From positions 1,962,501-2,026,500 of the forward strand of contig NZ_AP017372.2 of the NCBI RefSeq assembly GCF_002356555.2: a stretch of 64,000 bases of DNA. Direction: 5' to 3'. A model generated the notes under the pieces. The model searched no databases, was not told where the DNA came from, and saw only the letters and a list, made by a program, of their open reading frames with translations. How positions within the stretch are numbered: the first letter of the stretch is position 1; every line of letters begins with the position of its first letter. Both the position numbers and the translations under genes were made by a program. Positions 1-64,000 of the stretch are shown in pieces. The DNA comes from Halorhodospira halochloris (lineage in GTDB: Bacteria > Pseudomonadota > Gammaproteobacteria > Nitrococcales > Halorhodospiraceae).

Positions 1-1666
1 TACTGGAGTGCTCGCGCAGCCACTGCTGCCAATCCGGCCACCAGGAACCCTGCTTCTGCTCAGCCTTATCCAGGAAAGAGTCGGGTGAGACGTAAGGGTC
101 GGAAGCCTTGCGCGGCAGGATGCGGAAGGTGCGCCGCGGATGGCCCGGGGGGGTGACTATGCCGGCGTTGTGGCCACCGGTGGTCAAGGCGAAGGTGACA
201 TCCGCCCGCGGCAGGAAGCGGTTGATCTTGAAGACTGAGCGCCACGGGGCGATATGGTCTTTCTCGGTGCCAATTGCGAAGGTCGGCACTTGAATATCGC
301 CGATGTGGATGGGCTGGCCGCCGACGTCGTAGCGATCCTCAACGAAGTCGTTGTTGAGAAAGAGCCAGCGCAGGTATTCGCTGTGCATGCGGTAGGGCAA
401 GCGCGTCAGGTCGGCATTCCAGGCCATCAGGTCGATGACCTTACCGCGGTCACCCATCATGTAGTCGTGGATCAATCGGGAATAGATCAGGTCCTTGGAG
501 CGCAGCAGCTGGAATGCGCCGGCCATCATGCTGCCATCGAGGTAGCCCTTCTCCCACATCATATCTTCGATGAAGGTCACCTGGCTTTCGTCGATGAATA
601 GCTCCAACTCGCCGGGCTCGGTGAAATCTGCCTGCGCTGCCAGAAGGGTCATGGACGCTAGGCGCTCGTCGCCGTCGCGGGCCATGGTTGCGGCGGCGAG
701 CATGAGCAAGGTGCCACCGAGGCAGTAACCGACGCCGTGAACCTTCTGCTCCGGCACGATGCTGGTAACCGCTTCCAGGGCTTCCATGACCCCCTCGCGG
801 CGGTAGTTGCTCATGCCGAGGTCACGGTCTTCGGAGCCGGGATTTTTCCACGAGATGGTAAAGACGGTGTGGCCTTTGCTGACCAGGTATTCGACCATCG
901 ATTTGCCGGGCGAGAGGTCGAGGATGTAGTACTTCATGATCCACGCCGGCACGATCAGGATCGGCTCGGGGTGGACGGTCTTGGTGGTCGGCTCGTACTG
1001 GATCAGTTCCATGATGCGGTTGCGGTAGACTACCTTGCCGGGGGTAACAGCCAGGTTTTCGCCTACCTTCCAGTGCTCGCCGCCGACCGGCGGTTTTTTG
1101 GTCACATAGCGCTCGACATCCTCAACGGCGTTGGCCATGCCTCTAGCCAGGTTGGCGCCGCCTTCTTGGAGGGTGCGGGCGAGCACTTCGGGGTTGGTGG
1201 CTAGGTAGTTGGACGGCGAGTAGAGGTCGAGCATCTGCCGACCGATGAAGTTAACAACCTCTTCGTGGTGTTGGGTAACGCCGCGCACGCCAGTCGTGGC
1301 GTCGTGCCACCACTGCTGGGTCAGCAAAAAGCCTTGACTGAGCAGATCGTAAGGCCAGGTTTCCCACTCTTCGGCGGCGAAGCGGTCGTCGTTTGGCCAG
1401 GGCTGGATACAGGGTTGTTCGCAGGTTCCGGTCATGCGACTGATGGCGTAGCTTTGGAAGCTCATCAGGTTCCGTGCCGCTTGATCGGCAAGAGCGACCT
1501 GTTTGCCGGGGTGGGAGGCGAGGTGAACTGCCCAGTCGAAGGTGGCGAGGCTGATGGCGACGGGCGAGAGGCCTTGGCTGATGCGGCCGAGGCCGGCGTT
1601 GTAGAGCCGGTCCAGGGTGTAGGCTTGGCGGTCGCTTTCGTCGGGGTCGAGGACGTATGGGTGCAT
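1..1666 (-). CDS. phaC: Class I poly(3-hydroxyalkanoate) synthase, partial (C-terminus beyond window)
   Basis: Polymerises hydroxyacyl-CoA into PHA granules. About 555 codons are visible and the gene runs off the left edge. The N-terminus (about residues 10-50, DRLYNAGLGRISQGLSP then ASHPGKQ) resembles the PHBC_N domain, and an alpha/beta-hydrolase core follows. The lipase-like box GYCLGG puts the catalytic Cys at 315; DHIAPW gives Asp 470 and GGHNAGI gives His 499, the expected triad and spacing for class I enzymes. The ATG at 1666 has an AGAGG ribosome site about 8 nt upstream. No phaA, phaB or phasin gene is adjacent. A 30-bp tandem repeat array begins about 65 bp upstream of the start. 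A second, differently built synthase lies at 15918-17723. Family assignment is certain; substrate chain length is inferred. Confidence 0.95.
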   Translation of the reverse strand, partial: MHPYVLDPDESDRQAYTLDRLYNAGLGRISQGLSPVAISLATFDWAVHLASHPGKQVALADQAARNLMSFQSYAISRMTGTCEQPCIQPWPNDDRFAAEEWETWPYDLLSQGFLLTQQWWHDATTGVRGVTQHHEEVVNFIGRQMLDLYSPSNYLATNPEVLARTLQEGGANLARGMANAVEDVERYVTKKPPVGGEHWKVGENLAVTPGKVVYRNRIMELIQYEPTTKTVHPEPILIVPAWIMKYYILDLSPGKSMVEYLVSKGHTVFTISWKNPGSEDRDLGMSNYRREGVMEALEAVTSIVPEQKVHGVGYCLGGTLLMLAAATMARDGDERLASMTLLAAQADFTEPGELELFIDESQVTFIEDMMWEKGYLDGSMMAGAFQLLRSKDLIYSRLIHDYMMGDRGKVIDLMAWNADLTRLPYRMHSEYLRWLFLNNDFVEDRYDVGGQPIHIGDIQVPTFAIGTEKDHIAPWRSVFKINRFLPRADVTFALTTGGHNAGIVTPPGHPRRTFRILPRKASDPYVSPDSFLDKAEQKQGSWWPDWQQWLREHSS

Positions 1667-1731
1667 GGTGGTACCTCTTGGTTGTTGGTTTTGGCTGCTG
1701 GCGGTCTTTGGGAGAGTCTTTTTTTGGGGAT

Positions 1732-1920
1732 GGCCGGCCCTGGAGATTTTCCCCAGAGCTGGCTGCCCTGGGATGCCATCTTCCCGGGGTTGGCTGGTCC
1801 TGGGAGACCTCCCCTGAGTTGGTCAGCCCTGGGAGATCTCCCCCGGGGTTGGCCAGCCCTGGGAGATCTCCCCCGGGGTTGGCCAGCCCTGGGAGATCTC
1901 CCCCGGGGTTGGCCAGCCCT
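1732..1920. repeat. 30-bp tandem repeat array, about six units
   Basis: Three units of exactly 30 bp (1821-1850, 1851-1880, 1881-1910) are identical apart from one base in the first. Three diverged units of 29-31 bp precede them (1732-1760, 1761-1791, 1792-1820) and a 10-bp partial unit follows. Each good unit reads ggccagccct, gggagatctc, ccccggggtt. It contains the perfect 12-bp palindrome gggagatctccc and the 8-bp palindrome ccccgggg. There are no unique spacers, so this is not a CRISPR array. Position just upstream of phaC suggests repeated protein-binding sites or a minisatellite; function unknown. Confidence 0.9.
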
Positions 1921-1923
1921 GGG

Positions 1924-2006
1924 TATGCCAATATGGGGACGCTACAAGCCGTCCCTGGAAGCTCTCTGCTCGCCATCCATGGCGAGCAAAGCCCCATATT
2001 GGCATA
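1924..2006. repeat. Nested inverted repeat (15-bp outer, 9-bp inner arms)
   Basis: The outer arms tatgccaatatgggg (1924-1938) and its exact complement (1992-2006) enclose an inner hairpin with arms gctcgccat and atggcgagc. The internal text keeps the landmarks of the dispersed element at 12817-12950 (ggacgc, tccctgga, and a central ccatcc hairpin loop), but the arm sequences differ and still pair. It is probably a diverged relative of that family. Confidence 0.75.
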
Positions 2007-2250
2007 TCCCAGGTCCAGCCAACCCCTGAGCCGGAGGCCTTTCTAGGACTCCTTTTCTAGGACTCCTTTTTACCATCCCGGGCAAATAACCCCTTCCTGT
2101 GACCGTACCAGAGCCTATATTCGGCTGTTAGGTTTGAATCCCATCGCTCCCTGCAATATCAAATCCAAGCCTGGCAAAGACCTGTGTCATGATTATTACG
2201 GGATTATACTGCGCTGCACAATTCTAGTAAACAAGATGCGCGCATTTGGT

Positions 2251-2385
2251 GGCCTCTAAAACTTCGCCGGTGCCACCATCCGCCCCGGTGTGGAGATCTT
2301 ATCGCCTGGAATGGCGCCATGAAACCTCCAAGGATAGACTAACGGCGCCCTCCTCACAGGGCAAAACCAGGCGCCGGGCGGATTT
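2251..2385. repeat. Dispersed palindromic element, copy B
   Basis: It shares the ccccggtgtggag arm, the ggcgccatgaaacctcc core and the aacggcgccctcc segment with the copy at 20646-20783. The left end (ggcctctaaaac) is the complement of the right end of that copy, so the outer orientation is reversed. The right arm is degraded. It lies upstream of drrA and may contribute to its leader. About 130 bp, non-coding. Confidence 0.75.
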
Positions 2386-2428
2386 TTGAGTTTTTTCATA
2401 GGACGGCTAATAGGCTTAGAGGATTGGA

Positions 2429-3382
2429 ATGGAATATGCAATTGATGCACGCGGTTTGACTAAGCACTATGCAGCAACCAAGGCGCTGGATGGGGTTGAT
2501 CTGCGGGTCCCTGCGGGCACTGTGTTCGGTCTTTTAGGCCCCAACGGTGCAGGCAAGACTACCACAGTTCGGGCTCTTGCCAGTCTAGTAGAGTTGGATG
2601 CCGGCCAGGCTTGGGTTGGTGGTTTCGATGTCGTGCATGAGCCTCACCGGGTCAGGGAGATCATCGGGCTGACCGGTCAGTACGCCTCGGTCGATGAGAA
2701 GCTGACTGGGCGCGAGAACCTGATCCTAGTGGCGCGCTTGTTAGGCATGTCGCGCCGGGAGGCGCGCGAGCGCGCGCAGCAGATGCTAGATGAGTTCCAT
2801 CTGGGGCAAGCGGCTGACCGAGCCGCGAAGACCTATTCGGGGGGTATGCGCAGGCGTCTCGACCTGGCAGTCAGCCTGGTTGGTCAGCCGCGAATTCTTT
2901 TCCTCGACGAGCCAACTACAGGCCTTGACCCGCGGGCGCGTATGGAGCTGTGGGAACGGATCAGGCGTCTGGTTGAGGCGGGCACAACGGTGCTGCTGAC
3001 GACGCAGTATCTTGATGAAGCTGATGCCTTGGCTGATGAGATCGTGGTGATCAATGAGGGCCGGGTCATAGCGCATGGCACGCCGGAGCAGCTCAAGGAG
3101 CAGGTCGGCACACGGATGCTGGTTGTGGCTATCCGCGCCGGGGCAGACTTCGACCGGGCCGTGAGCGAGGTCACAGACCTGCTCGGTGTAGCACCTAGTA
3201 TTGATGGGCGACGGCTGCGGGCACCGGCTGATGACCCGGACATTTTGCCCGCTCTGGTAAGACGCCTGGATAGCGCCGGTATCGGAGTCGATGAATTGGC
3301 GCTGCAGGGAGCCAATTTGGATGACGTCTTTCTGGCCTTGACTGGCGATAGCAACGAACCGATCAAGGAGGGGCTAAGTTGA
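2429..3382 (+). CDS. DrrA-type ABC transporter ATP-binding protein
   Basis: 317-residue ATPase subunit of an ABC-2 exporter of the daunorubicin-resistance/antibiotic-export type; substrate unknown. Walker A GPNGAGKT is at residues 37-44, the Q-loop region is near 84, the signature YSGGMRRRLDLA begins at 136 and Walker B ILFLDEP is at 156-162. A C-terminal extension after about residue 220 is typical of DrrA-like proteins. The ATG is preceded by AGAGGA about 6 nt upstream. The stop overlaps the TTG start of the permease at 3379 by four bases, so the two are surely co-translated. The specific drug or lipid exported cannot be read from sequence. Confidence 0.93.
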   Translation: MEYAIDARGLTKHYAATKALDGVDLRVPAGTVFGLLGPNGAGKTTTVRALASLVELDAGQAWVGGFDVVHEPHRVREIIGLTGQYASVDEKLTGRENLILVARLLGMSRREARERAQQMLDEFHLGQAADRAAKTYSGGMRRRLDLAVSLVGQPRILFLDEPTTGLDPRARMELWERIRRLVEAGTTVLLTTQYLDEADALADEIVVINEGRVIAHGTPEQLKEQVGTRMLVVAIRAGADFDRAVSEVTDLLGVAPSIDGRRLRAPADDPDILPALVRRLDSAGIGVDELALQGANLDDVFLALTGDSNEPIKEGLS

Positions 3383-4158
3383 TAATATTTAGGCCGCTGC
3401 AGCAGACCCTTACTCTGGCGTGGCGCAGTCTGATCCAGATCCGCCACAACCCCTGGGAGTTGGGTGATTACAGCATTCAGCCGGTGCTGTTTTTGGTGCT
3501 GTTTACCTATGTCTTCGGTGGGGCGATAGCCGGCGGGGCGGATGATTACCTGAGTTTTCTGCTCCCCGGGGTTATAGTCATGAATCTGATGTTTGTGACT
3601 GTCTATGTTGGCCACGGGCTGAATACCGATCTTACCAAAGGTGTTTTCGACCGCTTTCGAGCCTTACCCTTACCGCGCTGGGCACCTCTTGCCGGGCGCA
3701 TAGTGGCCGATTTGGTCAAGCAGGCGATGTGTATCCTGCTGCTTTTGGGGATAGGCTTTTTGCTCGGTTACCGGCTGGAGGGACCATGGTTCGGCGTGCC
3801 GGCGATGATGGTGCTTCTGCTTATTTTCGCCCTGGCCGCTTCGTGGATAATGGTGCTGGTGGGAGTGGTGTCGCGCGACCCGGAGCATGTCCAGCTGTTT
3901 GGTTTCACGGCACTATTTCCGGTGACCTTTGTCAGCAATGTCTTTGTACCGGTGGAGACTATGCCGGACTGGCTACAGGGTATTGTGGCGGTGAATCCTG
4001 TCTCGGTGGTCACTGATGCTGTTCGCGGACTGCTGGAGGGCGGCCCGGTAATGGCAACTGTCACGGGGGCGTTGATGTGGTCTGTGGCGTTAACCGTGAT
4101 CTTTGCGCCTCTGTCAGTCTGGGCGCTTAATCGCAGGTTGGCACGGGGTGGAGGTTAA
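3379..4158 (+). CDS. DrrB-type ABC-2 exporter permease
   Basis: 259-residue inner-membrane partner of the ATPase at 2429-3382. It shows about six hydrophobic segments and the ABC2_membrane pattern, including a motif around PVTFVSNVFVPVETMP near residues 180-195 that is characteristic of DrrB-like permeases. The start is TTG, overlapping the ATPase stop (TTGA), with a GGAGGGG ribosome site inside the upstream gene. No regulator or substrate-biosynthesis gene is adjacent, so the exported compound is unknown. A degenerate palindromic element follows and may act as terminator. Confidence 0.92.
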   Translation: MIIFRPLQQTLTLAWRSLIQIRHNPWELGDYSIQPVLFLVLFTYVFGGAIAGGADDYLSFLLPGVIVMNLMFVTVYVGHGLNTDLTKGVFDRFRALPLPRWAPLAGRIVADLVKQAMCILLLLGIGFLLGYRLEGPWFGVPAMMVLLLIFALAASWIMVLVGVVSRDPEHVQLFGFTALFPVTFVSNVFVPVETMPDWLQGIVAVNPVSVVTDAVRGLLEGGPVMATVTGALMWSVALTVIFAPLSVWALNRRLARGGG

Positions 4159-4167
4159 GGGCGGTTA

Positions 4168-4280
4168 ACCGGAGGCATTAATCCGACCCGGTGTGGAGGT
4201 GCAGGCGCCACTAAGCCTCCAGGGGTAGCACGGCAACGACACCACAGCGGGCCAGATATTGACTCCGGGGAGGTTTGAAG
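4168..4280. repeat. Dispersed palindromic element, copy C (degenerate)
   Basis: It retains acccggtgtggagg, ggcgcca, agcctccagggg and the right flank ccggggaggttt seen at 20761-20777, but lacks part of the core. It lies between the converging ends of drrB and the lipoprotein gene, where a bidirectional terminator role would be plausible. Confidence 0.6.
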
Positions 4281-4314
4281 CCGGAGCCCGCAGAGCGGGT
4301 CCCGGGTTCTAACC

Positions 4315-5847
4315 CTACTGGTCCGAGCAATCAATATCTTCGTAGATCTCTCCCTGGAACTCGAACTCGCATTTATCATCGCTTGTCTTGCGCAGATTCC
4401 CTGAGAAACTTGACCCTCCAACTTCGGTCTCTACCGACATGCTGTAACCATCAAGGTCCTCAACGTTGAATTCTATCTCTTCATCGCCGAGGTCTTTATG
4501 TCTAACTTTAGCCTTATAATTGCCATCATCGTCTTTCTCGAAGCTTATTGCATGGTCGTCGTCACCGTATTCAATTTCCTTACCATCTATGACATCGGTC
4601 AGTTTCTTACCGCGCTGCCATTTATCGGGATTTGCATTTTTACCCTCTTTAAGGAGACTATTATCCTCTCCGCGTGCAAACCCCTCAACATTCAAGGAAG
4701 GACCAAAGCACTTCTCTTTATTACTTCCACAGTCGTCGTCATCGTCAGCCTTAATGCCAATTTCCGCTAAAAACTTGGCAATCTCTTTAAACCCACTGTC
4801 ATTATCACCATCCCAATCCGGTTCCTCTCGCAGAACCAGAGTAGCTGCTTCTATAGCTCGAGCACGGGCGGCTACGTTAGCTTCATCGAATGTAAAATCA
4901 TCGTCATCATGCAGCACATGCCTAAATAAGCCGCCATCGAAGCCGTTATTACCATCTTCCTCACTTCCAATCAGCTTCCAAAGCCATTTCAGGTTGTCAC
5001 GGGGACGTTTATCGTCACCTTGCCACTCCCATTCCAGTTTTTCTTCATTAGCATAACTAGCAGCTAGATCGAATGCGCTTTCAACTACGTCCTCTACAAA
5101 GCCACCAATTCCGTCACTATCCGGGCCACTTTGCCTAACCCAATTTTCAGCTAGTGCCTGGTAAACAAAACGACCCTTCTGGGTGTTCAATTCGTATTTA
5201 TCATGTATTTCTTCCGCGATAACCTCTGCCAGTTTCTGGGCCCGAAACCCCGTACGAATAAGCAGCAAACGCTCCTTATCGGAATAGGAGTTATCATCGA
5301 AATCAAGATAGTCTCCTTCCACGTCGCTCTGAAGTAAGCTGTTTATATCGTCATGCTCATTATTCAGCCATTCGACAAAATCGGCTTTGCCATCACTACC
5401 CATATGACTCATCAGCGAGGTAAGTGGCGTGATGTAAACGCGGTCTAGCTCATCGCCCGGCGATACATCCTCAAAATGGCGGCTCATGGTTACTGGAATG
5501 CGCAGGCCATGCCACTGGTCGCGGCCTTGATGGACACGGAGGATGACGCGATCCATGCCGCCTACGGCGACATCTTTTAGTTCGAACTTGCCGTCTCGAT
5601 CAGTTCTTGATCTGCTGATGCCCTCAACGTAATCGGTTTCAGAGCGGTCCAGATAGACCCTGCCACCGGCTACTGGTCCATCGATAGCGCGCCCTTCAAA
5701 AGATGCCGGGTCATCGCCGGTATCCTGATCAGAGGCATCGTCACAGCCGGTGACACCAAAAAGCAGCAGCGAAGCCACCAGGGCTGATCGCCAAGCGACG
5801 TTGGTACGGAAGGTTTTATGGTTAAAACGCGAGATCAAGTCCAACAT
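4315..5847 (-). CDS. Acidic hypothetical lipoprotein with N-terminal regulatory-like Ig fold
   Basis: 510 residues, not recognised as a named family. The signal peptide ends in the lipobox FGVTGC (Cys35), so it should be lipid-anchored. Residues about 48-95 (FEGRAIDGPVAGGRVYLD, then TDRDGKFEL) look like a carboxypeptidase-regulatory-like beta-sandwich, followed by ITPLTSLMS, a pairing common in secreted bacterial proteins. The remainder is rich in Asp/Glu with runs such as HDDDDF and KADDDDDC. The start overlaps the upstream TraF_2-like gene by 26 bp, so the two are probably one operon. Base composition looks more AT-rich than its neighbours, hinting at a different history. Function unknown. 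Confidence 0.75.
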   Translation of the reverse strand: MLDLISRFNHKTFRTNVAWRSALVASLLLFGVTGCDDASDQDTGDDPASFEGRAIDGPVAGGRVYLDRSETDYVEGISRSRTDRDGKFELKDVAVGGMDRVILRVHQGRDQWHGLRIPVTMSRHFEDVSPGDELDRVYITPLTSLMSHMGSDGKADFVEWLNNEHDDINSLLQSDVEGDYLDFDDNSYSDKERLLLIRTGFRAQKLAEVIAEEIHDKYELNTQKGRFVYQALAENWVRQSGPDSDGIGGFVEDVVESAFDLAASYANEEKLEWEWQGDDKRPRDNLKWLWKLIGSEEDGNNGFDGGLFRHVLHDDDDFTFDEANVAARARAIEAATLVLREEPDWDGDNDSGFKEIAKFLAEIGIKADDDDDCGSNKEKCFGPSLNVEGFARGEDNSLLKEGKNANPDKWQRGKKLTDVIDGKEIEYGDDDHAISFEKDDDGNYKAKVRHKDLGDEEIEFNVEDLDGYSMSVETEVGGSSFSGNLRKTSDDKCEFEFQGEIYEDIDCSDQ

Positions 5848-7183
5848 TGAACATCACCGAACGTGGATAGTCTTGTTCATCATCATCACTCGTATGGGTT
5901 ACATTTTCAAGCCCATATGCGATGTCAAGGCTAAAACTTCTAAAAAGAGTAAAACCGGTGGTGACATACGTCAATTCGCTTCCAGCCATGTTCTCCCGGT
6001 AGCCAAAGCGCCATTCCGGCAGCAAGCGCGCCTGCGGCACGGTTGATACGCTCACGGCAAACCACTGCTGCTCATCGCCTACTGGGTCTTTTACCGAATT
6101 GGTATCGTAGGAGGCAGCCAGGACCCAGCTTTGATCTTGGTTATATATTGCCCCCTCTAAGGACATCTGCGGATCAAGGGTCCAGGTCTCCTCAAGGTCT
6201 ATGCGATCGCCAAATTGCTGAGCCATTGTGCAACGCTCTTGGGCGTCACCACTGAGCTCATGGCAGCATTGGCCGATCGCCCCGAACTCGAGCTCCGGCT
6301 GATTAAGGTTGCGCCCGACTATGCCGAAGCGGTAGTAATCCGAGTTCCAGAGCAAGCCTAAACCAGCGCCGATGTCGGTATCCTGTTTTTGGTTAGCGTC
6401 ATACTCATCGGTTATGGTATCGCCTACATCGTCGGCATCCTGGAGCGGGATAACGATCTTGGATAGATCACTTTGGTAGTGGGTCAAAGAAAAACCAAGC
6501 AGCAGCTCGCTTCGCTCCCCCTGCCAGACGTTGTGGCCGTAACCAAAGGTTATCTCGCGCAGCACCGCACCCTTGATGTAGAGGGAGGTATCTGTCTCGA
6601 TGCCAAAATCTCCACCATCTGCATAGGCATTCACCGGGGCGTCCAATATCCCCAAACGGGCCTGGCCGGTAAAGCGCACATCCAGCGAGATCCCGCCATC
6701 TCCCCACGGCAGCTGCATGCTCAGCGGGGTTATCGGAACGTGGCCAAAGGCCGATAGCTTGGCGTAGCCGTCCTCGCCGGCCTGGACAAGAAATTCGTTG
6801 GCCTTGTCCCGGGCATCCTCAGCATCAGCTATAGTATTGAAATCACCGTCCAAATCATCCTGCAGCTCATCCAACTCATCGATAAGATCATCAACAGGAC
6901 CCAACTCCGCACCAGCCCCGACGCGCAGAATACTGGTCGAGAAGGCTGGACCGATCGGCGATGCGGCGGGGTTAATGCTGGTATCGCGGGCATGGGGGTG
7001 ACTGACGTTGCCGAGGGTCAGGGAACTGCCTGAACTTAGGCCGGCAGTCGGTGACGCCGTCGCGGTTCCGGCTAGCGTCGCCCCACCTAGTGCCAACATG
7101 GCCCAGCCGGTTAACAGGGCGGTATTGGCAACACGGTCAAGCAGTGCCGGCTTACTATCCTGCTGTACATCCCGATCCCGCAT
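5822..7183 (-). CDS. TraF_2-like outer-membrane barrel protein
   Basis: 453 residues with a signal peptide (cleavage near TATASP, about residue 42). After it comes the INPAASP segment typical of the TraF_2/UPF0164-like family of FadL-type barrels; these are often labelled conjugal transfer TraF, but here there is no conjugation gene nearby. The C-terminus ends in alternating hydrophobic residues and Phe (VGLDLAF), as expected for a beta-barrel. An internal CC pair and another Cys (about residues 325-340) are unusual for such barrels. Start choice: a GTG at 7192 and an ATG at 7189 lie too close to GAGGAG; the ATG at 7183 is 8 nt from it. It overlaps the upstream gene's stop region and the downstream lipoprotein, implying an operon. 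Role unknown. Confidence 0.7.
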   Translation of the reverse strand: MRDRDVQQDSKPALLDRVANTALLTGWAMLALGGATLAGTATASPTAGLSSGSSLTLGNVSHPHARDTSINPAASPIGPAFSTSILRVGAGAELGPVDDLIDELDELQDDLDGDFNTIADAEDARDKANEFLVQAGEDGYAKLSAFGHVPITPLSMQLPWGDGGISLDVRFTGQARLGILDAPVNAYADGGDFGIETDTSLYIKGAVLREITFGYGHNVWQGERSELLLGFSLTHYQSDLSKIVIPLQDADDVGDTITDEYDANQKQDTDIGAGLGLLWNSDYYRFGIVGRNLNQPELEFGAIGQCCHELSGDAQERCTMAQQFGDRIDLEETWTLDPQMSLEGAIYNQDQSWVLAASYDTNSVKDPVGDEQQWFAVSVSTVPQARLLPEWRFGYRENMAGSELTYVTTGFTLFRSFSLDIAYGLENVTHTSDDDEQDYPRSVMFNVGLDLAF

Positions 7184-7188
7184 CGGCA

Positions 7189-8613
7189 TCACTCCTCATC
7201 ATCCTCAGCGGCAGTGTCCCCGGTGTCGGCATCCTCGTCATCCGCCTCATCCGGGCCTGCCTCTTCCGGGGCAGGCTCCTCTACGGGGAAGTCAGCACCG
7301 ACGATTATGCGCACATTTGCCCCGCGGGGGATCTCGGGATCGGCAGCGCTTACCTCAGGACTGCCTGGAAGGGTCTCGCCCAGAGTTGTTGCTGCAGTTA
7401 CAAACCCCTCCCGATAATGGACCTCAGTAACATCGCGGGGCGGCTCGTCGACTCTTTCTACGCGCCGCACTATCCTGTGGCCCTGGCGTTCCAACTCCTC
7501 GATCAGCTGACTAGCCGGCGCACGCTCACCCGAGCGGTTAACAACTTCGATATGCAAGGCCCCGGAACGCCGCTCCAGACGCTCTATAGCATCCCGATTA
7601 TCCGCCGTGCGGCTGCCCAGGAAGGATAAATTGGTGCGGAGACTCTCAGCCTCAGCGCTCAGTTCGTCACCCAATTCAGTCAAGCGTTCATCTTGCGATT
7701 CACTGTCGCGGCGCAGTGAGGCGGTACGGGCAAAGAGCTGCTCATCGTTCTGCGCCAAGCGGCGTTTTTCTGCCTCTAGCTGCTCGATGCGCGCAGTAAG
7801 GCTCTGCCGCGATTCCCGTGGTTCCGGGGTATAGACGAAGGTGAGCTGGATAGTATCGCTCGGTGCCGTTTCACGTTCTACCACTTCCTGGCCATATACT
7901 AGCCGCCAATCGCTATGCGGAGTCGGGCTCCAGCGCAGGCCGGGGCGCACATATAAGGCAAACTGATTCTGTACCTCTTCACCGCTCAAACCTATATGGG
8001 TCTCAAGCTCAGCGCTCAGGGCCAAACTCTGCCCCAGTCCTTGCTCAAGGCGAGTGGCATAACGCAGCCGATTAATAGCTTCATAGCCCTCCTGGTCTCG
8101 GTAAGCAACATCAGCCCTCTCCAAGCCCAGGAACCCATCAACTCGGGCAGCACTGTCACCTATCCGCTGTCCTATATGTAGGGCTAGTCCCGCCCCTTCA
8201 CTGCCACTACCCAGCCAGGGCTCATCGGTTGGCAGTAACCGGCCATGGGCAGTGAGGGTTACATGACTATCGTTATCGGCATCAGCGGCGAGCGGAAAGC
8301 CAAAGGCGAACTCAACCCCGTGCAAATCCCTCTTATCATCAACCTGGCGCACCGGCAGGCCAATCTCTATGTCGTGCCCGGTGGATATGCCGTAGCGAAA
8401 GGCAGGATTCGCTATCAGTAAATCTTCATCACGCTCATCTTGTTCCCAGCTATGGCTAGAGAAGGTCAATCGATGCTCACTCGACCCATCGGGTAGCACC
8501 CCGCCCCCGCGGAAGTCGTAGGCATGCGCCCCTAGTGCTGCCCCACCCAGGATAATCGCTACCGATAGCCGCCATTTAGCCAGTTTTTCTCCCCCACCGA
8601 ATAGTCCTAGCAT
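7189..8613 (-). CDS. Outer-membrane barrel-like protein with coiled coil and LytR_C domain
   Basis: About 474 residues from the ATG at 8613 (AAGG 5 nt upstream); an open frame extends to 8670 but lacks a ribosome site. A signal peptide (LSVAIILGGAALGAHA) precedes about 230 residues of alternating-pattern sequence resembling transport-type outer-membrane barrels. A roughly 80-residue coiled coil with LTARIEQLEAEKRRL follows. Next comes a domain with IEVVNRSG, LIEELERQGHRI and GANVRIIVGADF, matching the LytR cell-envelope C-terminal pattern, and then a very acidic tail ending AAEDDEE. The architecture suggests a protein linking outer membrane and periplasm or peptidoglycan, but this is inference. 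It lies 84 bp after ybbP (or 26 bp by the longest frame) and abuts the TraF_2-like gene. Confidence 0.7.
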   Translation of the reverse strand: MLGLFGGGEKLAKWRLSVAIILGGAALGAHAYDFRGGGVLPDGSSEHRLTFSSHSWEQDERDEDLLIANPAFRYGISTGHDIEIGLPVRQVDDKRDLHGVEFAFGFPLAADADNDSHVTLTAHGRLLPTDEPWLGSGSEGAGLALHIGQRIGDSAARVDGFLGLERADVAYRDQEGYEAINRLRYATRLEQGLGQSLALSAELETHIGLSGEEVQNQFALYVRPGLRWSPTPHSDWRLVYGQEVVERETAPSDTIQLTFVYTPEPRESRQSLTARIEQLEAEKRRLAQNDEQLFARTASLRRDSESQDERLTELGDELSAEAESLRTNLSFLGSRTADNRDAIERLERRSGALHIEVVNRSGERAPASQLIEELERQGHRIVRRVERVDEPPRDVTEVHYREGFVTAATTLGETLPGSPEVSAADPEIPRGANVRIIVGADFPVEEPAPEEAGPDEADDEDADTGDTAAEDDEE

Positions 8614-8696
8614 AGTAGCCTTGTCTATATCTTTGCGCCTATCTTTTCCTAGCGGCATAAACCGCGTCAAGTTTAGCTGCTAGGCATAACTGAGTT

Positions 8697-11237
8697 TCAT
8701 AAGCTCCCATGGGCCTCGCCGGCCCTTAGCAGCTCCATTGGGCTCGAGCGCCAATCACGCCGCGCCCCCAACCACCCCGCGGTAGCCACCAGGATCGCAC
8801 CCGCTAAGAGGCCGAGCAGAACAACCAGCCACGGGAATGAGTAATCAAGCTCAAACAGCTCGCGCGCGGCGAAGTAACCACCGGCAGCAGCCCCAACCCC
8901 TGCCAAGGCCCCAGCCAGTGCGCCGGTGAAGGCCAATTCAGCCACTGCAGCCCGCCCCAGGCGGCGCCGCGAAGCCCCCAAAGCGCGCATCAGTGAGGCC
9001 TCAAAACGCCGCTCAGCGGCGGCGGTGCGCAGCGCCGCCAACAGCACTATCAGCCCGGCCAGCAGAGTCAAGGAGGCGATAATCTCCACTACCCGTACAC
9101 CCTGATCGACAATCTCGCGCCCGGTGGCGATAATCGCCCCCACGTCGATCGGCGTCGCGCCCGGAAAACGTTGACTTAATTCCGCCAGCAGGCGATCTGA
9201 CTCCTCTCCTAACCGAAAACTGGTTATGTACTCCGGGTGATCGGCATCGAGCAACCCGGGCGCTGCAATAACGAAAAAGTTTGGATTAAAGCTGATCCAG
9301 CTCACCTCGCGCAGCGAGGTGACAGTGCCTCTTACCGTTTCGCCATCAATGACAAAGCTCAGCTCATCGCCCACCTCGATACCCAGCTGCTCGGCATAGC
9401 TCTCCTCCACCGACCACTCCGCGCCCGGCTCATCGCCCCACCAGCTGCCTGCTATGACTTCGTTATCCGCAGGCAGCTCATCGGCCCAGGTAAGATTGGC
9501 ATCGCGGGAGACCATCCGCCGTGTGCGGGGCGAATCGTAATCCTCGACGCTTATCTGCTCCCCGGATATGGCCTCCAACCGGCCGCGAACCATGGCAAAT
9601 AAGTTGATATCGCGGCCGAGTTCGGCGGCTAGGTAGTCACGCAGTGGCTCAACCTCGTGCGGGGCAAGGTCGATCATGAAGGTATCGGCGGCATCCGCGG
9701 GGATACTATCCTGCCAGGTATCGAGCAGGTCGTCGTGGACGACGCTCAGGGTAAGCAGGGCCATCAGCCCGACCCCTACGGCTACTACTTGAGCCAGGGT
9801 TGCTGCCGGGCGCCGGGTTGGCCCACTGAGCCACCACAGCCGCCCAGCCGAGCGCCGGCGCAGCCATGCCGCCAGAAGGATCACCAGCCCGGCGGCTAAA
9901 CCGAGCGCCATCAGGGTCAGCAGCAGCACCCCGGTTATGGTCAGCCCGAGTTGAAGATCACCGGCCTGGAGCAGCAATAGGCCTATGAGTACGGCGCCAG
10001 CTATTAGATAGGCCGTCATTGAACGGACTACTCCGGACCCGGCGCTGCGCCGCAGGACTCGCATCGGTGGCACATGGCGCAAGCGGATTACACTGGGTAG
10101 GGCAAAACCGGCCGCTGCCACCATACCCACGCCGATGCCGTATAACGCCGGCATCGGCCCAGGGGCGCCGAGGTTGGGTGGCAACGCCTCACTCAACAGG
10201 GCGAGCATCAGCGCCTGCAGGGCATAGCCGAGTGCCACCCCGAACAGGCCGGCCAACAGGGCCAATAGGCTGATAATGGTGCCTTGGCAGAGCAGGATAG
10301 TGCCTTGACGGGCGCCGAGGACGCGCATCATGGCGATGCGATCAAGCTGCGCTGCGGCATAGTGGCGGGCTGTTAAAAGCACCGCGGCGGCAGCCACGAC
10401 TACGGTTATCAAAGCGGCGAGGCCGAGAAAACGCTCGGCCTGGGCGGTGATCGTCTCGACCGCCGGCTGCGCTTCGCTGCCGGTCAACACCTCTGCTTCC
10501 TGCGCCGGCCCCGAGGCATCATCTTTTAGCCAGGCAGCAAAGGCATCGAGAGCCTGTTGATCGCCGGCGAGCAAAAGGGCATGGCGCACTTGTGAGCCTT
10601 CGACAACGAGCCCGCTAGACTCCATGTCCGACCAACTAATCAACACCCGCGGCCCGAGGGCACCAAAGATCTGCGCCCGATCCGGCTCGGCCGTTATCAA
10701 CCGCGAGATCGTCAAACTCTTATCGCCGAGTTCGAGTTCCTCGCCGGTTGCGGTGTCAAGCAGTGCCAGCAGCCGCGGTTCCACCCACGCCTCGCCGTCA
10801 GGCGGCGGCCCGGTGGTATCCTGCTCCTCTCCATCACGCTGGGCGCTGGTGAGCAGTTGACCGCGCAGCGGATAGCCCTGCTCGACCGCCTTGACCGCAA
10901 CCAGCTGACTACGCTCGCCAAGCATGACCACGGTCGGAAACTCAACCATCCGCGCCGCTGCCAAGCCAAGTTCAGTAGCTTGCTCGCGCCACTCGGCGGG
11001 AACCGGCTGATTGGCTCGAACCACTCGGTCGGCTGCGACCAATTCGGCGGCGCGCTCTTCTGCTGCTGCCCCGGCGCGCTCAGTAACCCAGCCAACTGAG
11101 CTAACCGCTGCCACCGCGACAACTAGTGCGGCAACGAGGATGCCTAAGTGACCAGCGCGCAGGTCGACGACCAGCAGCCGCATGGCAAGCTGCACGCTAG
11201 CCTTGGCGGTTGTCCCCCGCTGCCGGTTGCCTGCCAT
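8697..11237 (-). CDS. ybbP: YbbP-type FtsX-like ABC transporter permease
   Basis: Large inner-membrane permease partner of the ATPase encoded at 11242-12018. The 846-residue protein has an N-terminal transmembrane segment, a long periplasmic domain, FtsX-like membrane blocks near residues 260-380 and at the C-terminus (about 720-835), and internal hydrophobic segments, about ten in all. Members of this family act as mechanotransmission-type transporters rather than classical exporters; the substrate is unknown. The ATG at 11237 follows the ybbA stop by 4 nt and has GGAG about 10 nt upstream, so I prefer it to an earlier in-frame ATG at 11312 inside ybbA. The ybbA-ybbP pair divergent from tesA is the same arrangement as in E. 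coli. Confidence 0.9.
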   Translation of the reverse strand: MAGNRQRGTTAKASVQLAMRLLVVDLRAGHLGILVAALVVAVAAVSSVGWVTERAGAAAEERAAELVAADRVVRANQPVPAEWREQATELGLAAARMVEFPTVVMLGERSQLVAVKAVEQGYPLRGQLLTSAQRDGEEQDTTGPPPDGEAWVEPRLLALLDTATGEELELGDKSLTISRLITAEPDRAQIFGALGPRVLISWSDMESSGLVVEGSQVRHALLLAGDQQALDAFAAWLKDDASGPAQEAEVLTGSEAQPAVETITAQAERFLGLAALITVVVAAAAVLLTARHYAAAQLDRIAMMRVLGARQGTILLCQGTIISLLALLAGLFGVALGYALQALMLALLSEALPPNLGAPGPMPALYGIGVGMVAAAGFALPSVIRLRHVPPMRVLRRSAGSGVVRSMTAYLIAGAVLIGLLLLQAGDLQLGLTITGVLLLTLMALGLAAGLVILLAAWLRRRSAGRLWWLSGPTRRPAATLAQVVAVGVGLMALLTLSVVHDDLLDTWQDSIPADAADTFMIDLAPHEVEPLRDYLAAELGRDINLFAMVRGRLEAISGEQISVEDYDSPRTRRMVSRDANLTWADELPADNEVIAGSWWGDEPGAEWSVEESYAEQLGIEVGDELSFVIDGETVRGTVTSLREVSWISFNPNFFVIAAPGLLDADHPEYITSFRLGEESDRLLAELSQRFPGATPIDVGAIIATGREIVDQGVRVVEIIASLTLLAGLIVLLAALRTAAAERRFEASLMRALGASRRRLGRAAVAELAFTGALAGALAGVGAAAGGYFAARELFELDYSFPWLVVLLGLLAGAILVATAGWLGARRDWRSSPMELLRAGEAHGSL

Positions 11238-11241
11238 TGAG

Positions 11242-12018
11242 CTAGCTCCGCTCACGCTGTACGTCCCGCAACGCCTCGTCAACGCTGGCAAGCTCGCTAA
11301 GAACGCCATCACGGAACGAGCAGATCCGCCGACAGCGCGAGGCGACCTGGGGATCGTGAGTGACCATAACCAGGGTGGTCGAGCGCTGCCTATTGAGATC
11401 GAAGAGCAGGTCTATGACCTCCCGGCCAGTCGCATCATCTAGATTACCGGTGGGCTCATCTGCCATCAGTAACTGCGGTCCGGTCACCAGCGCCCGCGCC
11501 AGGGCTACGCGCTGCTGCTCACCGCCGGAGAGGCGCTCGGGAGGGTGGCGTAAGCGATGGCCGAGGCCAACCCACTGCAGGGCCTCCTGGGCTGCTTGTG
11601 CATCGCTCCGCCCGGGGGCCAGATCAAGGGCCAAGCGGACGTTCTCCTCGGCGCTCAGCCCGCGCAGCAGATGAAAGGCCTGGAAGACAAAACCAAGTCG
11701 CCCGGCGCGCAGCGCTGCTCGAGCATCCTCATCAAGGGGGCTGATATCCTCGCCGCAGAGCCAGACCCTCCCGCTGGTGGGCCTCTCCAACCCGGCCAAG
11801 AGACCGAGCAGGGTCGATTTGCCGGAGCCTGAGGCGCCGAGGATGGCGACGCTATCGCCGGGGGCAACGCTGAGATTGAGATCAGCGAAGAGGGTCACCT
11901 CCCCATCGGGCCCGGCGAAGCTCATCCCCAGCGCCTCAGCGGCGAGTATCGGCGCAGTAGCTGCGCCCCGCTCAGCCGACCCAGAGCCGGCAGATGATGC
12001 TAGTATGGGATCCTGCAT
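11242..12018 (-). CDS. ybbA: YbbA/LolD-family ABC transporter ATP-binding protein
   Basis: 258-residue ATPase that energises the FtsX-like permease YbbP immediately downstream. Motifs in order: Walker [10 protein letters not shown] (about residues 60-68), signature [15 protein letters not shown] (about 163-177), Walker [13 protein letters not shown], and the H-loop VTHD. The MacB/LolD/FtsE branch is indicated by this signature. Only 28 bp separates its start from the divergent tesA start, so the promoters must overlap the coding regions or one start is further in. Its E. coli counterpart is also divergent from tesA. Confidence 0.92.
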
Positions 12019-12046
12019 ATGCTTTTATTTAGGGTGCTCGACTGAT

Positions 12047-12745
12047 ATGTGGTTGTGGCAATTCGCTAAGCGCTATTTTCAGCGCCTGAGTGAGGCCTCG
12101 GTAGAGGGATGCAGACTAGGGCGATCGCTAAAGGCCTCTCTGATCTCATTACTGGTTATTCTCTCACTCTCAGCCCCACTGAGCCTATCCGCCGATGACG
12201 ACGTGATACTAGTCTTCGGCGACTCTCTCTCCACCGCCTACGGCTTCGAGCGCGACAAGGCGTGGCCAGCACTGCTCGATCAACAGCTTGCCGAGCACGG
12301 CCTAGACTACCGCGTGGTCAACACCAGCCGCAGCGGCGAAACCACCGGCGGCGGCCTGCGCCGCCTGCCCGATACGCTCGAGGAGCATGAGCCGGCCATT
12401 ACCCTAATCCAACTCGGCGGTAATGATGGCTTACGCGGCCAGCCGCCGCAACGCATAAAGAGTAACCTCAGAGAAATGATTACGCTTGCCGAGCAGGCCG
12501 ACAGCGAGGTGGTACTGATCGGCATCCGCATTCCGCCGAACTACGGTAGGGCCTATGCGGAGCGTTTCGAGCAAATCTACCCGGCGCTGGCCGAGGAGCA
12601 CGATATTGAATTGATCCCATTCTTGCTCGAAGGGATCTGGGATAAGGAGGGGATGATGCAGGATGACGGCATCCACCCTAGCGCCGCGGCACAACCGAAG
12701 ATCCTTGAACTAGTATGGGATATGCTGGAGGACTCGGTTAAGTAG
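12047..12745 (+). CDS. tesA: Acyl-CoA thioesterase I / arylesterase TesA
   Basis: 232-residue periplasmic SGNH hydrolase that cleaves acyl thioesters and esters and has lysophospholipase activity in relatives. A hydrophobic signal segment (about 30-48) precedes the GDSL-type block FGDSLS with Ser60. GGND places Asn126, and DGIHPS gives Asp207 and His210, completing the catalytic set. The start is the ATG at 12047. It is divergent from ybbA, as in many gammaproteobacteria. The stop is followed by a dispersed palindromic element (12817-12950) shared with the converging rdgC. Confidence 0.93.
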   Translation: MWLWQFAKRYFQRLSEASVEGCRLGRSLKASLISLLVILSLSAPLSLSADDDVILVFGDSLSTAYGFERDKAWPALLDQQLAEHGLDYRVVNTSRSGETTGGGLRRLPDTLEEHEPAITLIQLGGNDGLRGQPPQRIKSNLREMITLAEQADSEVVLIGIRIPPNYGRAYAERFEQIYPALAEEHDIELIPFLLEGIWDKEGMMQDDGIHPSAAAQPKILELVWDMLEDSVK

Positions 12746-12816
12746 GGTATCTCCGGTCAGAAGATAATCCCCCCTAAGGAGCTTTTTGCGATCGCCCTAG
12801 GCTGATAATAAAAAAT

Positions 12817-12950
12817 ACCCCCCGGTGCACTCATCTGCCCCGGTGTGGAGGACGCCGTGAATCCATCCCTGGAGGCTTCATGGCGCCATCCCTGGCGCCA
12901 AGACCTCCACACCGGGGCAGATGAGTGGCCCCGGGGAGAGCCTTAGAGGA
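12817..12950. repeat. Dispersed palindromic element, copy A (perfect 23-bp arms)
   Basis: The arms at 12829-12851 and 12904-12926 are perfect 23-bp inverted repeats (actcatctgccccggtgtgg onward). Inside is an asymmetric core (gacgccgtgaatcc, ctggaggcttc) and a second hairpin, ggcgcca/tggcgcc with a 4-nt loop (12882-12899). The left flank is aataccccccggtg and the right flank ccggggagagccttagagg. It lies between the converging tesA and rdgC genes and could serve as a bidirectional terminator. About 60 bp of the core is nearly identical to the copy at 55081-55224. Confidence 0.9.
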
Positions 12951-12982
12951 TTCCCCCAGGATGCCCCAATAATTCTTACCAG

Positions 12983-13891
12983 CTACTGCCCCTGCGCCTC
13001 GCCACCGAACCACTCGAGCAGCCGCGGGAAGAGCCCCCGCAACTCCAAGGCCATCAGCACGAAATCGCCATCCAGACGCTCGGCCTCGCTTTGCGCCTCA
13101 CGGTCGCCGGCCTGCTCACGAATCACGTCAAGAAACTTTATCCGCCGCACGGACAGATCACTGTCCAGGACACAATTCATTCGCTCAGCCCAGGTTAATG
13201 CTAGGCGTCGCACCCGCTTACCTGCATCGATATGGGCGCGGATCTCGCCCGAGGTAAGATCCTGACGCTTGACCCGCACCTCACAGCCTTCGGAGTTGGG
13301 ATCCTCCAACACCGCCTCTTCACCAAGCTCGATATCGCCCGGGGTTTGCTGCTGTGCCAACCAGCGGGTCATGATCGTGGCTGGTGAATCCTGGCTCTGT
13401 GGGGCGATAATGCTCAGCTCAGGCCAGGCATCGCGCAGCTGCTCGAGAAACCCCTCAGCCTGTTTTTCTGAGCCGGCATCGATCGCCAGAAAGCCCTCCT
13501 GGGTGTCTATATAACCCCAGGTCCGCTTGTGGCGGCTGAAGGCGCGCGGCAGCAGATCAGTAACCACCTCATCGCGAATACGATCGCGCTCGCGCTTGCG
13601 CACCTTACGCTGATCCGCTGCCTCCAGAGCGCTGACCCGCTCATCCAGGGCCTCGCGGATTACCGCCGCGGGCAATAGCTTGCTCTCCTCCTGCAGACAG
13701 AAGAGCAGACACCCAGCACCAGCATGGACCAGCGGCGCGCCCGAACCCAGCGGCGGGACAAAGCCACTACGACTCGACTCCAACGAACCGCACGGGGTGA
13801 ACGCCGCCGCTGCCAGCTGCTGATCGGCAGCCTCGGCATCATAGGCGAGGCGATCGCGCAGCCGATAGAGCATAAGATTACGAAACCACAT
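12983..13891 (-). CDS. rdgC: Recombination-associated protein RdgC
   Basis: 302 residues, the usual family length (E. coli about 303). The family forms a ring that binds double-stranded DNA non-specifically and modulates RecA. The N-terminal MWFRNLMLYRL is the family hallmark, followed by FTPCGSLESSRSGFVPPLG and later HKRTWGYIDTQEGFLAIDAG. The gene begins 20 nt after purK stops on the same strand, so it may be cotranscribed with purEK. Nothing unusual in the reading frame. Confidence 0.95.
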   Translation of the reverse strand: MWFRNLMLYRLRDRLAYDAEAADQQLAAAAFTPCGSLESSRSGFVPPLGSGAPLVHAGAGCLLFCLQEESKLLPAAVIREALDERVSALEAADQRKVRKRERDRIRDEVVTDLLPRAFSRHKRTWGYIDTQEGFLAIDAGSEKQAEGFLEQLRDAWPELSIIAPQSQDSPATIMTRWLAQQQTPGDIELGEEAVLEDPNSEGCEVRVKRQDLTSGEIRAHIDAGKRVRRLALTWAERMNCVLDSDLSVRRIKFLDVIREQAGDREAQSEAERLDGDFVLMALELRGLFPRLLEWFGGEAQGQ

Positions 13892-13911
13892 GGTTAGCTA
13901 TCCCGCCCGGT

Positions 13912-15063
13912 TCAGTTATCAAGGTGCGGGGCAAGGCGGCTGCGCAGAGCCATAGCCCGCTGTGCGGCGTCATCGCGGTCGGTCGCACCAACGACTGTGA
14001 TATGGCCCATCTTGCGTCCCGGGCGCGCATCACGCTTGCCATAAAGGTGCAATGTCGCCGCTGGATCGCTGAAGGCCTCCGCCCAAGGCGGCGGGCCAGC
14101 CGCCCAAACGTCACCAAGCAGGTTAACCATTGCCGCTGGGGCGAGAATCTCGGTGCTGCCCAGGGGCATGCCGCACACGGCGCGCAACTGCTGATCGAAC
14201 TGCGAGGTGGCGGCCCCCTCAATGGTCAGATGGCCAGAGTTGTGCGGACGCGGCGCGATCTCGTTGACAAGTAGCTGCCCGGCACTATCAATAAACAGCT
14301 CCACGCAATAGGTACCAACAATATCCAGACCCTCACCCACTGTTCGGGCAATCTCCACCGCTTGGTCAACTAGGGCCGGGTCGATTTGCGCCTCGGCTAT
14401 CGACAGATCAAGCACGTGGTCGCGGTGGCGATTCTCTATCACCCCATAGTGGGCAAACTCGCCGGTCATACTGCGCGCCGCCACCACCGAGACCTCCATG
14501 GCCAAATCTATGCGCGACTCAACCACAGCGGAATCGGTTCCCAGCACCGTCCAGGCTGTAGCGATATCATCGCCCTGCTCTATAACCACCTGCCCTTTAC
14601 CATCGTAGCCTAGCCCGGCGCTCTTGATTACCGCCGGGACACCGATACGCTGCAGCGCTTCCCGAGCCTGCTCGCAGCTATTAACCGTCTCGAATTCGAC
14701 CGTCGGTAGTCCGTGCTGGCGCAGGAAGTCTTTCTCCAGGGAGCGGTTCTGAGTAATGCGCAGAGCTTCGGGCGAGGGGCGCACGTGGGTAACTTCGGCC
14801 GCTGCCTCGACGGCATCCAGCGGGATATTTTCGAACTCGTAGGTGAGCACAGCCACACCTTTAGCAAAGGTCTGGACTATGTTCGGCAGCAGGTCGGTAC
14901 CATAAGAACGATCAGAGACTTGTCCGGCAGGACTGCCGCGCTCGGTTGCCATCACCTGCACCTGATAGCCCGACCTGCGCGCTGCCAGAGCTAGCATGCG
15001 GCCGAGCTGACCACCGCCGAGGATGCCGATGTTGGCTCCGGGGAGTATAGCGGAAGCGTTCAC
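13912..15063 (-). CDS. purK: N5-carboxyaminoimidazole ribonucleotide synthase PurK
   Basis: ATP-grasp enzyme that carboxylates AIR with bicarbonate to N5-CAIR in purine synthesis. 383 residues, with [16 protein letters not shown] near residues 13-28, the ATP-grasp region around [16 protein letters not shown], and the catalytic C-terminal block [13 protein letters not shown]. It overlaps the end of purE by 4 bp (ATGA type), so the two steps of the carboxylation are translationally coupled. rdgC follows. Confidence 0.96.
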
Positions 15064-15551
15064 GTGAGCTCCTCGTTGTAAACGCGCTGCGCCTGCTGTT
15101 CTCGATAGGAGTCTAGCTCTTTAGCCAGGGCTGGCTCCGCCCCGGCCAACAGCGCTACCGCAAACAGCGCAGCATTGCGGGCACCCGCTTCGCCAATGGC
15201 GAATGTTGCCACCGGCACACCTGCGGGCATTTGGACTATGGAGAGTAATGAATCGAGGCCACTGAGCGCCTTTGACTGTACCGGCACGCCGAGCACAGGG
15301 ACAGTGGTGCTAGCGGCGAGCATGCCGGGCAGATGGGCCGCTCCGCCGGCACCGGCGATAATCGCCTGAAGCCCGCGCCCGCGAGCCTGCTCGGCGTAAT
15401 CGGTGAGCAGTTGCGGGGTACGATGGGCGGAGACAACCCGGCACTCATGGGCTACATCGAAGTGACTGAGCACTTCTGCCGCCCCACGCATGGTCTCCCA
15501 ATCGGAACGGCTCCCCATTACGACGCCGACCAGCGGTTGCGTGTCGGTCAT
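15060..15551 (-). CDS. purE: N5-CAIR mutase PurE
   Basis: Class I PurE, 163 residues from the ATG at 15551, the normal length; an in-frame TTG at 15569 would add six residues and is less likely. It rearranges N5-CAIR to CAIR, the step after Pur[15 protein letters not shown] is the substrate-binding signature, with SAHRTPQ and [12 protein letters not shown] blocks after it. It overlaps purK by 4 bp downstream. A TAGTAT hexamer lies about 35 nt upstream, but I do not see a convincing -35. Confidence 0.95.
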
Positions 15552-15631
15552 AGCTACTTGGCCTCGCAAAAAAGTCGGATACTAACACGAAGATGATGAG
15601 GATAGCAGCGGGGAAAATCTGCAGCAGGAGG

Positions 15632-15868
15632 TTAGGATTTTATATTGAGCAGGGTGCCGAGGGTATCATCAACCGCCCTGACAACCCTCACACCGGCATA
15701 ACCCTGCTGCTCGTAGGCGAACGACTTGACCGTCGCCGTTTCCATCTCTTCCGAACGCTCATCTGCACGGGAGGCCTCGCGGGCTACCTGAGCTGCGGTC
15801 CGCGTAAGCCCCTCGTCGGCACGATGGATTATCTGCATCCCCGGCTGATTGAATGTTGTAATATCCAT
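15632..15868 (-). CDS. Small flagellar-hook-like protein (putative motility protein)
   Basis: 78 residues. The C-terminal half (ETATVKSFAYEQQGYAGVRV then AADDTLGTLL-like RAVDDTLGTLLNIKS) resembles the terminal helix of flagellar rod/hook proteins and small proteins in gammaproteobacteria often labelled FlgE-like or putative motility proteins. The N-terminal MDITTFNQPGMQIIHRADEG also fits that group. No other flagellar gene is near. It sits 49 bp after the phaC stop on the same strand. The function of such stand-alone fragments is not established; call made from pattern similarity only. Confidence 0.6.
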   Translation of the reverse strand: MDITTFNQPGMQIIHRADEGLTRTAAQVAREASRADERSEEMETATVKSFAYEQQGYAGVRVVRAVDDTLGTLLNIKS

Positions 15869-15917
15869 GGATACACCCCGCCTAGGTTGCAGGATCCATA
15901 CTCGGATACTACCTCAA

Positions 15918-17723
15918 TCAATCATCATACAAAACCCCTTCGCGCACATACGACCCAGGAGCATCCTCAATCGGCTTGTACTTGGTTGAGCCTACCTTGC
16001 GGGCCTTGACTTCGGCGCCACCGTGTTCCGCCAACCACTCGCCCCAGTCGTTCCACCACGAGCCCTCGTGAGGAGTGGCCCCAGACAGCCACTGCTCTTG
16101 GTCGACGGTCTTATCGGTATTGGTCCAGTAGCCGTACTTATTCTTGTGCGGTGGATTGATCACCCCGGCTATGTGCCCGGAGCCGCCCAGCACATACTTG
16201 GTCGGCCCGGACAGCAGACGCGGTCCGCGGATGGTGCTTTTCCACGGCGCGATATGATCCTCGCGCGCCGACATAAAGTAGGCGGGGATCTCAATGCGCG
16301 CCAAGTCGATCGGCTCACCAGCCAGCTCGATGCCACCCGGCTCCTTGAGCAGGTTGCGCTGATACATATTGCGCAAATAGAAGCTGTGCATCTTTGCTGG
16401 CATGTTGGTCGAATCAGAGTTCCAGTAGAGCAGATCGAAAGGAAACGGCTCGTCGCCTTTGAGGTAATTGTTGACGAAGAACGACCAAATCAAGTCATTG
16501 GCACGCAGCATGTTGAAGGTGGTAGACATCTGCCGACCATCCAGATAACCCTTTATGTCCATCCGCCGCTCGAGGGTTTCGAGCTGATCGTCATCTATGA
16601 ATACCTCCAACTCACCGGGATACTCAAAATCGAGCAGACAGGTCAGGAAGGTAGCCGCCTTGACCCGCTGATCGCCTTTCGCGGCCAGATAAGCCAGGGT
16701 GCAGGCAGTCAGTGTCCCACCCAGACAGTAGCCGACGACGTTTATCTCATTACTGCCGGTAATCGACTCGACCAAGTCGAGGGCCTCTATGGGCCCTTCC
16801 AGCATATAGTTCTCAAAGCGTTTCTCGGCCAGGCTCTCGTCGGGATTTTTCCAGGAGATAATAAAGACTGTATGGCCCTGGTTAACCAGCCAGGAAACCA
16901 TTGATTTATCTTGGCTGAGGTCCATGATGTAGTACTTATTGATCCAAGCGGGCACCAATAACAGCGGCCGTGCATGGACCTTTTCAGTATTCGGCTGATA
17001 TTGAATCAACTGCATCAGTTCGTTCTGATAAACGACCTTGCCTGGGGTAGTGGCGAGGTTTTTACCGACCTCGAAGGCATCGTAGTCGGTCATCTTGATA
17101 TCCAGCCGACCGCGTCCCCGCTTCAGATCGTCGAGCAGGTTGTTCAGCCCTTGGAGAAGGTTCTGGCCGCCGGTCTCTGCCGTCTTTTCCAGCACTTCCG
17201 GATTGGTGACGGCGAAGTTGGAGGGCGCCATGGCATCGATAAAGGCGCGGGTGTAGAAGTCGACCTTCTTCTTGGTCTTGTCGTCCAGCCCCTCAACTTC
17301 ACTGACCACAGTATGCAGATAGTCTGATGTCAGCAGATAAGTCTGCTTGATATAATCGAAGACTGGATGGTCTTCCCAGTGCTGGTGTTTAAAACGCCTA
17401 TCACCTTTATCCGGCTGCGCTACCGGGTCTGGGTTTGCCCCCCACATACGCAGGGTCATATTCTGCATCAAGCTCATGTAATCGGCCCAAAAGGCCATCT
17501 GCGCTTCGACGAGCCGAGCAGGATCAGCCATCATGCGAGTGCTCAGCTGTTGAAAGAGCTGCCCCATCTGAGCTGCATCTTCCATCGGAACATGCTGTGC
17601 GGACTGCTCCTGGCGCAGGAATTCACTGACCACCTCCTGACTTTTGGCGGTGATCTCCTGCAAAGTGCGCGTCATTTCTTCATAATCAGGAGCGGATGGC
17701 TGATTTGAGCTCTGCTCAGTCAT
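15918..17723 (-). CDS. phaC: Class I-like poly(3-hydroxyalkanoate) synthase, second copy
   Basis: 601 residues. It has an N-terminal extension (about residues 1-100) rich in Gln, Glu and Met, unlike the PHBC_N segment of the synthase at 1-1666. The PhaC_N region then includes DYIKQTYLLTSDYL and LATTPGKVVYQNELMQLIQY. The catalytic triad is Cys333 in GYCLGG, Asp489 in DHIAPW and His517 in GSGHIAGV. The ATG at 17723 is 49 bp from divergent rsmJ. Relatives form dimers at the surface of PHA granules. No phaA/B/P genes flank it. Two complete-looking triads in one window suggest both synthases are active. Confidence 0.95.
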   Translation of the reverse strand: MTEQSSNQPSAPDYEEMTRTLQEITAKSQEVVSEFLRQEQSAQHVPMEDAAQMGQLFQQLSTRMMADPARLVEAQMAFWADYMSLMQNMTLRMWGANPDPVAQPDKGDRRFKHQHWEDHPVFDYIKQTYLLTSDYLHTVVSEVEGLDDKTKKKVDFYTRAFIDAMAPSNFAVTNPEVLEKTAETGGQNLLQGLNNLLDDLKRGRGRLDIKMTDYDAFEVGKNLATTPGKVVYQNELMQLIQYQPNTEKVHARPLLLVPAWINKYYIMDLSQDKSMVSWLVNQGHTVFIISWKNPDESLAEKRFENYMLEGPIEALDLVESITGSNEINVVGYCLGGTLTACTLAYLAAKGDQRVKAATFLTCLLDFEYPGELEVFIDDDQLETLERRMDIKGYLDGRQMSTTFNMLRANDLIWSFFVNNYLKGDEPFPFDLLYWNSDSTNMPAKMHSFYLRNMYQRNLLKEPGGIELAGEPIDLARIEIPAYFMSAREDHIAPWKSTIRGPRLLSGPTKYVLGGSGHIAGVINPPHKNKYGYWTNTDKTVDQEQWLSGATPHEGSWWNDWGEWLAEHGGAEVKARKVGSTKYKPIEDAPGSYVREGVLYDD

Positions 17724-17772
17724 TGCTTTACCTCAACTAGGCAAATCGTAGTGATTGTAACCGTGGAAAATA

Positions 17773-18579
17773 ATGTATCTCGCCGACGCAGACGATAGCA
17801 GGATAGACACTGGCTTGCTAGGCGTACGGGCAGCAAGCGCCGAAAAAAGAGATTTGGCAGCTCAATGGGCGGGTCAGCTCGGGGCGCGGTTACTGACTGG
17901 CAGGCCCGACGATCACGGCGTTGCGCTAATCGCCGATCAACCTGCAGGGCTTGAGCTAATAACCACACAGGGGCGCCCTAAGCCGGTAACGGTCGACTTT
18001 ACCGCAGCGCAAATCTTACGCCGGCTCAAGGGCATTGCAGTGCGCCGTGACCCTTTAGTTAAGGCAATCGGGCTGCATCGGCGCCGTGATCTGACGGTAG
18101 TCGACGCCACCGCCGGGCTAGGCCGCGACGGACTGGTGCTGGCGTGGCTAGGGGCTGAGGTAAGGTGGATCGAATCCAGCCCCACTCTAGCATTGATGCT
18201 CAATCAGGCCATCGAACTGGCCCGGGATTCGGCCCTTGGGGGGCAGGAAAGGCTAAGGGAAGCGGTTGATCGCCTAAAACTACTCTTCGGCCAGGCTGAA
18301 TGTATCTTGCCCAGCCTCAGTCAGGCAGACGTCGTCTACCTCGACCCAATGTATCCACTCTCAAGCATGCGCGGCGGCGTCGGCAAAGAGGCCCAGACAC
18401 TCCAGGCACTGATCGGCAAACCTAGCCCTAGCGACGAGGAGTTGCTGATCCGGCGAGCACTATCATGCGCGAAGCAGCGGGTAGCCGTTAAACGCCCACT
18501 CCGAGCCTCGCCCCTCGCCGGACACCGACCGATCCGGCATATAGCAGGGAAATCCATAAGATTCGACATCTACGAATAA
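17773..18579 (+). CDS. rsmJ: 16S rRNA m2G1516 methyltransferase RsmJ
   Basis: 268-residue SAM-dependent RNA methyltransferase (YhiQ family). The SAM-binding glycine motif is VVDATAGLGRDGLVLAW (about residues 112-128), followed by the acidic IESSP and the catalytic-type motif VVYLDPMYPL. PVTVDFT is a conserved family segment upstream. It modifies the 3' region of 16S rRNA, like RsmH and RsmI encoded elsewhere in this window. It converges on rpsI with only 49 bp between stops. Confidence 0.92.
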   Translation: MYLADADDSRIDTGLLGVRAASAEKRDLAAQWAGQLGARLLTGRPDDHGVALIADQPAGLELITTQGRPKPVTVDFTAAQILRRLKGIAVRRDPLVKAIGLHRRRDLTVVDATAGLGRDGLVLAWLGAEVRWIESSPTLALMLNQAIELARDSALGGQERLREAVDRLKLLFGQAECILPSLSQADVVYLDPMYPLSSMRGGVGKEAQTLQALIGKPSPSDEELLIRRALSCAKQRVAVKRPLRASPLAGHRPIRHIAGKSIRFDIYE

Positions 18580-18628
18580 GCACCTGCTATACGCCGCGAG
18601 CAACGGCCTATAACAAAGCCGTGGCAGT

Positions 18629-19021
18629 TTAGCGCTTGGAGAACTGGGTCGCGCGACGGGCCTTGTGGAGACCGATCTTCTTCCGCTCAACCATTCGCGC
18701 ATCGCGAGTGACAAAGCCAGCGCGACGCAGCGGCGATTTCAGGTCCTCATCATAGTTGACCAGCGCACGAGCAATGCCGTGGCGAACCGCGCCAGCCTGA
18801 CCACTGGAGCCGCCCCCGCGAACCGTCACCTTAATGTCGAATTTGTCTGTGGCATCGACGTGTTCCAGCGGCTGGCGGACTATCATCCGACCGGTCTCAC
18901 GACCGAAGTATTCATCGAGGGGGCGCCCGTTGACGGTTATGCTGCCACTACCCGGGGTTAGGAAAACCCGTGCCTTGGAAGTCTTGCGGCGCCCAGTTCC
19001 GTAGTACTGCTGATTAGCCAT
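18629..19021 (-). CDS. rpsI: 30S ribosomal protein S9
   Basis: 130 residues, the standard length. It contacts the P-site tRNA through its C-terminal tail, here ending RRATQFSKR (the conserved SKR end). [16 protein letters not shown] at the N-terminus and [19 protein letters not shown] in the middle are diagnostic. It is the second gene of rplM-rpsI, 22 bp after the rplM stop, and shares its promoter. Confidence 0.98.
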
Positions 19022-19043
19022 TTCTGCTCTATCCTGATTCAGC

Positions 19044-19472
19044 TCAAATCTCGAGCGGTTGCGGCTGCTGAGCGTGATGCTGGTGCTCGCTGCCGGCGTA
19101 GACTTTAAGTTTCTTGGTCATCGCCCTACCCAGACGGTTCTTCGGCATCATGCCGCGCACTGCCTTTTCTACGATGCGCTCGGGATGCTGCTCACGCATC
19201 TCGCTTACAGTCCTGCGCTTCATGCCACCTGGGTACCCGGTGTGCCAAAAATAATGCTTGTCACTCTCTTTGCGACCGGTCAGTCTGACCTTGTCGGCAT
19301 TAACTACCACAATGTAATCGCCGGTATCGACGTGAGGCGTATAAACCGCTTTGTGTTTACCGCGCAGGCGATAGGCTATCTCGCTGGCCAGACGCCCGAG
19401 TGTCTTATCGGTGGCGTCAACCAAATACCAGTCGCGCTGCACCTCTGCTGGTTTGGCGCTATATGTCTTCAT
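19044..19472 (-). CDS. rplM: 50S ribosomal protein L13
   Basis: 142 residues, as in E. coli. Early assembly protein of the large subunit. The N-terminal [20 protein letters not shown] and the middle [16 protein letters not shown] are typical. A good ribosome site (AGGGAGAG) precedes the ATG, and a sigma70-type promoter (TTGATA-17-TAACAT) lies 30-58 bp upstream, giving rplM-rpsI its own transcription separate from speD. Confidence 0.98.
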
Positions 19473-19501
19473 TGCTAAGATCTCTCCCTTGAAGAGCGGG
19501 A

Positions 19502-19530
19502 ATGTTAAACAACTCGGGCAATTTTATCAA
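19502..19530 (-). promoter_or_regulatory. Sigma70 promoter of rplM-rpsI
   Basis: On the minus strand, TTGATA (19525-19530) and TAACAT (19502-19507) are separated by exactly 17 bp. The -10 ends 30 bp before the rplM ATG, giving a short leader with an AGGGAGAG ribosome site. Hexamer match is 5/6 and 4/6. Confidence 0.7.
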
Positions 19531-19538
19531 CAGCCGCA

Positions 19539-19581
19539 CCCCGCCTGGTCACCATACAGTGATCAGCGGCGACCGGCGGGG
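19539..19581 (-). terminator. Hairpin after speD, possible terminator
   Basis: The arms ccccgcc/ggcgggg extend with ggtc/gacc after a one-base bulge, and the loop is about 20 nt. It begins 23 nt past the speD stop and lies just upstream of the rplM promoter. No T-run follows, so it may be a weak, Rho-assisted or purely protective structure. Confidence 0.4.
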
Positions 19582-19603
19582 AGGGTCTAGCTGAAGTGTA
19601 CAA

Positions 19604-20422
19604 CTAGACTTCCTGGTTGGCTGGCAGATTGCGCCCGGCAAATATCTCCATCATCTCGCGGCGCAGATTGCGACGAATCTGCTCGCGCTCTTCATCGCCG
19701 AGATCGGCGCTAGACTCACCGAATAGATAGTTGTCGAGATCAAACTCGCGCAGGATCATCTTGGTATGGAAGATGTTTTCCTGATAAACGTTAACGTCGA
19801 GAGTCTGATAGCGCTCCTTGGTATCCTCGGAGAGGTAGTTTTGGATCGAGTTGATCTCATGATCGATGAAGTGTTTACCACCTTCGATGTCCCGGGTAAA
19901 GCCGCGGACCCGATAATCCATGGTGACTATATCGGAATCGAAGGAGTGAATTAAGTAATTAAGCGCCGTCAACGGCGATATGACTCCACAAGTGGATACA
20001 TCGATATCGGCACGAAAAGTGCTCACCCCTTTGTCAGGGTGCATCTCTGGGTAGGTATGCACCGTGATGTGGGACTTATCAAGGTGAGCGACCACATCTC
20101 CAGGTAGCGGCCCCGGTCGTGCCTCGGCACACTCTTCGGCCTCTTCGGCACTTACCGGACCTTCGGAGATAAGAATAGTAACGCTGGCACCCTGCGGATC
20201 GTAATCCTGGCGGGCAACATTGAGCACATTCGCCCCGATAATCTCAGCGACATTAGTCAGGATCTCGGTCAGGCGCTCAGCGTTGTACTCTTCATCAATA
20301 TACTCAATATAATCACGCCGCTGTGCCTCAGTCTTGGCATAGCAGACGTCATATATATTGAAGCTCAGCGATTTGGTAAGGTTGTTGAACCCGTGTAGAC
20401 GGATCCGGCTATAATCCACCAA
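19604..20422 (-). CDS. speD: S-adenosylmethionine decarboxylase proenzyme (SpeD)
   Basis: 272-residue E. coli-type (long, prokaryotic class 1A) proenzyme. It supplies decarboxylated SAM for spermidine synthesis. Autocleavage occurs between Lys116 and Ser117 in [12 protein letters not shown], where Ser117 becomes the pyruvoyl cofactor. HLDKSH and [20 protein letters not shown] are family blocks. The start is TTG 20422 or GTG 20419, both behind an AGAGAGGG ribosome site. No speE is adjacent. The promoter appears to lie about 180 bp upstream, leaving a long structured leader. Confidence 0.95.
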
Positions 20423-20562
20423 CGCCTATACCCTCTCTTTTTCGTCTGGTGGATGGCAATTGCTCCCCGGCGATGCGAAACGACCGCCACGGGAGGTGCA
20501 AATTATGCACATTTTGCGCAGAGTTGCTACCACCCTAACTGAAATATTTCTCGACCGGAACT

Positions 20563-20598
20563 TGTTCAGGCCTGAGGATCAGTCTTACTGCCTGAACA
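20563..20598 (-). promoter_or_regulatory. Leader stem-loop of speD
   Basis: Perfect 9-bp arms enclose an 18-nt loop. The stem starts almost exactly at the predicted transcription start of speD (about 20598), so it would cap the 5' end of the transcript. Possible roles are mRNA stabilisation or polyamine/SAM-responsive control; no known riboswitch consensus was recognised. Confidence 0.5.
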
Positions 20599-20604
20599 TT
20601 TTCA

Positions 20605-20613
20605 ATTATAACA
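20605..20613 (-). promoter_or_regulatory. Extended -10 promoter for speD
   Basis: On the minus strand the sequence reads TGTTATAAT, a perfect TATAAT with a TG extension. The -35 region (TGCAAA at 17 bp) is poor, as is common with extended -10 promoters. It predicts a leader of about 175 nt before speD. Confidence 0.6.
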
Positions 20614-20645
20614 ATTATTTGGGATCTTTTGCAGTAGGGAACATT

Positions 20646-20783
20646 TAACACCCCCCGGCCACTCAACTGACCCGGCATGGTGGTCTTGGCGCCGGGGATG
20701 GCGCCAGGAAACCTCCAGGGATGGATTAACGGCGCCCTCCACACCGCGACCATTGAGTAGTGGGCCGGGGAGGTTTTAGAGGC
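20646..20783. repeat. Dispersed palindromic element, copy D
   Basis: The left flank taacaccccccggcc and right flank ggccggggaggttttagagg match the outer ends of copy A at 12817-12950. The asymmetric core here reads tcttggcgcc, then aacctccagggatgg, then aacggcgccc, which is the reverse complement of the core of copy A. The right end supplies the trpC stop codon and its last few bases. Confidence 0.85.
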
Positions 20784-21606
20784 GCCCAGTAGACAAATCG
20801 GCGAATAGCTCGACTAGCTTTTGGCCAGGGCTAGGTGCGCTCATGAATGCCTCGCCGACCAGGAAGCTATGCACTCCCGCAGCGCGTATCCGGGCCACAT
20901 CGGAGCTAGTGTGGATACCACTTTCGGTTACAGTTAAGGCCGACTCCGGCACCCGAGGCGCCAAGCCTTCTGTGGTCGCAAGGTCGGTGGTAAAGGTGTG
21001 CAGATCACGATTATTGATGCCGATAAGGCCGGGGCCAAAGGCAGCTACCCTCTCCAGCTCCTCAGCATCGTGCACCTCTATCAATACATCGAGCCCCAAC
21101 TCCAGGGCCAGGGCATGCAACTCGGCCAGCTGTGCATCACCGAGAGCCGCAGCAATCAGCAAGATGCAGTCGGCACCCAATACCCGTGCCTCATAGACCT
21201 GGTAGGTATCAATGGTGAAATCCTTGCGCAGTACCGGCAGCTGCACGGCGTTGCGGGCGGCCTGAAGGTGGCTGTCATCGCCACCAAAGAAATCTTTGTC
21301 GGTTAAAACCGAAAGGCAGGCAGCGCCCGAGTTCGCGTAGTCGCTAGCAATAGCATCCGGGTCGTAGTCGGCGCGGATAACCCCCTTGCTCGGCGAGGCA
21401 CGCTTTAGCTCGGCGATCACCGCCGGTTGCCCGGCATCCAGCCGCTCGGCTAGCGCCTCCCAAAAACCACGAGTAGGCGGCAAATCTTCCACCTGAGCGG
21501 CAAGCTCACGCAGCGAACGTCGCTCGGCCCGCTCAATTACTTCCTCGGCCTTACGGCGCAGAATCCGCCGCAGGATATCCGGCGTTGCCGACAACTCATC
21601 ACTCAT
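20776..21606 (-). CDS. trpC: Indole-3-glycerol phosphate synthase TrpC
   Basis: 276-residue monofunctional TIM barrel that closes CdRP to indole-3-glycerol phosphate. Key blocks: AVIAELKRASPSKGVIR (catalytic Lys and Glu), LRKDFTIDTYQVYEAR, LIGINNRDLHTF and VTESGIHTSSDV. It overlaps trpD by 4 bp (ATGA). It is not fused to TrpF, in contrast to enteric bacteria. The stop codon lies within a dispersed repeat element, so the final residues may have been altered by the insertion. Confidence 0.96.
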   Translation of the reverse strand: MSDELSATPDILRRILRRKAEEVIERAERRSLRELAAQVEDLPPTRGFWEALAERLDAGQPAVIAELKRASPSKGVIRADYDPDAIASDYANSGAACLSVLTDKDFFGGDDSHLQAARNAVQLPVLRKDFTIDTYQVYEARVLGADCILLIAAALGDAQLAELHALALELGLDVLIEVHDAEELERVAAFGPGLIGINNRDLHTFTTDLATTEGLAPRVPESALTVTESGIHTSSDVARIRAAGVHSFLVGEAFMSAPSPGQKLVELFADLSTGRL

Positions 21607-22625
21607 CCAGCCAACTCCCGGGTTTTTTCCACAAAGCTGTGCAGTTTTGCGGCAGCCGCACCAGAACCCATCAGATCTTTGGCGTGATCAACCCCAGCCT
21701 GCAAACTGTCGACTCCCCCGGCGGCATATATGGCTGCACCTGAATTTAGGGCGATTAGTTCAGCTGCCGCGCTACTCTCACCTGAGAAGGCGGAGGTGAT
21801 TAGCCGCAGACTATCCTCGGCGCCGGCAACCTGGACTTCACTGAGCGGAGCCTCACGTATCCCCAGCTCTTGCGGGGTAATCTTATATTCACGAATATCG
21901 CCGTCGACGAGCTCGGCAACAAGACTCGGCGAGGCTATGCTCAGCTCATCCAAGCCATCTTCTGCATGAACCACCAAGACCCTTTCACTGCCCAGCTCAC
22001 GCAGCACTTCGGCAATCGGTCGCACCCACTGCGGGGCATAGACGCCGAGCAGCTGACGCCGCGCACCGGCCGGATTGGTCAGTGGCCCGAGGACGTTAAA
22101 CAGGGTTCTGACCCCCATCTCCCGGCGCGGCCCCACAGCGTGCTTCATCGCCCCGTGGTGGAGAGGGGCGAACATAAAGGCCACGCCGACCTGCTCAATG
22201 CAGCGTGACAGGGCAGCACAATCGAGATCCAGGCTGGCTCCGGCCGCCTCGAGAACATCGGCGCTGCCGCTGCGCCCGGAGACCGAACGATTGCCGTGCT
22301 TGGCAACCGGCACACCCGCCGCCGCGGCGACAAAGGCAGCGGCAGTCGACACATTCAAGGTACCGCTAGCATCACCGCCGGTCCCGCATGTATCGAGAAC
22401 GCCCTCTAAACCAACCTCTACTCGCTCGGCAAGCTCGCGCATAACCGCCGCCGCCGCAGCTATCTCGGCTACGGTCTCACCCTTCATGCGCAAGCCGATG
22501 AGAAAGCCGCCGATCTGTGCCGGCGTTGCCCCGCCGCTCATGATAGTGCCCATTACCTCTGTCATCTCGGCACTGCTCAGATCCTGCCTTTCGGTTACGC
22601 GGCGAATAGCGGATTGCATGTCCAT
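21603..22625 (-). CDS. trpD: Anthranilate phosphoribosyltransferase TrpD
   Basis: 340 residues; transfers phosphoribose from PRPP to anthranilate. The PRPP site is DTCGTGGDASGTLNVSTAAAF, and KHGNRSVSGRSGSADVLEA is the second hallmark. It is a separate protein, not fused to TrpG. It begins 2 bp after trpG and overlaps trpC by 4 bp, so the block is tightly coupled. Confidence 0.96.
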   Translation of the reverse strand: MDMQSAIRRVTERQDLSSAEMTEVMGTIMSGGATPAQIGGFLIGLRMKGETVAEIAAAAAVMRELAERVEVGLEGVLDTCGTGGDASGTLNVSTAAAFVAAAAGVPVAKHGNRSVSGRSGSADVLEAAGASLDLDCAALSRCIEQVGVAFMFAPLHHGAMKHAVGPRREMGVRTLFNVLGPLTNPAGARRQLLGVYAPQWVRPIAEVLRELGSERVLVVHAEDGLDELSIASPSLVAELVDGDIREYKITPQELGIREAPLSEVQVAGAEDSLRLITSAFSGESSAAAELIALNSGAAIYAAGGVDSLQAGVDHAKDLMGSGAAAAKLHSFVEKTRELAG

Positions 22626-22627
22626 AG

Positions 22628-23212
22628 CTAGAACCCTTTGTTGAGGAAGTTGGCCAGTAGCTCATGGCCATTAGCGGTCAATATCGACTCAGGATGGAAC
22701 TGCACGCCTTCGACCGGCAGCTCGCGATGGCGCACGCCCATAATCTCGTCTATCGAACCTTGAGGGCCTTCGGTCCAGGCCGTCACCTCTAGTACTTCCG
22801 GCAGCGTATCACGCTCCACCACCAAGGAGTGGTAGCGTGTCGCTTCCAATGGCTCAGGCAGCCCGCGAAAGACTCCTTGACCGCGGTGACGCACCGGTGA
22901 GGTCTTGCCGTGCATTACCTGGCGGGCTCGCACTACCTTACCGCCGAAGACCTGGCCAATGGTTTGATGGCCGAGACAAACCCCCAAGATCGGCACCTCG
23001 GCGGCCATCTCGTGAACCAGCTCCAGCGAGACGCCGGCCTCGTTAGGGGTGCAAGGCCCGGGTGATATTACTATGCGCTCCGGGCGCAGACGACGAACCT
23101 CGCTAACATTGACTTCATCGTTACGCACCACCTCGACCCGTGCCCCTAACTCACCTAGATACTGCACCAAGTTCCAGGTGAACGAGTCGTAATTGTCTAT
23201 CATCAGGATCAT
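22628..23212 (-). CDS. trpG: Anthranilate synthase glutamine amidotransferase subunit TrpG
   Basis: 194-residue class I glutamine amidotransferase. [19 protein letters not shown] opens the protein. The nucleophile Cys lies in [11 protein letters not shown], and the His-Glu pair is in GVQFHPESI. It delivers ammonia to TrpE, whose gene overlaps by 4 bp upstream; the same subunit may also serve PabB in bacteria of this kind. Confidence 0.96.
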
Positions 23213-24693
23213 AGACCTTCCTCGGCCATTTCAACGGCCCGCATCAGCGCCCTACCTTTGTTCAGGGTCTCCTTCCATTCGAGTTCGGCGAGGGAGTCGA
23301 TTACCACCCCACCGCCGGCCTGAACATATACGCGCTCATCCTTGACTAGCGCAGTACGAATGGCAATTGCAGTGTCCATGTTGCCCGACCAGGAGAGATA
23401 ACCCACTGCACCAGCATAGACCCCGCGCTTGGCCGGCTCGACCTCGTCGATGATCTCCATGGCCCGAATCTTGGGCGCCCCGCTGACAGTGCCAGCCGGG
23501 AAGGTGGCGCGCAGGACATCCATCGCCCCCAGCCCAGGTCGTAACCGGCCGACAACATTGGATACGATATGCATAACCTGCGAGTAACGCTCCACCACCA
23601 TCCGTTCGGTCAGGCGTACGGTCCCGGTTTCGGCAACACGGCCAACATCATTACGCCCTAGGTCGATAAGCATTACGTGCTCGGCTATCTCTTTAGGGTC
23701 GGAGACCAGTTCCTCCTCGAGTTCACGGTCGCGCTGCTCGGTCGCCCCCCGCTTGCGGGTACCGGCGATGGGCCGGACCGTGACTTCACCCTCTTCCAGG
23801 CGCACTAATATCTCCGGGGATGAGCCGACAATCTGAAAATTGCCGCAATCGAGAAAATACATATAAGGCGATGGATTGGTGCAGCGCAGGGCACGGTAAA
23901 GATCTAGCGGCTCGGCGTGAAAGGGTTTGGAGATACGCTGCGAGGGCACTACCTGCATCACATCACCAGCGGCAATATAGTCGCGAATCTTCTCGACCGC
24001 CTGTTCGTAACCGAGCTCAGTAAAATTCGACTGCGCTTCGCTGCGTGTCGTGCCGCCATGGCCTTGAGCCTGTTTGCGCTGGCGCGGGAGCGGCTTATCA
24101 AGCTGGTGGGATAACTCCTCAAGGCGCCCAAGTGCTGACTCGTACGCAGCCTCTTGGCGGGGATCGCAATGTACGACCAGATAGAGGCGTCCAGCAAGGT
24201 TGTCGAATACGACCACCTCATCGGCCTCAACCAGGTATATATCCGGTAGACCCAGCTCATCAGGGGGCTGCGAGTTGGCTAGCCGCGGCTCGACATAGCG
24301 AACCGTATCGTAACCAAAGTAACCCACCAACCCGCCAAGGAAGCGGGGCATTTGCGGAAATCCGGAGGGCGGAGCGGCACGATGCCGATACTGTAATTCC
24401 TCGATCCAGGCGAGCGGATCGGCTGCCTCGGTTTGCTCAATAAGCTCACCATCACGGCGCAACTCGATTTGGCGGCCATAGACACAAACTTCGTTACGAG
24501 CAGGCAGGCCAATTATCGAATAGCGCCCCCATTTCTCTCCCCCCTCGACAGACTCGAGCAGGAATGAACGCGGACCGCTAGCCAGCTTCAAATAGGTTGA
24601 TAATGGCGTCTCGAAATCAGCTAGTACTTCCCGAATCAGCGGTATGCGAGTGTAGCCCGCCTCGGCCAGGCTATTAAATTCGTTCTCTTTCAT
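23209..24693 (-). CDS. trpE: Anthranilate synthase component I TrpE
   Basis: 494 residues. Makes anthranilate from chorismate with TrpG. The N-terminal [16 protein letters not shown] holds the LLES motif of the tryptophan feedback site, and the C-terminal catalytic region includes [20 protein letters not shown] and [20 protein letters not shown]. No trpL-like leader peptide with tandem Trp codons is visible in the 4-bp gap after gph, so attenuation of the enteric type is unlikely. Confidence 0.96.
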
Positions 24694-24697
24694 CTCC

Positions 24698-25378
24698 TCA
24701 GACCGCCTCCCGCATCAGTTCCGGCAACTCGCGCAGGTTATCCAGCACCATATCCGCACCGAGCTGCTCTACTGCAATCCCGCGCCGATAGCCGTAGGAA
24801 ACACAAATCACTGGCACACCCGCCGCGCGTGCTGCAGCCACATCAGTGGCCGAATCACCGACCATAACCGTTTGGTCGATGTCTACGCCTAACCTGCTTG
24901 CAGCCAGATGGAGAGGTTGCGGATCAGGCTTGCGGGCTGGGGCGCAATCACCTCCGACAACTACCTTGATCGCTTGGCCTAAGCCCATATGCTCAATGAT
25001 AGGCTGGGCGAAACGGTACGGCTTGTTGGTCACCACCGCTACTGCCACGCCCATGCCATGTAACGCCCGAACCGCCTCTATGGCCCCTGGGTAGGGCTGA
25101 CTATCAACATAGAGACGCTCAGCATAAAGCTCATAGAAGCGCTCCAGGGCAGAGTCCCACTCCTGGGCCGGGGGGTCATCATCCATCGTTGCGGTCAGCG
25201 CACGCGCTATCAGGCGTCTAGCACCATTGCCGACCCAGTTGCGCAGCGCAGCCAACTCAACAGGATCGGAGCCGCGCTCACGGAGCATAGAATTGACTGC
25301 AAAACACAAGTCTGGGGCGCTATCTACTAGCGTCCCATCTAGGTCGAATAGAAACGCTTGAGGCTGGATTTTGAACAT
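24698..25378 (-). CDS. gph: Phosphoglycolate phosphatase (HAD family)
   Basis: 226 residues; hydrolyses 2-phosphoglycolate. HAD motif I is [14 protein letters not shown] with nucleophile and acid Asp, motif II VVTNK, motif III/IV with [10 protein letters not shown] and [14 protein letters not shown]. It sits directly upstream of trpE, the order found in pseudomonads, where gph-trpEGDC form one neighbourhood. 128 bp without an obvious gene separate it from lpxC. Confidence 0.93.
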
Positions 25379-25506
25379 GGATCCTTGCTTGACTCAAAAG
25401 CCGTCAGCTTACCCGCTGCGCGCCGGGCACCGCAAGGCTCCATGAGCAGTGCTAACCAGGATAGGCAGGAAATACTCGGCTAGCAAAGCTCTTGCACCGC
25501 CCCATC

Positions 25507-26409
25507 TCAGGCGAGGAGCGGCTTATCGTAGGCTATTGGCAGTTCTGAGACATCCTCAAAGGTGATCTCTTCCCAGGCGTGCTGATTTTCCAGCAGCTTG
25601 CGCAGCAAGCGATTGTTGAGAGCATGCCCGGATTTGTGGCCGTGGAAAGAACCGATTAGGCTGCTGCCAAGGAGGTAGAGGTCGCCTATCGCATCGAGGA
25701 TCTTGTGCTTGACGAATTCATCGCGATAGCGCAAACCGTCCTCGTTGAGCACTCGATATTCATCAACCACTATGGCGTTATCAAGACTACCGCCCAGGGC
25801 CAGACGTGAGGCACGCAGTGCCTCGATCTCCTTCATGAAACCAAAGGTCCGTGCCCTGCTAACCTCTTTGACGAAGGATGTTGAAGAGAAATCGACTACC
25901 GCCCGAGCAAACTCCCTGAGGAAGACCGGGTGGTCGAAGTCGATAGTGAAACTGACCTTAAAGCCCTCAAAGGGCTCGAAGGCGACCCACTTATCGCCAT
26001 CCACCACCTGCACAGGCTCGAGGATGCGCACGAAACGCTTAGGGGCATCCTGCTCCTTCAACCCTGCTGAACGGATCAGGAAGACGAAAGGAGCCGCGCT
26101 GCCGTCCATGATAGGCACTTCCGCAGCGGAGAGATCGACATAGCAGTTATCGATGCCTAAGCCGGCGAGTGCGGAGAGCAGGTGCTCGACGGTGGCGATC
26201 CTTACCCCGTCCTGGACCAGGCATGTCGACAACCGTGTATCACCCACTGCTGCTGCAGTCGCCCTCACCTCAAAGTCGAGGTCGGTGCGGCGAAACACTA
26301 TGCCCGTATTGGCCGGCGCCGGACGCAGGACGAGATAAACTTTCTCACCTGTATGCAGTCCCACACCGGTCGCACGTATGCTGTTTTTGAGTGTACGTTG
26401 TCGCATCAT
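25507..26409 (-). CDS. lpxC: UDP-3-O-acyl-N-acetylglucosamine deacetylase LpxC
   Basis: 300 residues; zinc-dependent committed step of lipid A synthesis. The zinc/catalytic segments are [15 protein letters not shown] (His76) and [12 protein letters not shown] near the C-terminus. The ATG may be 26409 or 26406 (consecutive Met codons). It closes the dcw cluster downstream of ftsZ as in E. coli and Pseudomonas. The 173-bp leader contains two hairpins that could influence its expression, which is usually tightly controlled. Confidence 0.97.
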
Positions 26410-26443
26410 GCCTGCTAGGCCCCCCGCTCATGTTGCAAGATCA

Positions 26444-26462
26444 GCCCCGCCGCTAGCGGGGC
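26444..26462 (-). promoter_or_regulatory. GC-rich hairpin in lpxC leader
   Basis: Perfect 7-bp arms gccccgc/gcggggc with a 5-nt loop, about 35 nt before the lpxC start. No T-run follows on the minus strand, so it looks like a leader structure rather than a terminator. Confidence 0.4.
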
Positions 26463-26526
26463 AACTAGCCCCGTCCGGATTTACCGGGCGGAACCCGCCT
26501 CATTATGCTTATCGGCAAGAGGCTTT

Positions 26527-26547
26527 GTAATTTTAGTGTAAAATTAC
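26527..26547. repeat. AT-rich inverted repeat between ftsZ and lpxC
   Basis: GTAATTTTA and TAAAATTAC are perfect 9-bp arms around a 3-nt centre, 36 bp beyond the ftsZ stop. An AT-rich stem without a following T-run is a poor terminator, so an operator overlapping an lpxC promoter is an alternative reading. Confidence 0.5.
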
Positions 26548-26582
26548 CTCAAATGTATACTGCATTGCACAATTTTCTTCTC

Positions 26583-27737
26583 TCAATCCGCTTGGCGACG
26601 CAAAAATGCTGGAATATCAAGATATTCCATATCGCTTTCGGGATCAGCGTCGGTTCCTTTTTCATTGGCAGCCTTCTGCCTTATGACGGTTGGGCGGTCA
26701 AGCTGAGCGTAATCAACCTCACCACTCGGCTTACGAGTAGAGGACGCATCCCTCGCCGCCGGTTCGGCAACCGTCCGCGGCACACTGCCGAGGCCGGTCG
26801 CGACGACCGTTACCCGCAGCTCGTTTTCGAGTTCGGGGTCGATCACAGCACCGACAACAACCGTTGCCTCATCTGCAGCATATTCCCGTACGGCATTACC
26901 GACCTCATCAAATTCGCCGATCGAGAGGTTATAGCCGCCGGTTACATTGACCAGAATGCCGTTGGCGCCGGCTAGGTTGAAGTCTTCCAAGAGCGGACAA
27001 GCGATGGCCCGATCCGCCGCTTCTCGTGCACGGCCTTCACCCGAGGCCACACCGTTGCCCATTACCGCCATACCCATCTGGGTCATTACTGTGCGCACGT
27101 CGGCGAAGTCAACATTAATGAGGCCGGGCCGGGTTATTAGCTCAGCAATCCCCCTAACCGCACCAAGTAGCACATCATTGGCCGACTTGAAGGCATCCAG
27201 CAGGGTCAGATTTTTACCCAATACCGGCAGCAGGCGCTCATTCGGAATGGTTATAAGTGAGTCGACATTCTGCTCCAGCTCTTTGATGCCCTCCTCGGCA
27301 ATGCTCATGCGTTTACCGCCCTCAAAGGGGAACGGCTTGGTCACCACAGCCACTGCCAAAACGCCCATTTCGCGAGCCACTTCGGCCACTACCGGAGCGG
27401 CCCCTGTGCCAGTACCGCCACCCATTCCGGCGGTAATAAAGACCATATCACCCCCTTGCATTACCTCCTGGATACGGCCACGCGACTCTTCTGCCGCATC
27501 TCGGCCAGTCTGCGGATCGGCACCTGCTCCTAACCCCTTGGTTATCCCCGAACCGAGCTGCACGGTTGAACCCGCCGAGGTGTTGGCAAGGGCTTGGGCA
27601 TCGGTATTGGCGTAGATGAAATCGACTCCACTGATATCCGCCGTGACCATGTGCTGAACAGCGTTGCCGCCGCCACCACCTACGCCTATGACCTTGATTA
27701 CCGCATTTTGATTCTCTGTATCCATCAGTTCAAACAT
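26583..27737 (-). CDS. ftsZ: Cell division GTPase FtsZ
   Basis: 384 residues. Forms the cytokinetic ring. The tubulin signature GGGTGTG is at residues 106-112, the N-terminal GVGGGGGNAV loop is present, and the C-terminal anchor peptide LDIPAFLRRQAD that binds FtsA is intact. A strong GAGGAG ribosome site precedes the ATG. The 72-bp gap from ftsA is AT-rich with a TATATATA stretch and may hold a dedicated promoter. Confidence 0.98.
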   Translation of the reverse strand: MFELMDTENQNAVIKVIGVGGGGGNAVQHMVTADISGVDFIYANTDAQALANTSAGSTVQLGSGITKGLGAGADPQTGRDAAEESRGRIQEVMQGGDMVFITAGMGGGTGTGAAPVVAEVAREMGVLAVAVVTKPFPFEGGKRMSIAEEGIKELEQNVDSLITIPNERLLPVLGKNLTLLDAFKSANDVLLGAVRGIAELITRPGLINVDFADVRTVMTQMGMAVMGNGVASGEGRAREAADRAIACPLLEDFNLAGANGILVNVTGGYNLSIGEFDEVGNAVREYAADEATVVVGAVIDPELENELRVTVVATGLGSVPRTVAEPAARDASSTRKPSGEVDYAQLDRPTVIRQKAANEKGTDADPESDMEYLDIPAFLRRQAD

Positions 27738-27809
27738 GGTTGCTTCTCCTCAATCTTAACGTATATATAGAATTTTTCAAATTTCAATATGTCTGTTCTT
27801 GGCTGCCCG

Positions 27810-29048
27810 CTATAAATTGCCTTTAAACCAGCTCTTCATCCGACCCCATAACGCACTGCCTGTTGCCTCGCTGGAAAATAGCTGGGATATCTCTGACCCG
27901 CGATTACGCGCCCCGAACGCAAGTAACCCCACTCCTGTTGAGTAAACGGGGTTGCGCACCACGTCGGAGAGACCGGTTACATGCTTGGGCACGCCGATAC
28001 GTACCGGCAAATGGAAGACCTCTTCGGCCAAATCGCTTACCCCTTCCATTTTCGAACTGCCACCGGTCAGCACTATGCCCGCAGGGATCAGGTCTTCGAA
28101 GCCGCTCTTGCGCAGTTCCGCCTGCACGAGGGCTAGCAGCTCTTCGTAGCGCGGCTCTACTACCGAGGCCAAAGATTGCCGCGATAAACGCCGCGGTGGC
28201 CGATCGCCGACGGAAGGCACCTCGATGCTCTCTTCCGGGTTGGCGAGCTGGGACAGCGCGCAGGCGTATTTGACCTTGATATCCTCGGCATGATGGGTAG
28301 GAGTCCGCAGCGCCACCGCTATGTCGTTGGTAACCTGATGGCCCGCTATAGGGATAACCGCAGTGTGGCGGATAGCTCCGCCAGTAAAGATAGCGATATC
28401 GGTCGTACCGCCGCCGATATCTACCAGGCAAACACCTAGCTCCTTCTCATCGTCACTTAGCACCGCGTGGCTAGCCGCTAACTGTTGCAAGACTATGTCG
28501 TCCACCTCCAGCGCACAGCGATGCACACACTTGGTGATATTCTCAGCAGCTGAAACCGCGCCAGTAACCATGTGAACGCGCGCCTCCAGGCGGACACCGG
28601 ACATACCGAGCGGCTCACGGATCCCCTCCTGACTGTCGATGACAAATTCCTGCGGGATAACGTGGATAATCTGCTGATCTGCCGGTATGGCCACCGCCTT
28701 AGCGCCATCAAGAACACGCTCCAGATCAGCGTGACGAACTTCCTTATCACGTATTGCCACCATGCCGTGCGAGTTGAGGCTACGAATATGGCTACCGGAG
28801 ATGCCCACGAAGACCGAATGGATCTCACACCCAGCCATCAGCTCTGCCTCTTCCACTGCACGCTGAATTGATTGCACAGTGGAGTCTATATTTACTACTA
28901 CCCCCTTTTTCAGGCCATGCGATGGGTGGCTCCCCACGCCTATCACCTCAATAGAGCCATCATCTTTTGTCTCACCGACTATGGCTACTACTTTTGAAGT
29001 GCCTATATCGAGCCCTACCAGGAGGTTGTCTTCTGTTTTCCTGACCAT
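27810..29048 (-). CDS. ftsA: Cell division protein FtsA
   Basis: 412-residue actin-like ATPase that tethers FtsZ to the membrane. Phosphate-binding loops are LVGLDIGTSKVVAIVG and CLVDIGGGTTDIAIF; ILTGGSSKMEGV is the adenosine motif. The C-terminal amphipathic membrane helix LWGRMKSWFKGNL is intact. Gene lies 14 bp after ftsQ and precedes ftsZ. Confidence 0.97.
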   Translation of the reverse strand: MVRKTEDNLLVGLDIGTSKVVAIVGETKDDGSIEVIGVGSHPSHGLKKGVVVNIDSTVQSIQRAVEEAELMAGCEIHSVFVGISGSHIRSLNSHGMVAIRDKEVRHADLERVLDGAKAVAIPADQQIIHVIPQEFVIDSQEGIREPLGMSGVRLEARVHMVTGAVSAAENITKCVHRCALEVDDIVLQQLAASHAVLSDDEKELGVCLVDIGGGTTDIAIFTGGAIRHTAVIPIAGHQVTNDIAVALRTPTHHAEDIKVKYACALSQLANPEESIEVPSVGDRPPRRLSRQSLASVVEPRYEELLALVQAELRKSGFEDLIPAGIVLTGGSSKMEGVSDLAEEVFHLPVRIGVPKHVTGLSDVVRNPVYSTGVGLLAFGARNRGSEISQLFSSEATGSALWGRMKSWFKGNL

Positions 29049-29062
29049 GTTTAGCTCCGAGC

Positions 29063-29908
29063 TCAGTCTGATTCTTCCGCAGCGGCCCAGGCCACCGCAA
29101 AACCATTGGGATAGCGCAAGTCCACCCGCTTCATGCGCCCGTCTTTGCGTGCCTGAAGCTCTGGCACAACGGCTACAAAACGTGACGCCCTTTGCATCGG
29201 CTCCTGCCTGCCCAGGGCAACCTTAACCCCGTCATCGAGATGAGCCGCCCACGCCCCTCGCGCAGAAAGGCTCAACGCTTGCAGATCCATGCCATGTTCT
29301 TCAAACAGCGGCCGCATATCCTTGAAGTTCCTGGCTACATCCTGGGCCCTGCTCTCAGGACCGGTTAAGCGTGGCAATTGCTCCGGATAGGTCTCTTCAG
29401 CAGGACTAAAAACCGCGCCGGAGTAATCGAGCAGAGCCTGCTCATTCCAAATACCCAAGGCTTGGCGCTCTTGGATATGAAGCTTTAAGGTGGCCGGCCA
29501 GTCGCGCCTTACCTGCGCCTCTTCAACCCAGGGCAGACGCTCCAGGGAGTCACGAATAGCTACCGTGTCGACACCCAGCAGACTTGGATGCAAGCGGCCC
29601 GCCAGTGAGCCACGCAACTGCTCGCCAGTAACCTTCTCCGGGGCTTCGGCCATAGCGACCCTCTCCAGCGGTAAAATTCTGCCCTCGTTAATCATCCAGG
29701 CCACCGCATATACACCAGCAATCAGCAAGACAGCCAAAAATATGGGCCCCAACCAACCACTGCCAACGCCAAAAAATCCTGCCGGACCGCCCTCTCGCTC
29801 TGCCGACTGACCAGCAGGTACACGCTTGCGCGACTGCCCCCGAGAGTGGGACTTACGCTGCTGCTTCTGTTTACCGAGCAAATCCGTCCAATCAGCACCT
29901 GAACTCAT
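29063..29908 (-). CDS. ftsQ: Cell division protein FtsQ
   Basis: 281 residues. A basic cytoplasmic tail (KQKQQRKSHSRGQSRKR) is followed by one transmembrane helix (about 51-72), then the POTRA domain (from about 84, LPLERVAMAEAPEKV) and the FtsQ beta domain. It links FtsB/FtsL to the divisome. The ATG overlaps the ddl stop by 4 bp. Confidence 0.93.
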   Translation of the reverse strand: MSSGADWTDLLGKQKQQRKSHSRGQSRKRVPAGQSAEREGGPAGFFGVGSGWLGPIFLAVLLIAGVYAVAWMINEGRILPLERVAMAEAPEKVTGEQLRGSLAGRLHPSLLGVDTVAIRDSLERLPWVEEAQVRRDWPATLKLHIQERQALGIWNEQALLDYSGAVFSPAEETYPEQLPRLTGPESRAQDVARNFKDMRPLFEEHGMDLQALSLSARGAWAAHLDDGVKVALGRQEPMQRASRFVAVVPELQARKDGRMKRVDLRYPNGFAVAWAAAEESD

Positions 29909-30816
29909 AAGGCCTCCCCGAGGATGGCCACCACCAACTCATCAAAACCGATACCCGCCTGAGCGGCAGCAATCGGAACTAGAGAGTGATCGGTCATTCC
30001 TGGAATGGTATTAACCTCAAGCAACCACCACTTACCGTCATCATCACGCAAGACGTCGACCCTACCCCAGCCATTACAACCGAGTGCTGCAAATGCTTTC
30101 TGGCACATCTCGCCCAACTCATGCTCGGCCTCTTCATCTAGCCCACTGGGACAAAAGTGGCCGGTGGTTGGATCTTCGTATTTGGCGGTAAAATCGAAGA
30201 ACTCATGTGAAGTCTCCAGCCTGATCGACGGCAGCGCCCTATCGCCGAGTAGGGCGACGGTGTATTCAGTACCATTGATCCACTGCTCGACAAGGACCTG
30301 CTGATCGTACTTAGCCGCCTCATGCCACGCCGGAGCGAGCTGATTGATATCGACAACCTTGGTCATGCCGATGCTCGACCCCTCATGGGCTGGCTTTACT
30401 ATTACCGGCAAGTCTATGTGACAAGGCTGATCAGCACTTGCCATAAGCTGCCCCGCAGGGCTGGGCAGAGCGCAGCCCTGCCATAACCGCTTGCAGCGCC
30501 ATTTATCCATAGCCAAAGCAGAACCGAGCAGACCGCTGCCGGTGTACGGCACACCAAGGCTCTCTAGGGCTCCCTGGATGACACCGTCTTCTCCACCCCG
30601 GCCATGCAACACTATGAAGGCGCACGAGTAATCGCGCAGTGCTTCTATCTGCTCATCGCGCGGATCAAAGCCTTGGGCAGCAAACCCCTGGCGCTGCAAC
30701 GCCGCGAGAACTGCTTTACCACTTTGCAGTGATATCTCCCGTTCGGCGGAATCACCACCCATCAACACAGCTACAGGGCCGACATCCGCCGGGCATGGCA
30801 GCTTCAATCCGCTCAT
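29905..30816 (-). CDS. ddlB: D-alanine--D-alanine ligase
   Basis: 303-residue ATP-grasp ligase producing the D-Ala-D-Ala dipeptide used by MurF. VAVLMGGDSAEREISLQSG is the N-terminal signature, VKPAHEGSSIGMTKV the ATP-grasp segment, and LLEVNTIPGMTDHSLVP the C-terminal metal and nucleotide site. It overlaps murB by one base and ftsQ by four. Confidence 0.97.
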   Translation of the reverse strand: MSGLKLPCPADVGPVAVLMGGDSAEREISLQSGKAVLAALQRQGFAAQGFDPRDEQIEALRDYSCAFIVLHGRGGEDGVIQGALESLGVPYTGSGLLGSALAMDKWRCKRLWQGCALPSPAGQLMASADQPCHIDLPVIVKPAHEGSSIGMTKVVDINQLAPAWHEAAKYDQQVLVEQWINGTEYTVALLGDRALPSIRLETSHEFFDFTAKYEDPTTGHFCPSGLDEEAEHELGEMCQKAFAALGCNGWGRVDVLRDDDGKWWLLEVNTIPGMTDHSLVPIAAAQAGIGFDELVVAILGEAL

Positions 30817-31712
30817 CAGGTTGCCTCCCCGACGACATGCACCTCGGGCTCAAGGTAGACGCCAAACTCGCTCGCCACCTTGTCTCGGACCCAAGCCATT
30901 AGCGCCTCGATATCCGCTGCTTTGCCGCCTTCGTTAACTATGAAGTTAGCGTGGCGCTCAGAGACCCTTGCCCTGCCAACGCTGGCCCCCTTACAGCCCG
31001 CCGCTTCAATCAAGCGCCCGGCGGAGTCTCCCGGCGGGTTACGGAAGACCGATCCCGCAGTTGGCTCACCGAGCGGTTGAGTCAATTTGCGCCGACGCAT
31101 GATCTCTTTAATGCGGCTAGCCAGCAGTTCCGGATCTCCGCTGCTGAGCCGCCAGGTGGCGGCAACGAAGAACTCACCTTCACATCCAGCTACTCGCCGA
31201 TAACCGATGTCGAATGAATCCTTCCGCCTTACCCGGACAACTCCCTGCTTATCAATTGTCTCTACCCTATCAATTGCGGCCCAGGTCTCATCACCTACGG
31301 CACCGGCATTCATGGCTAGAGCACCCCCGACTGTGCCAGGGATACCGACCATAAACTCCAAACCGGTCAAGCCACGGCGCTGGACGATTCGACCCAGGCG
31401 GGCGCAGGGCACGCCGACTTCTGCACGAACCATCTGATCTTCTATACTCAACCCATTGAGGCCGCCGTGAGTTAGGACAACCGTACCCTCTATGCCGCCA
31501 TCACGGACGAGCATGTTGCTGCCCAGGCCAAACCAGAAGAGCTGCTCATCAGCTGGCAAAGTTGCTACAAACCGAGCCAAATCTGCCCCATCTCGCGGAC
31601 AATAAAGTCGCTGTGCCGGCCCTCCGACGCGCCATGTGGTATAGCGTGACATAGGCTCCTGATAGCGCATCTCACCCGGACGAATTCTGCCTCTATCCAT
31701 TACTGCGCTCAT
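30816..31712 (-). CDS. murB: UDP-N-acetylenolpyruvoylglucosamine reductase MurB (type II)
   Basis: 298-residue FAD enzyme that reduces enolpyruvyl-UDP-GlcNAc to UDP-MurNAc. [15 protein letters not shown] begins the FAD domain, [21 protein letters not shown] is the flavin site, and [11 protein letters not shown] carries the proton-donor Ser. Length and motifs fit the shorter type II enzymes, not the 342-residue E. coli type I. Its position between murC and ddl differs from E. coli, whose murB lies elsewhere. Confidence 0.96.
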
Positions 31713-33172
31713 CCCTCACCTCCACGACCCACCAACCTTGCTTTGATCTTCTGCGGCATAGTGCCAATACTGCCCGCCCCGAGGGTCATAACTACGTCAT
31801 CGGGGCTCAGCAGGCCGGCCAGCAAGTCGGGAACCTCATCGAGTGTCGGCGCGAATATCGGCTTAACTGCACCCCTATCGCGCACTGCAGTCGCTAGCGA
31901 GCGGCCGTCCGCGCCGGCGCGCTGCGGCTCGCCTGCGGCGTAGACCTCGGTAAGGATCAACACATCTGTCTTAGCCAGAACCCGCGCAAAGTCATCGAAC
32001 AAGTCGCGGGTGCGGCTATAGCGATGGGGCTGAAAGATCACAACCAGCCTGCCGTCAGGCCAAGCATCGCGAGCCGCCTGCAGGGTCGCTTCTATCTCGC
32101 GCGGGTGGTGCGCATAATCATCAACCAGGACTGCACGACCAGCATCCAACTGCAGCTCACCGTGATGCTGGAAGCGCCGACCTATGCCCTGGAAGTCTCT
32201 CAGCGCGGCACATATAGCCTGCTTACCGACCCCTAATTCCCGGGCCAAGGCAATTGCCGCAAGGGCGTTGAGAACGTTATGGCGGCCGGGCAAATTAAGC
32301 TCAACCGCGAAGCTCGAGCCATCGGGTTCATGAACTGTAAATCCAGTTCGCCTGCCATTCGGGGCGACCTGGTCGGCCCTGAAATCAGCCTGGGTATTAA
32401 AGCCGTAGGTTAGGATTGGCCGACCCAGATCCTCACACAGGGACATTACCTCTGGATCATCAAGGCACATCACAGCCAGGCCATAAAATGGCAAGTGGTG
32501 GAGAAAATCGACAAATGTCCGCTTCAGGGCAGCGAAATCACCACCATAAGTGCCCAAATGGTCTGCATCTATGTTGGTAACGACGGCCATCACCGGCTTT
32601 AGATAAAGAAACGATGCGTCACTCTCGTCAGCCTCAGCAAGCAAGTAGGAACCATCGCCCAAACGCGCGTGCGCCCCGGCACTGATCAGTCGTCCGCCGA
32701 TTACAAAGGTCGGGTCGAGGCCACCTTCTGCTAGACAGCTTGCCAGCAGTGATGTTGTGGTTGTTTTACCGTGAGTGCCGGCAACCGCAATTCCCTGGCG
32801 AAAACGCATCAGCTCAGCAAGCATTTCCGCCCTTGGAACCACCGGTAGGCGCTTGCGCCTGGCCTCTTTGACTTCGGGGTTGTCATCGCCGACGGCGGTT
32901 GAGACAACAACCGCATCGGCCTTTTCTACCGCTTGAGGGTCGTGGCCGATATTGATCTTGACGCCCAGCCCCTGCAGCCGTTCGACTATTGAGTTGACAC
33001 GCAGATCAGATCCAGTTATCTCGAACCCGAGGTTGTGCAACACCTCGGCAATACCCCCCATGCCCGCACCACCGACTCCGACAAAGTGCAGACTACGTAC
33101 TCGGCCAAAGCCGTGTGGGCCGTTAGCCGTGCCACCAAAACGGTGCCCTTGGGGGATCGGGGTAGTGCTCAT
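31709..33172 (-). CDS. murC: UDP-N-acetylmuramate--L-alanine ligase MurC
   Basis: 487 residues; first Mur ligase, adding L-Ala. [17 protein letters not shown] opens the UDP-binding domain and [14 protein letters not shown] is the ATP P-loop. [16 protein letters not shown] and [12 protein letters not shown] are characteristic of MurC. The ATG overlaps the murG stop (ATGA) and its own stop overlaps murB. Confidence 0.97.
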
Positions 33173-34251
33173 TTACACTCCTCCAGACAAATCTGCGCCA
33201 CCCGCTCAGCGGCATCGGATACCGCTACACTGCGCGCCGCTTCGCCCATTTTTTGCAGCTGCAAGCGCTGCCGATCACCGAGTAACTGGGGTAGCAAAGT
33301 TGCTAACTGGCCGTTTTCGATAGCCGCTTGCGGCAACACCCTGGCGCCACCAGCCTGACCAAGCAATTCGGCGTTGTAACGCTGATGGTCATCGACCGCC
33401 CATGGCAAGGGAATCAGCACTGCTGGTGAACCCGCGGCAGCCAACTCGGCGACGGTCAAGGCACCCGAGCGGGCGACAACCAGGTCTGCCCACTCGTATG
33501 CCCCGGCCATGTCCTCGACAAAAGGGACCACTTCGACCTCTATGCCGGCCTGGCGATAGCCCTCCTGGGCCTCGTGCATGGTCTTTTCACCTGATTGGTG
33601 GACAATGCGCGGCATAGGTAAATCTGCCGGCCATTTAGCCATGGCTGCCGGAACTGCACGATTAAGCGCCTGCGCCCCTTGACTACCGCCAAGTATCAGT
33701 AACCGCGGCGGCCCCTGACGACGGGCGTAACGCTGTTCCGGTGGCACCAAACGGGTTATTTCGCTATGCACCGGATTGCCGACGTATTCGCCCCTGCCGC
33801 TCATGACGTTGGGAAATCCGGTGAGCACTCGCTTGCACATTGGCGCCAGCATACGGTTAGCCAACCCTGCGATGGCATTCTGCTCATGGATCACTAGAGG
33901 AGTCCGCCGCAAAGCAGCTGCAACGCCAACCGGACCGGCAATATAGGCCCCCATTCCGAGGACAACATCGGGTTTGTGCTTGGCAAGTATTCTTGTTGCG
34001 CTGTATACCGAACGCGTCAGCCGCCACGGCATGACCAGTTTGGCTCCCAACCCCTTGCCGCGCAGTGCCCGCGTATGCAACCACTCAACCGGCAACTGCC
34101 GCGGCGGCACTACTTGGCCCTCCAGGCCATAGCGAGTGCCGATCCAAACTACATTACAGCCCCGGTTGCGCAGCACTTCTGCAACAGCCAAGCCGGGATA
34201 GACATGGCCCCCGGTACCTCCAGCTGCTATGGCCACGGTTGGGTTACTCAA
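33169..34251 (-). CDS. murG: Lipid II synthase glycosyltransferase MurG
   Basis: 360-residue GT28 enzyme at the inner face of the membrane that adds GlcNAc to lipid [20 protein letters not shown] is the first G-loop, with [17 protein letters not shown] and [16 protein letters not shown] following. The start is TTG overlapping the ftsW stop as TTGA, confirmed by motif position. Tight overlap with murC downstream. Confidence 0.97.
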
Positions 34252-35432
34252 CGGGATTCCTCCTCTGGACGACGTCCTTCTGCCCTTGCTTGGTTTAGCT
34301 CATAGCCGGAGCGCAGCAGTAAGCCCACAAACGCACCGGTAACCAGCGCACTGCTGCCGCCGTAGCTGAAAAACGGCAAAGTGAGACCTTTGGTGGGCAA
34401 CAGACCTGTCGCCACACCCATGTTAATGAATGCCTGCACACCGATTGCCAGCCCCGCCGACCAGGCTATGTAGCCGGCCAAAGGCAGGCGGTGGCGGTGA
34501 CAATCCCAGCCTAGACGCAGCGCTCGCCAGGTTATGAAGGCAAATACCCCCACTACCAGTAGCACTCCTACCAAACCGGTCTCTTCGGCAATCACAGAAA
34601 AAACGAAATCGGTATGCGCTTCAGGCAGATAGAACAGTTTTTGAACACTGCCGCCAAGACCGGCCCCCAACCATTCCCCACGCCCTATAGCGATCAATGA
34701 CTGGGTCAACTGGAAACCGGTGTGGAATGGATCCGACCACGGATCCATAAAGGCAGTTACTCGTTGCCAGCGATACGGGGTATAGACCACTAATACAGCA
34801 GCCACAGCCAGGAGCCCACTGACCAGCACCACGAATCGCCATAACGGCGCGCCAGCCAAGAATAGCAGCCCCATAACCAGCGCCATTAACAGTAAGGCAG
34901 TGCCGAAATCTGGCTGCATTAAAAGCAAAAATGCGCATAGCCCGGCGATCACCACTGGCACTAAAAAGGCCAGCATTGAGCTTTGTAGTTGCTCTTGGCG
35001 ACGCACCAAATAGCCAGCCAAATATAGCGATATCAACAGCTTGACCGGCTCAGCAACCTGTAAGTTAAACACCCCTAGGGGTATCCACCGAACAGCTCCA
35101 TTAACCTCCCTGCCTACTCCCGGAATAAGCACTAGCAACAGGGGTATGAAGGCCAGCAAAAGCAACCAGGGCCCGGCCCTAAGCCAGTTCTCCAGCGGGA
35201 TCTGGACAAAGGCAATGGCAACACCACAACCAAGTAGGACAAAGAATGCTTGGCGTTTAAAGTAAAATAGCGAGTCCCCCGTCGCCTGCTCAGCGATGGA
35301 TACCGATGCCGAGGCCACCATTACTAGCCCAAGCAAGGTTGTGGCAACCAAAACCCAGAGCAGATGCTGATCAAGGCCTGCCGAAAGCGGCAGGTTAGAC
35401 CCGTTGTGGCTTTTTAGCGCTGCATCAGCCAT
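34248..35432 (-). CDS. ftsW: Lipid II polymerase FtsW (SEDS family)
   Basis: 394 residues from the ATG at 35432, which overlaps the murD stop by 8 bp; the open frame extends to 35540 but that part lies within murD. About ten transmembrane helices. Family blocks include LMQPDFGTALLL (near residue 180), GAGLGGSVQKLFYLPEAHTD and TLPFFSYGGSSALVTG. It polymerises septal glycan together with FtsI, encoded upstream. Confidence 0.96.
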   Translation of the reverse strand: MADAALKSHNGSNLPLSAGLDQHLLWVLVATTLLGLVMVASASVSIAEQATGDSLFYFKRQAFFVLLGCGVAIAFVQIPLENWLRAGPWLLLLAFIPLLLVLIPGVGREVNGAVRWIPLGVFNLQVAEPVKLLISLYLAGYLVRRQEQLQSSMLAFLVPVVIAGLCAFLLLMQPDFGTALLLMALVMGLLFLAGAPLWRFVVLVSGLLAVAAVLVVYTPYRWQRVTAFMDPWSDPFHTGFQLTQSLIAIGRGEWLGAGLGGSVQKLFYLPEAHTDFVFSVIAEETGLVGVLLVVGVFAFITWRALRLGWDCHRHRLPLAGYIAWSAGLAIGVQAFINMGVATGLLPTKGLTLPFFSYGGSSALVTGAFVGLLLRSGYELNQARAEGRRPEEESR

Positions 35433-36813
35433 GATTCGCCACCTCGCCAAGCACTGCCTCGCGAAAAACCTCGCCGCGCTGCTCATAGCCACTGAAAGAA
35501 TCGAAGCTAGCACACGCCGGGGCAAGCAGCACACAATCACCCGGCTGGGCTAATTCAACCGCTGAGCTGACCGCTTCACTTAGATCAGCCACCCTGACCG
35601 CTGGAACGCGCCCAGCCAATGCTGCCTCAATCACTGGGGCATCCTCGCCGAAGATGATTAGCGCACGCGCTTTCTCGACACAGGCATGAGCCAGAGGGCG
35701 GAAGTCGGCTCCCTTAGCTTGGCCGCCAGCTATCAAAACTACCTGTCTGTCGACCCCAGCAAGTGCCGCCAATGCTGCTCCGACATTGGTTGCTTTCGAG
35801 TCATTGATCCACTCGACGCCTTGCCACTCACCTACCCTTTCCATGCGGTGCGGCAGGCCGGCAAAACTGCGCAATCCGCTAAGCTGCGCCTCGCGCGGTA
35901 AACCGCACGCATCCGCAAGCGCCATAGCGGCAAGGGCATTGGCACAATTGGCCCGCCCGGCAAGGGCCAGGTCACTGACGGCAATTACTTGTTGATCACC
36001 GACAGTCAGATATTCCCCCTCTTCAGTAGGGCGGCAACTATAGTCAGCACTGCCATCGTCGAGACTGAATCGTAATACGCGCTGTCGTTGCTCATCGCCC
36101 ATGACCCGGACATGCTCATCATCGCTATTGATAACCGCAACGGCGGCCTTGTCGAGCAATCTTTGCTTGGTCCGCGCGTAATGGGAGAGGTCGTCATATC
36201 TGTCCATGTGATCGGGACTGATGTTAAGGACAGCGGCTGCGTCAACTGGCAGTCCGGCGCTTGTCTCGAGCTGGAAGCTGGAGACCTCAAGGATGAAGGT
36301 ATCCGGCAAGCCTGCGGCTAATAGATCCAGTGCTGGCGTGCCCAGGTTGCCGCCCAGAGCAACCTTTAACCCGGCACTGCGTGCCATCTCAGCAAGCAAG
36401 CTGACGACAGTGCTTTTGCCATTCGAGCCGGTCACAGCAACGACTTGAGGTCCGCGCCGCTCGCCCATGCCACCCCGCTCAGACGCTGATAAAGCCTCGG
36501 CGAACAGGGTCAATTCACCGCATAACTCGCGCCCCAAGCCACGCAGCTCAGCCCAAACACCGTAACGCAAATCCAAACCGGGGCTAACAACGATGCGCTT
36601 GGCATTAAACAAGAGCTGTCGCTCCAGGCTGCCACAATACAGCTCGACCTCCGGGTGTTCGGCCTGGAGCTCGGCTTTAGCGGGAGGCGTAGGGCGACTA
36701 TCTAGCACCACTACCCTGTCGCCAAGCCTGCGCAGATGGCGCACGCAGGCCAGGCCGGTCACCCCCAGCCCAACTACCGCGGTGTAGTTGTTGCTATGCC
36801 CCTCGCCCGCCAT
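35425..36813 (-). CDS. murD: UDP-N-acetylmuramoyl-L-alanine--D-glutamate ligase MurD
   Basis: 462 residues from the ATG at 36813 that shares one base with the mraY stop (TAATG); the open frame runs upstream to 36900 inside mraY. VVGLGVTGLACVRHL is the N-terminal UDP-binding motif, VTGSNGKSTVVSLLA the P-loop, and WINDSKATNVGAALAAL a MurD hallmark. It adds D-Glu to UDP-MurNAc-L-Ala. Confidence 0.96.
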   Translation of the reverse strand: MAGEGHSNNYTAVVGLGVTGLACVRHLRRLGDRVVVLDSRPTPPAKAELQAEHPEVELYCGSLERQLLFNAKRIVVSPGLDLRYGVWAELRGLGRELCGELTLFAEALSASERGGMGERRGPQVVAVTGSNGKSTVVSLLAEMARSAGLKVALGGNLGTPALDLLAAGLPDTFILEVSSFQLETSAGLPVDAAAVLNISPDHMDRYDDLSHYARTKQRLLDKAAVAVINSDDEHVRVMGDEQRQRVLRFSLDDGSADYSCRPTEEGEYLTVGDQQVIAVSDLALAGRANCANALAAMALADACGLPREAQLSGLRSFAGLPHRMERVGEWQGVEWINDSKATNVGAALAALAGVDRQVVLIAGGQAKGADFRPLAHACVEKARALIIFGEDAPVIEAALAGRVPAVRVADLSEAVSSAVELAQPGDCVLLAPACASFDSFSGYEQRGEVFREAVLGEVANHG

Positions 36814-37895
36814 TAGCGCACCTTCAGCATCGCTAGACCAATTAGCACCAGCACCACTGTTATGATCCAAAAGCGGACGATGACCCGTGGTTCGGGCCAC
36901 CCTTCAAGCTCATAGTGGTGGTGCAAAGGCGCCATTCGAAACACCCTGCGACCGGTCAATCTATAAGAAATCACCTGTACCATTACCGACAGGGTTTCGA
37001 GGACAAATATCCCGCCCATAATGAAAAGCACCAATTCCTGGCGCACAGAAACCGCTATTACCCCCAGACCAGCGCCGAGCGACAAGGCCCCGATATCGCC
37101 CATAAACACCTGGGCTGGATAGGTGTTGTACCAAAGAAAGCCCAATCCCGCGCCGACTATGGCACCGCAGAAGATGACAAGCTCACCTACGCCATAGATC
37201 GAGGGAATACCCAGATAGTCAGCGAACATCTGGTGTCCTGAGGCGTAAGCGAAGACTGCCAGGCCACTTGCCACTAACACGGTAGGCATTATGGCCAACC
37301 CGTCGAGCCCATCAGTCAGATTGACTGCGTTAGAGCTGCCAACGATAACTAGGGTTGATAACAGGATAAAGCCAACCCCCAAGGGGAAGACCAAGTCCTT
37401 GAAAAGTGGCAGTACAAGACTTGTCTCGATACTGCCCTGGGCCGTTAAATACAGAAATGTGCTTGCACCAAGGGCAGCTAGCACTTGCAGTAGAAACTTA
37501 TCTCGGGCGCGCAGTCCCTGGCTGTCGCTGCGGGCTATCTTAAGAAAATCATCAATGCCGCCAATAACACCAAAGGCCAGGGTCACCAGCAAAGCGACCC
37601 AGACAAAGCGGTTGGTTAAGTCCGCCCAGAGCAGGGTAGAGACCGCGATGGCCACTAAAATCAGCGCCCCTCCCATGGTGGGAGTACCCGCCTTACCCAA
37701 ATGGGACTCCGGGCCATCATCACGTACCTGCTGGCCAACCTGGTGGAGTAGCAAGCGCTGGATCAATGCCGGGCCAATAAGCAGTGCCATACCCAAGGCA
37801 GTCAGCACCCCAAGAATGGTCCTAAATGTCAGGTACTGGAAGACGTTCAGGGCTGAAAAGTAGCCCTCCAGTGCCATTGCCAAGTGATAAAGCAC
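36813..37895 (-). CDS. mraY: Phospho-N-acetylmuramoyl-pentapeptide transferase MraY
   Basis: 360 residues if started at the GTG at 37895, one base after murF stops; this matches the E. coli length and the typical N-terminus before [13 protein letters not shown]. An ATG at 37877 is a shorter option. About ten helices. [27 protein letters not shown] and [14 protein letters not shown] carry the conserved Asp and substrate motifs, and [12 protein letters not shown] is the cytoplasmic His loop. It makes lipid I. Confidence 0.96.
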
Positions 37896-37896
37896 G

Positions 37897-39246
37897 CTAC
37901 TGCCCCCCCTGCGCCGTGGTGTTGGTATTCTCACTCAGCGCTGCTACTAAGCGTTCCATACCCGCGGTGCGTGACCCTTTGATCAGGACCACGCCCTGCG
38001 CCGGCAACTCTTCACGACAGGCAACCAGCAGCGAATCGGGGTCAGCGAAATCGCGGCCACCCGCGCCGAAAGACTCGGCTGCTAGCGCCGCCTTTCTGCC
38101 CAGTGTCCATAACCGCGCCACTCCAGCCGCCCGTGCTAACTCTCCTGCTCGCCTATGCCAGGCTGGAGAATCAGCGCCTAGTTCCGCCATCTCACCTAGC
38201 AGCAACCATTTCTCGCCGACTATCTGCTCAAGGACCGCCAAAGCAGCCTCGAGACTGGCCGGATTGGCATTGTAGCTATCGTCGATAACCATCCGGCAAC
38301 GCAACCCTGGTAATGGCTGAAGACGACCCTGCGGGGCTCTAACCTGAGCAAGGGCTGCTCTAATCTGCTCAGCCGGGACACCCATAGTGTGAGCACAGGC
38401 TGCCGCAGCGCAGGCGTTGGCCGAGTTGTGCTCGCCTAACAAGGCAGTCGGCGTAGACTGCCAGCAACCGTCTAGATATATCTCCAGTTCCTCACCTTGA
38501 TTCCGCCAGCGGACATCGGCAGCGGCTGACCTGCCAAAACTGATAGTGCGCCCCGCAGCAGCAGATTTCTCTTGCCATAACCGGGCGTAACGGTCATCGA
38601 TGTTGATAATGGCGCTACTATCTCCGCCCAGCGAATCAAACAACTCGCCTTTAGCGTGGGCTACGCCATCGAGAGAGCCAAATCCTTCTAGGTGCGCCTC
38701 AGCCGCATTGGTGACCAGGCCTATGTGCGGCTCGGCGAGCTCGGCCAGACCGGCAATCTCGCCCGGGTGGTTGGCCCCCATCTCAATCACCGCGAATCTG
38801 TGCTCAGGGCGCAGTCTGGTTAGCGTCTGAGGCACCCCCAAGTGATTGTTGCGATTGCCCATTGTCGCCAATGTCGGCGCGGCATTAGCCAGCATGGCAG
38901 CCACTAGCTCCTTTACTGTAGTTTTTCCATTGCTGCCGGTAAGGGCTAGCACCAAGGCGTTACTCTGCTGCCGACAAGCCTTGCCTAGTTTGGCCAACGC
39001 CGCCACCGGATCAGCCACAACTATGCTGGGCAAGGCCGGATCGGGGCGTTGGCCGAGCATGCCCAAAGCCCCTCTAGCCGCCGCATCTGCCGCGAATTCA
39101 TGGCCGTCAACGCGCTCCCCAATTAGACCGACAAATAATGACCCCGGCTCAACCTCACGACTGTCCAGGGCAACACTGGTTATTTGCACATCACCCCTAC
39201 CGTGGATTTGGCCATCGAGCAGGTGGGCAATCTGGGCCAGGCTCAT
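37897..39246 (-). CDS. murF: UDP-MurNAc-tripeptide--D-Ala-D-Ala ligase MurF
   Basis: 449 residues from the ATG at 39246, which overlaps murE as ATGA; an ATG at 39255 is in frame but lies within mur[19 protein letters not shown] is the P-loop, and [12 protein letters not shown] and [17 protein letters not shown] are MurF signatures. It completes the cytoplasmic pentapeptide with the dipeptide from Ddl. Confidence 0.96.
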
Positions 39247-40766
39247 GGGCAGCATCGGCGCACCTCCTCTGGCTCCAGAGCAGCCAAGACAACCTCCCTA
39301 TCACTGAACGGGATATACTCAGCCCCGATCTGCTGAGTTGACTCATGCCCCTTGCCGGCGACCAGCACCGCATCATCGGCTCCGGCATGCGCAATTGCCT
39401 GCTGAATTGCCTGCGCCCTATCCGGCTGTACGGATATGGCTGCGCTATTTGCGCAATCTCTTGCCCCCTGGCTGATGGCGCGGCGGATTTGCTCAGCATC
39501 TTCACCGCGGGGGTTATCATCAGTGATCCACACAGCATCGGCGTGATGGGCTGCAACCTGCCCCATTAAAGGCCTTTTACCCGTGTCACGCTCTCCGCCA
39601 CAGCCGAATACCACTGTTACTTTGCCCTGGCAGTGTTGGCGCAGCGCTTCCAGAGAGTACTGCAACGAGCCCGGAGTATGGGCGTAGTCAACAACTACTA
39701 ACGGATACCCTGGACGAATAAACCTCTCCATCCGCCCAGCGACAGGCTGGAGGCCTGGCAGCTTGGCGATAACATCTTCTAACGGCCTACCTAGTGCCAA
39801 GGCGACGCCAACGGCGGCCAAAGCATTGGCTACATTGAACCTGCCCAATAGAGGAACACTGGTCTTATAGGTGGTCTTACCCACGCGCAATTCGATATCT
39901 GACCCATAGGGCTGCTGCTCGACACTGACCGCATAGATATCGGCCTCAGGGTTGTGCAGGCTATAAGTAAAAACTGCACTACCAGCGCGCTCACACAGCC
40001 TCTGGCCAAACTCATCATCAAGGTTGATTATCTGAGCGCGTAGACTATTAATCTCAAAAAGTCGCCGTTTGGCATCAGCATAAGCCTCGAGCGAGCCGTG
40101 ATAATCAAGGTGATCACGGCCAAGGTGAGTCAATACAGCCACATCTACCTTGGCCGCAGCCAGCCGCCCCTGTTCCAGGGCATGAGATGAAGCTTCTAGG
40201 GCTACACCGCTACAACCGGCCGTCTGACAATGGAAAAAGGCTTGCTGCAGTTGAGCACTATCCGGCGTAGTCAGTCGCGATAGCTCAAGACGCCCGGGCA
40301 ACCCATAGCCCAGAGTGCCGATAACTCCCCAAGGCGAGCTCTGCTCACTTAGCAACTGGGCGATAAAATGGGTTACCGATGTCTTACCGTCGGTACCGGT
40401 AACCGCCGCCACCTCGAGTTGCTGCGACGGGTCGCCGTAGAGGCGTGCTGCTATGCTCCCGAGGCGGCACCCCAACTGCGGAACTTCAACTAATGGGACA
40501 CCGCTATCTGCTGTCTTGCGCCGCACAGTATCTAGGCTTACCCCCTGGCCTGGCTCCCAGGCAATAGCGGCTGCGCCCTGTTCAATCGCCTGAGCACTAA
40601 ACTCAAGGCCGTGCCTGCTATCACCGAGCAGGGCTGCAAAGAGGTCGCCAGGTTTAATGTCACGGCTATCAGCGCATACACCACTAACTTCAGCAACCGG
40701 CGCCTTATCCAGCCAAGGCTGGAGCAGCCAGTCTAGCCCCACTTGTGAGGACCCACGACTAGTCAT
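39243..40766 (-). CDS. murE: UDP-MurNAc-L-Ala-D-Glu--meso-diaminopimelate ligase MurE
   Basis: 507 residues. VTGTDGKTSVTHFIAQLL is the ATP loop. The DNPRGED motif (ITDDNPRGED) is the one associated with meso-diaminopimelate rather than lysine, so Gram-negative type peptidoglycan is predicted. It overlaps ftsI by 8 bp upstream and murF by 4 bp downstream. Confidence 0.96.
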   Translation of the reverse strand: MTSRGSSQVGLDWLLQPWLDKAPVAEVSGVCADSRDIKPGDLFAALLGDSRHGLEFSAQAIEQGAAAIAWEPGQGVSLDTVRRKTADSGVPLVEVPQLGCRLGSIAARLYGDPSQQLEVAAVTGTDGKTSVTHFIAQLLSEQSSPWGVIGTLGYGLPGRLELSRLTTPDSAQLQQAFFHCQTAGCSGVALEASSHALEQGRLAAAKVDVAVLTHLGRDHLDYHGSLEAYADAKRRLFEINSLRAQIINLDDEFGQRLCERAGSAVFTYSLHNPEADIYAVSVEQQPYGSDIELRVGKTTYKTSVPLLGRFNVANALAAVGVALALGRPLEDVIAKLPGLQPVAGRMERFIRPGYPLVVVDYAHTPGSLQYSLEALRQHCQGKVTVVFGCGGERDTGKRPLMGQVAAHHADAVWITDDNPRGEDAEQIRRAISQGARDCANSAAISVQPDRAQAIQQAIAHAGADDAVLVAGKGHESTQQIGAEYIPFSDREVVLAALEPEEVRRCCP

Positions 40767-42495
40767 AGCGACCCTCCTCCCAATCCGCCACTATTCGCGG
40801 CATTCCAGATGGGGGTGCCTGGGGTGGTACGTTGAGTATGCGCAACGCCCCTGAGGCAACTTCTGAGAAGACAGGCGCAGCCACTTGACCGCCATAATAG
40901 GCCTCACCCGCCGGGTCATCGATGACCACGGCGACGGCAATGCGAGGGTTTTCTGCTGGGGCATAGCCGACGAACATGGCTATGTACTCGTCCTCGCTGT
41001 AGCCCCCGGCAACCGCCTTACGCACCGTCCCGGTTTTGCCCGCTACGCGATAGCCGGGAACGCTTGCACGAACCCCGGTGCCTCCCGGCTCTATAACAGT
41101 TTCGAGCATGCTGCGAATTTGCTGTGCAATATCCTCATCAAGTACCCGGTGCCCCTCTACTTCTTCTTCCTGGCGCAGTATTGTCACTGGCCGAATAACA
41201 CCACCATTGGCCAAAGCGGCATACGAGCGGGCAAGCTGGACTGGAGTTGTAGACATGCCATAACCATATGACCATGTTGCTTGTCTGACCTCGCCACGCG
41301 GCGGAGATGCATCTAGATGCCCAGCACTCTCACTAGCAAAGCTCACCCCGGAAGGGGCGCCGAACTCGAAATCCTGCATAACCTGCCATAACTCGCGCGG
41401 CGGGGTTTGCAAGGCAACTTTAGCCGCCCCAACGTTACTCGACTTCTGCATCACTCCGGCTAAGTCCAACTCGCCATAGTCCAGTAGATCGCGTACCGTA
41501 TGGCGCCCCACACGCATTGTCCCGGGTGCCGTGTCGAAGCTTTCTTGCGGTGAAACTGAGCCACTGCGCAATGCCGCGGCAATAGTGAAGGGCTTAATCA
41601 CTGACCCCGGCTCATAGGCGTTAGCAAACGCCCGGTTACGACGTGCTTCCGGATCCATTTGGGCACGCTGGTGAGGATTGAAGGATGGTTTGTTGGCTAC
41701 TGCCAAGAGTTCGCCGGTATGTACGTCTAAGACCACAACCGAACCGGACTCGGCGCGGTGGCGATGGACAGCTCGCTTTAGCTCGCGAAAGGCTAGATAC
41801 TGGATATCACGATCGATCGATAACTCTACATCCTCGCCAGGACGCGGCTCGCGGATCAGCTCAACGTCATCTATCACCCTGCCAAGGCGATCACGCATTA
41901 CCCGCTTGGCACCCTGTTCGCCGCTCAATGGCTCGTCTAAAGCGCGCTCAACTCCTTCCAGCCCACGCCCATCTATATCGGTAAAGCCGATTAGCTGTGC
42001 TGCCGTTTGACCAGCCGGATAGAAGCGACGCAACTCACGCTGCAAGTTAACTCCGGGGATGTCCAGTGAACGAATCTGCGCGCTAAGATCGGGCGGCATA
42101 TGGCGACGCAGGTAGACGAACTCCCTTTGTTTGCGCCGTTCAAGGTACTCGCGCAGATCCGCTTCAGAGCGTCCCAGCGCCCTAGCAAGTTCAGCAACCC
42201 CTCCTTCCTCTTGCAAAACCTCGGCCGGATTTGCCCAGGAAGAGTACACCGGCGAGCTTACCGCTAAAGGGGCCCCGTTACGGTCAGTGATCATCCCCCT
42301 GTAAGCCGATATCGCGACCGTCCGCAAGTGCCGAGCTTCTGCCTCGTCGCGCAGAAAATCGCGATTGAGAACCTGCAAGTCAAGCGCCCTGCCCACAAGT
42401 GCCAACACCACGCCGGCGGTTGCCACCATAACGACAGCAAGGCGCCAAAATGGCGGCCCTCCTGCATCTTTGCGCTGGCGCTTGCTTCTTGCCAC
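40759..42495 (-). CDS. ftsI: Septal peptidoglycan transpeptidase FtsI (PBP3)
   Basis: 578-residue class B penicillin-binding protein. Cytoplasmic basic tail, one transmembrane helix (about 18-38), pedestal domain, then transpeptidase domain. The active-site motifs are all present: SVIK (within EPGSVIKPFT), SSN (QKSSNVGAAKV) and KTG (VAGKTGTVRK). Start is GTG with GGAG 7 nt upstream. Works with FtsW at the septum and is the target of beta-lactams in relatives. Confidence 0.97.
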   Translation of the reverse strand: MARSKRQRKDAGGPPFWRLAVVMVATAGVVLALVGRALDLQVLNRDFLRDEAEARHLRTVAISAYRGMITDRNGAPLAVSSPVYSSWANPAEVLQEEGGVAELARALGRSEADLREYLERRKQREFVYLRRHMPPDLSAQIRSLDIPGVNLQRELRRFYPAGQTAAQLIGFTDIDGRGLEGVERALDEPLSGEQGAKRVMRDRLGRVIDDVELIREPRPGEDVELSIDRDIQYLAFRELKRAVHRHRAESGSVVVLDVHTGELLAVANKPSFNPHQRAQMDPEARRNRAFANAYEPGSVIKPFTIAAALRSGSVSPQESFDTAPGTMRVGRHTVRDLLDYGELDLAGVMQKSSNVGAAKVALQTPPRELWQVMQDFEFGAPSGVSFASESAGHLDASPPRGEVRQATWSYGYGMSTTPVQLARSYAALANGGVIRPVTILRQEEEVEGHRVLDEDIAQQIRSMLETVIEPGGTGVRASVPGYRVAGKTGTVRKAVAGGYSEDEYIAMFVGYAPAENPRIAVAVVIDDPAGEAYYGGQVAAPVFSEVASGALRILNVPPQAPPSGMPRIVADWEEGRYD

Positions 42496-42512
42496 TTACA
42501 CTCTCCTATTCC

Positions 42513-42785
42513 TTAGCGTCGCTTGAGTATCACCACATCATCGCGCCCCGGAGTTACCATTCCCAGTTCGCTACGCGCGATACGCTCCAGCCGGCTATGC
42601 CCAGCCAAGGCACTCAATTCAAGTTGCAACATGCTCCACTCTTCCCGCAGCCTATCCGCGCGATCGTGCTCATCTTGCAGTGCAACAAATCCAGCCCGCC
42701 GCTCATGTTGGGCCACAACTACCGCCAAGGCACTGCATACAACAGCAACGATCAGAACTGTTGTAGTTATTTGCTGGCGACTCAT
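42513..42785 (-). CDS. ftsL: Cell division protein FtsL
   Basis: 90 residues. A short N-terminus, one transmembrane helix ([19 protein letters not shown]), then a periplasmic coiled coil ([18 protein letters not shown]). It bridges FtsB and FtsQ in the divisome. Identity rests on topology and position between rsmH and ftsI, because sequence conservation in the family is low. It overlaps rsmH by 4 bp. Confidence 0.88.
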
Positions 42786-43768
42786 GGCAACCTCTCAGCG
42801 ATCCTTAATACTGCACTCCGTGCTCTACGATTGGCGGCCAACTCTGTCTGATCGGCCCGATAAGCCTTACCCACGGGTGACAGACGCGGACGCAGACCCT
42901 CTGGCACCACCGGCACTGCAGGCGGCAGATCACCCGACCTAGAAGCGTCGCGGATAAAGCGCTTAACGCGCCGATCCTCCAGCGAGTGAAAGGCAATTAT
43001 CGCCAGCCTGCCTGCCGGGCTGAGCAGATCAATCGCTCTATCCAGAAATGCTTCGAGTTCATTAAGCTCATCGTTCACGGCTATGCGTAGCGCCTGAAAC
43101 GTCCGGGTTGCCGGATGCCGACCAGGCTCGCGCTTTTTGATCACCCCTTCGATAAGGCCAGCTAACTCCCTTGTAGTCCGCGGGGCCTGATGGGACTCGC
43201 GCGCTCTGACGATTGCCCGCGCAATCCTGCCTGCTTGACGCTCCTCGCCATAATTGCGGATTAGTCTAGTAAGCTCCTGCGCCGTCGATCTCTCGAGCAG
43301 TTGCGCTGCACTCTCGCCGCGCTGCGGATCCATGCGCATATCAAGGGGGCCATCGTGCTGGAATGAGAAACCGCGCTGGGGGCTATCAAGCTGCGGTGAA
43401 GAGACGCCAAGGTCGGCCAGCAACCCATCTACTATTCCGGCCTCGCCACGCTGTTCAAGCAGCTGCGGCAACTCTGCTAAGGTGACCCGCAGAATCACGC
43501 ATCGCTCGTCACCACCCAGCACTTTTTGGGCATGAGCCACGGCTTCCGGATCACGGTCGGCAACAATCAGCCTGCCCTGGTCCGATAGTTTTTCTAAGAT
43601 TGCTCGAGCGTGTCCGCCGCGACCGTAGGTTGCATCGACGTATACCCCCTCAGGACGGATATGCAGCCCCGCCAATACAGGCCCGAGAAGCACCGGCTGA
43701 TGCCTATCAGGGCAACCGCTGCTTGCATCGCCATCGGTCATATCATTTTGACTCTGCGCTAACCCCAT
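42782..43768 (-). CDS. rsmH: 16S rRNA m4C1402 methyltransferase RsmH
   Basis: 328 residues. [13 protein letters not shown] is the N-terminal family motif, [15 protein letters not shown] the SAM-binding loop, [15 protein letters not shown] and GPLDMRMDP the catalytic core, and [15 protein letters not shown] the C-terminal signature. It N4-methylates C1402; RsmI, encoded at 44894, 2'-O-methylates the same nucleotide. ATG at 43768 has AGGGGGC about 5 nt upstream. Confidence 0.97.
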
Positions 43769-43782
43769 GCCGCCCCCTGCGG

Positions 43783-44241
43783 CTATAGCGAGAGACCCTC
43801 AAGATCTTCCGGGAGCTCGGCGTCGGGCGCTGCGGCCTCTTCAAGCCACTGCGTACGGCGCTGCTCCCAACGGGCCTCATCCCATAACTCAAGCTTATTC
43901 CCCTGGCCTATCAGAACCACCTTTTTAGCCAAACCTGCGAAATCACGTAACGGCGGCGGGACCAAGGCGCGCCCATTGTTATCTACTTGTATCTCTTGCG
44001 CATGACCAATCAGCAAGCGCTTGAAACGCTTAGTGCTCTCGCGCATATCGGGCAAGGCGATCAGCTTTTGCTCAATGACTTCCCACTCTGGCAACGGATA
44101 GATAACCAAACACTTATCACGGTAATCGATAGTCGCAACCACCTCACCGTCGCAGTGATTGATCAACCGATCCCGAAAGCGAGCTGGAAAAACCAAGCGC
44201 CCTTTCGAATCGAGGTTTAGCTGACTAACCCCTCGAAACAC
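43783..44241 (-). CDS. mraZ: Transcriptional regulator MraZ
   Basis: 152 residues with two SpoVT/AbrB-like repeats: [16 protein letters not shown] and [16 protein letters not shown] each carry the DxxGR motif. It represses its own dcw promoter in relatives. Start is GTG, ahead of LNLDSKGR; the ribosome site is a poor G-run. Matching TGGGN-type boxes lie at 44266-44290. Confidence 0.95.
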
Positions 44242-44265
44242 CTTGCCCCCCGCTGATCCATCATG

Positions 44266-44290
44266 ACCCCTTATTTCCCACTACCATCCA
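44266..44290 (-). promoter_or_regulatory. MraZ operator: three 5-nt boxes at 10-bp spacing
   Basis: On the minus strand TGGAT, TGGGA and GGGGT occur at exact 10-bp intervals, matching the known MraZ target of TGGGN direct repeats separated by 5 nt, with one mismatch each in the outer boxes. The site lies between the candidate -10 and the mraZ start, where bound MraZ would block initiation or escape. Confidence 0.7.
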
Positions 44291-44299
44291 CTTCGCTAC

Positions 44300-44326
44300 A
44301 CTATAGGTAGAGTACCCCCCAGTCAA
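44300..44326 (-). promoter_or_regulatory. Candidate promoter of the dcw cluster
   Basis: On the minus strand TTGACT (44321-44326) and TATAGT (44300-44305) are separated by 15 bp, short of the usual 17. Both hexamers match consensus 5/6. Its position just upstream of the MraZ boxes supports the assignment. Confidence 0.5.
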
Positions 44327-44487
44327 TAGAGAGTCCAGGACTAATAATCCGCTGACTTGTGCAGTTAAAAAGAATTCTTAACAGCTTACATAAACCCCCT
44401 CCAGCAATTAACCAATAAAACAACTACATAATAAATATATCTCGCATATTGTATTAGCTTCTGCTTTTATCTTACTGATTTACAATG

Positions 44488-44516
44488 TTTACTTTTGGGC
44501 TAAGCTGGCCTACAAT
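44488..44516 (+). promoter_or_regulatory. Sigma70 promoter of rnpB
   Basis: TTTACT (44488-44493) and TACAAT (44511-44516) are exactly 17 bp apart, and the predicted start about 7 nt later coincides with the 5' end of the RNase P RNA. The AT-rich stretch at about 44400-44480 could act as an UP element, suiting a strongly expressed RNA. Confidence 0.75.
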
Positions 44517-44524
44517 AGGTCAAG

Positions 44525-44880
44525 GAGTCGGCCAGGCGGTCGCTGCGCCCTCAGCGCGCGGAGGAAAGTCCGGGCTCCACAGGGCAGGGTGCCAGGTAAC
44601 ACCTGGGAGGCGTGAGCCTACGGAAAGTGCCACAGAAAACATACCGCCGATGGCCAGCCCGCTAGGGCTTAGGCACAGGCAAGGGTGAAAAGGTGCGGTA
44701 AGAGCGCACCGCGCGACCGGTAACGGCTCGCGGCACGGTAAACCCCACCCGGAGCAAGGCCAAATAGGGGGGCTATGGCGTGGCCCGCGCCGCCCCCGGG
44801 TAGGCCGCTAGAGGCATGCGGTGACGTATGCCCCAGAGGAATGACCGCCCTCGACAGAACCCGGCTTACCGGCCGACTCT
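44525..44880 (+). ncRNA. rnpB: RNase P catalytic RNA (class A)
   Basis: The ribozyme that matures tRNA 5' ends. The ends pair as gagtcggcc and ggccgactc (helix P1). Universally conserved stretches are present in order: gaggaaagtccgggctcc near 44551, ccacagaaaacataccgcc near 44630, ggtaagagcgcaccg near 44697, and agaggaatgaccgccc then cgacagaacccggctta near the 3' end. About 356 nt, normal for gammaproteobacteria. It lies between mraZ (divergent) and rsmI (convergent), as in pseudomonads. The ends are estimated to a few nucleotides. Confidence 0.97.
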
Positions 44881-44893
44881 TTCTCTTTTACCT

Positions 44894-45772
44894 CTAAGCA
44901 GAACTCGACCTACTTATCTCCAAAGCCCTTTTATAGAGCATGTTGCGCTTGGCTCCAGTTATGCGGGCCGCCAAACTAGCGGCTTGCTTGACCGACAGCT
45001 CGGCGAGCAGAGGACGGAGGACATCATCAATATCTAACTGCAGTGACTCTCCGGTAGATTGTTGGTCGGACCTGCCCGCAACAATCACCACAAACTCCCC
45101 GCGTTGCTGGTTTTTATTCGCCTCAACCATATGGATGACATCTTGTAGCGGCCCACGAAGCAATGTCTCGTGAACTTTTGTTAACTCCCGGGCAACGACT
45201 ACCCAACGTCCGCCGCCGCAGATTTCGCGCAGATCCTGGAGCGACTCAACAACTCGATGGGGCGCTTCAAAATAAATTGTTGGCTTGCGCCTTATAGCTA
45301 ATTCTTCCACGGCCTTGCGCCGCGCTGAACTCTTGGCGGGAAGAAAGCCGGCAAATTCAAATCCATCAACATCAAATCCGGCCACAGCCAGAGCCGCGGT
45401 AACGCTACTAGCCCCAGGGACGGTAACCACCCTCACCTCATTGGCATGGGCCGCAGCTACCAAGCGCGCGCCGGGGTCACTTATCAAGGGAGTGCCGGCA
45501 TCACTTACCAAACCGACGCTATAACCGGAGGCGAGAAGTCTTAGCAAGCGCGGTATACGGCTCGCTTCGTTGTGTTCGTGGAGGCTGATTGTGCGTGCAT
45601 TCAGGTTATAATAGTCGAGTAGGTAGCGGCTGCGCCGAGTGTTCTCGGCGGCAACCCAGTCGACGCAGGCAAGTGTATCCAGAGCTCGCAGGGTAATATC
45701 GCGCATATTTCCTATGGGAGTAGCAATGACCGACAGAACGCCGGTTGATGGCGGTGCTGGCGAGTTTGACAT
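44894..45772 (-). CDS. rsmI: 16S rRNA 2'-O-methyltransferase RsmI (C1402)
   Basis: 292 residues from the ATG at 45772. LSVIATPIGNMRDITLRAL, VAAENTRR, LVSDAGTPLISDPGARLV and VPGASSVTAALAVAG are the diagnostic blocks of this SAM-dependent family. A GTG at 45844 has a much better ribosome site (GGAGG, 4 nt away) and would add 24 residues; homologues start near the ATG. It is divergent from lpoA, as in E. coli and Pseudomonas. Confidence 0.95.
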   Translation of the reverse strand: MSNSPAPPSTGVLSVIATPIGNMRDITLRALDTLACVDWVAAENTRRSRYLLDYYNLNARTISLHEHNEASRIPRLLRLLASGYSVGLVSDAGTPLISDPGARLVAAAHANEVRVVTVPGASSVTAALAVAGFDVDGFEFAGFLPAKSSARRKAVEELAIRRKPTIYFEAPHRVVESLQDLREICGGGRWVVVARELTKVHETLLRGPLQDVIHMVEANKNQQRGEFVVIVAGRSDQQSTGESLQLDIDDVLRPLLAELSVKQAASLAARITGAKRNMLYKRALEISRSSSA

Positions 45773-45882
45773 CGACACTGTCGCGGCGGGATACTCAGCT
45801 CTCTGGGGACTAACCTCCGTTGACGTGGCGGTCTTTTTTACCACATTACCTCCGCACAATTGATCTTCGGTATTCGCCAATA

Positions 45883-47862
45883 ATGACGCATAAAACAAAG
45901 TTGTTTATAAAACGAACCGTTAATTCTAGCAGGATTGCCGGAGCAGCAATTCTACTAGCACTGCTAGGCCTCAGTGCGTGCGCCCCCACACCCACAGAAC
46001 CGGAGCCAGTTGAGCCGGAGCAGCCACAAGAAATTGAGGAAAAGGCCAAAAAGACTGCACAGGAAGAGGACTACAAACGTGCCGCCGAGCTCTTCGATGC
46101 CGCCGCGGACTCCTATACAGACCCAGACCACGTTTCTCGAGTACTACTCTTTGCCGCAGAGAACTGGGTAAAAGTTGATGATATCGATGCTGCTACCTCT
46201 TCAATAGCTGGAGTAAACCCCAACCGCCTCGAGGATGATATTGCGCCGCGCTTCTGGTTGGTGCGCGCCAATATTCTGTTGAGCCACGACCAAGCACGCT
46301 CTGCTGCTCAACAGCTCGATTTCCTCTATGGCCCACCAGAAGGACTGGAAAAAGAGTACTACGTTCTGCGCTCCAGAATTGCCGAGCATAACAACGATTA
46401 CATTGACAAAGCTGGCTACCTCATCAAGCTCGAGGATTTTTTGCAAGAGGCTGAAGAGCGTAAAGATAACCGTGAATTGATATGGCAATCGCTCAACGAA
46501 CTCCCCTCGCAGGCCCTACAAGAATTTCATGCGAGGGACGAGATACTCTCTGGCTGGATAGAGCTAGTGCTGATTTCTCGTCAATATCAACTCGAGCCTC
46601 CCCAGCTCGAGCAAGCCATTGAGGACTGGCAGGAGGACTATCCCGACCACCCAGGCAACAGGGAGAAGGCTCAATCAATCCTATCGCAGCTAGAAGATCG
46701 CTATGAGGTACCCGGGCAGCTTGCCCTCCTGCTGCCCTTGAGCGGAGAGTTCGCCGCCGCTGGGGAGGCGATACGTGAGGGTGTTTTAGCTGCCTACTAC
46801 TCTAGCGACTTTGATCATCCTGCGGTTACGGTCTACGACACAGCCGGCGACCCCGAAAGAGCCGTTAAAGCATACCGGACAGCGGTTGGTGATGGAGCTC
46901 AGCATATTATCGGTCCGCTGACCAAAGAGGAGCTGGAAAGGCTAATTGCTGATATAGATCAGTTCGATGTACCGATCCTTGCCCTTAATTCAAGTGACGA
47001 ACCGTCTGCTATTCCGGACAACATGATTCAATTCAGCCTCTCCCCCGAGCGTGAGGCCAAACAGGCCGCCCTGCAAGCACGCCAACGCGGTTGGGAGGCA
47101 GTGGTATCCCTGACATCAGATAACAGCTGGGGGGAGCGCGTTAGCAGCGCCTTTGCTGAGGCTTTTGAAGAAGCCGGGGGAATAATTGCCCAAAGTGCCA
47201 ATTACGACCCAGCAGAGACTGACTTCAGCAACCCGATTCGAGAAATCCTTAACCTAAACGTTAGCCAACAAAGGTTCCGTCAAATAAATAACCTCCTTGG
47301 CACTGCACCTCAATACCAGCCGCGGCGCAGGGCCGACATTGATGGCATATTTATCGCTGCATTCCCCGAACAAGCCAGGCTTATCCGCCCACAGCTAGAG
47401 TATCACCATGCCCAAAACCTGCCGGTTATGGCGACATCGCACGTCTATGGCGGGGCACCCGATCCCGAACGGGACCGTGATCTAGATGGCATAATATTCG
47501 TTGATGCCCCCTGGCTTGTAGGTGCAACAGGTGCAATCCCCCAAGGCCTTACCCACAGCGAGATAAAAAACCACTGGCAGCAGCTTATGGAACGCCACTC
47601 ACGTCTCATAGCTCTGGGGATCGACGCCTACCGAATCGTGCCTTATCTCGATGTCATGCGCGAGAATCCGGACGAACGACTTGATGGCCTGACCGGTCAG
47701 CTGTATCTAAGTGATGCAAACATAATCAACCGCGGGCTAGTAAGCGCTCGTTTTGTGAGGGGCAATCCAGTTTTCGAAATGCCAACCAGGGAAGGTTCAA
47801 CTTATGAAGAGATCACCGCTACCGAGTCTGACGAGAAGCGCGAACGGGGAGAGGGTTCCTGA
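45883..47862 (+). CDS. lpoA: Outer-membrane lipoprotein LpoA, activator of PBP1a
   Basis: 659 residues (E. coli 678). The signal peptide ends in LLGLSAC, giving lipidated Cys33, followed by a Pro/Glu-rich linker. The N-terminal part (to about 270) is helical and TPR-like. The C-terminal part, from LALLLPLSGEFAAAGEAIREG, is a type I periplasmic-binding-protein fold, with IIGPLTKEE and YDPAETDFS as family markers. It stimulates a bifunctional peptidoglycan synthase in relatives. The end overlaps yraN by 59 bp. Confidence 0.92.
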   Translation: MTHKTKLFIKRTVNSSRIAGAAILLALLGLSACAPTPTEPEPVEPEQPQEIEEKAKKTAQEEDYKRAAELFDAAADSYTDPDHVSRVLLFAAENWVKVDDIDAATSSIAGVNPNRLEDDIAPRFWLVRANILLSHDQARSAAQQLDFLYGPPEGLEKEYYVLRSRIAEHNNDYIDKAGYLIKLEDFLQEAEERKDNRELIWQSLNELPSQALQEFHARDEILSGWIELVLISRQYQLEPPQLEQAIEDWQEDYPDHPGNREKAQSILSQLEDRYEVPGQLALLLPLSGEFAAAGEAIREGVLAAYYSSDFDHPAVTVYDTAGDPERAVKAYRTAVGDGAQHIIGPLTKEELERLIADIDQFDVPILALNSSDEPSAIPDNMIQFSLSPEREAKQAALQARQRGWEAVVSLTSDNSWGERVSSAFAEAFEEAGGIIAQSANYDPAETDFSNPIREILNLNVSQQRFRQINNLLGTAPQYQPRRRADIDGIFIAAFPEQARLIRPQLEYHHAQNLPVMATSHVYGGAPDPERDRDLDGIIFVDAPWLVGATGAIPQGLTHSEIKNHWQQLMERHSRLIALGIDAYRIVPYLDVMRENPDERLDGLTGQLYLSDANIINRGLVSARFVRGNPVFEMPTREGSTYEEITATESDEKRERGEGS

Positions 47863-48217
47863 CGGCGGCAAGCTAAGCGCGCGGCTTTCTACCGGTGAAT
47901 ATGCCGAAAAGCTAGCCAGAGATTTCCTGAAAAAACAAGGATTAACCACTCTTGCCACCAGGTTCAGAGTCAACCGGGGTGAAATCGACCTAGTAATGGC
48001 CGATGGTAAAACAACCGTCTTTGTTGAGGTTCGCTATAGATCTTCTCCAGCATTCGGCGGCGCGGCCTCATCGATTAGCCGAAAGAAACGTCAGAGTCTC
48101 ACTCGAGCGGCTTCTTACTGGCTGGCACTCAATCCCGGATCGGCGCGCTTTGACGTGATAGCAATTGACGGTGAAGAACTCGAATGGATTCAGAATGCCT
48201 TCTCGGCCACACCCTGA
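47804..48217 (+). CDS. yraN: YraN/UPF0102 nuclease-like protein
   Basis: 137 residues of the UPF0102 family, which has a restriction-endonuclease-like fold. GEYAEKLARDFLKKQG, FRVNRGEIDLVMADGKTTVFVEVRYR and SISRKKRQSLTRAA are the conserved segments; the E-D-ExR arrangement could bind metal. The ATG has GGAAGG 8 nt upstream inside lpoA. The order lpoA-yraN-diaA matches E. coli. Molecular role is not settled in the literature I know. Confidence 0.93.
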   Translation: MKRSPLPSLTRSANGERVPDGGKLSARLSTGEYAEKLARDFLKKQGLTTLATRFRVNRGEIDLVMADGKTTVFVEVRYRSSPAFGGAASSISRKKRQSLTRAASYWLALNPGSARFDVIAIDGEELEWIQNAFSATP

Positions 48218-48829
<612 letters not shown>

Positions 48830-48868
48830 GCTCTGCTGCAGTTAATCGTTATCTCTGTCTTGATTGGT

Positions 48869-48901
48869 CCTGCGCGTGGGGGTTATTTAACCACGCGCAG
48901 G
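48869..48901. terminator. Hairpin between converging diaA and sspB
   Basis: Perfect 11-bp arms cctgcgcgtgg and ccacgcgcagg with an 11-nt loop. The structure uses the last codons of sspB, whose conserved LRVVK tail is encoded in the stem. There are only short T-runs on either side, so termination efficiency is uncertain. Confidence 0.6.
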
Positions 48902-49338
48902 TTTGGGCGTTTGCCTCCACCAGAGTTGGAACTTGATGAGCCAGGGGCGTCGTCGCCACCATCCGGATCTTGTCCGGCATTGACCTCATGTGTAGCCTCC
49001 CCGCTCTGATTAGTCTCTTCCTCCATCTCATCCTCGGCCCCGAACATCATGCCTTGGCCGTTTTCGCGCGCGTAGACCGCCATAACAGCACCCACCGGAA
49101 TGGTCACCCCACGAGCAACGCCACCAAACCTGGCACTAAAGCGTATAACATCATTACCCATATTGAGGCCTTGAACAGCTCGTGGGGAGACATTCAAAAC
49201 CAACCTGCCATCTTCTGCATACTCGGTCGGCGCATCAATATCTGAGCGGCTAGCATCAACCAACAGGTAAGGGGTCTTATCGTTATCGGCAATCCACTCG
49301 TAGATTGCCCTTACCAAATAAGGACGACTTGAGTTCAT
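48883..49338 (-). CDS. sspB: ClpXP protease specificity-enhancing factor SspB
   Basis: 151 residues. It delivers ssrA-tagged proteins to ClpXP. The folded substrate-binding part (RPYLVRAIYEWIADNDKTP, VNVSPRAV-like LNVSPRAVQGL, FSARFGGVARGV) is followed by a long acidic, low-complexity linker and the ClpX-docking tail KRPNLRVVK. The linker ending PGSSSSNSGGG is typical of flexible tethers. It is 21 bp after sspA. Confidence 0.95.
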   Translation of the reverse strand: MNSSRPYLVRAIYEWIADNDKTPYLLVDASRSDIDAPTEYAEDGRLVLNVSPRAVQGLNMGNDVIRFSARFGGVARGVTIPVGAVMAVYARENGQGMMFGAEDEMEEETNQSGEATHEVNAGQDPDGGDDAPGSSSSNSGGGKRPNLRVVK

Positions 49339-49359
49339 AGTTCGCGCTCCTATCTCAAA

Positions 49360-49959
49360 CTACCGGGCCATATTTAGCTCATCAGTAGTTAGGCTTGCCT
49401 TGAACCAATTTGTCAAAAACTGCTCCTCGGCATATTTTTTTACCGCGCCAGCTTCATCAGGTAACTCAACTCCCGCTATAGGCAGACGCCATAGCAGCGG
49501 CAGAATGGTGATATCCATCACAGTCAATTCATGGCTCAGGAAGTACTGCTGATCTTCAAAAAGCTCTGCTGCTGCAGTTAAGCTCTCGCGCAATGACCTG
49601 CGGGCACTCTGCGCTTTGGATTTTGACGATGTCAAGATCCGATCATAGTCCGCATACCAATCACGCTGCATACGGTATACAACCAATCGCGACTTTGCCC
49701 GAGAAATCGGATCAACCGGCATCAAGGGTGGATGTGGGTAGCGTTCGTCCAAATACTCGATGATTATGTCTGGCTCGTAAAGGGTAACATCCCTATCCAC
49801 TAGCGTGGGCACATCTCCATAAGGATTTTGCTCCAACAACTCCACGGCAGGGCAGTCCGGATCAACCTTAATGCGCTCTGCATCCACGGCCTTAACTGCC
49901 AAAGCGAGTCGCACGCGATGACAATGAATACACAGCTCTCCAGTGTAGAGGCGGATCAC
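49360..49959 (-). CDS. sspA: Stringent starvation protein A
   Basis: 199 residues from GTG 49959, which has a GGAGAAGGGAA ribosome site; the open frame to 50001 runs into a terminator hairpin and is not used. Glutathione-transferase fold with LYTGELCIHCHRVRLAL at the N-terminus and NPYGDVPTLVDRDVTLYE at the GSH-like site. It binds RNA polymerase in relatives and affects stationary-phase and stress genes. Located between petC and sspB, as in Pseudomonas. Confidence 0.94.
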   Translation of the reverse strand: MIRLYTGELCIHCHRVRLALAVKAVDAERIKVDPDCPAVELLEQNPYGDVPTLVDRDVTLYEPDIIIEYLDERYPHPPLMPVDPISRAKSRLVVYRMQRDWYADYDRILTSSKSKAQSARRSLRESLTAAAELFEDQQYFLSHELTVMDITILPLLWRLPIAGVELPDEAGAVKKYAEEQFLTNWFKASLTTDELNMAR

Positions 49960-49980
49960 TTCCCTTCTCCTAACGCAAAG

Positions 49981-50008
49981 GCCCGGGATGCTCTTATGCA
50001 CCCCGGGC
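49981..50008 (-). terminator. Terminator-like hairpin after petC
   Basis: Arms gcccgggatgc and gcaccccgggc pair with one mismatch around a 6-nt loop, 36 nt past the petC stop. On the minus strand it is followed by CCTTTG, a weak T-run. It would separate petABC from sspAB. Confidence 0.55.
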
Positions 50009-50043
50009 TACAAACAGCCGCCATTGGTTAATGGTCAAGGCGT

Positions 50044-50775
50044 TTACTGCTTTTTCAGTTCACGCCAATACTCTTTGTACAAGAGATAGAAGACGGTTGT
50101 CATAACCAGTAGGAAGAGAATAACCCAAATCCCCATCCTCTCCCTATCTGCCCTTATCGGTTCAGCAGCATAGGCAAGAAACGCTGTCAATTCGGCCGTC
50201 ATCGCCTCATATTCGCGTCTGCTCATCTCGCCGTCGCCAGACACCTCAATGTCGACTAGATTACCATCATCGTCGTGGACAGGTTTGGGCGTCCCCTGAA
50301 GGTGAGCCAGCACGTGCGGCATACTGGTCCCCTCTTGGATCCAGTTATCAAAACCGACGGCAGCGTCTTCATCCTTGAAGTAGGCGTGGAGAAAAGTATA
50401 TACCCAATCCTCGCCATGCACCCGGGTAGTCATGGACAGATCCGGAGGTTCGATGCCAAACCAGTTCTCCCCATCCTCCGGATCCATGGGCGAGATCATT
50501 TGCTCATGATGTTCGATATCGTCATCAAAAATGAGCTTATCCTCGATCCACTCCTCACCCATGCCGGTGTCTTCCGCCACCCGATCGTAGCGCAGATACT
50601 CCACCGAGTGGCAGCCCATGCAGTACTGGGCAAAGTGCTCAGCGCCCTTGCGGATTGACTCCCGGTCATGGTGACTGACGTTGGGATCCTTCATGTCGAT
50701 CCCGCCCTGGGCAGCACCAGCGAACGAGACCGCCAAGAGCGCACCAAGAACGTACCCTAGTCTCTTTTTGCTCAT
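50044..50775 (-). CDS. petC: Cytochrome c1 of the bc1 complex
   Basis: 243 residues. Signal peptide at the N-terminus, haem motif CMGCH (Cys52, Cys55, His56), and a C-terminal membrane anchor (MGIWVILFLLVMTTVFYLL). It accepts electrons from the Rieske protein and passes them to soluble cytochrome c. The periplasmic domain is strongly acidic, with stretches such as DDDIEHHEQ, consistent with a halophilic periplasm or docking of basic cytochromes. Overlaps petB by 4 bp. Confidence 0.96.
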   Translation of the reverse strand: MSKKRLGYVLGALLAVSFAGAAQGGIDMKDPNVSHHDRESIRKGAEHFAQYCMGCHSVEYLRYDRVAEDTGMGEEWIEDKLIFDDDIEHHEQMISPMDPEDGENWFGIEPPDLSMTTRVHGEDWVYTFLHAYFKDEDAAVGFDNWIQEGTSMPHVLAHLQGTPKPVHDDDGNLVDIEVSGDGEMSRREYEAMTAELTAFLAYAAEPIRADRERMGIWVILFLLVMTTVFYLLYKEYWRELKKQ

Positions 50776-52016
50776 TTGTCGGTCACCCTTTCCGGAACGG
50801 GTTTCGTTTGCTCAAAGCCGAAGTAGGTATAAACCCACAGGAATACGAAGAACCCGAAATAGACCACCGTAAAGATACGCGAAATAAGCATCGGCAACCC
50901 GCTTGGTTCCTGCATTCCGGCCCATGTGAGGATCAAGAAAGAGGCTACAAAGACAGCGAGTGCGATCTTGAAACCACGCCCCCGATAACGGATCGAACGC
51001 ACTTCACTGCGATCAATCCAGGGCAGGAAGAGCAGTATCATCGAACCAGCGAACATCACTACGACGCCCAATGCCTCATTCGGGACGCACTGCAGCATCG
51101 CGTACCACGCAGTGAAGTACCAGATCGGATGGATCGTCTCCGGCGTCTGCAGCGGATTGGCCTCTTCCAGGTTCGGGGCCTCAATGAAATAGCCGAAGAA
51201 CTCTGGAGCAAAGAAGACAATCGCACAGAATATGATCAGGAATATACCCATCCCGACCATGTCTTTAACCGTCACATAAGGATGGAATGCTATCCCATCG
51301 ACCGGCTTGCCGTTTTTATCTTTGTTCTCTTTGATCTCGACGCCATCCGGGCTACTCGACCCAACATGGTGCAACGCCACTATATGGAGGAAGACCAGCA
51401 AGATCAGCACCAGAGGCAAGCCGATAACGTGCAGCGAGAATAGCCTACCGAGGGTTGCCTCGTTAACCAGGAAACCGCCTTGCAGCCAAACTACCAAGTC
51501 GTCACCGATAAACGGCACCACGCCGAACAGCGCCACAATGACCTGGGTTGCCCAGTACGATAACTGACCCCAAGGCAGTGCGTAGCCCATGAAGGCCTCG
51601 GTCATCATCACCAGATAGATCAGCACCCCGATAATCCAGAGCAGCTCCCGAGGCTTTTTATAGGAGCCGTACATCAGGCAGCGGAACATGTGGAGATAAA
51701 CGACCACAAAGAACGCCGAGGCACCTACAGTGTGCAGGTAGCGCATCAGCCACCCCCACTCGACGTCACGCATAATGAATTCGACCGACGCAAAGGCGCG
51801 ATCGACCGACGGCTGATAGTACATCGTCAGCCAGATGCCGGTGATGATCTGAATGACCAGCACCAGGATAGACAGCGATCCGAACAAGTACCAGAAGTTG
51901 ATATTCTTCGGTACATAGTACTCGGTCATGTGGTAACGCCAAGTACTGGTAAGCGGAAAGCGCTTATCAACCCAGGCTTGTAGTTCGCTTAGTCGGCTAG
52001 CGCTTTGCTCACTCAT
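50772..52016 (-). CDS. petB: Cytochrome b of the bc1 complex
   Basis: 414-residue eight-helix subunit carrying both b haems and the quinone sites. The paired His ligands lie in MRYLHTVGASAFFVVVYLHMFR and FSLHVIGLPLVLILLVFLHI. WGATV-like segment is seen as WATQVIVALFG, and the Qo motif PEWY appears here as HPIWYF. It overlaps petA and petC by 4 bp each. Confidence 0.96.
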   Translation of the reverse strand: MSEQSASRLSELQAWVDKRFPLTSTWRYHMTEYYVPKNINFWYLFGSLSILVLVIQIITGIWLTMYYQPSVDRAFASVEFIMRDVEWGWLMRYLHTVGASAFFVVVYLHMFRCLMYGSYKKPRELLWIIGVLIYLVMMTEAFMGYALPWGQLSYWATQVIVALFGVVPFIGDDLVVWLQGGFLVNEATLGRLFSLHVIGLPLVLILLVFLHIVALHHVGSSSPDGVEIKENKDKNGKPVDGIAFHPYVTVKDMVGMGIFLIIFCAIVFFAPEFFGYFIEAPNLEEANPLQTPETIHPIWYFTAWYAMLQCVPNEALGVVVMFAGSMILLFLPWIDRSEVRSIRYRGRGFKIALAVFVASFLILTWAGMQEPSGLPMLISRIFTVVYFGFFVFLWVYTYFGFEQTKPVPERVTDK

Positions 52017-52636
52017 GTCGCCTCGACCTCCTCTTCAGGATCCTCGGGATCCTCACCAATGACCAGCTTATCGTCATCAGTAAAGCGGTGGGGCGGGATC
52101 TCCAAGTTTTTCGGGGCCGGATTGCCTGAATAGACACGCCCGGACATGTCGTACATTGCTCCGTGACAGGCGCAGAAGAATCCACCTCGCCAATCGTCAT
52201 CGAAAGGCTTAGCTTCAACCTCCGGGTGATAGACGACTATACAGCCGAGGTGCGTGCAAACCGGGCTGACAACCAGCACCTCTGGGGAGACGCTGCGGTA
52301 TAGATTACGAGCGTATTCCGGCTGCTGCTCCGCTTCAGAGTCAGGATCGCGCAGCCTACCCCGCAGGATGTCTTCGTCCTCAAGGTTATCAAGATGTTCC
52401 TGAGTCCTGGAGATAACCCACACCGGGCTCCCCTTCCACTCGAACTCAAGACGTTGTCCGTCAGCAAGCTTGCTGACATCTACCTCTATAGGAGCACCTA
52501 CTGCTTGTGCTTCTACGTTTGGTTTGAGGAAGCCGAGGAAGGGCACGGTTGCAAATACCGCTCCCACCCCGCCAACCACTGTTGCGGCACCGGTCAAAAA
52601 ACGGCGCCGGCTAGGATCTGGGGCTTCGTTACTCAT
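52013..52636 (-). CDS. petA: Rieske iron-sulfur subunit of the bc1 complex
   Basis: 207 residues. A twin-arginine signal (SRRRFLTGAATVVGG, Arg10-Arg12) acts as the membrane anchor. The [2Fe-2S] cluster motifs are CTHLGC and CACHG, with the usual Cys and His ligands. First gene of petABC. About 160 bp upstream separates it from the NIF3 gene; a TTGACG hexamer in that gap has only a weak -10 partner. Confidence 0.96.
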   Translation of the reverse strand: MSNEAPDPSRRRFLTGAATVVGGVGAVFATVPFLGFLKPNVEAQAVGAPIEVDVSKLADGQRLEFEWKGSPVWVISRTQEHLDNLEDEDILRGRLRDPDSEAEQQPEYARNLYRSVSPEVLVVSPVCTHLGCIVVYHPEVEAKPFDDDWRGGFFCACHGAMYDMSGRVYSGNPAPKNLEIPPHRFTDDDKLVIGEDPEDPEEEVEAT

Positions 52637-52796
52637 GACTGTTCCCTACGTGTCGTACCCAAGGGTGTACAAACAGCGCGTAAGCATCTTACATACTGGC
52701 TCGGGCGTCAAGACAGTAGCTGTCCATTCCGCCCTAACTCATCGCTGGTGCGTAGCATAAGATATTGACGAGATAACCGAAAGGGGGTTTTCACTA

Positions 52797-53567
52797 CTAA
52801 GCAGGATTAGCTATCTCAATGTATTGATGATCAATATCAAATTTAGCCGCAATATGCTCACCTAAACGTTGAACTCCACCCCTTTCGGTAGCGTGGTGAC
52901 CGGCCGCAAAGTAGTGAATACCGGCCTCTCGAGCGATATGGGGAATGGGCTCAGATATTTCACCACTAATGAATGCATCAGCACCATAGGCACAGGCCTG
53001 CTCAATTAGCCGTTCGGCACCACCACTGCACCATGCGATGCGGCGAATCAGCCCAGGTCCAGAACCGACGTGTAGTGGTGCCTGCCCAAGCACAGATTCA
53101 AGGCGCTGACTTAGTTGATTAGCACTAAGTTCTTGCCCCGGCACGCCAAACCACAGCAGGTCAGGGATGCCCTTTATCGAATATCTGGATTCGTTAGTTA
53201 GCTCCAGCATGTCCCCGAGGGCAGCATTGTTGCCAACCTCAAGATGAACATCCAGCGGCAGATGATAGGCAAACAGATTCATGCCTGAGCACAACAGCCG
53301 GCGAAGTCGTCTTGCCTTATAGCCAACTATTCTGTTTTCTTCGCCTTTCCAAAAGTAACCGTGATGAACCAGGATCGCATCGGCTTTCGCCGCCTCAGCC
53401 TTTTCGAGCAAAGAAGCACAAGCGCTTACGCCTGTGACCAGGCGCCCAATCTCCTCACGGCCTTCAACTTGCAGGCCATTTGGCGCATAGTCGGATATAC
53501 TCTCAACCGATAAGTAGTCATTTAGGTATGCTTCGAGCTGATCTCTATGTAACATTGCTCTGTCCAT
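52797..53567 (-). CDS. NIF3/YbgI-family metal-binding protein
   Basis: 256 residues of the NIF3 family, often annotated as GTP cyclohydrolase I type 2 homologue; the real reaction is not settled. A di-metal site is implied by VHHGYFWKG (after ADAILVHHG), HLPLDVH and the C-terminal GHHATERGG block. It begins at 53567 (ATG) or 53555 (second Met). It precedes petABC on the same strand, divergent from the protease gene. Confidence 0.9.
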   Translation of the reverse strand: MDRAMLHRDQLEAYLNDYLSVESISDYAPNGLQVEGREEIGRLVTGVSACASLLEKAEAAKADAILVHHGYFWKGEENRIVGYKARRLRRLLCSGMNLFAYHLPLDVHLEVGNNAALGDMLELTNESRYSIKGIPDLLWFGVPGQELSANQLSQRLESVLGQAPLHVGSGPGLIRRIAWCSGGAERLIEQACAYGADAFISGEISEPIPHIAREAGIHYFAAGHHATERGGVQRLGEHIAAKFDIDHQYIEIANPA

Positions 53568-53634
53568 CCATTATGAGGTATCTGCAAAAATTTTTGGCAT
53601 CCCCTGTTGCCTTGTTCTTGTTATGGAGGAGACC

Positions 53635-53823
53635 ATGACCCATCCCCTAAAGAAGGCTTGGCGATATTCCAGGCACACAGAACGCCATGGATTAGTTACA
53701 CGAGGCGCCACAAGGGGGGGATTAGAAGACGCCTCCAGGGCGGAATGCCCGACTCGCACCGCTGCGGTTCTGCAGGGCGCCAAACAGATTTGTGGCGACT
53801 CCATAGTGCGGTTATTTGCATGA
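53635..53823 (+). CDS. Small ORF overlapping the protease start (possible leader peptide)
   Basis: 62 codons, basic and without recognisable domain. GGAGGAG lies just upstream of the ATG at 53635, the strongest ribosome site in the region. Its stop overlaps the ATG of the AlgW/DegS gene as ATGA, while that gene lacks its own clear ribosome site. This suggests translational coupling, so the peptide may be a real product or just a coupling device. No homologue comes to mind. Confidence 0.4.
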   Translation: MTHPLKKAWRYSRHTERHGLVTRGATRGGLEDASRAECPTRTAAVLQGAKQICGDSIVRLFA

Positions 53824-55073
53824 CTCTTCCTGGATCCAAGCAGAAACCTATTCAACCATGGCCGTACACTCACTACGGCGAGTGGATAAGGTTTGTTTTA
53901 GGTTATGCGACCCTCGGCATAGCTATAGCCATTGCTCTGGTCTGGCTTAATCCTGGCTGGCTTTACTCAGTAATTCCGCAAGACGATTCCGCCAGGCACG
54001 AAGGCTTTAATCGAGACATGCCGGTCGAAACTGACCGAGATATTGCGGCGCGCCCTGCTCAGTTAGGCCAGCCCGTTTCCTATGCCGAATCAGTAGCTAG
54101 GGCCGCTCCCGCAGTGGTTAACATCTACTCTGCCCCGAGTGAAACAGAGCAGTTCACGCCACCTGGCTACCGCCACCCGCTGTTGGAGAGATTCTTCGAG
54201 CAACCCGGGCATCCCCCAAGGCTTCCTAGGCACCAGGCCAACCTTGGCTCCGGTATTATTATCAGCGAAAACGGCTATATAGTCACCAACCATCATGTGA
54301 TTAAACAGGCAGAAAGCATCAAAGTTGTTCTTCCTGACAAACGCGAAGCCCGAGCAACAGTCATTGGCGAAGACCCGGAAACTGATCTAGCCCTGCTTAG
54401 CATAGACCTCCAAGAACTGCCGGTAATCTCCTTCGGCGATGAGAGTGATGTCCGCGTCGGGGATGTGGTTCTTGCTATCGGCAACCCATTTGGTGTTGGC
54501 CAAACAGTAACCAAGGGGATAATCAGCGCGACAGGCCGTGATCAGCTTGGTCTATCTACATTTGAGAGCTTCCTACAGACCGATGCGGCCATAAACGTAG
54601 GCAACTCCGGAGGCGCCCTGATAGATGCCCACGGACGCCTGATAGGCATAAATACCGCGTTGTTCGACCGAGGTGGCGGCGGCTCTCACGGCATAGGATT
54701 CGCTATCCCTGCAAGCATGGTTCAGTCGGTTATAAGCGACTTCTTCGAACATGGACAGGTCGTGCGCGGCTGGCTGGGAGTCAAGACACAACGCCTAACT
54801 CCCCCTCTAGCTCGTTCCTTCGATTTAGATGAGAGCAAAGGCGTCGTAGTAACCGAAATATCGCCTGGCGGACCGGTTGAAGGTGGCACACTCAAAACAG
54901 GCGATGTGCTGACAAAGATCGACGGCACCCAGATTGAGAGTGTGCAAGATTTTCTTAGGGCCACCGGGAGAAGCCCGCCAGGAACCAGAGTTGAAGTCAG
55001 TGGCTATCGTGACGGTGACCCATTTAATAAAAAAATCATTTTAGGCAAGAATCCTAAATCTGACGCACGATAA
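53820..55073 (+). CDS. AlgW/DegS-type periplasmic serine protease
   Basis: 417 residues. One N-terminal membrane anchor (about residues 22-44), a trypsin-like domain with His159 (VTNHHVI), Asp189 (ETDLALL) and Ser263 (GNSGGAL), then a single PDZ domain (GVVVTEISPGGPVEGG). One PDZ plus an anchor is the DegS/AlgW layout, the site-1 protease that starts RseA/MucA cleavage and the envelope-stress response. The position next to his and bc1 genes also matches Pseudomonas algW. An upstream in-frame extension to 53607 is unlikely. A palindromic element follows the stop. Confidence 0.92.
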   Translation: MTLPGSKQKPIQPWPYTHYGEWIRFVLGYATLGIAIAIALVWLNPGWLYSVIPQDDSARHEGFNRDMPVETDRDIAARPAQLGQPVSYAESVARAAPAVVNIYSAPSETEQFTPPGYRHPLLERFFEQPGHPPRLPRHQANLGSGIIISENGYIVTNHHVIKQAESIKVVLPDKREARATVIGEDPETDLALLSIDLQELPVISFGDESDVRVGDVVLAIGNPFGVGQTVTKGIISATGRDQLGLSTFESFLQTDAAINVGNSGGALIDAHGRLIGINTALFDRGGGGSHGIGFAIPASMVQSVISDFFEHGQVVRGWLGVKTQRLTPPLARSFDLDESKGVVVTEISPGGPVEGGTLKTGDVLTKIDGTQIESVQDFLRATGRSPPGTRVEVSGYRDGDPFNKKIILGKNPKSDAR

Positions 55074-55080
55074 TAGAACC

Positions 55081-55224
55081 CCTCTAGAAAAATCCCCTGA
55101 TCCATTATCTGCCCGATGTGGAGGACGCCGTGAATCCATCTCTGGAGGCTTCATGGCGCCATCCCTGGCGCCATGAAACCTCCAAATCGGGTAGATAAGG
55201 CTCAGGGGGAATCTTTTAGAGGCG
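55081..55224. repeat. Dispersed palindromic element, copy E
   Basis: The core gtggaggacgccgtgaatcc through ggcgccatccctggcgcca is nearly identical to copy A at 12817-12950. Outer arms ttatctgcccgatgtggagg and cctccaaatcgggtagataa pair with two mismatches, and pairing continues through tcccctga/tcagggg to cctctagaaaa/cttttagagg. It lies between the converging protease and hisC genes, a natural place for a bidirectional terminator. Confidence 0.88.
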
Positions 55225-55266
55225 TAGAGGCGCTCAATAGGAGGATTTCGGCTCTTGCAGATCCCG

Positions 55267-56364
55267 TCAATAATCCCCTGCAGACAAACCTGAGAGAGCG
55301 CCCAAGAAGAGATCATTCTCTTGCGGTGTGCCGACGGTTACCCGGAGGCAATTACTAAGCCGCGGATGGCTTCCATCAAGTGATTTGACCAACACGCCCT
55401 CGGCCAACAAATGCTTATAGGCCCTTGACGCTGGAATCGCTTTAAGCCGAAAGGTTATAAAATTGGTCTCGCTCGGCAGCACCCGCTCTACCACGGGCAT
55501 ATGCCGCAGCTCTTCAGCCAACCTAGATCGCTCGCCAAGCACTCGTTTAATCGCCTCATCGAGCTGCTGACGATGCTCCAGGGCAAACTTTGCGCTTACC
55601 TGGGCTAGCACTCCAACATTGTAAGGAAGACGGCACTTTTCTAGCTGCTCTACCCACTCGGGGTGGGCGATCAGAACCCCTACCCGCAGCCCAGCCAAGC
55701 CGACCTTGGAGAGCGTACGCAGCAGCAGGACGTTGGGGTGGTCAAGCAAGCGCGGCAAGAAACTCGAATCAGCGTAGGCGTAGTAAGCCTCATCAACGAC
55801 CACCACTCCCTCCGTTGATAAGGCCAAGGAGGATATCTCATCCAGATCCAAACCATTACCAGTAGGGTTATTAGGGTGGGCAACATAGGTAACAGCCGGT
55901 TGATGCTTGCCTACAGCGGCCTGCATAGCCGCTAAATCAAGGCCGTAATCATCTGCCAGATCAATCTCCACAAACTCAGATCCACTCAATGTGGCGATTA
56001 CCCGATACATGGCAAAGCTAGGTGCTGGCGCCATAACTGTTCGGCCATGCCCGGCAATAGCTAGATTGATCAGCTGAATCAGCTCATCAGAACCATTGCC
56101 TAGCAGCAGCTCTGCACAGGCAGGAACTTCAAAGACCTCGCGGACTACTTTTTTAAGATCGCCGCAATTAGGGTCCGGATATCTGTTTAGCGCAACTTCG
56201 CTAAGTCGATTTAGCCACTCATCGCGCAGATCTCCGGGCCAAGGCCAGGGGCTCTCCATAGCGTCCAGCTTTATCGCATCGCCAGGATCGGCGACCTTAT
56301 AGCCGACAAGATCCTGTATTTCGGGACGCACCCACCGCCTTACCTGCGCAGATAACTCACTCAA
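55267..56364 (-). CDS. hisC: Histidinol-phosphate aminotransferase HisC
   Basis: 365-residue class I/II aminotransferase. [15 protein letters not shown] binds the PLP phosphate, [18 protein letters not shown] contains the PLP-stacking Asn, [11 protein letters not shown] the Asp-Tyr pair, and [15 protein letters not shown] the Schiff-base Lys. Start is TTG, overlapping the hisD stop as TTGA. Works with HisG and HisD encoded upstream. Confidence 0.95.
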
Positions 56365-57677
56365 TTGCCCTCTCCGTGACCGGCTTTTCTAAACTCTGCT
56401 GCCTTAGCATGTGCCCCTAACCCTTCACCATGGGCAATCACCGCGGCACTCTCGGCCAACTTAGCGGCCCCCTCAGGCGAACAAAAAAGTGTCGTTGACC
56501 GCTTCTGGAAATCATAGACGCCAAGAGGTGAAGCAAAGCGGGCAGTTCGTGAGGTCGGTAGAGTATGGTTAGGACCAGCGCAATAATCCCCTAGTGACTC
56601 TGCAGTGTGATGGCCGAGAAAGATTGCTCCAGCGTGGCGAATGCCACCAACTAGCCGCTGAGGTTCGGCAACCGAAAGTTCCAGATGTTCTGGCGCGACC
56701 CGGTTGGCTACATCTTGCGCCTCGGCCAAATCGCGGACACAGATCAGGGCACCGCGTTTAGCAAGTGACTCACGGACAATATCGGAACGTTCTAGCTCCG
56801 GCAGCATGCGCTCCATAGCCGCTTGGACCTGGTCCAGGTAGACAAAATCAGGACAGACCAGCAAGGCCTGAGCATGCTCATCATGTTCGGCCTGCGAAAA
56901 CAGGTCCATAGCGATCCATTCGGGGTCAGCCTGTCCATCGCTAATAATCAGAACCTCGGATGGACCTGCAATCATATCGATCCCGACCACCCCGTAGACT
57001 CTCCGTTTTGCTTCTGCTACGTAGGCATTCCCCGGGCCCACGATCTTATCCACTGACGGGACCGTTTGGGTGCCATAAGCCAATGCCGCAACCGCCTGTG
57101 CCCCACCTAAGGTAAATATACGATCCACCCCGGCAATCTTAGCCGCTGCCAATACCAGGGATGACAACTCGCCATTCGGGGCCGGCACAGTCATAACGAT
57201 TTCTTCGACCCCGGCGACACGGGCCGGTACAGCATTCATAAGCACTGAGGATGGGTATGCAGCTTTACCGCCCGGAACATATACTCCCACTCTGTCTATG
57301 GCAGTAACCTGCTGACCGAGCAGATTGCCGTCTTCATCCTCATACTCCCAGGAATCAATGCGCTGACGAGTAGCATAGGCGCGAATCCGCGTTGCGGCGT
57401 GTTCAAGGGCACTCCGCGACTCAGGGCAAATTTCTTGAGCAGCCGCCTCTATCCGCTCGCGGGAGACTTCCAGCTCAGCAACAGAGCCAGCATCAAGGCC
57501 ATCAAAGGTACGTGTATACTCGAGTAGCGCCTTGTCGCCTCCTGTGCGCACCCCTTCAACCACCTCTGCCACCCGCTGCTCGAGCTCTGCCCCAGGGTGA
57601 CTCTCCCAGCCGACCAGTTGCTCCAGGCTCTCCCAGAAATCCGGCTGGGTTGTACTAAGGCGTTTAATATCTACCAT
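56361..57677 (-). CDS. hisD: Histidinol dehydrogenase HisD
   Basis: 438-residue zinc enzyme that oxidises histidinol to histidine in two NAD-dependent steps. [20 protein letters not shown] is the family signature, with [37 protein letters not shown] and [13 protein letters not shown] (catalytic and zinc ligands) following. Begins 24 bp after hisG. Confidence 0.97.
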
Positions 57678-57701
57678 TGTTGCGTTGCCCCCTGCAGCCC
57701 A

Positions 57702-58349
57702 TCATTTGTTATCAGCTGCTGCATCAGCAGCAGTGGCCAAATCTTCGATCAAGGCCCCGATTCGCTGATGCTCCATCTTCAATGAAGCCTTATTAACCAC
57801 TAACCGTGAGCTTATCTCAGTGATAGTTTCCAAGGGTTCAAGACCGTTAGCGCGGAGAGTATTACCTGTATCGACCAGATCTACGATGAGATCTGCCATG
57901 CCCACTAGCGGCGCCAACTCCATAGAACCGTAAAGCTTAATGATCTCGGCCTGCCTGCCCTGAGCAGCAAAATGCTGCCGCGCCAATTCCACAAATTTTG
58001 TCGCAACTCGTGGTCGAGGTATATCCAAGCTTGACCCTGTTGGCCCGGCAACCATCAGACGACAACGTGCTATACCTAGGTCAACTGGGTCGTAAATGCT
58101 TTCGCCGCGGCTCTCAAGCAAAACATCTCGGCCAGCCACGCCTAAATCAGCCCCGCCATGCTCAACATAGGTTGGCACGTCAGAGGCGCGCACTATCAGC
58201 AGGCGCAGGTCATCTCGGTTGGTCTCGATAATTAGTTTTCGGCTCGAGTCCGGACTTTCCACCGGCTCTATCCCGCAGGTAGCGAGAAGCGGCAGGGTCT
58301 CATCCAGTATGCGTCCCTTGGACAGCGCCAAGGTCAGGGTTTGTCTCAT
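57702..58349 (-). CDS. hisG: ATP phosphoribosyltransferase HisG, short form
   Basis: 215 residues. It contains [40 protein letters not shown] and [21 protein letters not shown]. The C-terminal ACT-like regulatory domain of the roughly 300-residue long form is missing; short HisG enzymes need the partner HisZ for activity and feedback inhibition. This is a normal family form, not a truncation. hisZ is not in the window. Confidence 0.96.
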
Positions 58350-58364
58350 GAACTCTCCGTTGTT

Positions 58365-59624
<1,260 letters not shown>

Positions 59625-59963
59625 CTAGTCCATTCTCTCCTCGAACCCTTCGCCCCCTCGTGCCACCATTCTCAGCACATCCTCTACCCCGCTTGCCCGT
59701 ATGATGGCACGCATCTGTTGTGGTGCATCCCTAAACGCCAGGCTTACCCCAGCTTCGCGAGCCGCCCGTGACCACTCGACTAGCAGCGCAACCCCAGCGC
59801 TATCGGTGCGCTCCACCGCCGAGAGGTCGATCAGTCCAATCTCGCCCGAACGGACGAGTTCCTCACCTTGATGCCAAACATTAGCCACGGAGTCCAAATC
59901 AAGCGCCCCGTAAAGCTTAATACAACCGCTCTGGGTATCGCACTCAAGCTGCTCGCAAACCAT
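59625..59963 (-). CDS. mlaB: STAS-domain lipid-asymmetry protein MlaB
   Basis: 112 residues. STAS fold with the conserved LIDLSAVERTDSAGVALLVEW, containing the D-S-A-G loop. MlaB binds the MlaFE ATPase-permease on the cytoplasmic face and is required for its activity. It overlaps the mlaC stop by one base and precedes murA. Confidence 0.9.
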   Translation of the reverse strand: MVCEQLECDTQSGCIKLYGALDLDSVANVWHQGEELVRSGEIGLIDLSAVERTDSAGVALLVEWSRAAREAGVSLAFRDAPQQMRAIIRASGVEDVLRMVARGGEGFEERMD

Positions 59964-60586
59964 TAAAAACCAATCTCCTGGTTACGCGCCCTCATGTCCT
60001 CTACAACTTCCGGCAAATCCTTATCGCGCAGACGAGAACGAAAATCCTCGCGGTAATTCTGTACTACACTAACCCCTTCAAAGGTCACGTCCTCCAGCTT
60101 CCAGGCATCTGAGCTATCAATGAAACGAAACAAAACCCGCGAGCCGCCCTCTACTTCGACCCCAACCTGAATCCCGGCATCGCGCTGTCTACTACCCAGG
60201 ATACGAAAATCGAGGTCCTTATATTCTTCCATGCTCGAGGCATAGGTGCGCACCAGACTACGCTTAAACTCGTTGATAAATCTCTCCCGGGTCTCTGCGT
60301 CGGCATTACGCCAGTGAGGTCCGAGCATACGGGCCCCGATCCGCTCGAAATCAACATGCGGTTCAATGATCGGGGCAAACTTCTCATAGGTTCTTACCGG
60401 GTCATCTTTAAGTTCGTCGCCATATTCGTCCAACAGGGCAACAACCTTACTGCTGACCTCATCGACGATCTCGCGTGGGTGCTGCTTAGCATCCGCCGCT
60501 GCGCTCCACACAAAGGCCAGCGTAAAAAGAGCGAGGACCACAAGTAGACCAACTCTCGTTCGCAAGGATTTACTTATCATAGGCAT
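59963..60586 (-). CDS. mlaC: Periplasmic phospholipid-binding protein MlaC
   Basis: 207 residues. Signal peptide (VGLLVVLALFTLAFVWSAAADA), then the Tol-Tol_Ttg2 domain with APIIEPHVDFERIGARMLGPHWR, FKRSLVRTYASSM and the C-terminal VVQNYREDFRSRL. It shuttles phospholipid between the outer-membrane MlaA complex and MlaFEDB. Starts could be 60586 or a Met two codons on. 127 bp of AT-rich sequence lies between mlaD and mlaC with no gene. Confidence 0.93.
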   Translation of the reverse strand: MPMISKSLRTRVGLLVVLALFTLAFVWSAAADAKQHPREIVDEVSSKVVALLDEYGDELKDDPVRTYEKFAPIIEPHVDFERIGARMLGPHWRNADAETRERFINEFKRSLVRTYASSMEEYKDLDFRILGSRQRDAGIQVGVEVEGGSRVLFRFIDSSDAWKLEDVTFEGVSVVQNYREDFRSRLRDKDLPEVVEDMRARNQEIGF

Positions 60587-60713
60587 ACCAATTGCTCTTA
60601 GGAGCCACGCCCACCAATTGCGGCAGATTTGCGTGACTCGTAGTGGCAGTAGATGAAACTCCCTTAAGTCTTGAGGTTAGCTTAACTCTGCCCAACGGTA
60701 AACTTGCGCCGCT

Positions 60714-61169
60714 TCAATCCCCCATTGAGCTTATAAACTGACCTATTAACCTCTCCAGGACCACCGCGGATTGAGTCTCGGTGAATTGATCGCCCGGCTG
60801 GAGAGTCTCGTCTTCCCAACCCGGATCTATTCCTATGTATTGTTCACCCAACAACCCAGATGTATAGATTGCAGCCCTACTGTCAGCGGGTATGGAGTCG
60901 TACCTTTGGTCTATATTGAGCACCACTCGTGCCTGATGGGTCTGCGGATCGAGACGAATGGTTTCAACCCGGCCAATCTTTACCCCGGCCATCTGCACCT
61001 GCGCCCTCTCGCGCAATCCCGCCACGTTGTCAAACGTCGCGCTAACCTGGTAACCGGGGGATTTGCGAATCTCCACTAGGCCGCTAACTTGCAGCGAAAG
61101 GAACAGCATCGCAGCCAGCGCCACCACCACGAAAAGCCCAACCCATATCTCTACAAGCCGCTGTTGCAT
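60714..61169 (-). CDS. mlaD: MCE-domain protein MlaD
   Basis: 151 residues. A short cytoplasmic N-terminus, one transmembrane helix (about 7-26, IWVGLFVVVALAAMLFLSL) and a single MCE domain with VSATFDNVAGLREGAQV-like text (here AGLRERAQVQMAGVKIG) and LLGEQYIGIDPG. MlaD forms the hexameric lipid channel of the complex. Starts 17 bp after mlaE. Confidence 0.95.
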   Translation of the reverse strand: MQQRLVEIWVGLFVVVALAAMLFLSLQVSGLVEIRKSPGYQVSATFDNVAGLRERAQVQMAGVKIGRVETIRLDPQTHQARVVLNIDQRYDSIPADSRAAIYTSGLLGEQYIGIDPGWEDETLQPGDQFTETQSAVVLERLIGQFISSMGD

Positions 61170-61186
61170 AAGTTTTCTCTCTAAAA

Positions 61187-61963
61187 TCAGCCGAACATCA
61201 GGGCCGTTAACAGAAAGTCCAGGCCGAGGACTATAAGAGACGCATGAACCACACTCAACGTAGTCGCCCGACTGACTCCTTCGGAAGTCGGCACCGCCAT
61301 ATACCCCTTATGAAGCGCAACCCAGCCCACTACCACAGCAAAAACTACGCTTTTTATAAGCCCATTGAGTATATCATCCCGGACGCTAACAGCATTCTGC
61401 ATGTTAGACCAAAAGGCACCGCCGTCGATTCCCACCATGCCCACCGATACCAAATAACCGCCAATTATGCCTACCGCGCTAAATATGGTTGCCAATAGCG
61501 GGACGGCGATGAGAACCCCAAGGAAACGCGGCACCAGGATACGCCTTTCCGGATCAATCGCCATCATCTCCATGCTCGACAACTGCTCTGTAGCACGCAT
61601 CAGGCCAACCTCTGCGGTAAGGGCTGAACCAGCCCGACCGGCAAAGAGCAGTGCCGTGACCACCGGCCCTAGCTCCCGGACCAGAGTTAGTGCAACCATC
61701 ACGCCTACCTGCTCGGCGGCACCGAAATCCGAGAGGGTGTAATAGCCCTGCAAGCCGAGCACCATGCCAATGAAGAGCGCCGATACGACAATTATGACTA
61801 GCGATAGAACGCCAAGCTTGTAGACTTGATCAATAACCAGCAGGGGGCGGCGCACCCCAATCGACAAGGAGCGCATTAGCCGCAAAAAGAGGAAGACGCC
61901 CTCACCCACCCCCCTCAAACCAGTTATTACCTTGTTGCCAAGTGCCTGTAACAGGCTAATCAC
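61187..61963 (-). CDS. mlaE: Phospholipid ABC transporter permease MlaE
   Basis: 258 residues, five to six helices. [43 protein letters not shown] (with the EV/ELG loop that meets the ATPase) and [15 protein letters not shown] are conserved. Start is GTG, overlapping the mlaF stop as GTGA. Partner of MlaF and MlaD. Confidence 0.96.
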
Positions 61964-62781
61964 GCTTGCAGCTCCTTATGTATCTCTTCGGCAAAACTCG
62001 GTCCGGGGTAGTGAAAAGGCACAGGGCCATCGGCACGGGCATCGATGAATTGACGCACCGCTGGATATTCGGAACGCCGCAGCTGTTCAGGCGTGCCCTC
62101 CGCGATCAGCCTACCCTCGGCCAGAAGGTAGACGTAATCAGCTATGGCCAGGGTCTCTTCGACATCATGGGAAACCAGAACGGAAGTTAGCCCAAGGATG
62201 TCATTGAGCCTCCTTATCAAGTCAACTAGCACACCCATGGTAATGGGATCTTGACCGGCAAAGGGTTCATCGTACATAACCAGGACCGGATCCAAGGCAA
62301 TCGCCCGTGCCATAGCAACTCGCCTAGCCATACCTCCAGAAAGTTCGCTAGGCATTAGGTTCTGCGCCCCGCGCAGGCCGACTGCCTCCAGCTTTAAAAG
62401 CACCAAAGTACGCAGCAAAGGCTCCGGTAGCCGGGTGTGTTCGCGCACGGGAAAGGCGACATTCTCGAACACATTCAGGTGGGTGAACAGGGCCCCGCTC
62501 TGGAAGAGAACCCCCATACGTCGACGTAACGCGTATAGCTCGCGGCGCTTTAGCTTAGGCACCTCAACGCCTGCAACCTCCACCAGGCCCTCAGTAGGAG
62601 CGAGTTGCCCACCCAAAACCCGCAACATAGTAGTCTTGCCACTACCACTGGGGCCCATTATTGCAGTCACTTTGCCGCTGCGTATATCAACGTCAACGCC
62701 GTCAAAAATCCACCGGGAGCCACGTCGCACCTTTAGACCACGCACTTTGGCAAAGATATCATTTGCTTCATCGACGGCCAT
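61960..62781 (-). CDS. mlaF: Phospholipid ABC transporter ATP-binding protein MlaF
   Basis: 273 residues from the ATG at 62781; the open frame reaches a TTG at 62862, but the added residues do not look like the family N-terminus. Walker [10 protein letters not shown], signature [15 protein letters not shown], Walker [14 protein letters not shown], and H-loop VSHDVEE. First gene of mlaFEDCB, the retrograde lipid-asymmetry system. A candidate promoter lies at 62850-62878. Confidence 0.95.
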
Positions 62782-62796
62782 GGTTATTGTGCCTGT

Positions 62797-62825
62797 ATTA
62801 TAATCTGAACAATCTATCCGGATAG
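62797..62825 (-). promoter_or_regulatory. TATAAT box and CTATCCGGATAG palindrome upstream of mlaF
   Basis: A perfect minus-strand TATAAT (62797-62802) lies only 15 bp before the mlaF ATG, and a perfect 12-bp palindrome (62814-62825) occupies the position of its spacer and -35. This could be a second, near-leaderless promoter under an operator, or an operator just downstream of the main promoter. Confidence 0.45.
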
Positions 62826-62849
62826 GGCTAAAAACCTCTTCGAGGACCA

Positions 62850-62878
62850 AGTATCCACTCAACTGACCATGCGGTCAA
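62850..62878 (-). promoter_or_regulatory. Candidate sigma70 promoter of the mla operon
   Basis: On the minus strand TTGACC (62873-62878) and GATACT (62850-62855) are exactly 17 bp apart (5/6 and 4/6 matches), giving a leader of about 60 nt that would include the 12-bp palindrome at 62814-62825. Confidence 0.5.
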
Positions 62879-63006
62879 ACTAGCGCAGGCCGGAGAAATA
62901 CTGATAGCCTCGCAGGGATGACTCACGGATCCGCCAAAGCCGCAGTTGCGTGGCTTTACAGGTTGCTAGAAGATCTCCAAGAGCAAGCACTAAGGTGTCA
63001 AGAGAA

Positions 63007-64000
63007 TTGAACAACACCCTCTACCAAAGCAAGTCAGAGCACAACGACCAGGAACTTGCTGAGCACCAAGAGACAAATAAGCGTCTGCAGAGACTTGGCC
63101 AGGAGGTACTTAAGCTGGAAGCAAAGGCTGTCAACTCTTTGGCTGAACGCATCGGTGATAACTTCAGCAGAGCCTGCCGCCATATACTATCCTGCACTGG
63201 CAGGGTAATAGTCACCGGCATGGGTAAATCGGGGCATATAGGCTCTAAAATAGCAGCCACCCTAGCCAGCACCGGCACCCCGGCGTTTTTCGTCCACCCC
63301 GGCGAAGCTAGCCATGGCGATCTAGGCATGATAACCGGCGCCGATGTGGTGCTGGCTCTTTCCAACTCTGGCGAAACCCATGAACTCAACGCCATATTGC
63401 CCCGCTTAAGGCGTCTCGGCGTACCGCTTATCTCCCTTACCGGCAATCCGGATTCCACCCTGGCCCGCGAAGCCACAGTGCACATCGACATACAGGTGGA
63501 AAAGGAGGCATGCCCCTTGGGCTTAGCACCAACCTCTAGCACAACCGCGAGTCTAGCTATGGGCGATGCGCTAGCGATAGCCCTGCTTGATGCCCGCGGC
63601 TTTACTGCCGAGGACTTTGCCCGCTCCCACCCTGGCGGTCGCCTGGGTCGGCGACTTCTGCTGCACATTGAGGACGTCATGCAGACCGGCGACAAGGTTC
63701 CGCAAGTTACTCCCGGAACATTGCTGCGCGAGGCCTTGCTGGAGATAAGCCACAAAGGCTTAGGCATGACGGCTGTAGTGGACTCTACTCAACAAGTGCT
63801 CGGCATATTTACAGACGGTGACCTACGCCGCGCTTTAGATCAAGGCATTGATGTGCACACCACCGAGATTGCGACAGTAATGACCCAAGCTCCGCAAACG
63901 GCCCCGCCACACCTGCTCGCGGCCGAAGCCGCGGAGCGCATGGAGCGCCATCGTATCAACGCCCTGTTGATAACCGCTGAAGATGGCAGGCTGATAGGCG
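63007..64000 (+). CDS. kdsD: D-arabinose 5-phosphate isomerase KdsD, partial (3' end beyond window)
   Basis: Converts ribulose 5-phosphate to arabinose 5-phosphate, the first step to KDO of lipopolysaccharide. 331 codons are visible. The SIS domain has VTGMGKSGHIGSKIAATLASTG (shown in part), HPGEASHGDLGMI, SNSGETHEL and the SHPGGRLGRRLL end; two CBS motifs follow (IFTDGDLRRALDQG and the partial second). No ATG exists upstream of residue 72, so the start is TTG 63007 (AAGGTG 9 nt upstream) or GTG 62995. The N-terminus is about 15 residues longer than in E. coli and is polar and helical. Divergent from mlaF. Confidence 0.93.
   Translation, partial: MNNTLYQSKSEHNDQELAEHQETNKRLQRLGQEVLKLEAKAVNSLAERIGDNFSRACRHILSCTGRVIVTGMGKSGHIGSKIAATLASTGTPAFFVHPGEASHGDLGMITGADVVLALSNSGETHELNAILPRLRRLGVPLISLTGNPDSTLAREATVHIDIQVEKEACPLGLAPTSSTTASLAMGDALAIALLDARGFTAEDFARSHPGGRLGRRLLLHIEDVMQTGDKVPQVTPGTLLREALLEISHKGLGMTAVVDSTQQVLGIFTDGDLRRALDQGIDVHTTEIATVMTQAPQTAPPHLLAAEAAERMERHRINALLITAEDGRLIG

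Follow-up and report, generated by a model that had tools for sequence, protein, structure and literature searches.

A FadL-fold TraF_2 barrel and its neighboring QDxG lipoprotein as a candidate outer-membrane pair in the ybbP-phaC slot of Halorhodospira halochloris

The window analyzed here, a stretch of 64,000 nucleotides of Halorhodospira halochloris DNA (contig NZ_AP017372.2, positions 1,962,501 to 2,026,500), carries between positions 4315 and 8613 three open reading frames, all present on the minus strand and read in the same direction. The first, BAR (7189..8613), encodes an outer-membrane barrel with a coiled coil and a LytR_C domain, and is 474 amino acids long from its first ATG, or 493 amino acids from an alternative TTG start at 8670 (7189-8670). 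It overlaps by 4 bases with TraF_2 (5822..7192, minus strand; PF13729), a predicted FadL-fold outer-membrane barrel, which in turn overlaps by 26 bases with LIPO (4315..5847, minus strand), an acidic lipoprotein that we propose to be the partner of the TraF_2 barrel. Export signals, called by eye and by regular expression, are predicted in all three, and the description of the genes as an envelope block in an earlier note fits, with the members correctly identified. Directly upstream of BAR, on the same strand, are the permease gene ybbP (8697..11312, minus strand; FtsX domains; NCBIfam NF041854, E 7e-135, 450.8 bits, below the cut-off of 999) and, as a further neighbor, the ATPase gene ybbA (11242..12018, minus strand; NF007879, E 6e-70, 235.5 bits, below the cut-off of 336), from which a tesA-like GDSL hydrolase gene diverges (12140..12745, plus strand; the stretch tested, with an approximate start; PF13472, E 1e-25). 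At the other end, an ABC-2 type ATPase/permease pair (2429..4158, plus strand; PF00005 and PF01061), judged to be outside the module, separates LIPO from a gene at 2..1666 (minus strand), provisionally named phaC; its orthologues, at 70-80% identity, form the same border in seven relatives and mark the edge of a variable slot.

In the AlphaFold model of BAR (pLDDT 64, pTM 0.48) strands are followed by two long helices and a small alpha/beta domain. The barrel (residues 45-261; 7831..8481, minus strand) is made up of 11 long and 3 short strand elements (14 in all), and structure matches suggest about 12 membrane strands. The two long helices of the coiled coil (residues 269-350; 7564..7809, minus strand) are longer than in five aligned relatives, an insertion being visible in the alignment, and the LytR_C domain (7288..7557, minus strand; residues 372-461 of the 493-residue form) matches PF13399 with E 9e-9 and 36.6 bits, against a cut-off of 22.2, in agreement with the earlier domain call. 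The model aligns with the COG4313 channel 4rl8_C (Z 19.2, rmsd 3.6, 230 aligned) and with FapF 5o65_A (Z 18.1, rmsd 3.6, 222 aligned), the matches listed being filled by the barrel and scarcely covering the LytR_C domain and the coil. Autotransporter and small-porin barrels score within about 2.5 Z units of the best match, so the kinship of the BAR barrel to FapF and COG4313 channels is tentative; as judged from this modest-confidence model, BAR is a COG4313/FapF-like outer-membrane barrel with a coiled coil and a LytR_C domain. FapF also has a coiled coil, whereas in BAR the coil comes after the barrel and leads into the terminal LytR_C domain. A profile comparison of BAR with PDB sequences was set aside, its best match being 2m5y (E 0.035, over the LytR_C part) and the rest chance-like and mostly over the coil, and a role in anti-phage defence was rejected, the sole match being weak and over the coiled coil (E 0.007).

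The assignment of TraF_2 to PF13729 is firm (E 1e-48, 166.2 bits against a cut-off of 25). Its AlphaFold model, of modest confidence (pLDDT 66, built on six sequences), is a FadL-fold barrel, with FadL, CymD, TbuX and TodX as the top fold matches. Using VIA-align, it aligned with FadL 2r88_A (Z 22.0, rmsd 4.5, 292 aligned), with 9n2d_B from the F. johnsoniae BAM complex, which we take to be BamG (Z 19.6, rmsd 4.6, 306 aligned), and with 6h3i_F from the type 9 translocon, presumably PorV (Z 18.4, rmsd 5.6, 265 aligned); Foldseek superpositions on FadL were loose (TM 0.33-0.39, rmsd 12-15). Neither Toluene_X (PF03349, the FadL family proper) nor DUF560 (Slam) matched at E up to 1, the T9SS PorP/SprF model TIGR03519 reached 29.5 bits against a cut-off of 90.55, and Pfam PF11751 was barely above its cut-off (25.4 against 22.3 bits). 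An alignment of 13 sequences contains an invariant N74-P75 (13/13), a nearly invariant A76 and a nearly invariant cysteine pair, C310 and C321. Going by PDB titles, N74-P75(-A76) may be equivalent to the NPA hatch of FadL (N33-P34-A35). TraF_2 resembles FadL and TodX in its modeled barrel fold and perhaps in this NPA-like invariant N-P, and differs from them in having no Toluene_X match, a fixed lipoprotein partner and the C310/C321 pair.

For LIPO no Pfam family was found above cut-off, nor any at E up to 0.1, a weak CarboxypepD_reg match lying at E 0.12, and 18 LIPO relatives gave single weak Pfam matches only. A profile of 18 lipoproteins compared with PDB sequences (E up to 1) matched no lipoprotein; a likeness to CarD (E 0.34 to 0.78) was taken as chance. 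The lipobox, located by regular expression, reads GVTG followed by the cysteine C35 (codon at 5743..5745, minus strand), and a post-lipidation motif, Q41-D42-T43-G44 (5716..5727, minus strand), lies a few residues further on. This QDxG motif is present within 15 residues of the lipidated cysteine in 21 of 25 TraF-paired lipoproteins and in 14 of the 17 representatives of lipoprotein clusters at 40% identity, with the consensus x(3-8)-Q-D-x-G after the cysteine; the four paired lipoproteins without a strict motif have NPDGG, DGDSG or, twice, DPDTS. Shuffling of the 15 post-cysteine residues gave QDxG 0.53 times on average and at most 4 times in 5000 shuffles. Counted among the lipoproteins of the examined loci rather than genome-wide, the motif is specific to the paired proteins, being absent from 177/177 other lipobox-like open reading frames and from all 34 lipoproteins (20 + 14) that share the N-terminal domain and have no adjacent TraF seen, although for five of these controls (L208, L209, L212, L291, L295) the contig ends less than 400 bases upstream, where a TraF neighbor is possible. 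One QDxG-less control comes from a genome that also holds a TraF-lipoprotein pair. The profile of this domain (A5) derives from 14 paired proteins and retains the motif columns, which left uncounted any pair with a different type of lipoprotein; moreover, the paired lipoproteins are nearer kin to one another than to the controls, and part of the contrast may therefore be shared descent. Aspartate occupies position +2 in 2/17 representatives, LIPO of H. halochloris included; in E. coli, Asp at +2 retains a lipoprotein in the inner membrane. On sequence grounds, QDxG is a putative new lipoprotein motif that tracks a TraF_2 neighbor. Among the titles and abstract openings covered by a literature search, from which subscription papers were mostly absent, none described a TraF_2-lipoprotein pair or a QDxG lipoprotein motif, and PF13729 was mentioned in none of the papers searched.

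Across genomes, 25 adjacent TraF-lipoprotein pairs were found, spread over six families; their lipoproteins form 17 clusters at 40% identity, with gene gaps between the paired genes of -86 to +46 bases, the larger overlaps stemming from the use of the longest open reading frame. In one family the lipoprotein lies directly downstream in 14/14 TraF loci (13/13 genomes), and over the TraF tree as a whole the pairing requires nine changes. Solo TraF_2 barrels also occur on this tree, so the barrel can function without a lipoprotein partner. The TraF-lipoprotein unit is more widely conserved than the full three-gene block: BAR matches were present in 7/59 genomes and LIPO matches in 6/59 (own genome counted), there are TraF-lipoprotein pairs without BAR, BAR-TraF without a lipoprotein (G007) and BAR paralogues alone. 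Separate occurrence of the three genes, which the earlier note had named as refuting its reading, is thus seen in part, BAR and TraF being kept together behind ybbP in one family; this adjacency recurs in 6/6 loci with this kind of BAR and is therefore not a chance arrangement. Two genes of the TraF_2 family (L064 and, of a distant type, the TraF of L060) are followed by a different small lipoprotein without QDxG, and an 'LpoB-like' label for the small lipoproteins near some TraF genes was dropped, as Pfam gave no support for it (one scanned).

The closest parallel that we identified is in Bacteroidota, where BamG is a FadL homologue with a 14-strand barrel in which the conserved N-terminus of BamH is wedged, and where BamG2-BamH2 form a putative operon (PMC12578637). 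In both cases a FadL-like barrel is paired with a lipoprotein that has a conserved N-terminus; in contrast, the phyla differ, no relation between the lipoproteins was found, and the TraF-paired lipoproteins have QDxG at +5 to +10 instead of acidic residues at +2 to +6. QDxG also recalls the lipoprotein export signal (LES) of Bacteroidota, C-x-K-(D/E)2, in being short, conserved and close behind the lipidated cysteine, but LES is common to many proteins, whereas QDxG was encountered next to a single barrel family only; for Neisseria surface lipoproteins no conserved signal had been found as of 2016 (both from PMC5080379). The minimal LES consensus, K-(D/E)2 or Q-A-(D/E)2 next to the cysteine, occurs in 0/17 representatives, while by our count at least two acidic residues among the first six post-cysteine positions, a looser rule used in PMC12578637, are present in 8/17, LIPO (DDASDQ) included, which has two acidic residues right after its cysteine.

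Our preferred reading, which we hold tentatively and at a little short of an even chance, is a cognate outer-membrane barrel-lipoprotein complex resembling BamG-BamH, with QDxG-mediated docking and with BAR as an optional periplasmic tether. It would constitute an accessory outer-membrane module in the variable ybbP-phaC slot, independent of YbbAP, and its core would be the FadL-fold TraF_2 barrel, stably complexed with the lipoprotein of the adjacent gene. The x(3-8)-Q-D-x-G segment after the cysteine would dock in the lateral opening of the barrel or against its rim, and would hold the lipoprotein at TraF_2, probably in the outer leaflet, as the BamH N-terminus is held on BamG, with ligand binding or surface scaffolding as the probable role of the partnered lipoprotein cargo. 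In Halorhodospiraceae, BAR would be added as a second barrel, its coiled coil and LytR_C domain projecting from the outer membrane through the periplasmic side, where they would probably tether the assembly to the cell wall.

Alternatively, TraF_2 could be a FadL-type uptake channel for hydrophobic compounds and LIPO a periplasmic or surface ligand binder, with QDxG as an inherited linker or structural cap. The top fold matches to FadL, CymD, TbuX and TodX, the invariant N74-P75 resembling the NPA hatch, and the existence of solo TraF_2 barrels all fit such a channel, which we regard as unlikely but as a serious contender. An inherited linker would be expected to drift over 17 clusters below 40% identity; Q, D and G are nevertheless kept constant while flanking residues change, and in the L274 pair the domain after the motif has, by eye, drifted with QDxG retained; where the same domain occurs without a TraF neighbor it is mostly preceded by Gly/Ser-rich linkers, with QDxG in 0/34. 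We are doubtful, to a similar degree, of an undescribed gammaproteobacterial surface-lipoprotein system, in which TraF_2 would be receptor or translocator, QDxG the address label and BAR a periplasmic extension to the cell wall.

It is improbable, in our estimate, that TraF_2 is a dedicated Slam-like translocator that flips its own lipoprotein to the surface with QDxG as the export signal. A barrel gene adjoins a lipoprotein gene in the Slam / type XI secretion systems (DUF560) of Proteobacteria too, and this shared layout speaks for translocation; TraF_2 differs from Slam in having no DUF560 match, and no FadL-fold barrel is known to translocate proteins. Short post-cysteine signals on Bacteroidota surface lipoproteins (PMC5080379) would likewise agree with an export signal, but no QDxG lipoprotein without a TraF neighbor was seen in the examined loci.

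The earlier note had further suggested YbbA-YbbP as an ABC engine, with BAR, TraF_2 and LIPO as the outer-membrane and periplasmic components of a transport or remodelling machine, and this we consider very improbable. In its favor, the block follows ybbP on the same strand, and in five genomes (G000, G006, G007, G008, G011) the block or its extra TraF comes immediately after ybbP or the last codons of that gene. In a scan of positions 4100-12300 the interval from ybbP to BAR was free of promoter- and terminator-like sites, and one weak promoter-like site fell just upstream of LIPO (5910-5882, minus strand, 9/12); counts over the scan are at shuffle level (3 promoter-like sites against a mean of 3.5, and 6 terminator-like sites against 6.0). 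Against the machine stands the E. coli system, in which YbbAP works with TesA as its partner and the complex comprises YbbA, YbbP and TesA, with no outer-membrane barrel or lipoprotein part named in the accessible portion of the source (PMC12646458). The same neighborhood of ybbA, ybbP and a divergent tesA is found here, with NCBIfam scores below equivalog cut-offs, and tesA orthologues diverge from ybbA at 7/9 of the relatives' ybbA loci, the remaining two loci being cut off at ybbA by the end of the contig. Furthermore, ybbP is far more widely spread than the block, being present in 23/24 genomes searched (own genome counted), most of them without it; two genomes have nothing recognizable between ybbP and the phaC that follows it, other species show either an empty slot or different barrels in it, and no ybbP match was found at 10 TraF-lipoprotein pair loci elsewhere (11 further pair loci were outside the search). 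Within the genus, the ybbP-phaC slot carries several cargoes, the BAR-TraF_2-LIPO block among them, and we judge ybbP to be outside the module. YbbAP is probably unrelated to it; contact with BAR-TraF is conceivable because these two stay together behind ybbP within one family. Finally, there is next to no chance that TraF_2 is an F-plasmid TraF-like conjugation protein and that the block is what is left of a conjugative element, a notion that comes from the Pfam name alone and sits poorly with the predicted FadL fold and with the fixed position between the chromosomal borders ybbP and phaC, and no tblastn match to TraF or LIPO was found in 72,556 plasmids (E 1e-5).

For the family, these findings correct a misleading name, as 'TraF' here, and by kinship in its family, would denote a FadL-fold barrel. 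How lipoproteins are delivered to, or retained on, the proteobacterial surface is still largely open, with Slam as a known route. A motif that tracks one barrel family would offer a testable pair of label and receptor, and TraF_2-LIPO would be a proteobacterial counterpart of BamG-BamH in Bacteroidota. If the reading of QDxG as an address label is true, it would be, to our knowledge, the first tag in Proteobacteria by which a lipoprotein is sorted or docked through a dedicated barrel from the adjacent gene.

The genes ybbA (11242-12018), ybbP (8697-11312), BAR (7189-8613 or 8670; an outer-membrane barrel, coiled-coil and LytR_C protein), TraF (5822-7192; a TraF_2 barrel) and LIPO (4315-5847; an acidic lipoprotein) are consecutive, in this order, on the minus strand of the single 2.83 Mb contig of the H. 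halochloris genome, with overlaps of 4 bases between BAR and TraF and 26 bases between TraF and LIPO. Pfam confirmed both named domains (LytR_C in BAR, TraF_2 in TraF), and its scan placed LIPO in no family above cut-off; open reading frames, overlaps and domains thus bear out the three-gene envelope block described in the earlier note. Promoter and terminator scans gave counts at shuffle level, with no such site between ybbP and BAR and a weak promoter-like site directly upstream of LIPO. Three named records carry the block, all of them MAGs: two of Halorhodospira and one of Ectothiorhodospiraceae.

The suggestion that YbbAP is the ABC engine of this block was not supported. E. coli YbbAP and TesA are described as a lipid hydrolase complex (PMC12646458). 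A GDSL hydrolase gene is divergent from ybbA in the window, and tesA is likewise divergent in 7 of 9 relatives' loci holding ybbA, the contig ending there in the other two. Counting the window genome, ybbP was detected in 23/24 genomes (the miss, G009, is 81% complete), versus matches in 7/59 for BAR and 6/59 for LIPO, even when distant or partial matches are included. From ybbP to the gene that we take to be phaC, the interval was read in the window genome (1667-8696) and seven others (loci L059, L060, L061, L154, L155, L224 and L226), and it is variable. BAR-TraF-LIPO occupies it in the window genome, where an ABC-2 pair comes next before phaC, and in G006 and G008; G007 has a distant-type TraF, a small lipoprotein, BAR and TraF but no LIPO; G002 has one TraF_2 gene, encoded on the opposite strand; G003 has an ORF that by eye resembles a porin; and G001 and G005 have about 120 bases only. 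In G011 the last codons of ybbP are followed by an extra TraF and by the BAR-TraF-LIPO set, whereas in G009 the contig ends before that point. Given these differing contents, the block is alternative cargo of a variable slot in the genus, and YbbAP is probably its neighbour rather than its engine. Short direct repeats (around CCCTGGGAGATCTCCCCCGGGGTTGGCCAG) were seen by eye at 1780-1935, just upstream of phaC.

What is conserved is the pairing of TraF with a lipoprotein. Across six families, 25 of the 59 TraF_2 proteins in our tree are directly followed by a lipoprotein matching an N-terminal domain profile (A5) built from 14 paired lipoproteins; in one family all 14 TraF loci, in 13/13 genomes, are paired. 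Pairing is scattered on the tree and requires 9 gains or losses, below every one of 500 shuffles (mean 19.2), so that it is either old with losses or repeatedly gained. Solo TraFs include L060 (G007), L064, L072, L078, L121-L124, four of G555/G570 and the distant type; L062, at a contig end, may be solo as well. TraF_2 of this kind is sparse, in 18/369 genomes of the class (E 1e-10) and 5/398 of the phylum (E 1e-20), own genome included. The Pfam name derives from the F transfer operon; TraF had no match in plasmids. Downstream of a second pair in G006 (L073, 441-9468), and in the same orientation, come genes for a small lipoprotein, a CHASE2-adenylate cyclase, an SH3 protein, an M48 peptidase and a FadL-like barrel of the Toluene_X family. 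Two TraF_2 barrels stand in tandem without an A5-type neighbour in G570 and G555, of one family (L281, L282), and in the window's own genome and G002 a distant-type barrel has as neighbours the ATPase gene of an ABC transporter and what looks like the matching permease gene (L065, 6438-8926; L067, 8073-11626).

Modelling suggests a FadL fold for the TraF barrel. In VIA-align its model (pLDDT 66, six sequences) was most similar to FadL structures (2r88_A, Z 22.0, rmsd 4.5, 292 aligned); CymD, TbuX and TodX scored close to these, followed by 9n2d_B from an F. johnsoniae BAM complex, presumably BamG (Z 19.6, rmsd 4.6, 306 aligned), and 6h3i_F from the type 9 translocon, presumably PorV (Z 18.4, rmsd 5.6, 265 aligned). 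Foldseek also put FadL first (best E 3e-7) with loose superpositions (TM 0.33-0.39). N74-P75, invariant in 13/13 aligned TraF proteins, recalls the FadL NPA hatch.

Of the 25 paired lipoproteins, 21 carry Q-D-x-G a short way beyond the lipidated cysteine, with Q at +5 to +10 (20/25 under a stricter lipobox rule, which misses the LNAC box of L265); shuffled linkers gave 0.53 on average and 4 at most. With one representative per cluster at 40% identity, 14/17 have it, the others reading NPDGG, DGDSG and DPDTS; the Asp column is 17/17 by construction, the loose forms having been chosen by pattern. Controls were all 35 matches outside pairs that were obtained when the class was searched with the N-terminal domain (21 + 14), plus an unpaired relative from G039, where a pair occurs as well. 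A lipobox was recognised in 34 of these 36 and QDxG in 0/34; in a few controls the rule picked too early a cysteine, and by eye no motif follows the later one either. For the controls L208, L209, L212, L291 and L295 the contig ends <400 bases upstream, where a TraF neighbour is possible. Fisher's test gave P about 2e-12 with relatives treated as independent, for a contrast in which paired lipoproteins are closer kin to each other than to the controls and the profile was built from paired proteins. QDxG was also absent from all 177 other lipobox-like ORFs of the loci, many probably not genes. As a limit on the pattern, L064 and the distant-type TraF at L060 are followed by different small lipoproteins that lack the motif.

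The six slot BAR proteins align over barrel and LytR_C, the coiled coil being longest in the window protein. Its model (pLDDT 64, pTM 0.48, four sequences) has 14 strand elements (11 long, 3 short), two long helices and the LytR_C domain; the barrel came closest to 4rl8_C, a COG4313 channel (Z 19.2, rmsd 3.6, 230 aligned), and to FapF (5o65_A; Z 18.1, rmsd 3.6, 222 aligned), and barrels of autotransporters and small porins scored no more than about 2.5 Z units away. Paralogues without adjacent TraF (L066, L075, L077) adjoin an ORF that we assume to be hemN. Searching the class with BAR and paralogues gave matches in 8/369 genomes, own included: barrel and LytR_C occur together in one protein of G173, in two of G291 and in two tandem proteins of G086, LytR_C sits on a lipobox-bearing protein (by eye) in G159, G263 and G364, and G355 has neither anchor. 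LytR_C thus appears to have been joined repeatedly to an anchor in the outer membrane, as would suit a domain that reaches through the periplasm in the direction of the cell wall. In three genomes such anchored proteins adjoin a small, presumably CYTH-like, gene containing MGTEIERKF or MATEIERKF (L140, 5561-8645; L142, 6159-6815; L144, 4174-4857).

Like BamG-BamH of Bacteroidota, in which the conserved lipoprotein N-terminus is wedged in a FadL-homologous barrel (PMC12578637), the TraF pair combines a FadL-fold barrel gene with a following lipoprotein gene bearing a conserved post-cysteine tag, and on this shared design we propose that QDxG would dock the lipoprotein on its own barrel. TraF might also act like Slam and carry its lipoprotein to the cell surface, although Slam has a DUF560 domain and the Pfam scan found none in TraF. 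The minimal Bacteroidota export signal (PMC5080379) differs from QDxG in sequence and position; at least two acidic residues among the six after the cysteine occur in 8/17 representatives, window LIPO among them. At the level of titles and abstract openings, we found no report of a barrel-lipoprotein pair with such a tag. What underlies the block is a conserved pair of barrel and lipoprotein in Gammaproteobacteria, the lipoprotein bearing a tag that is linked to the barrel.
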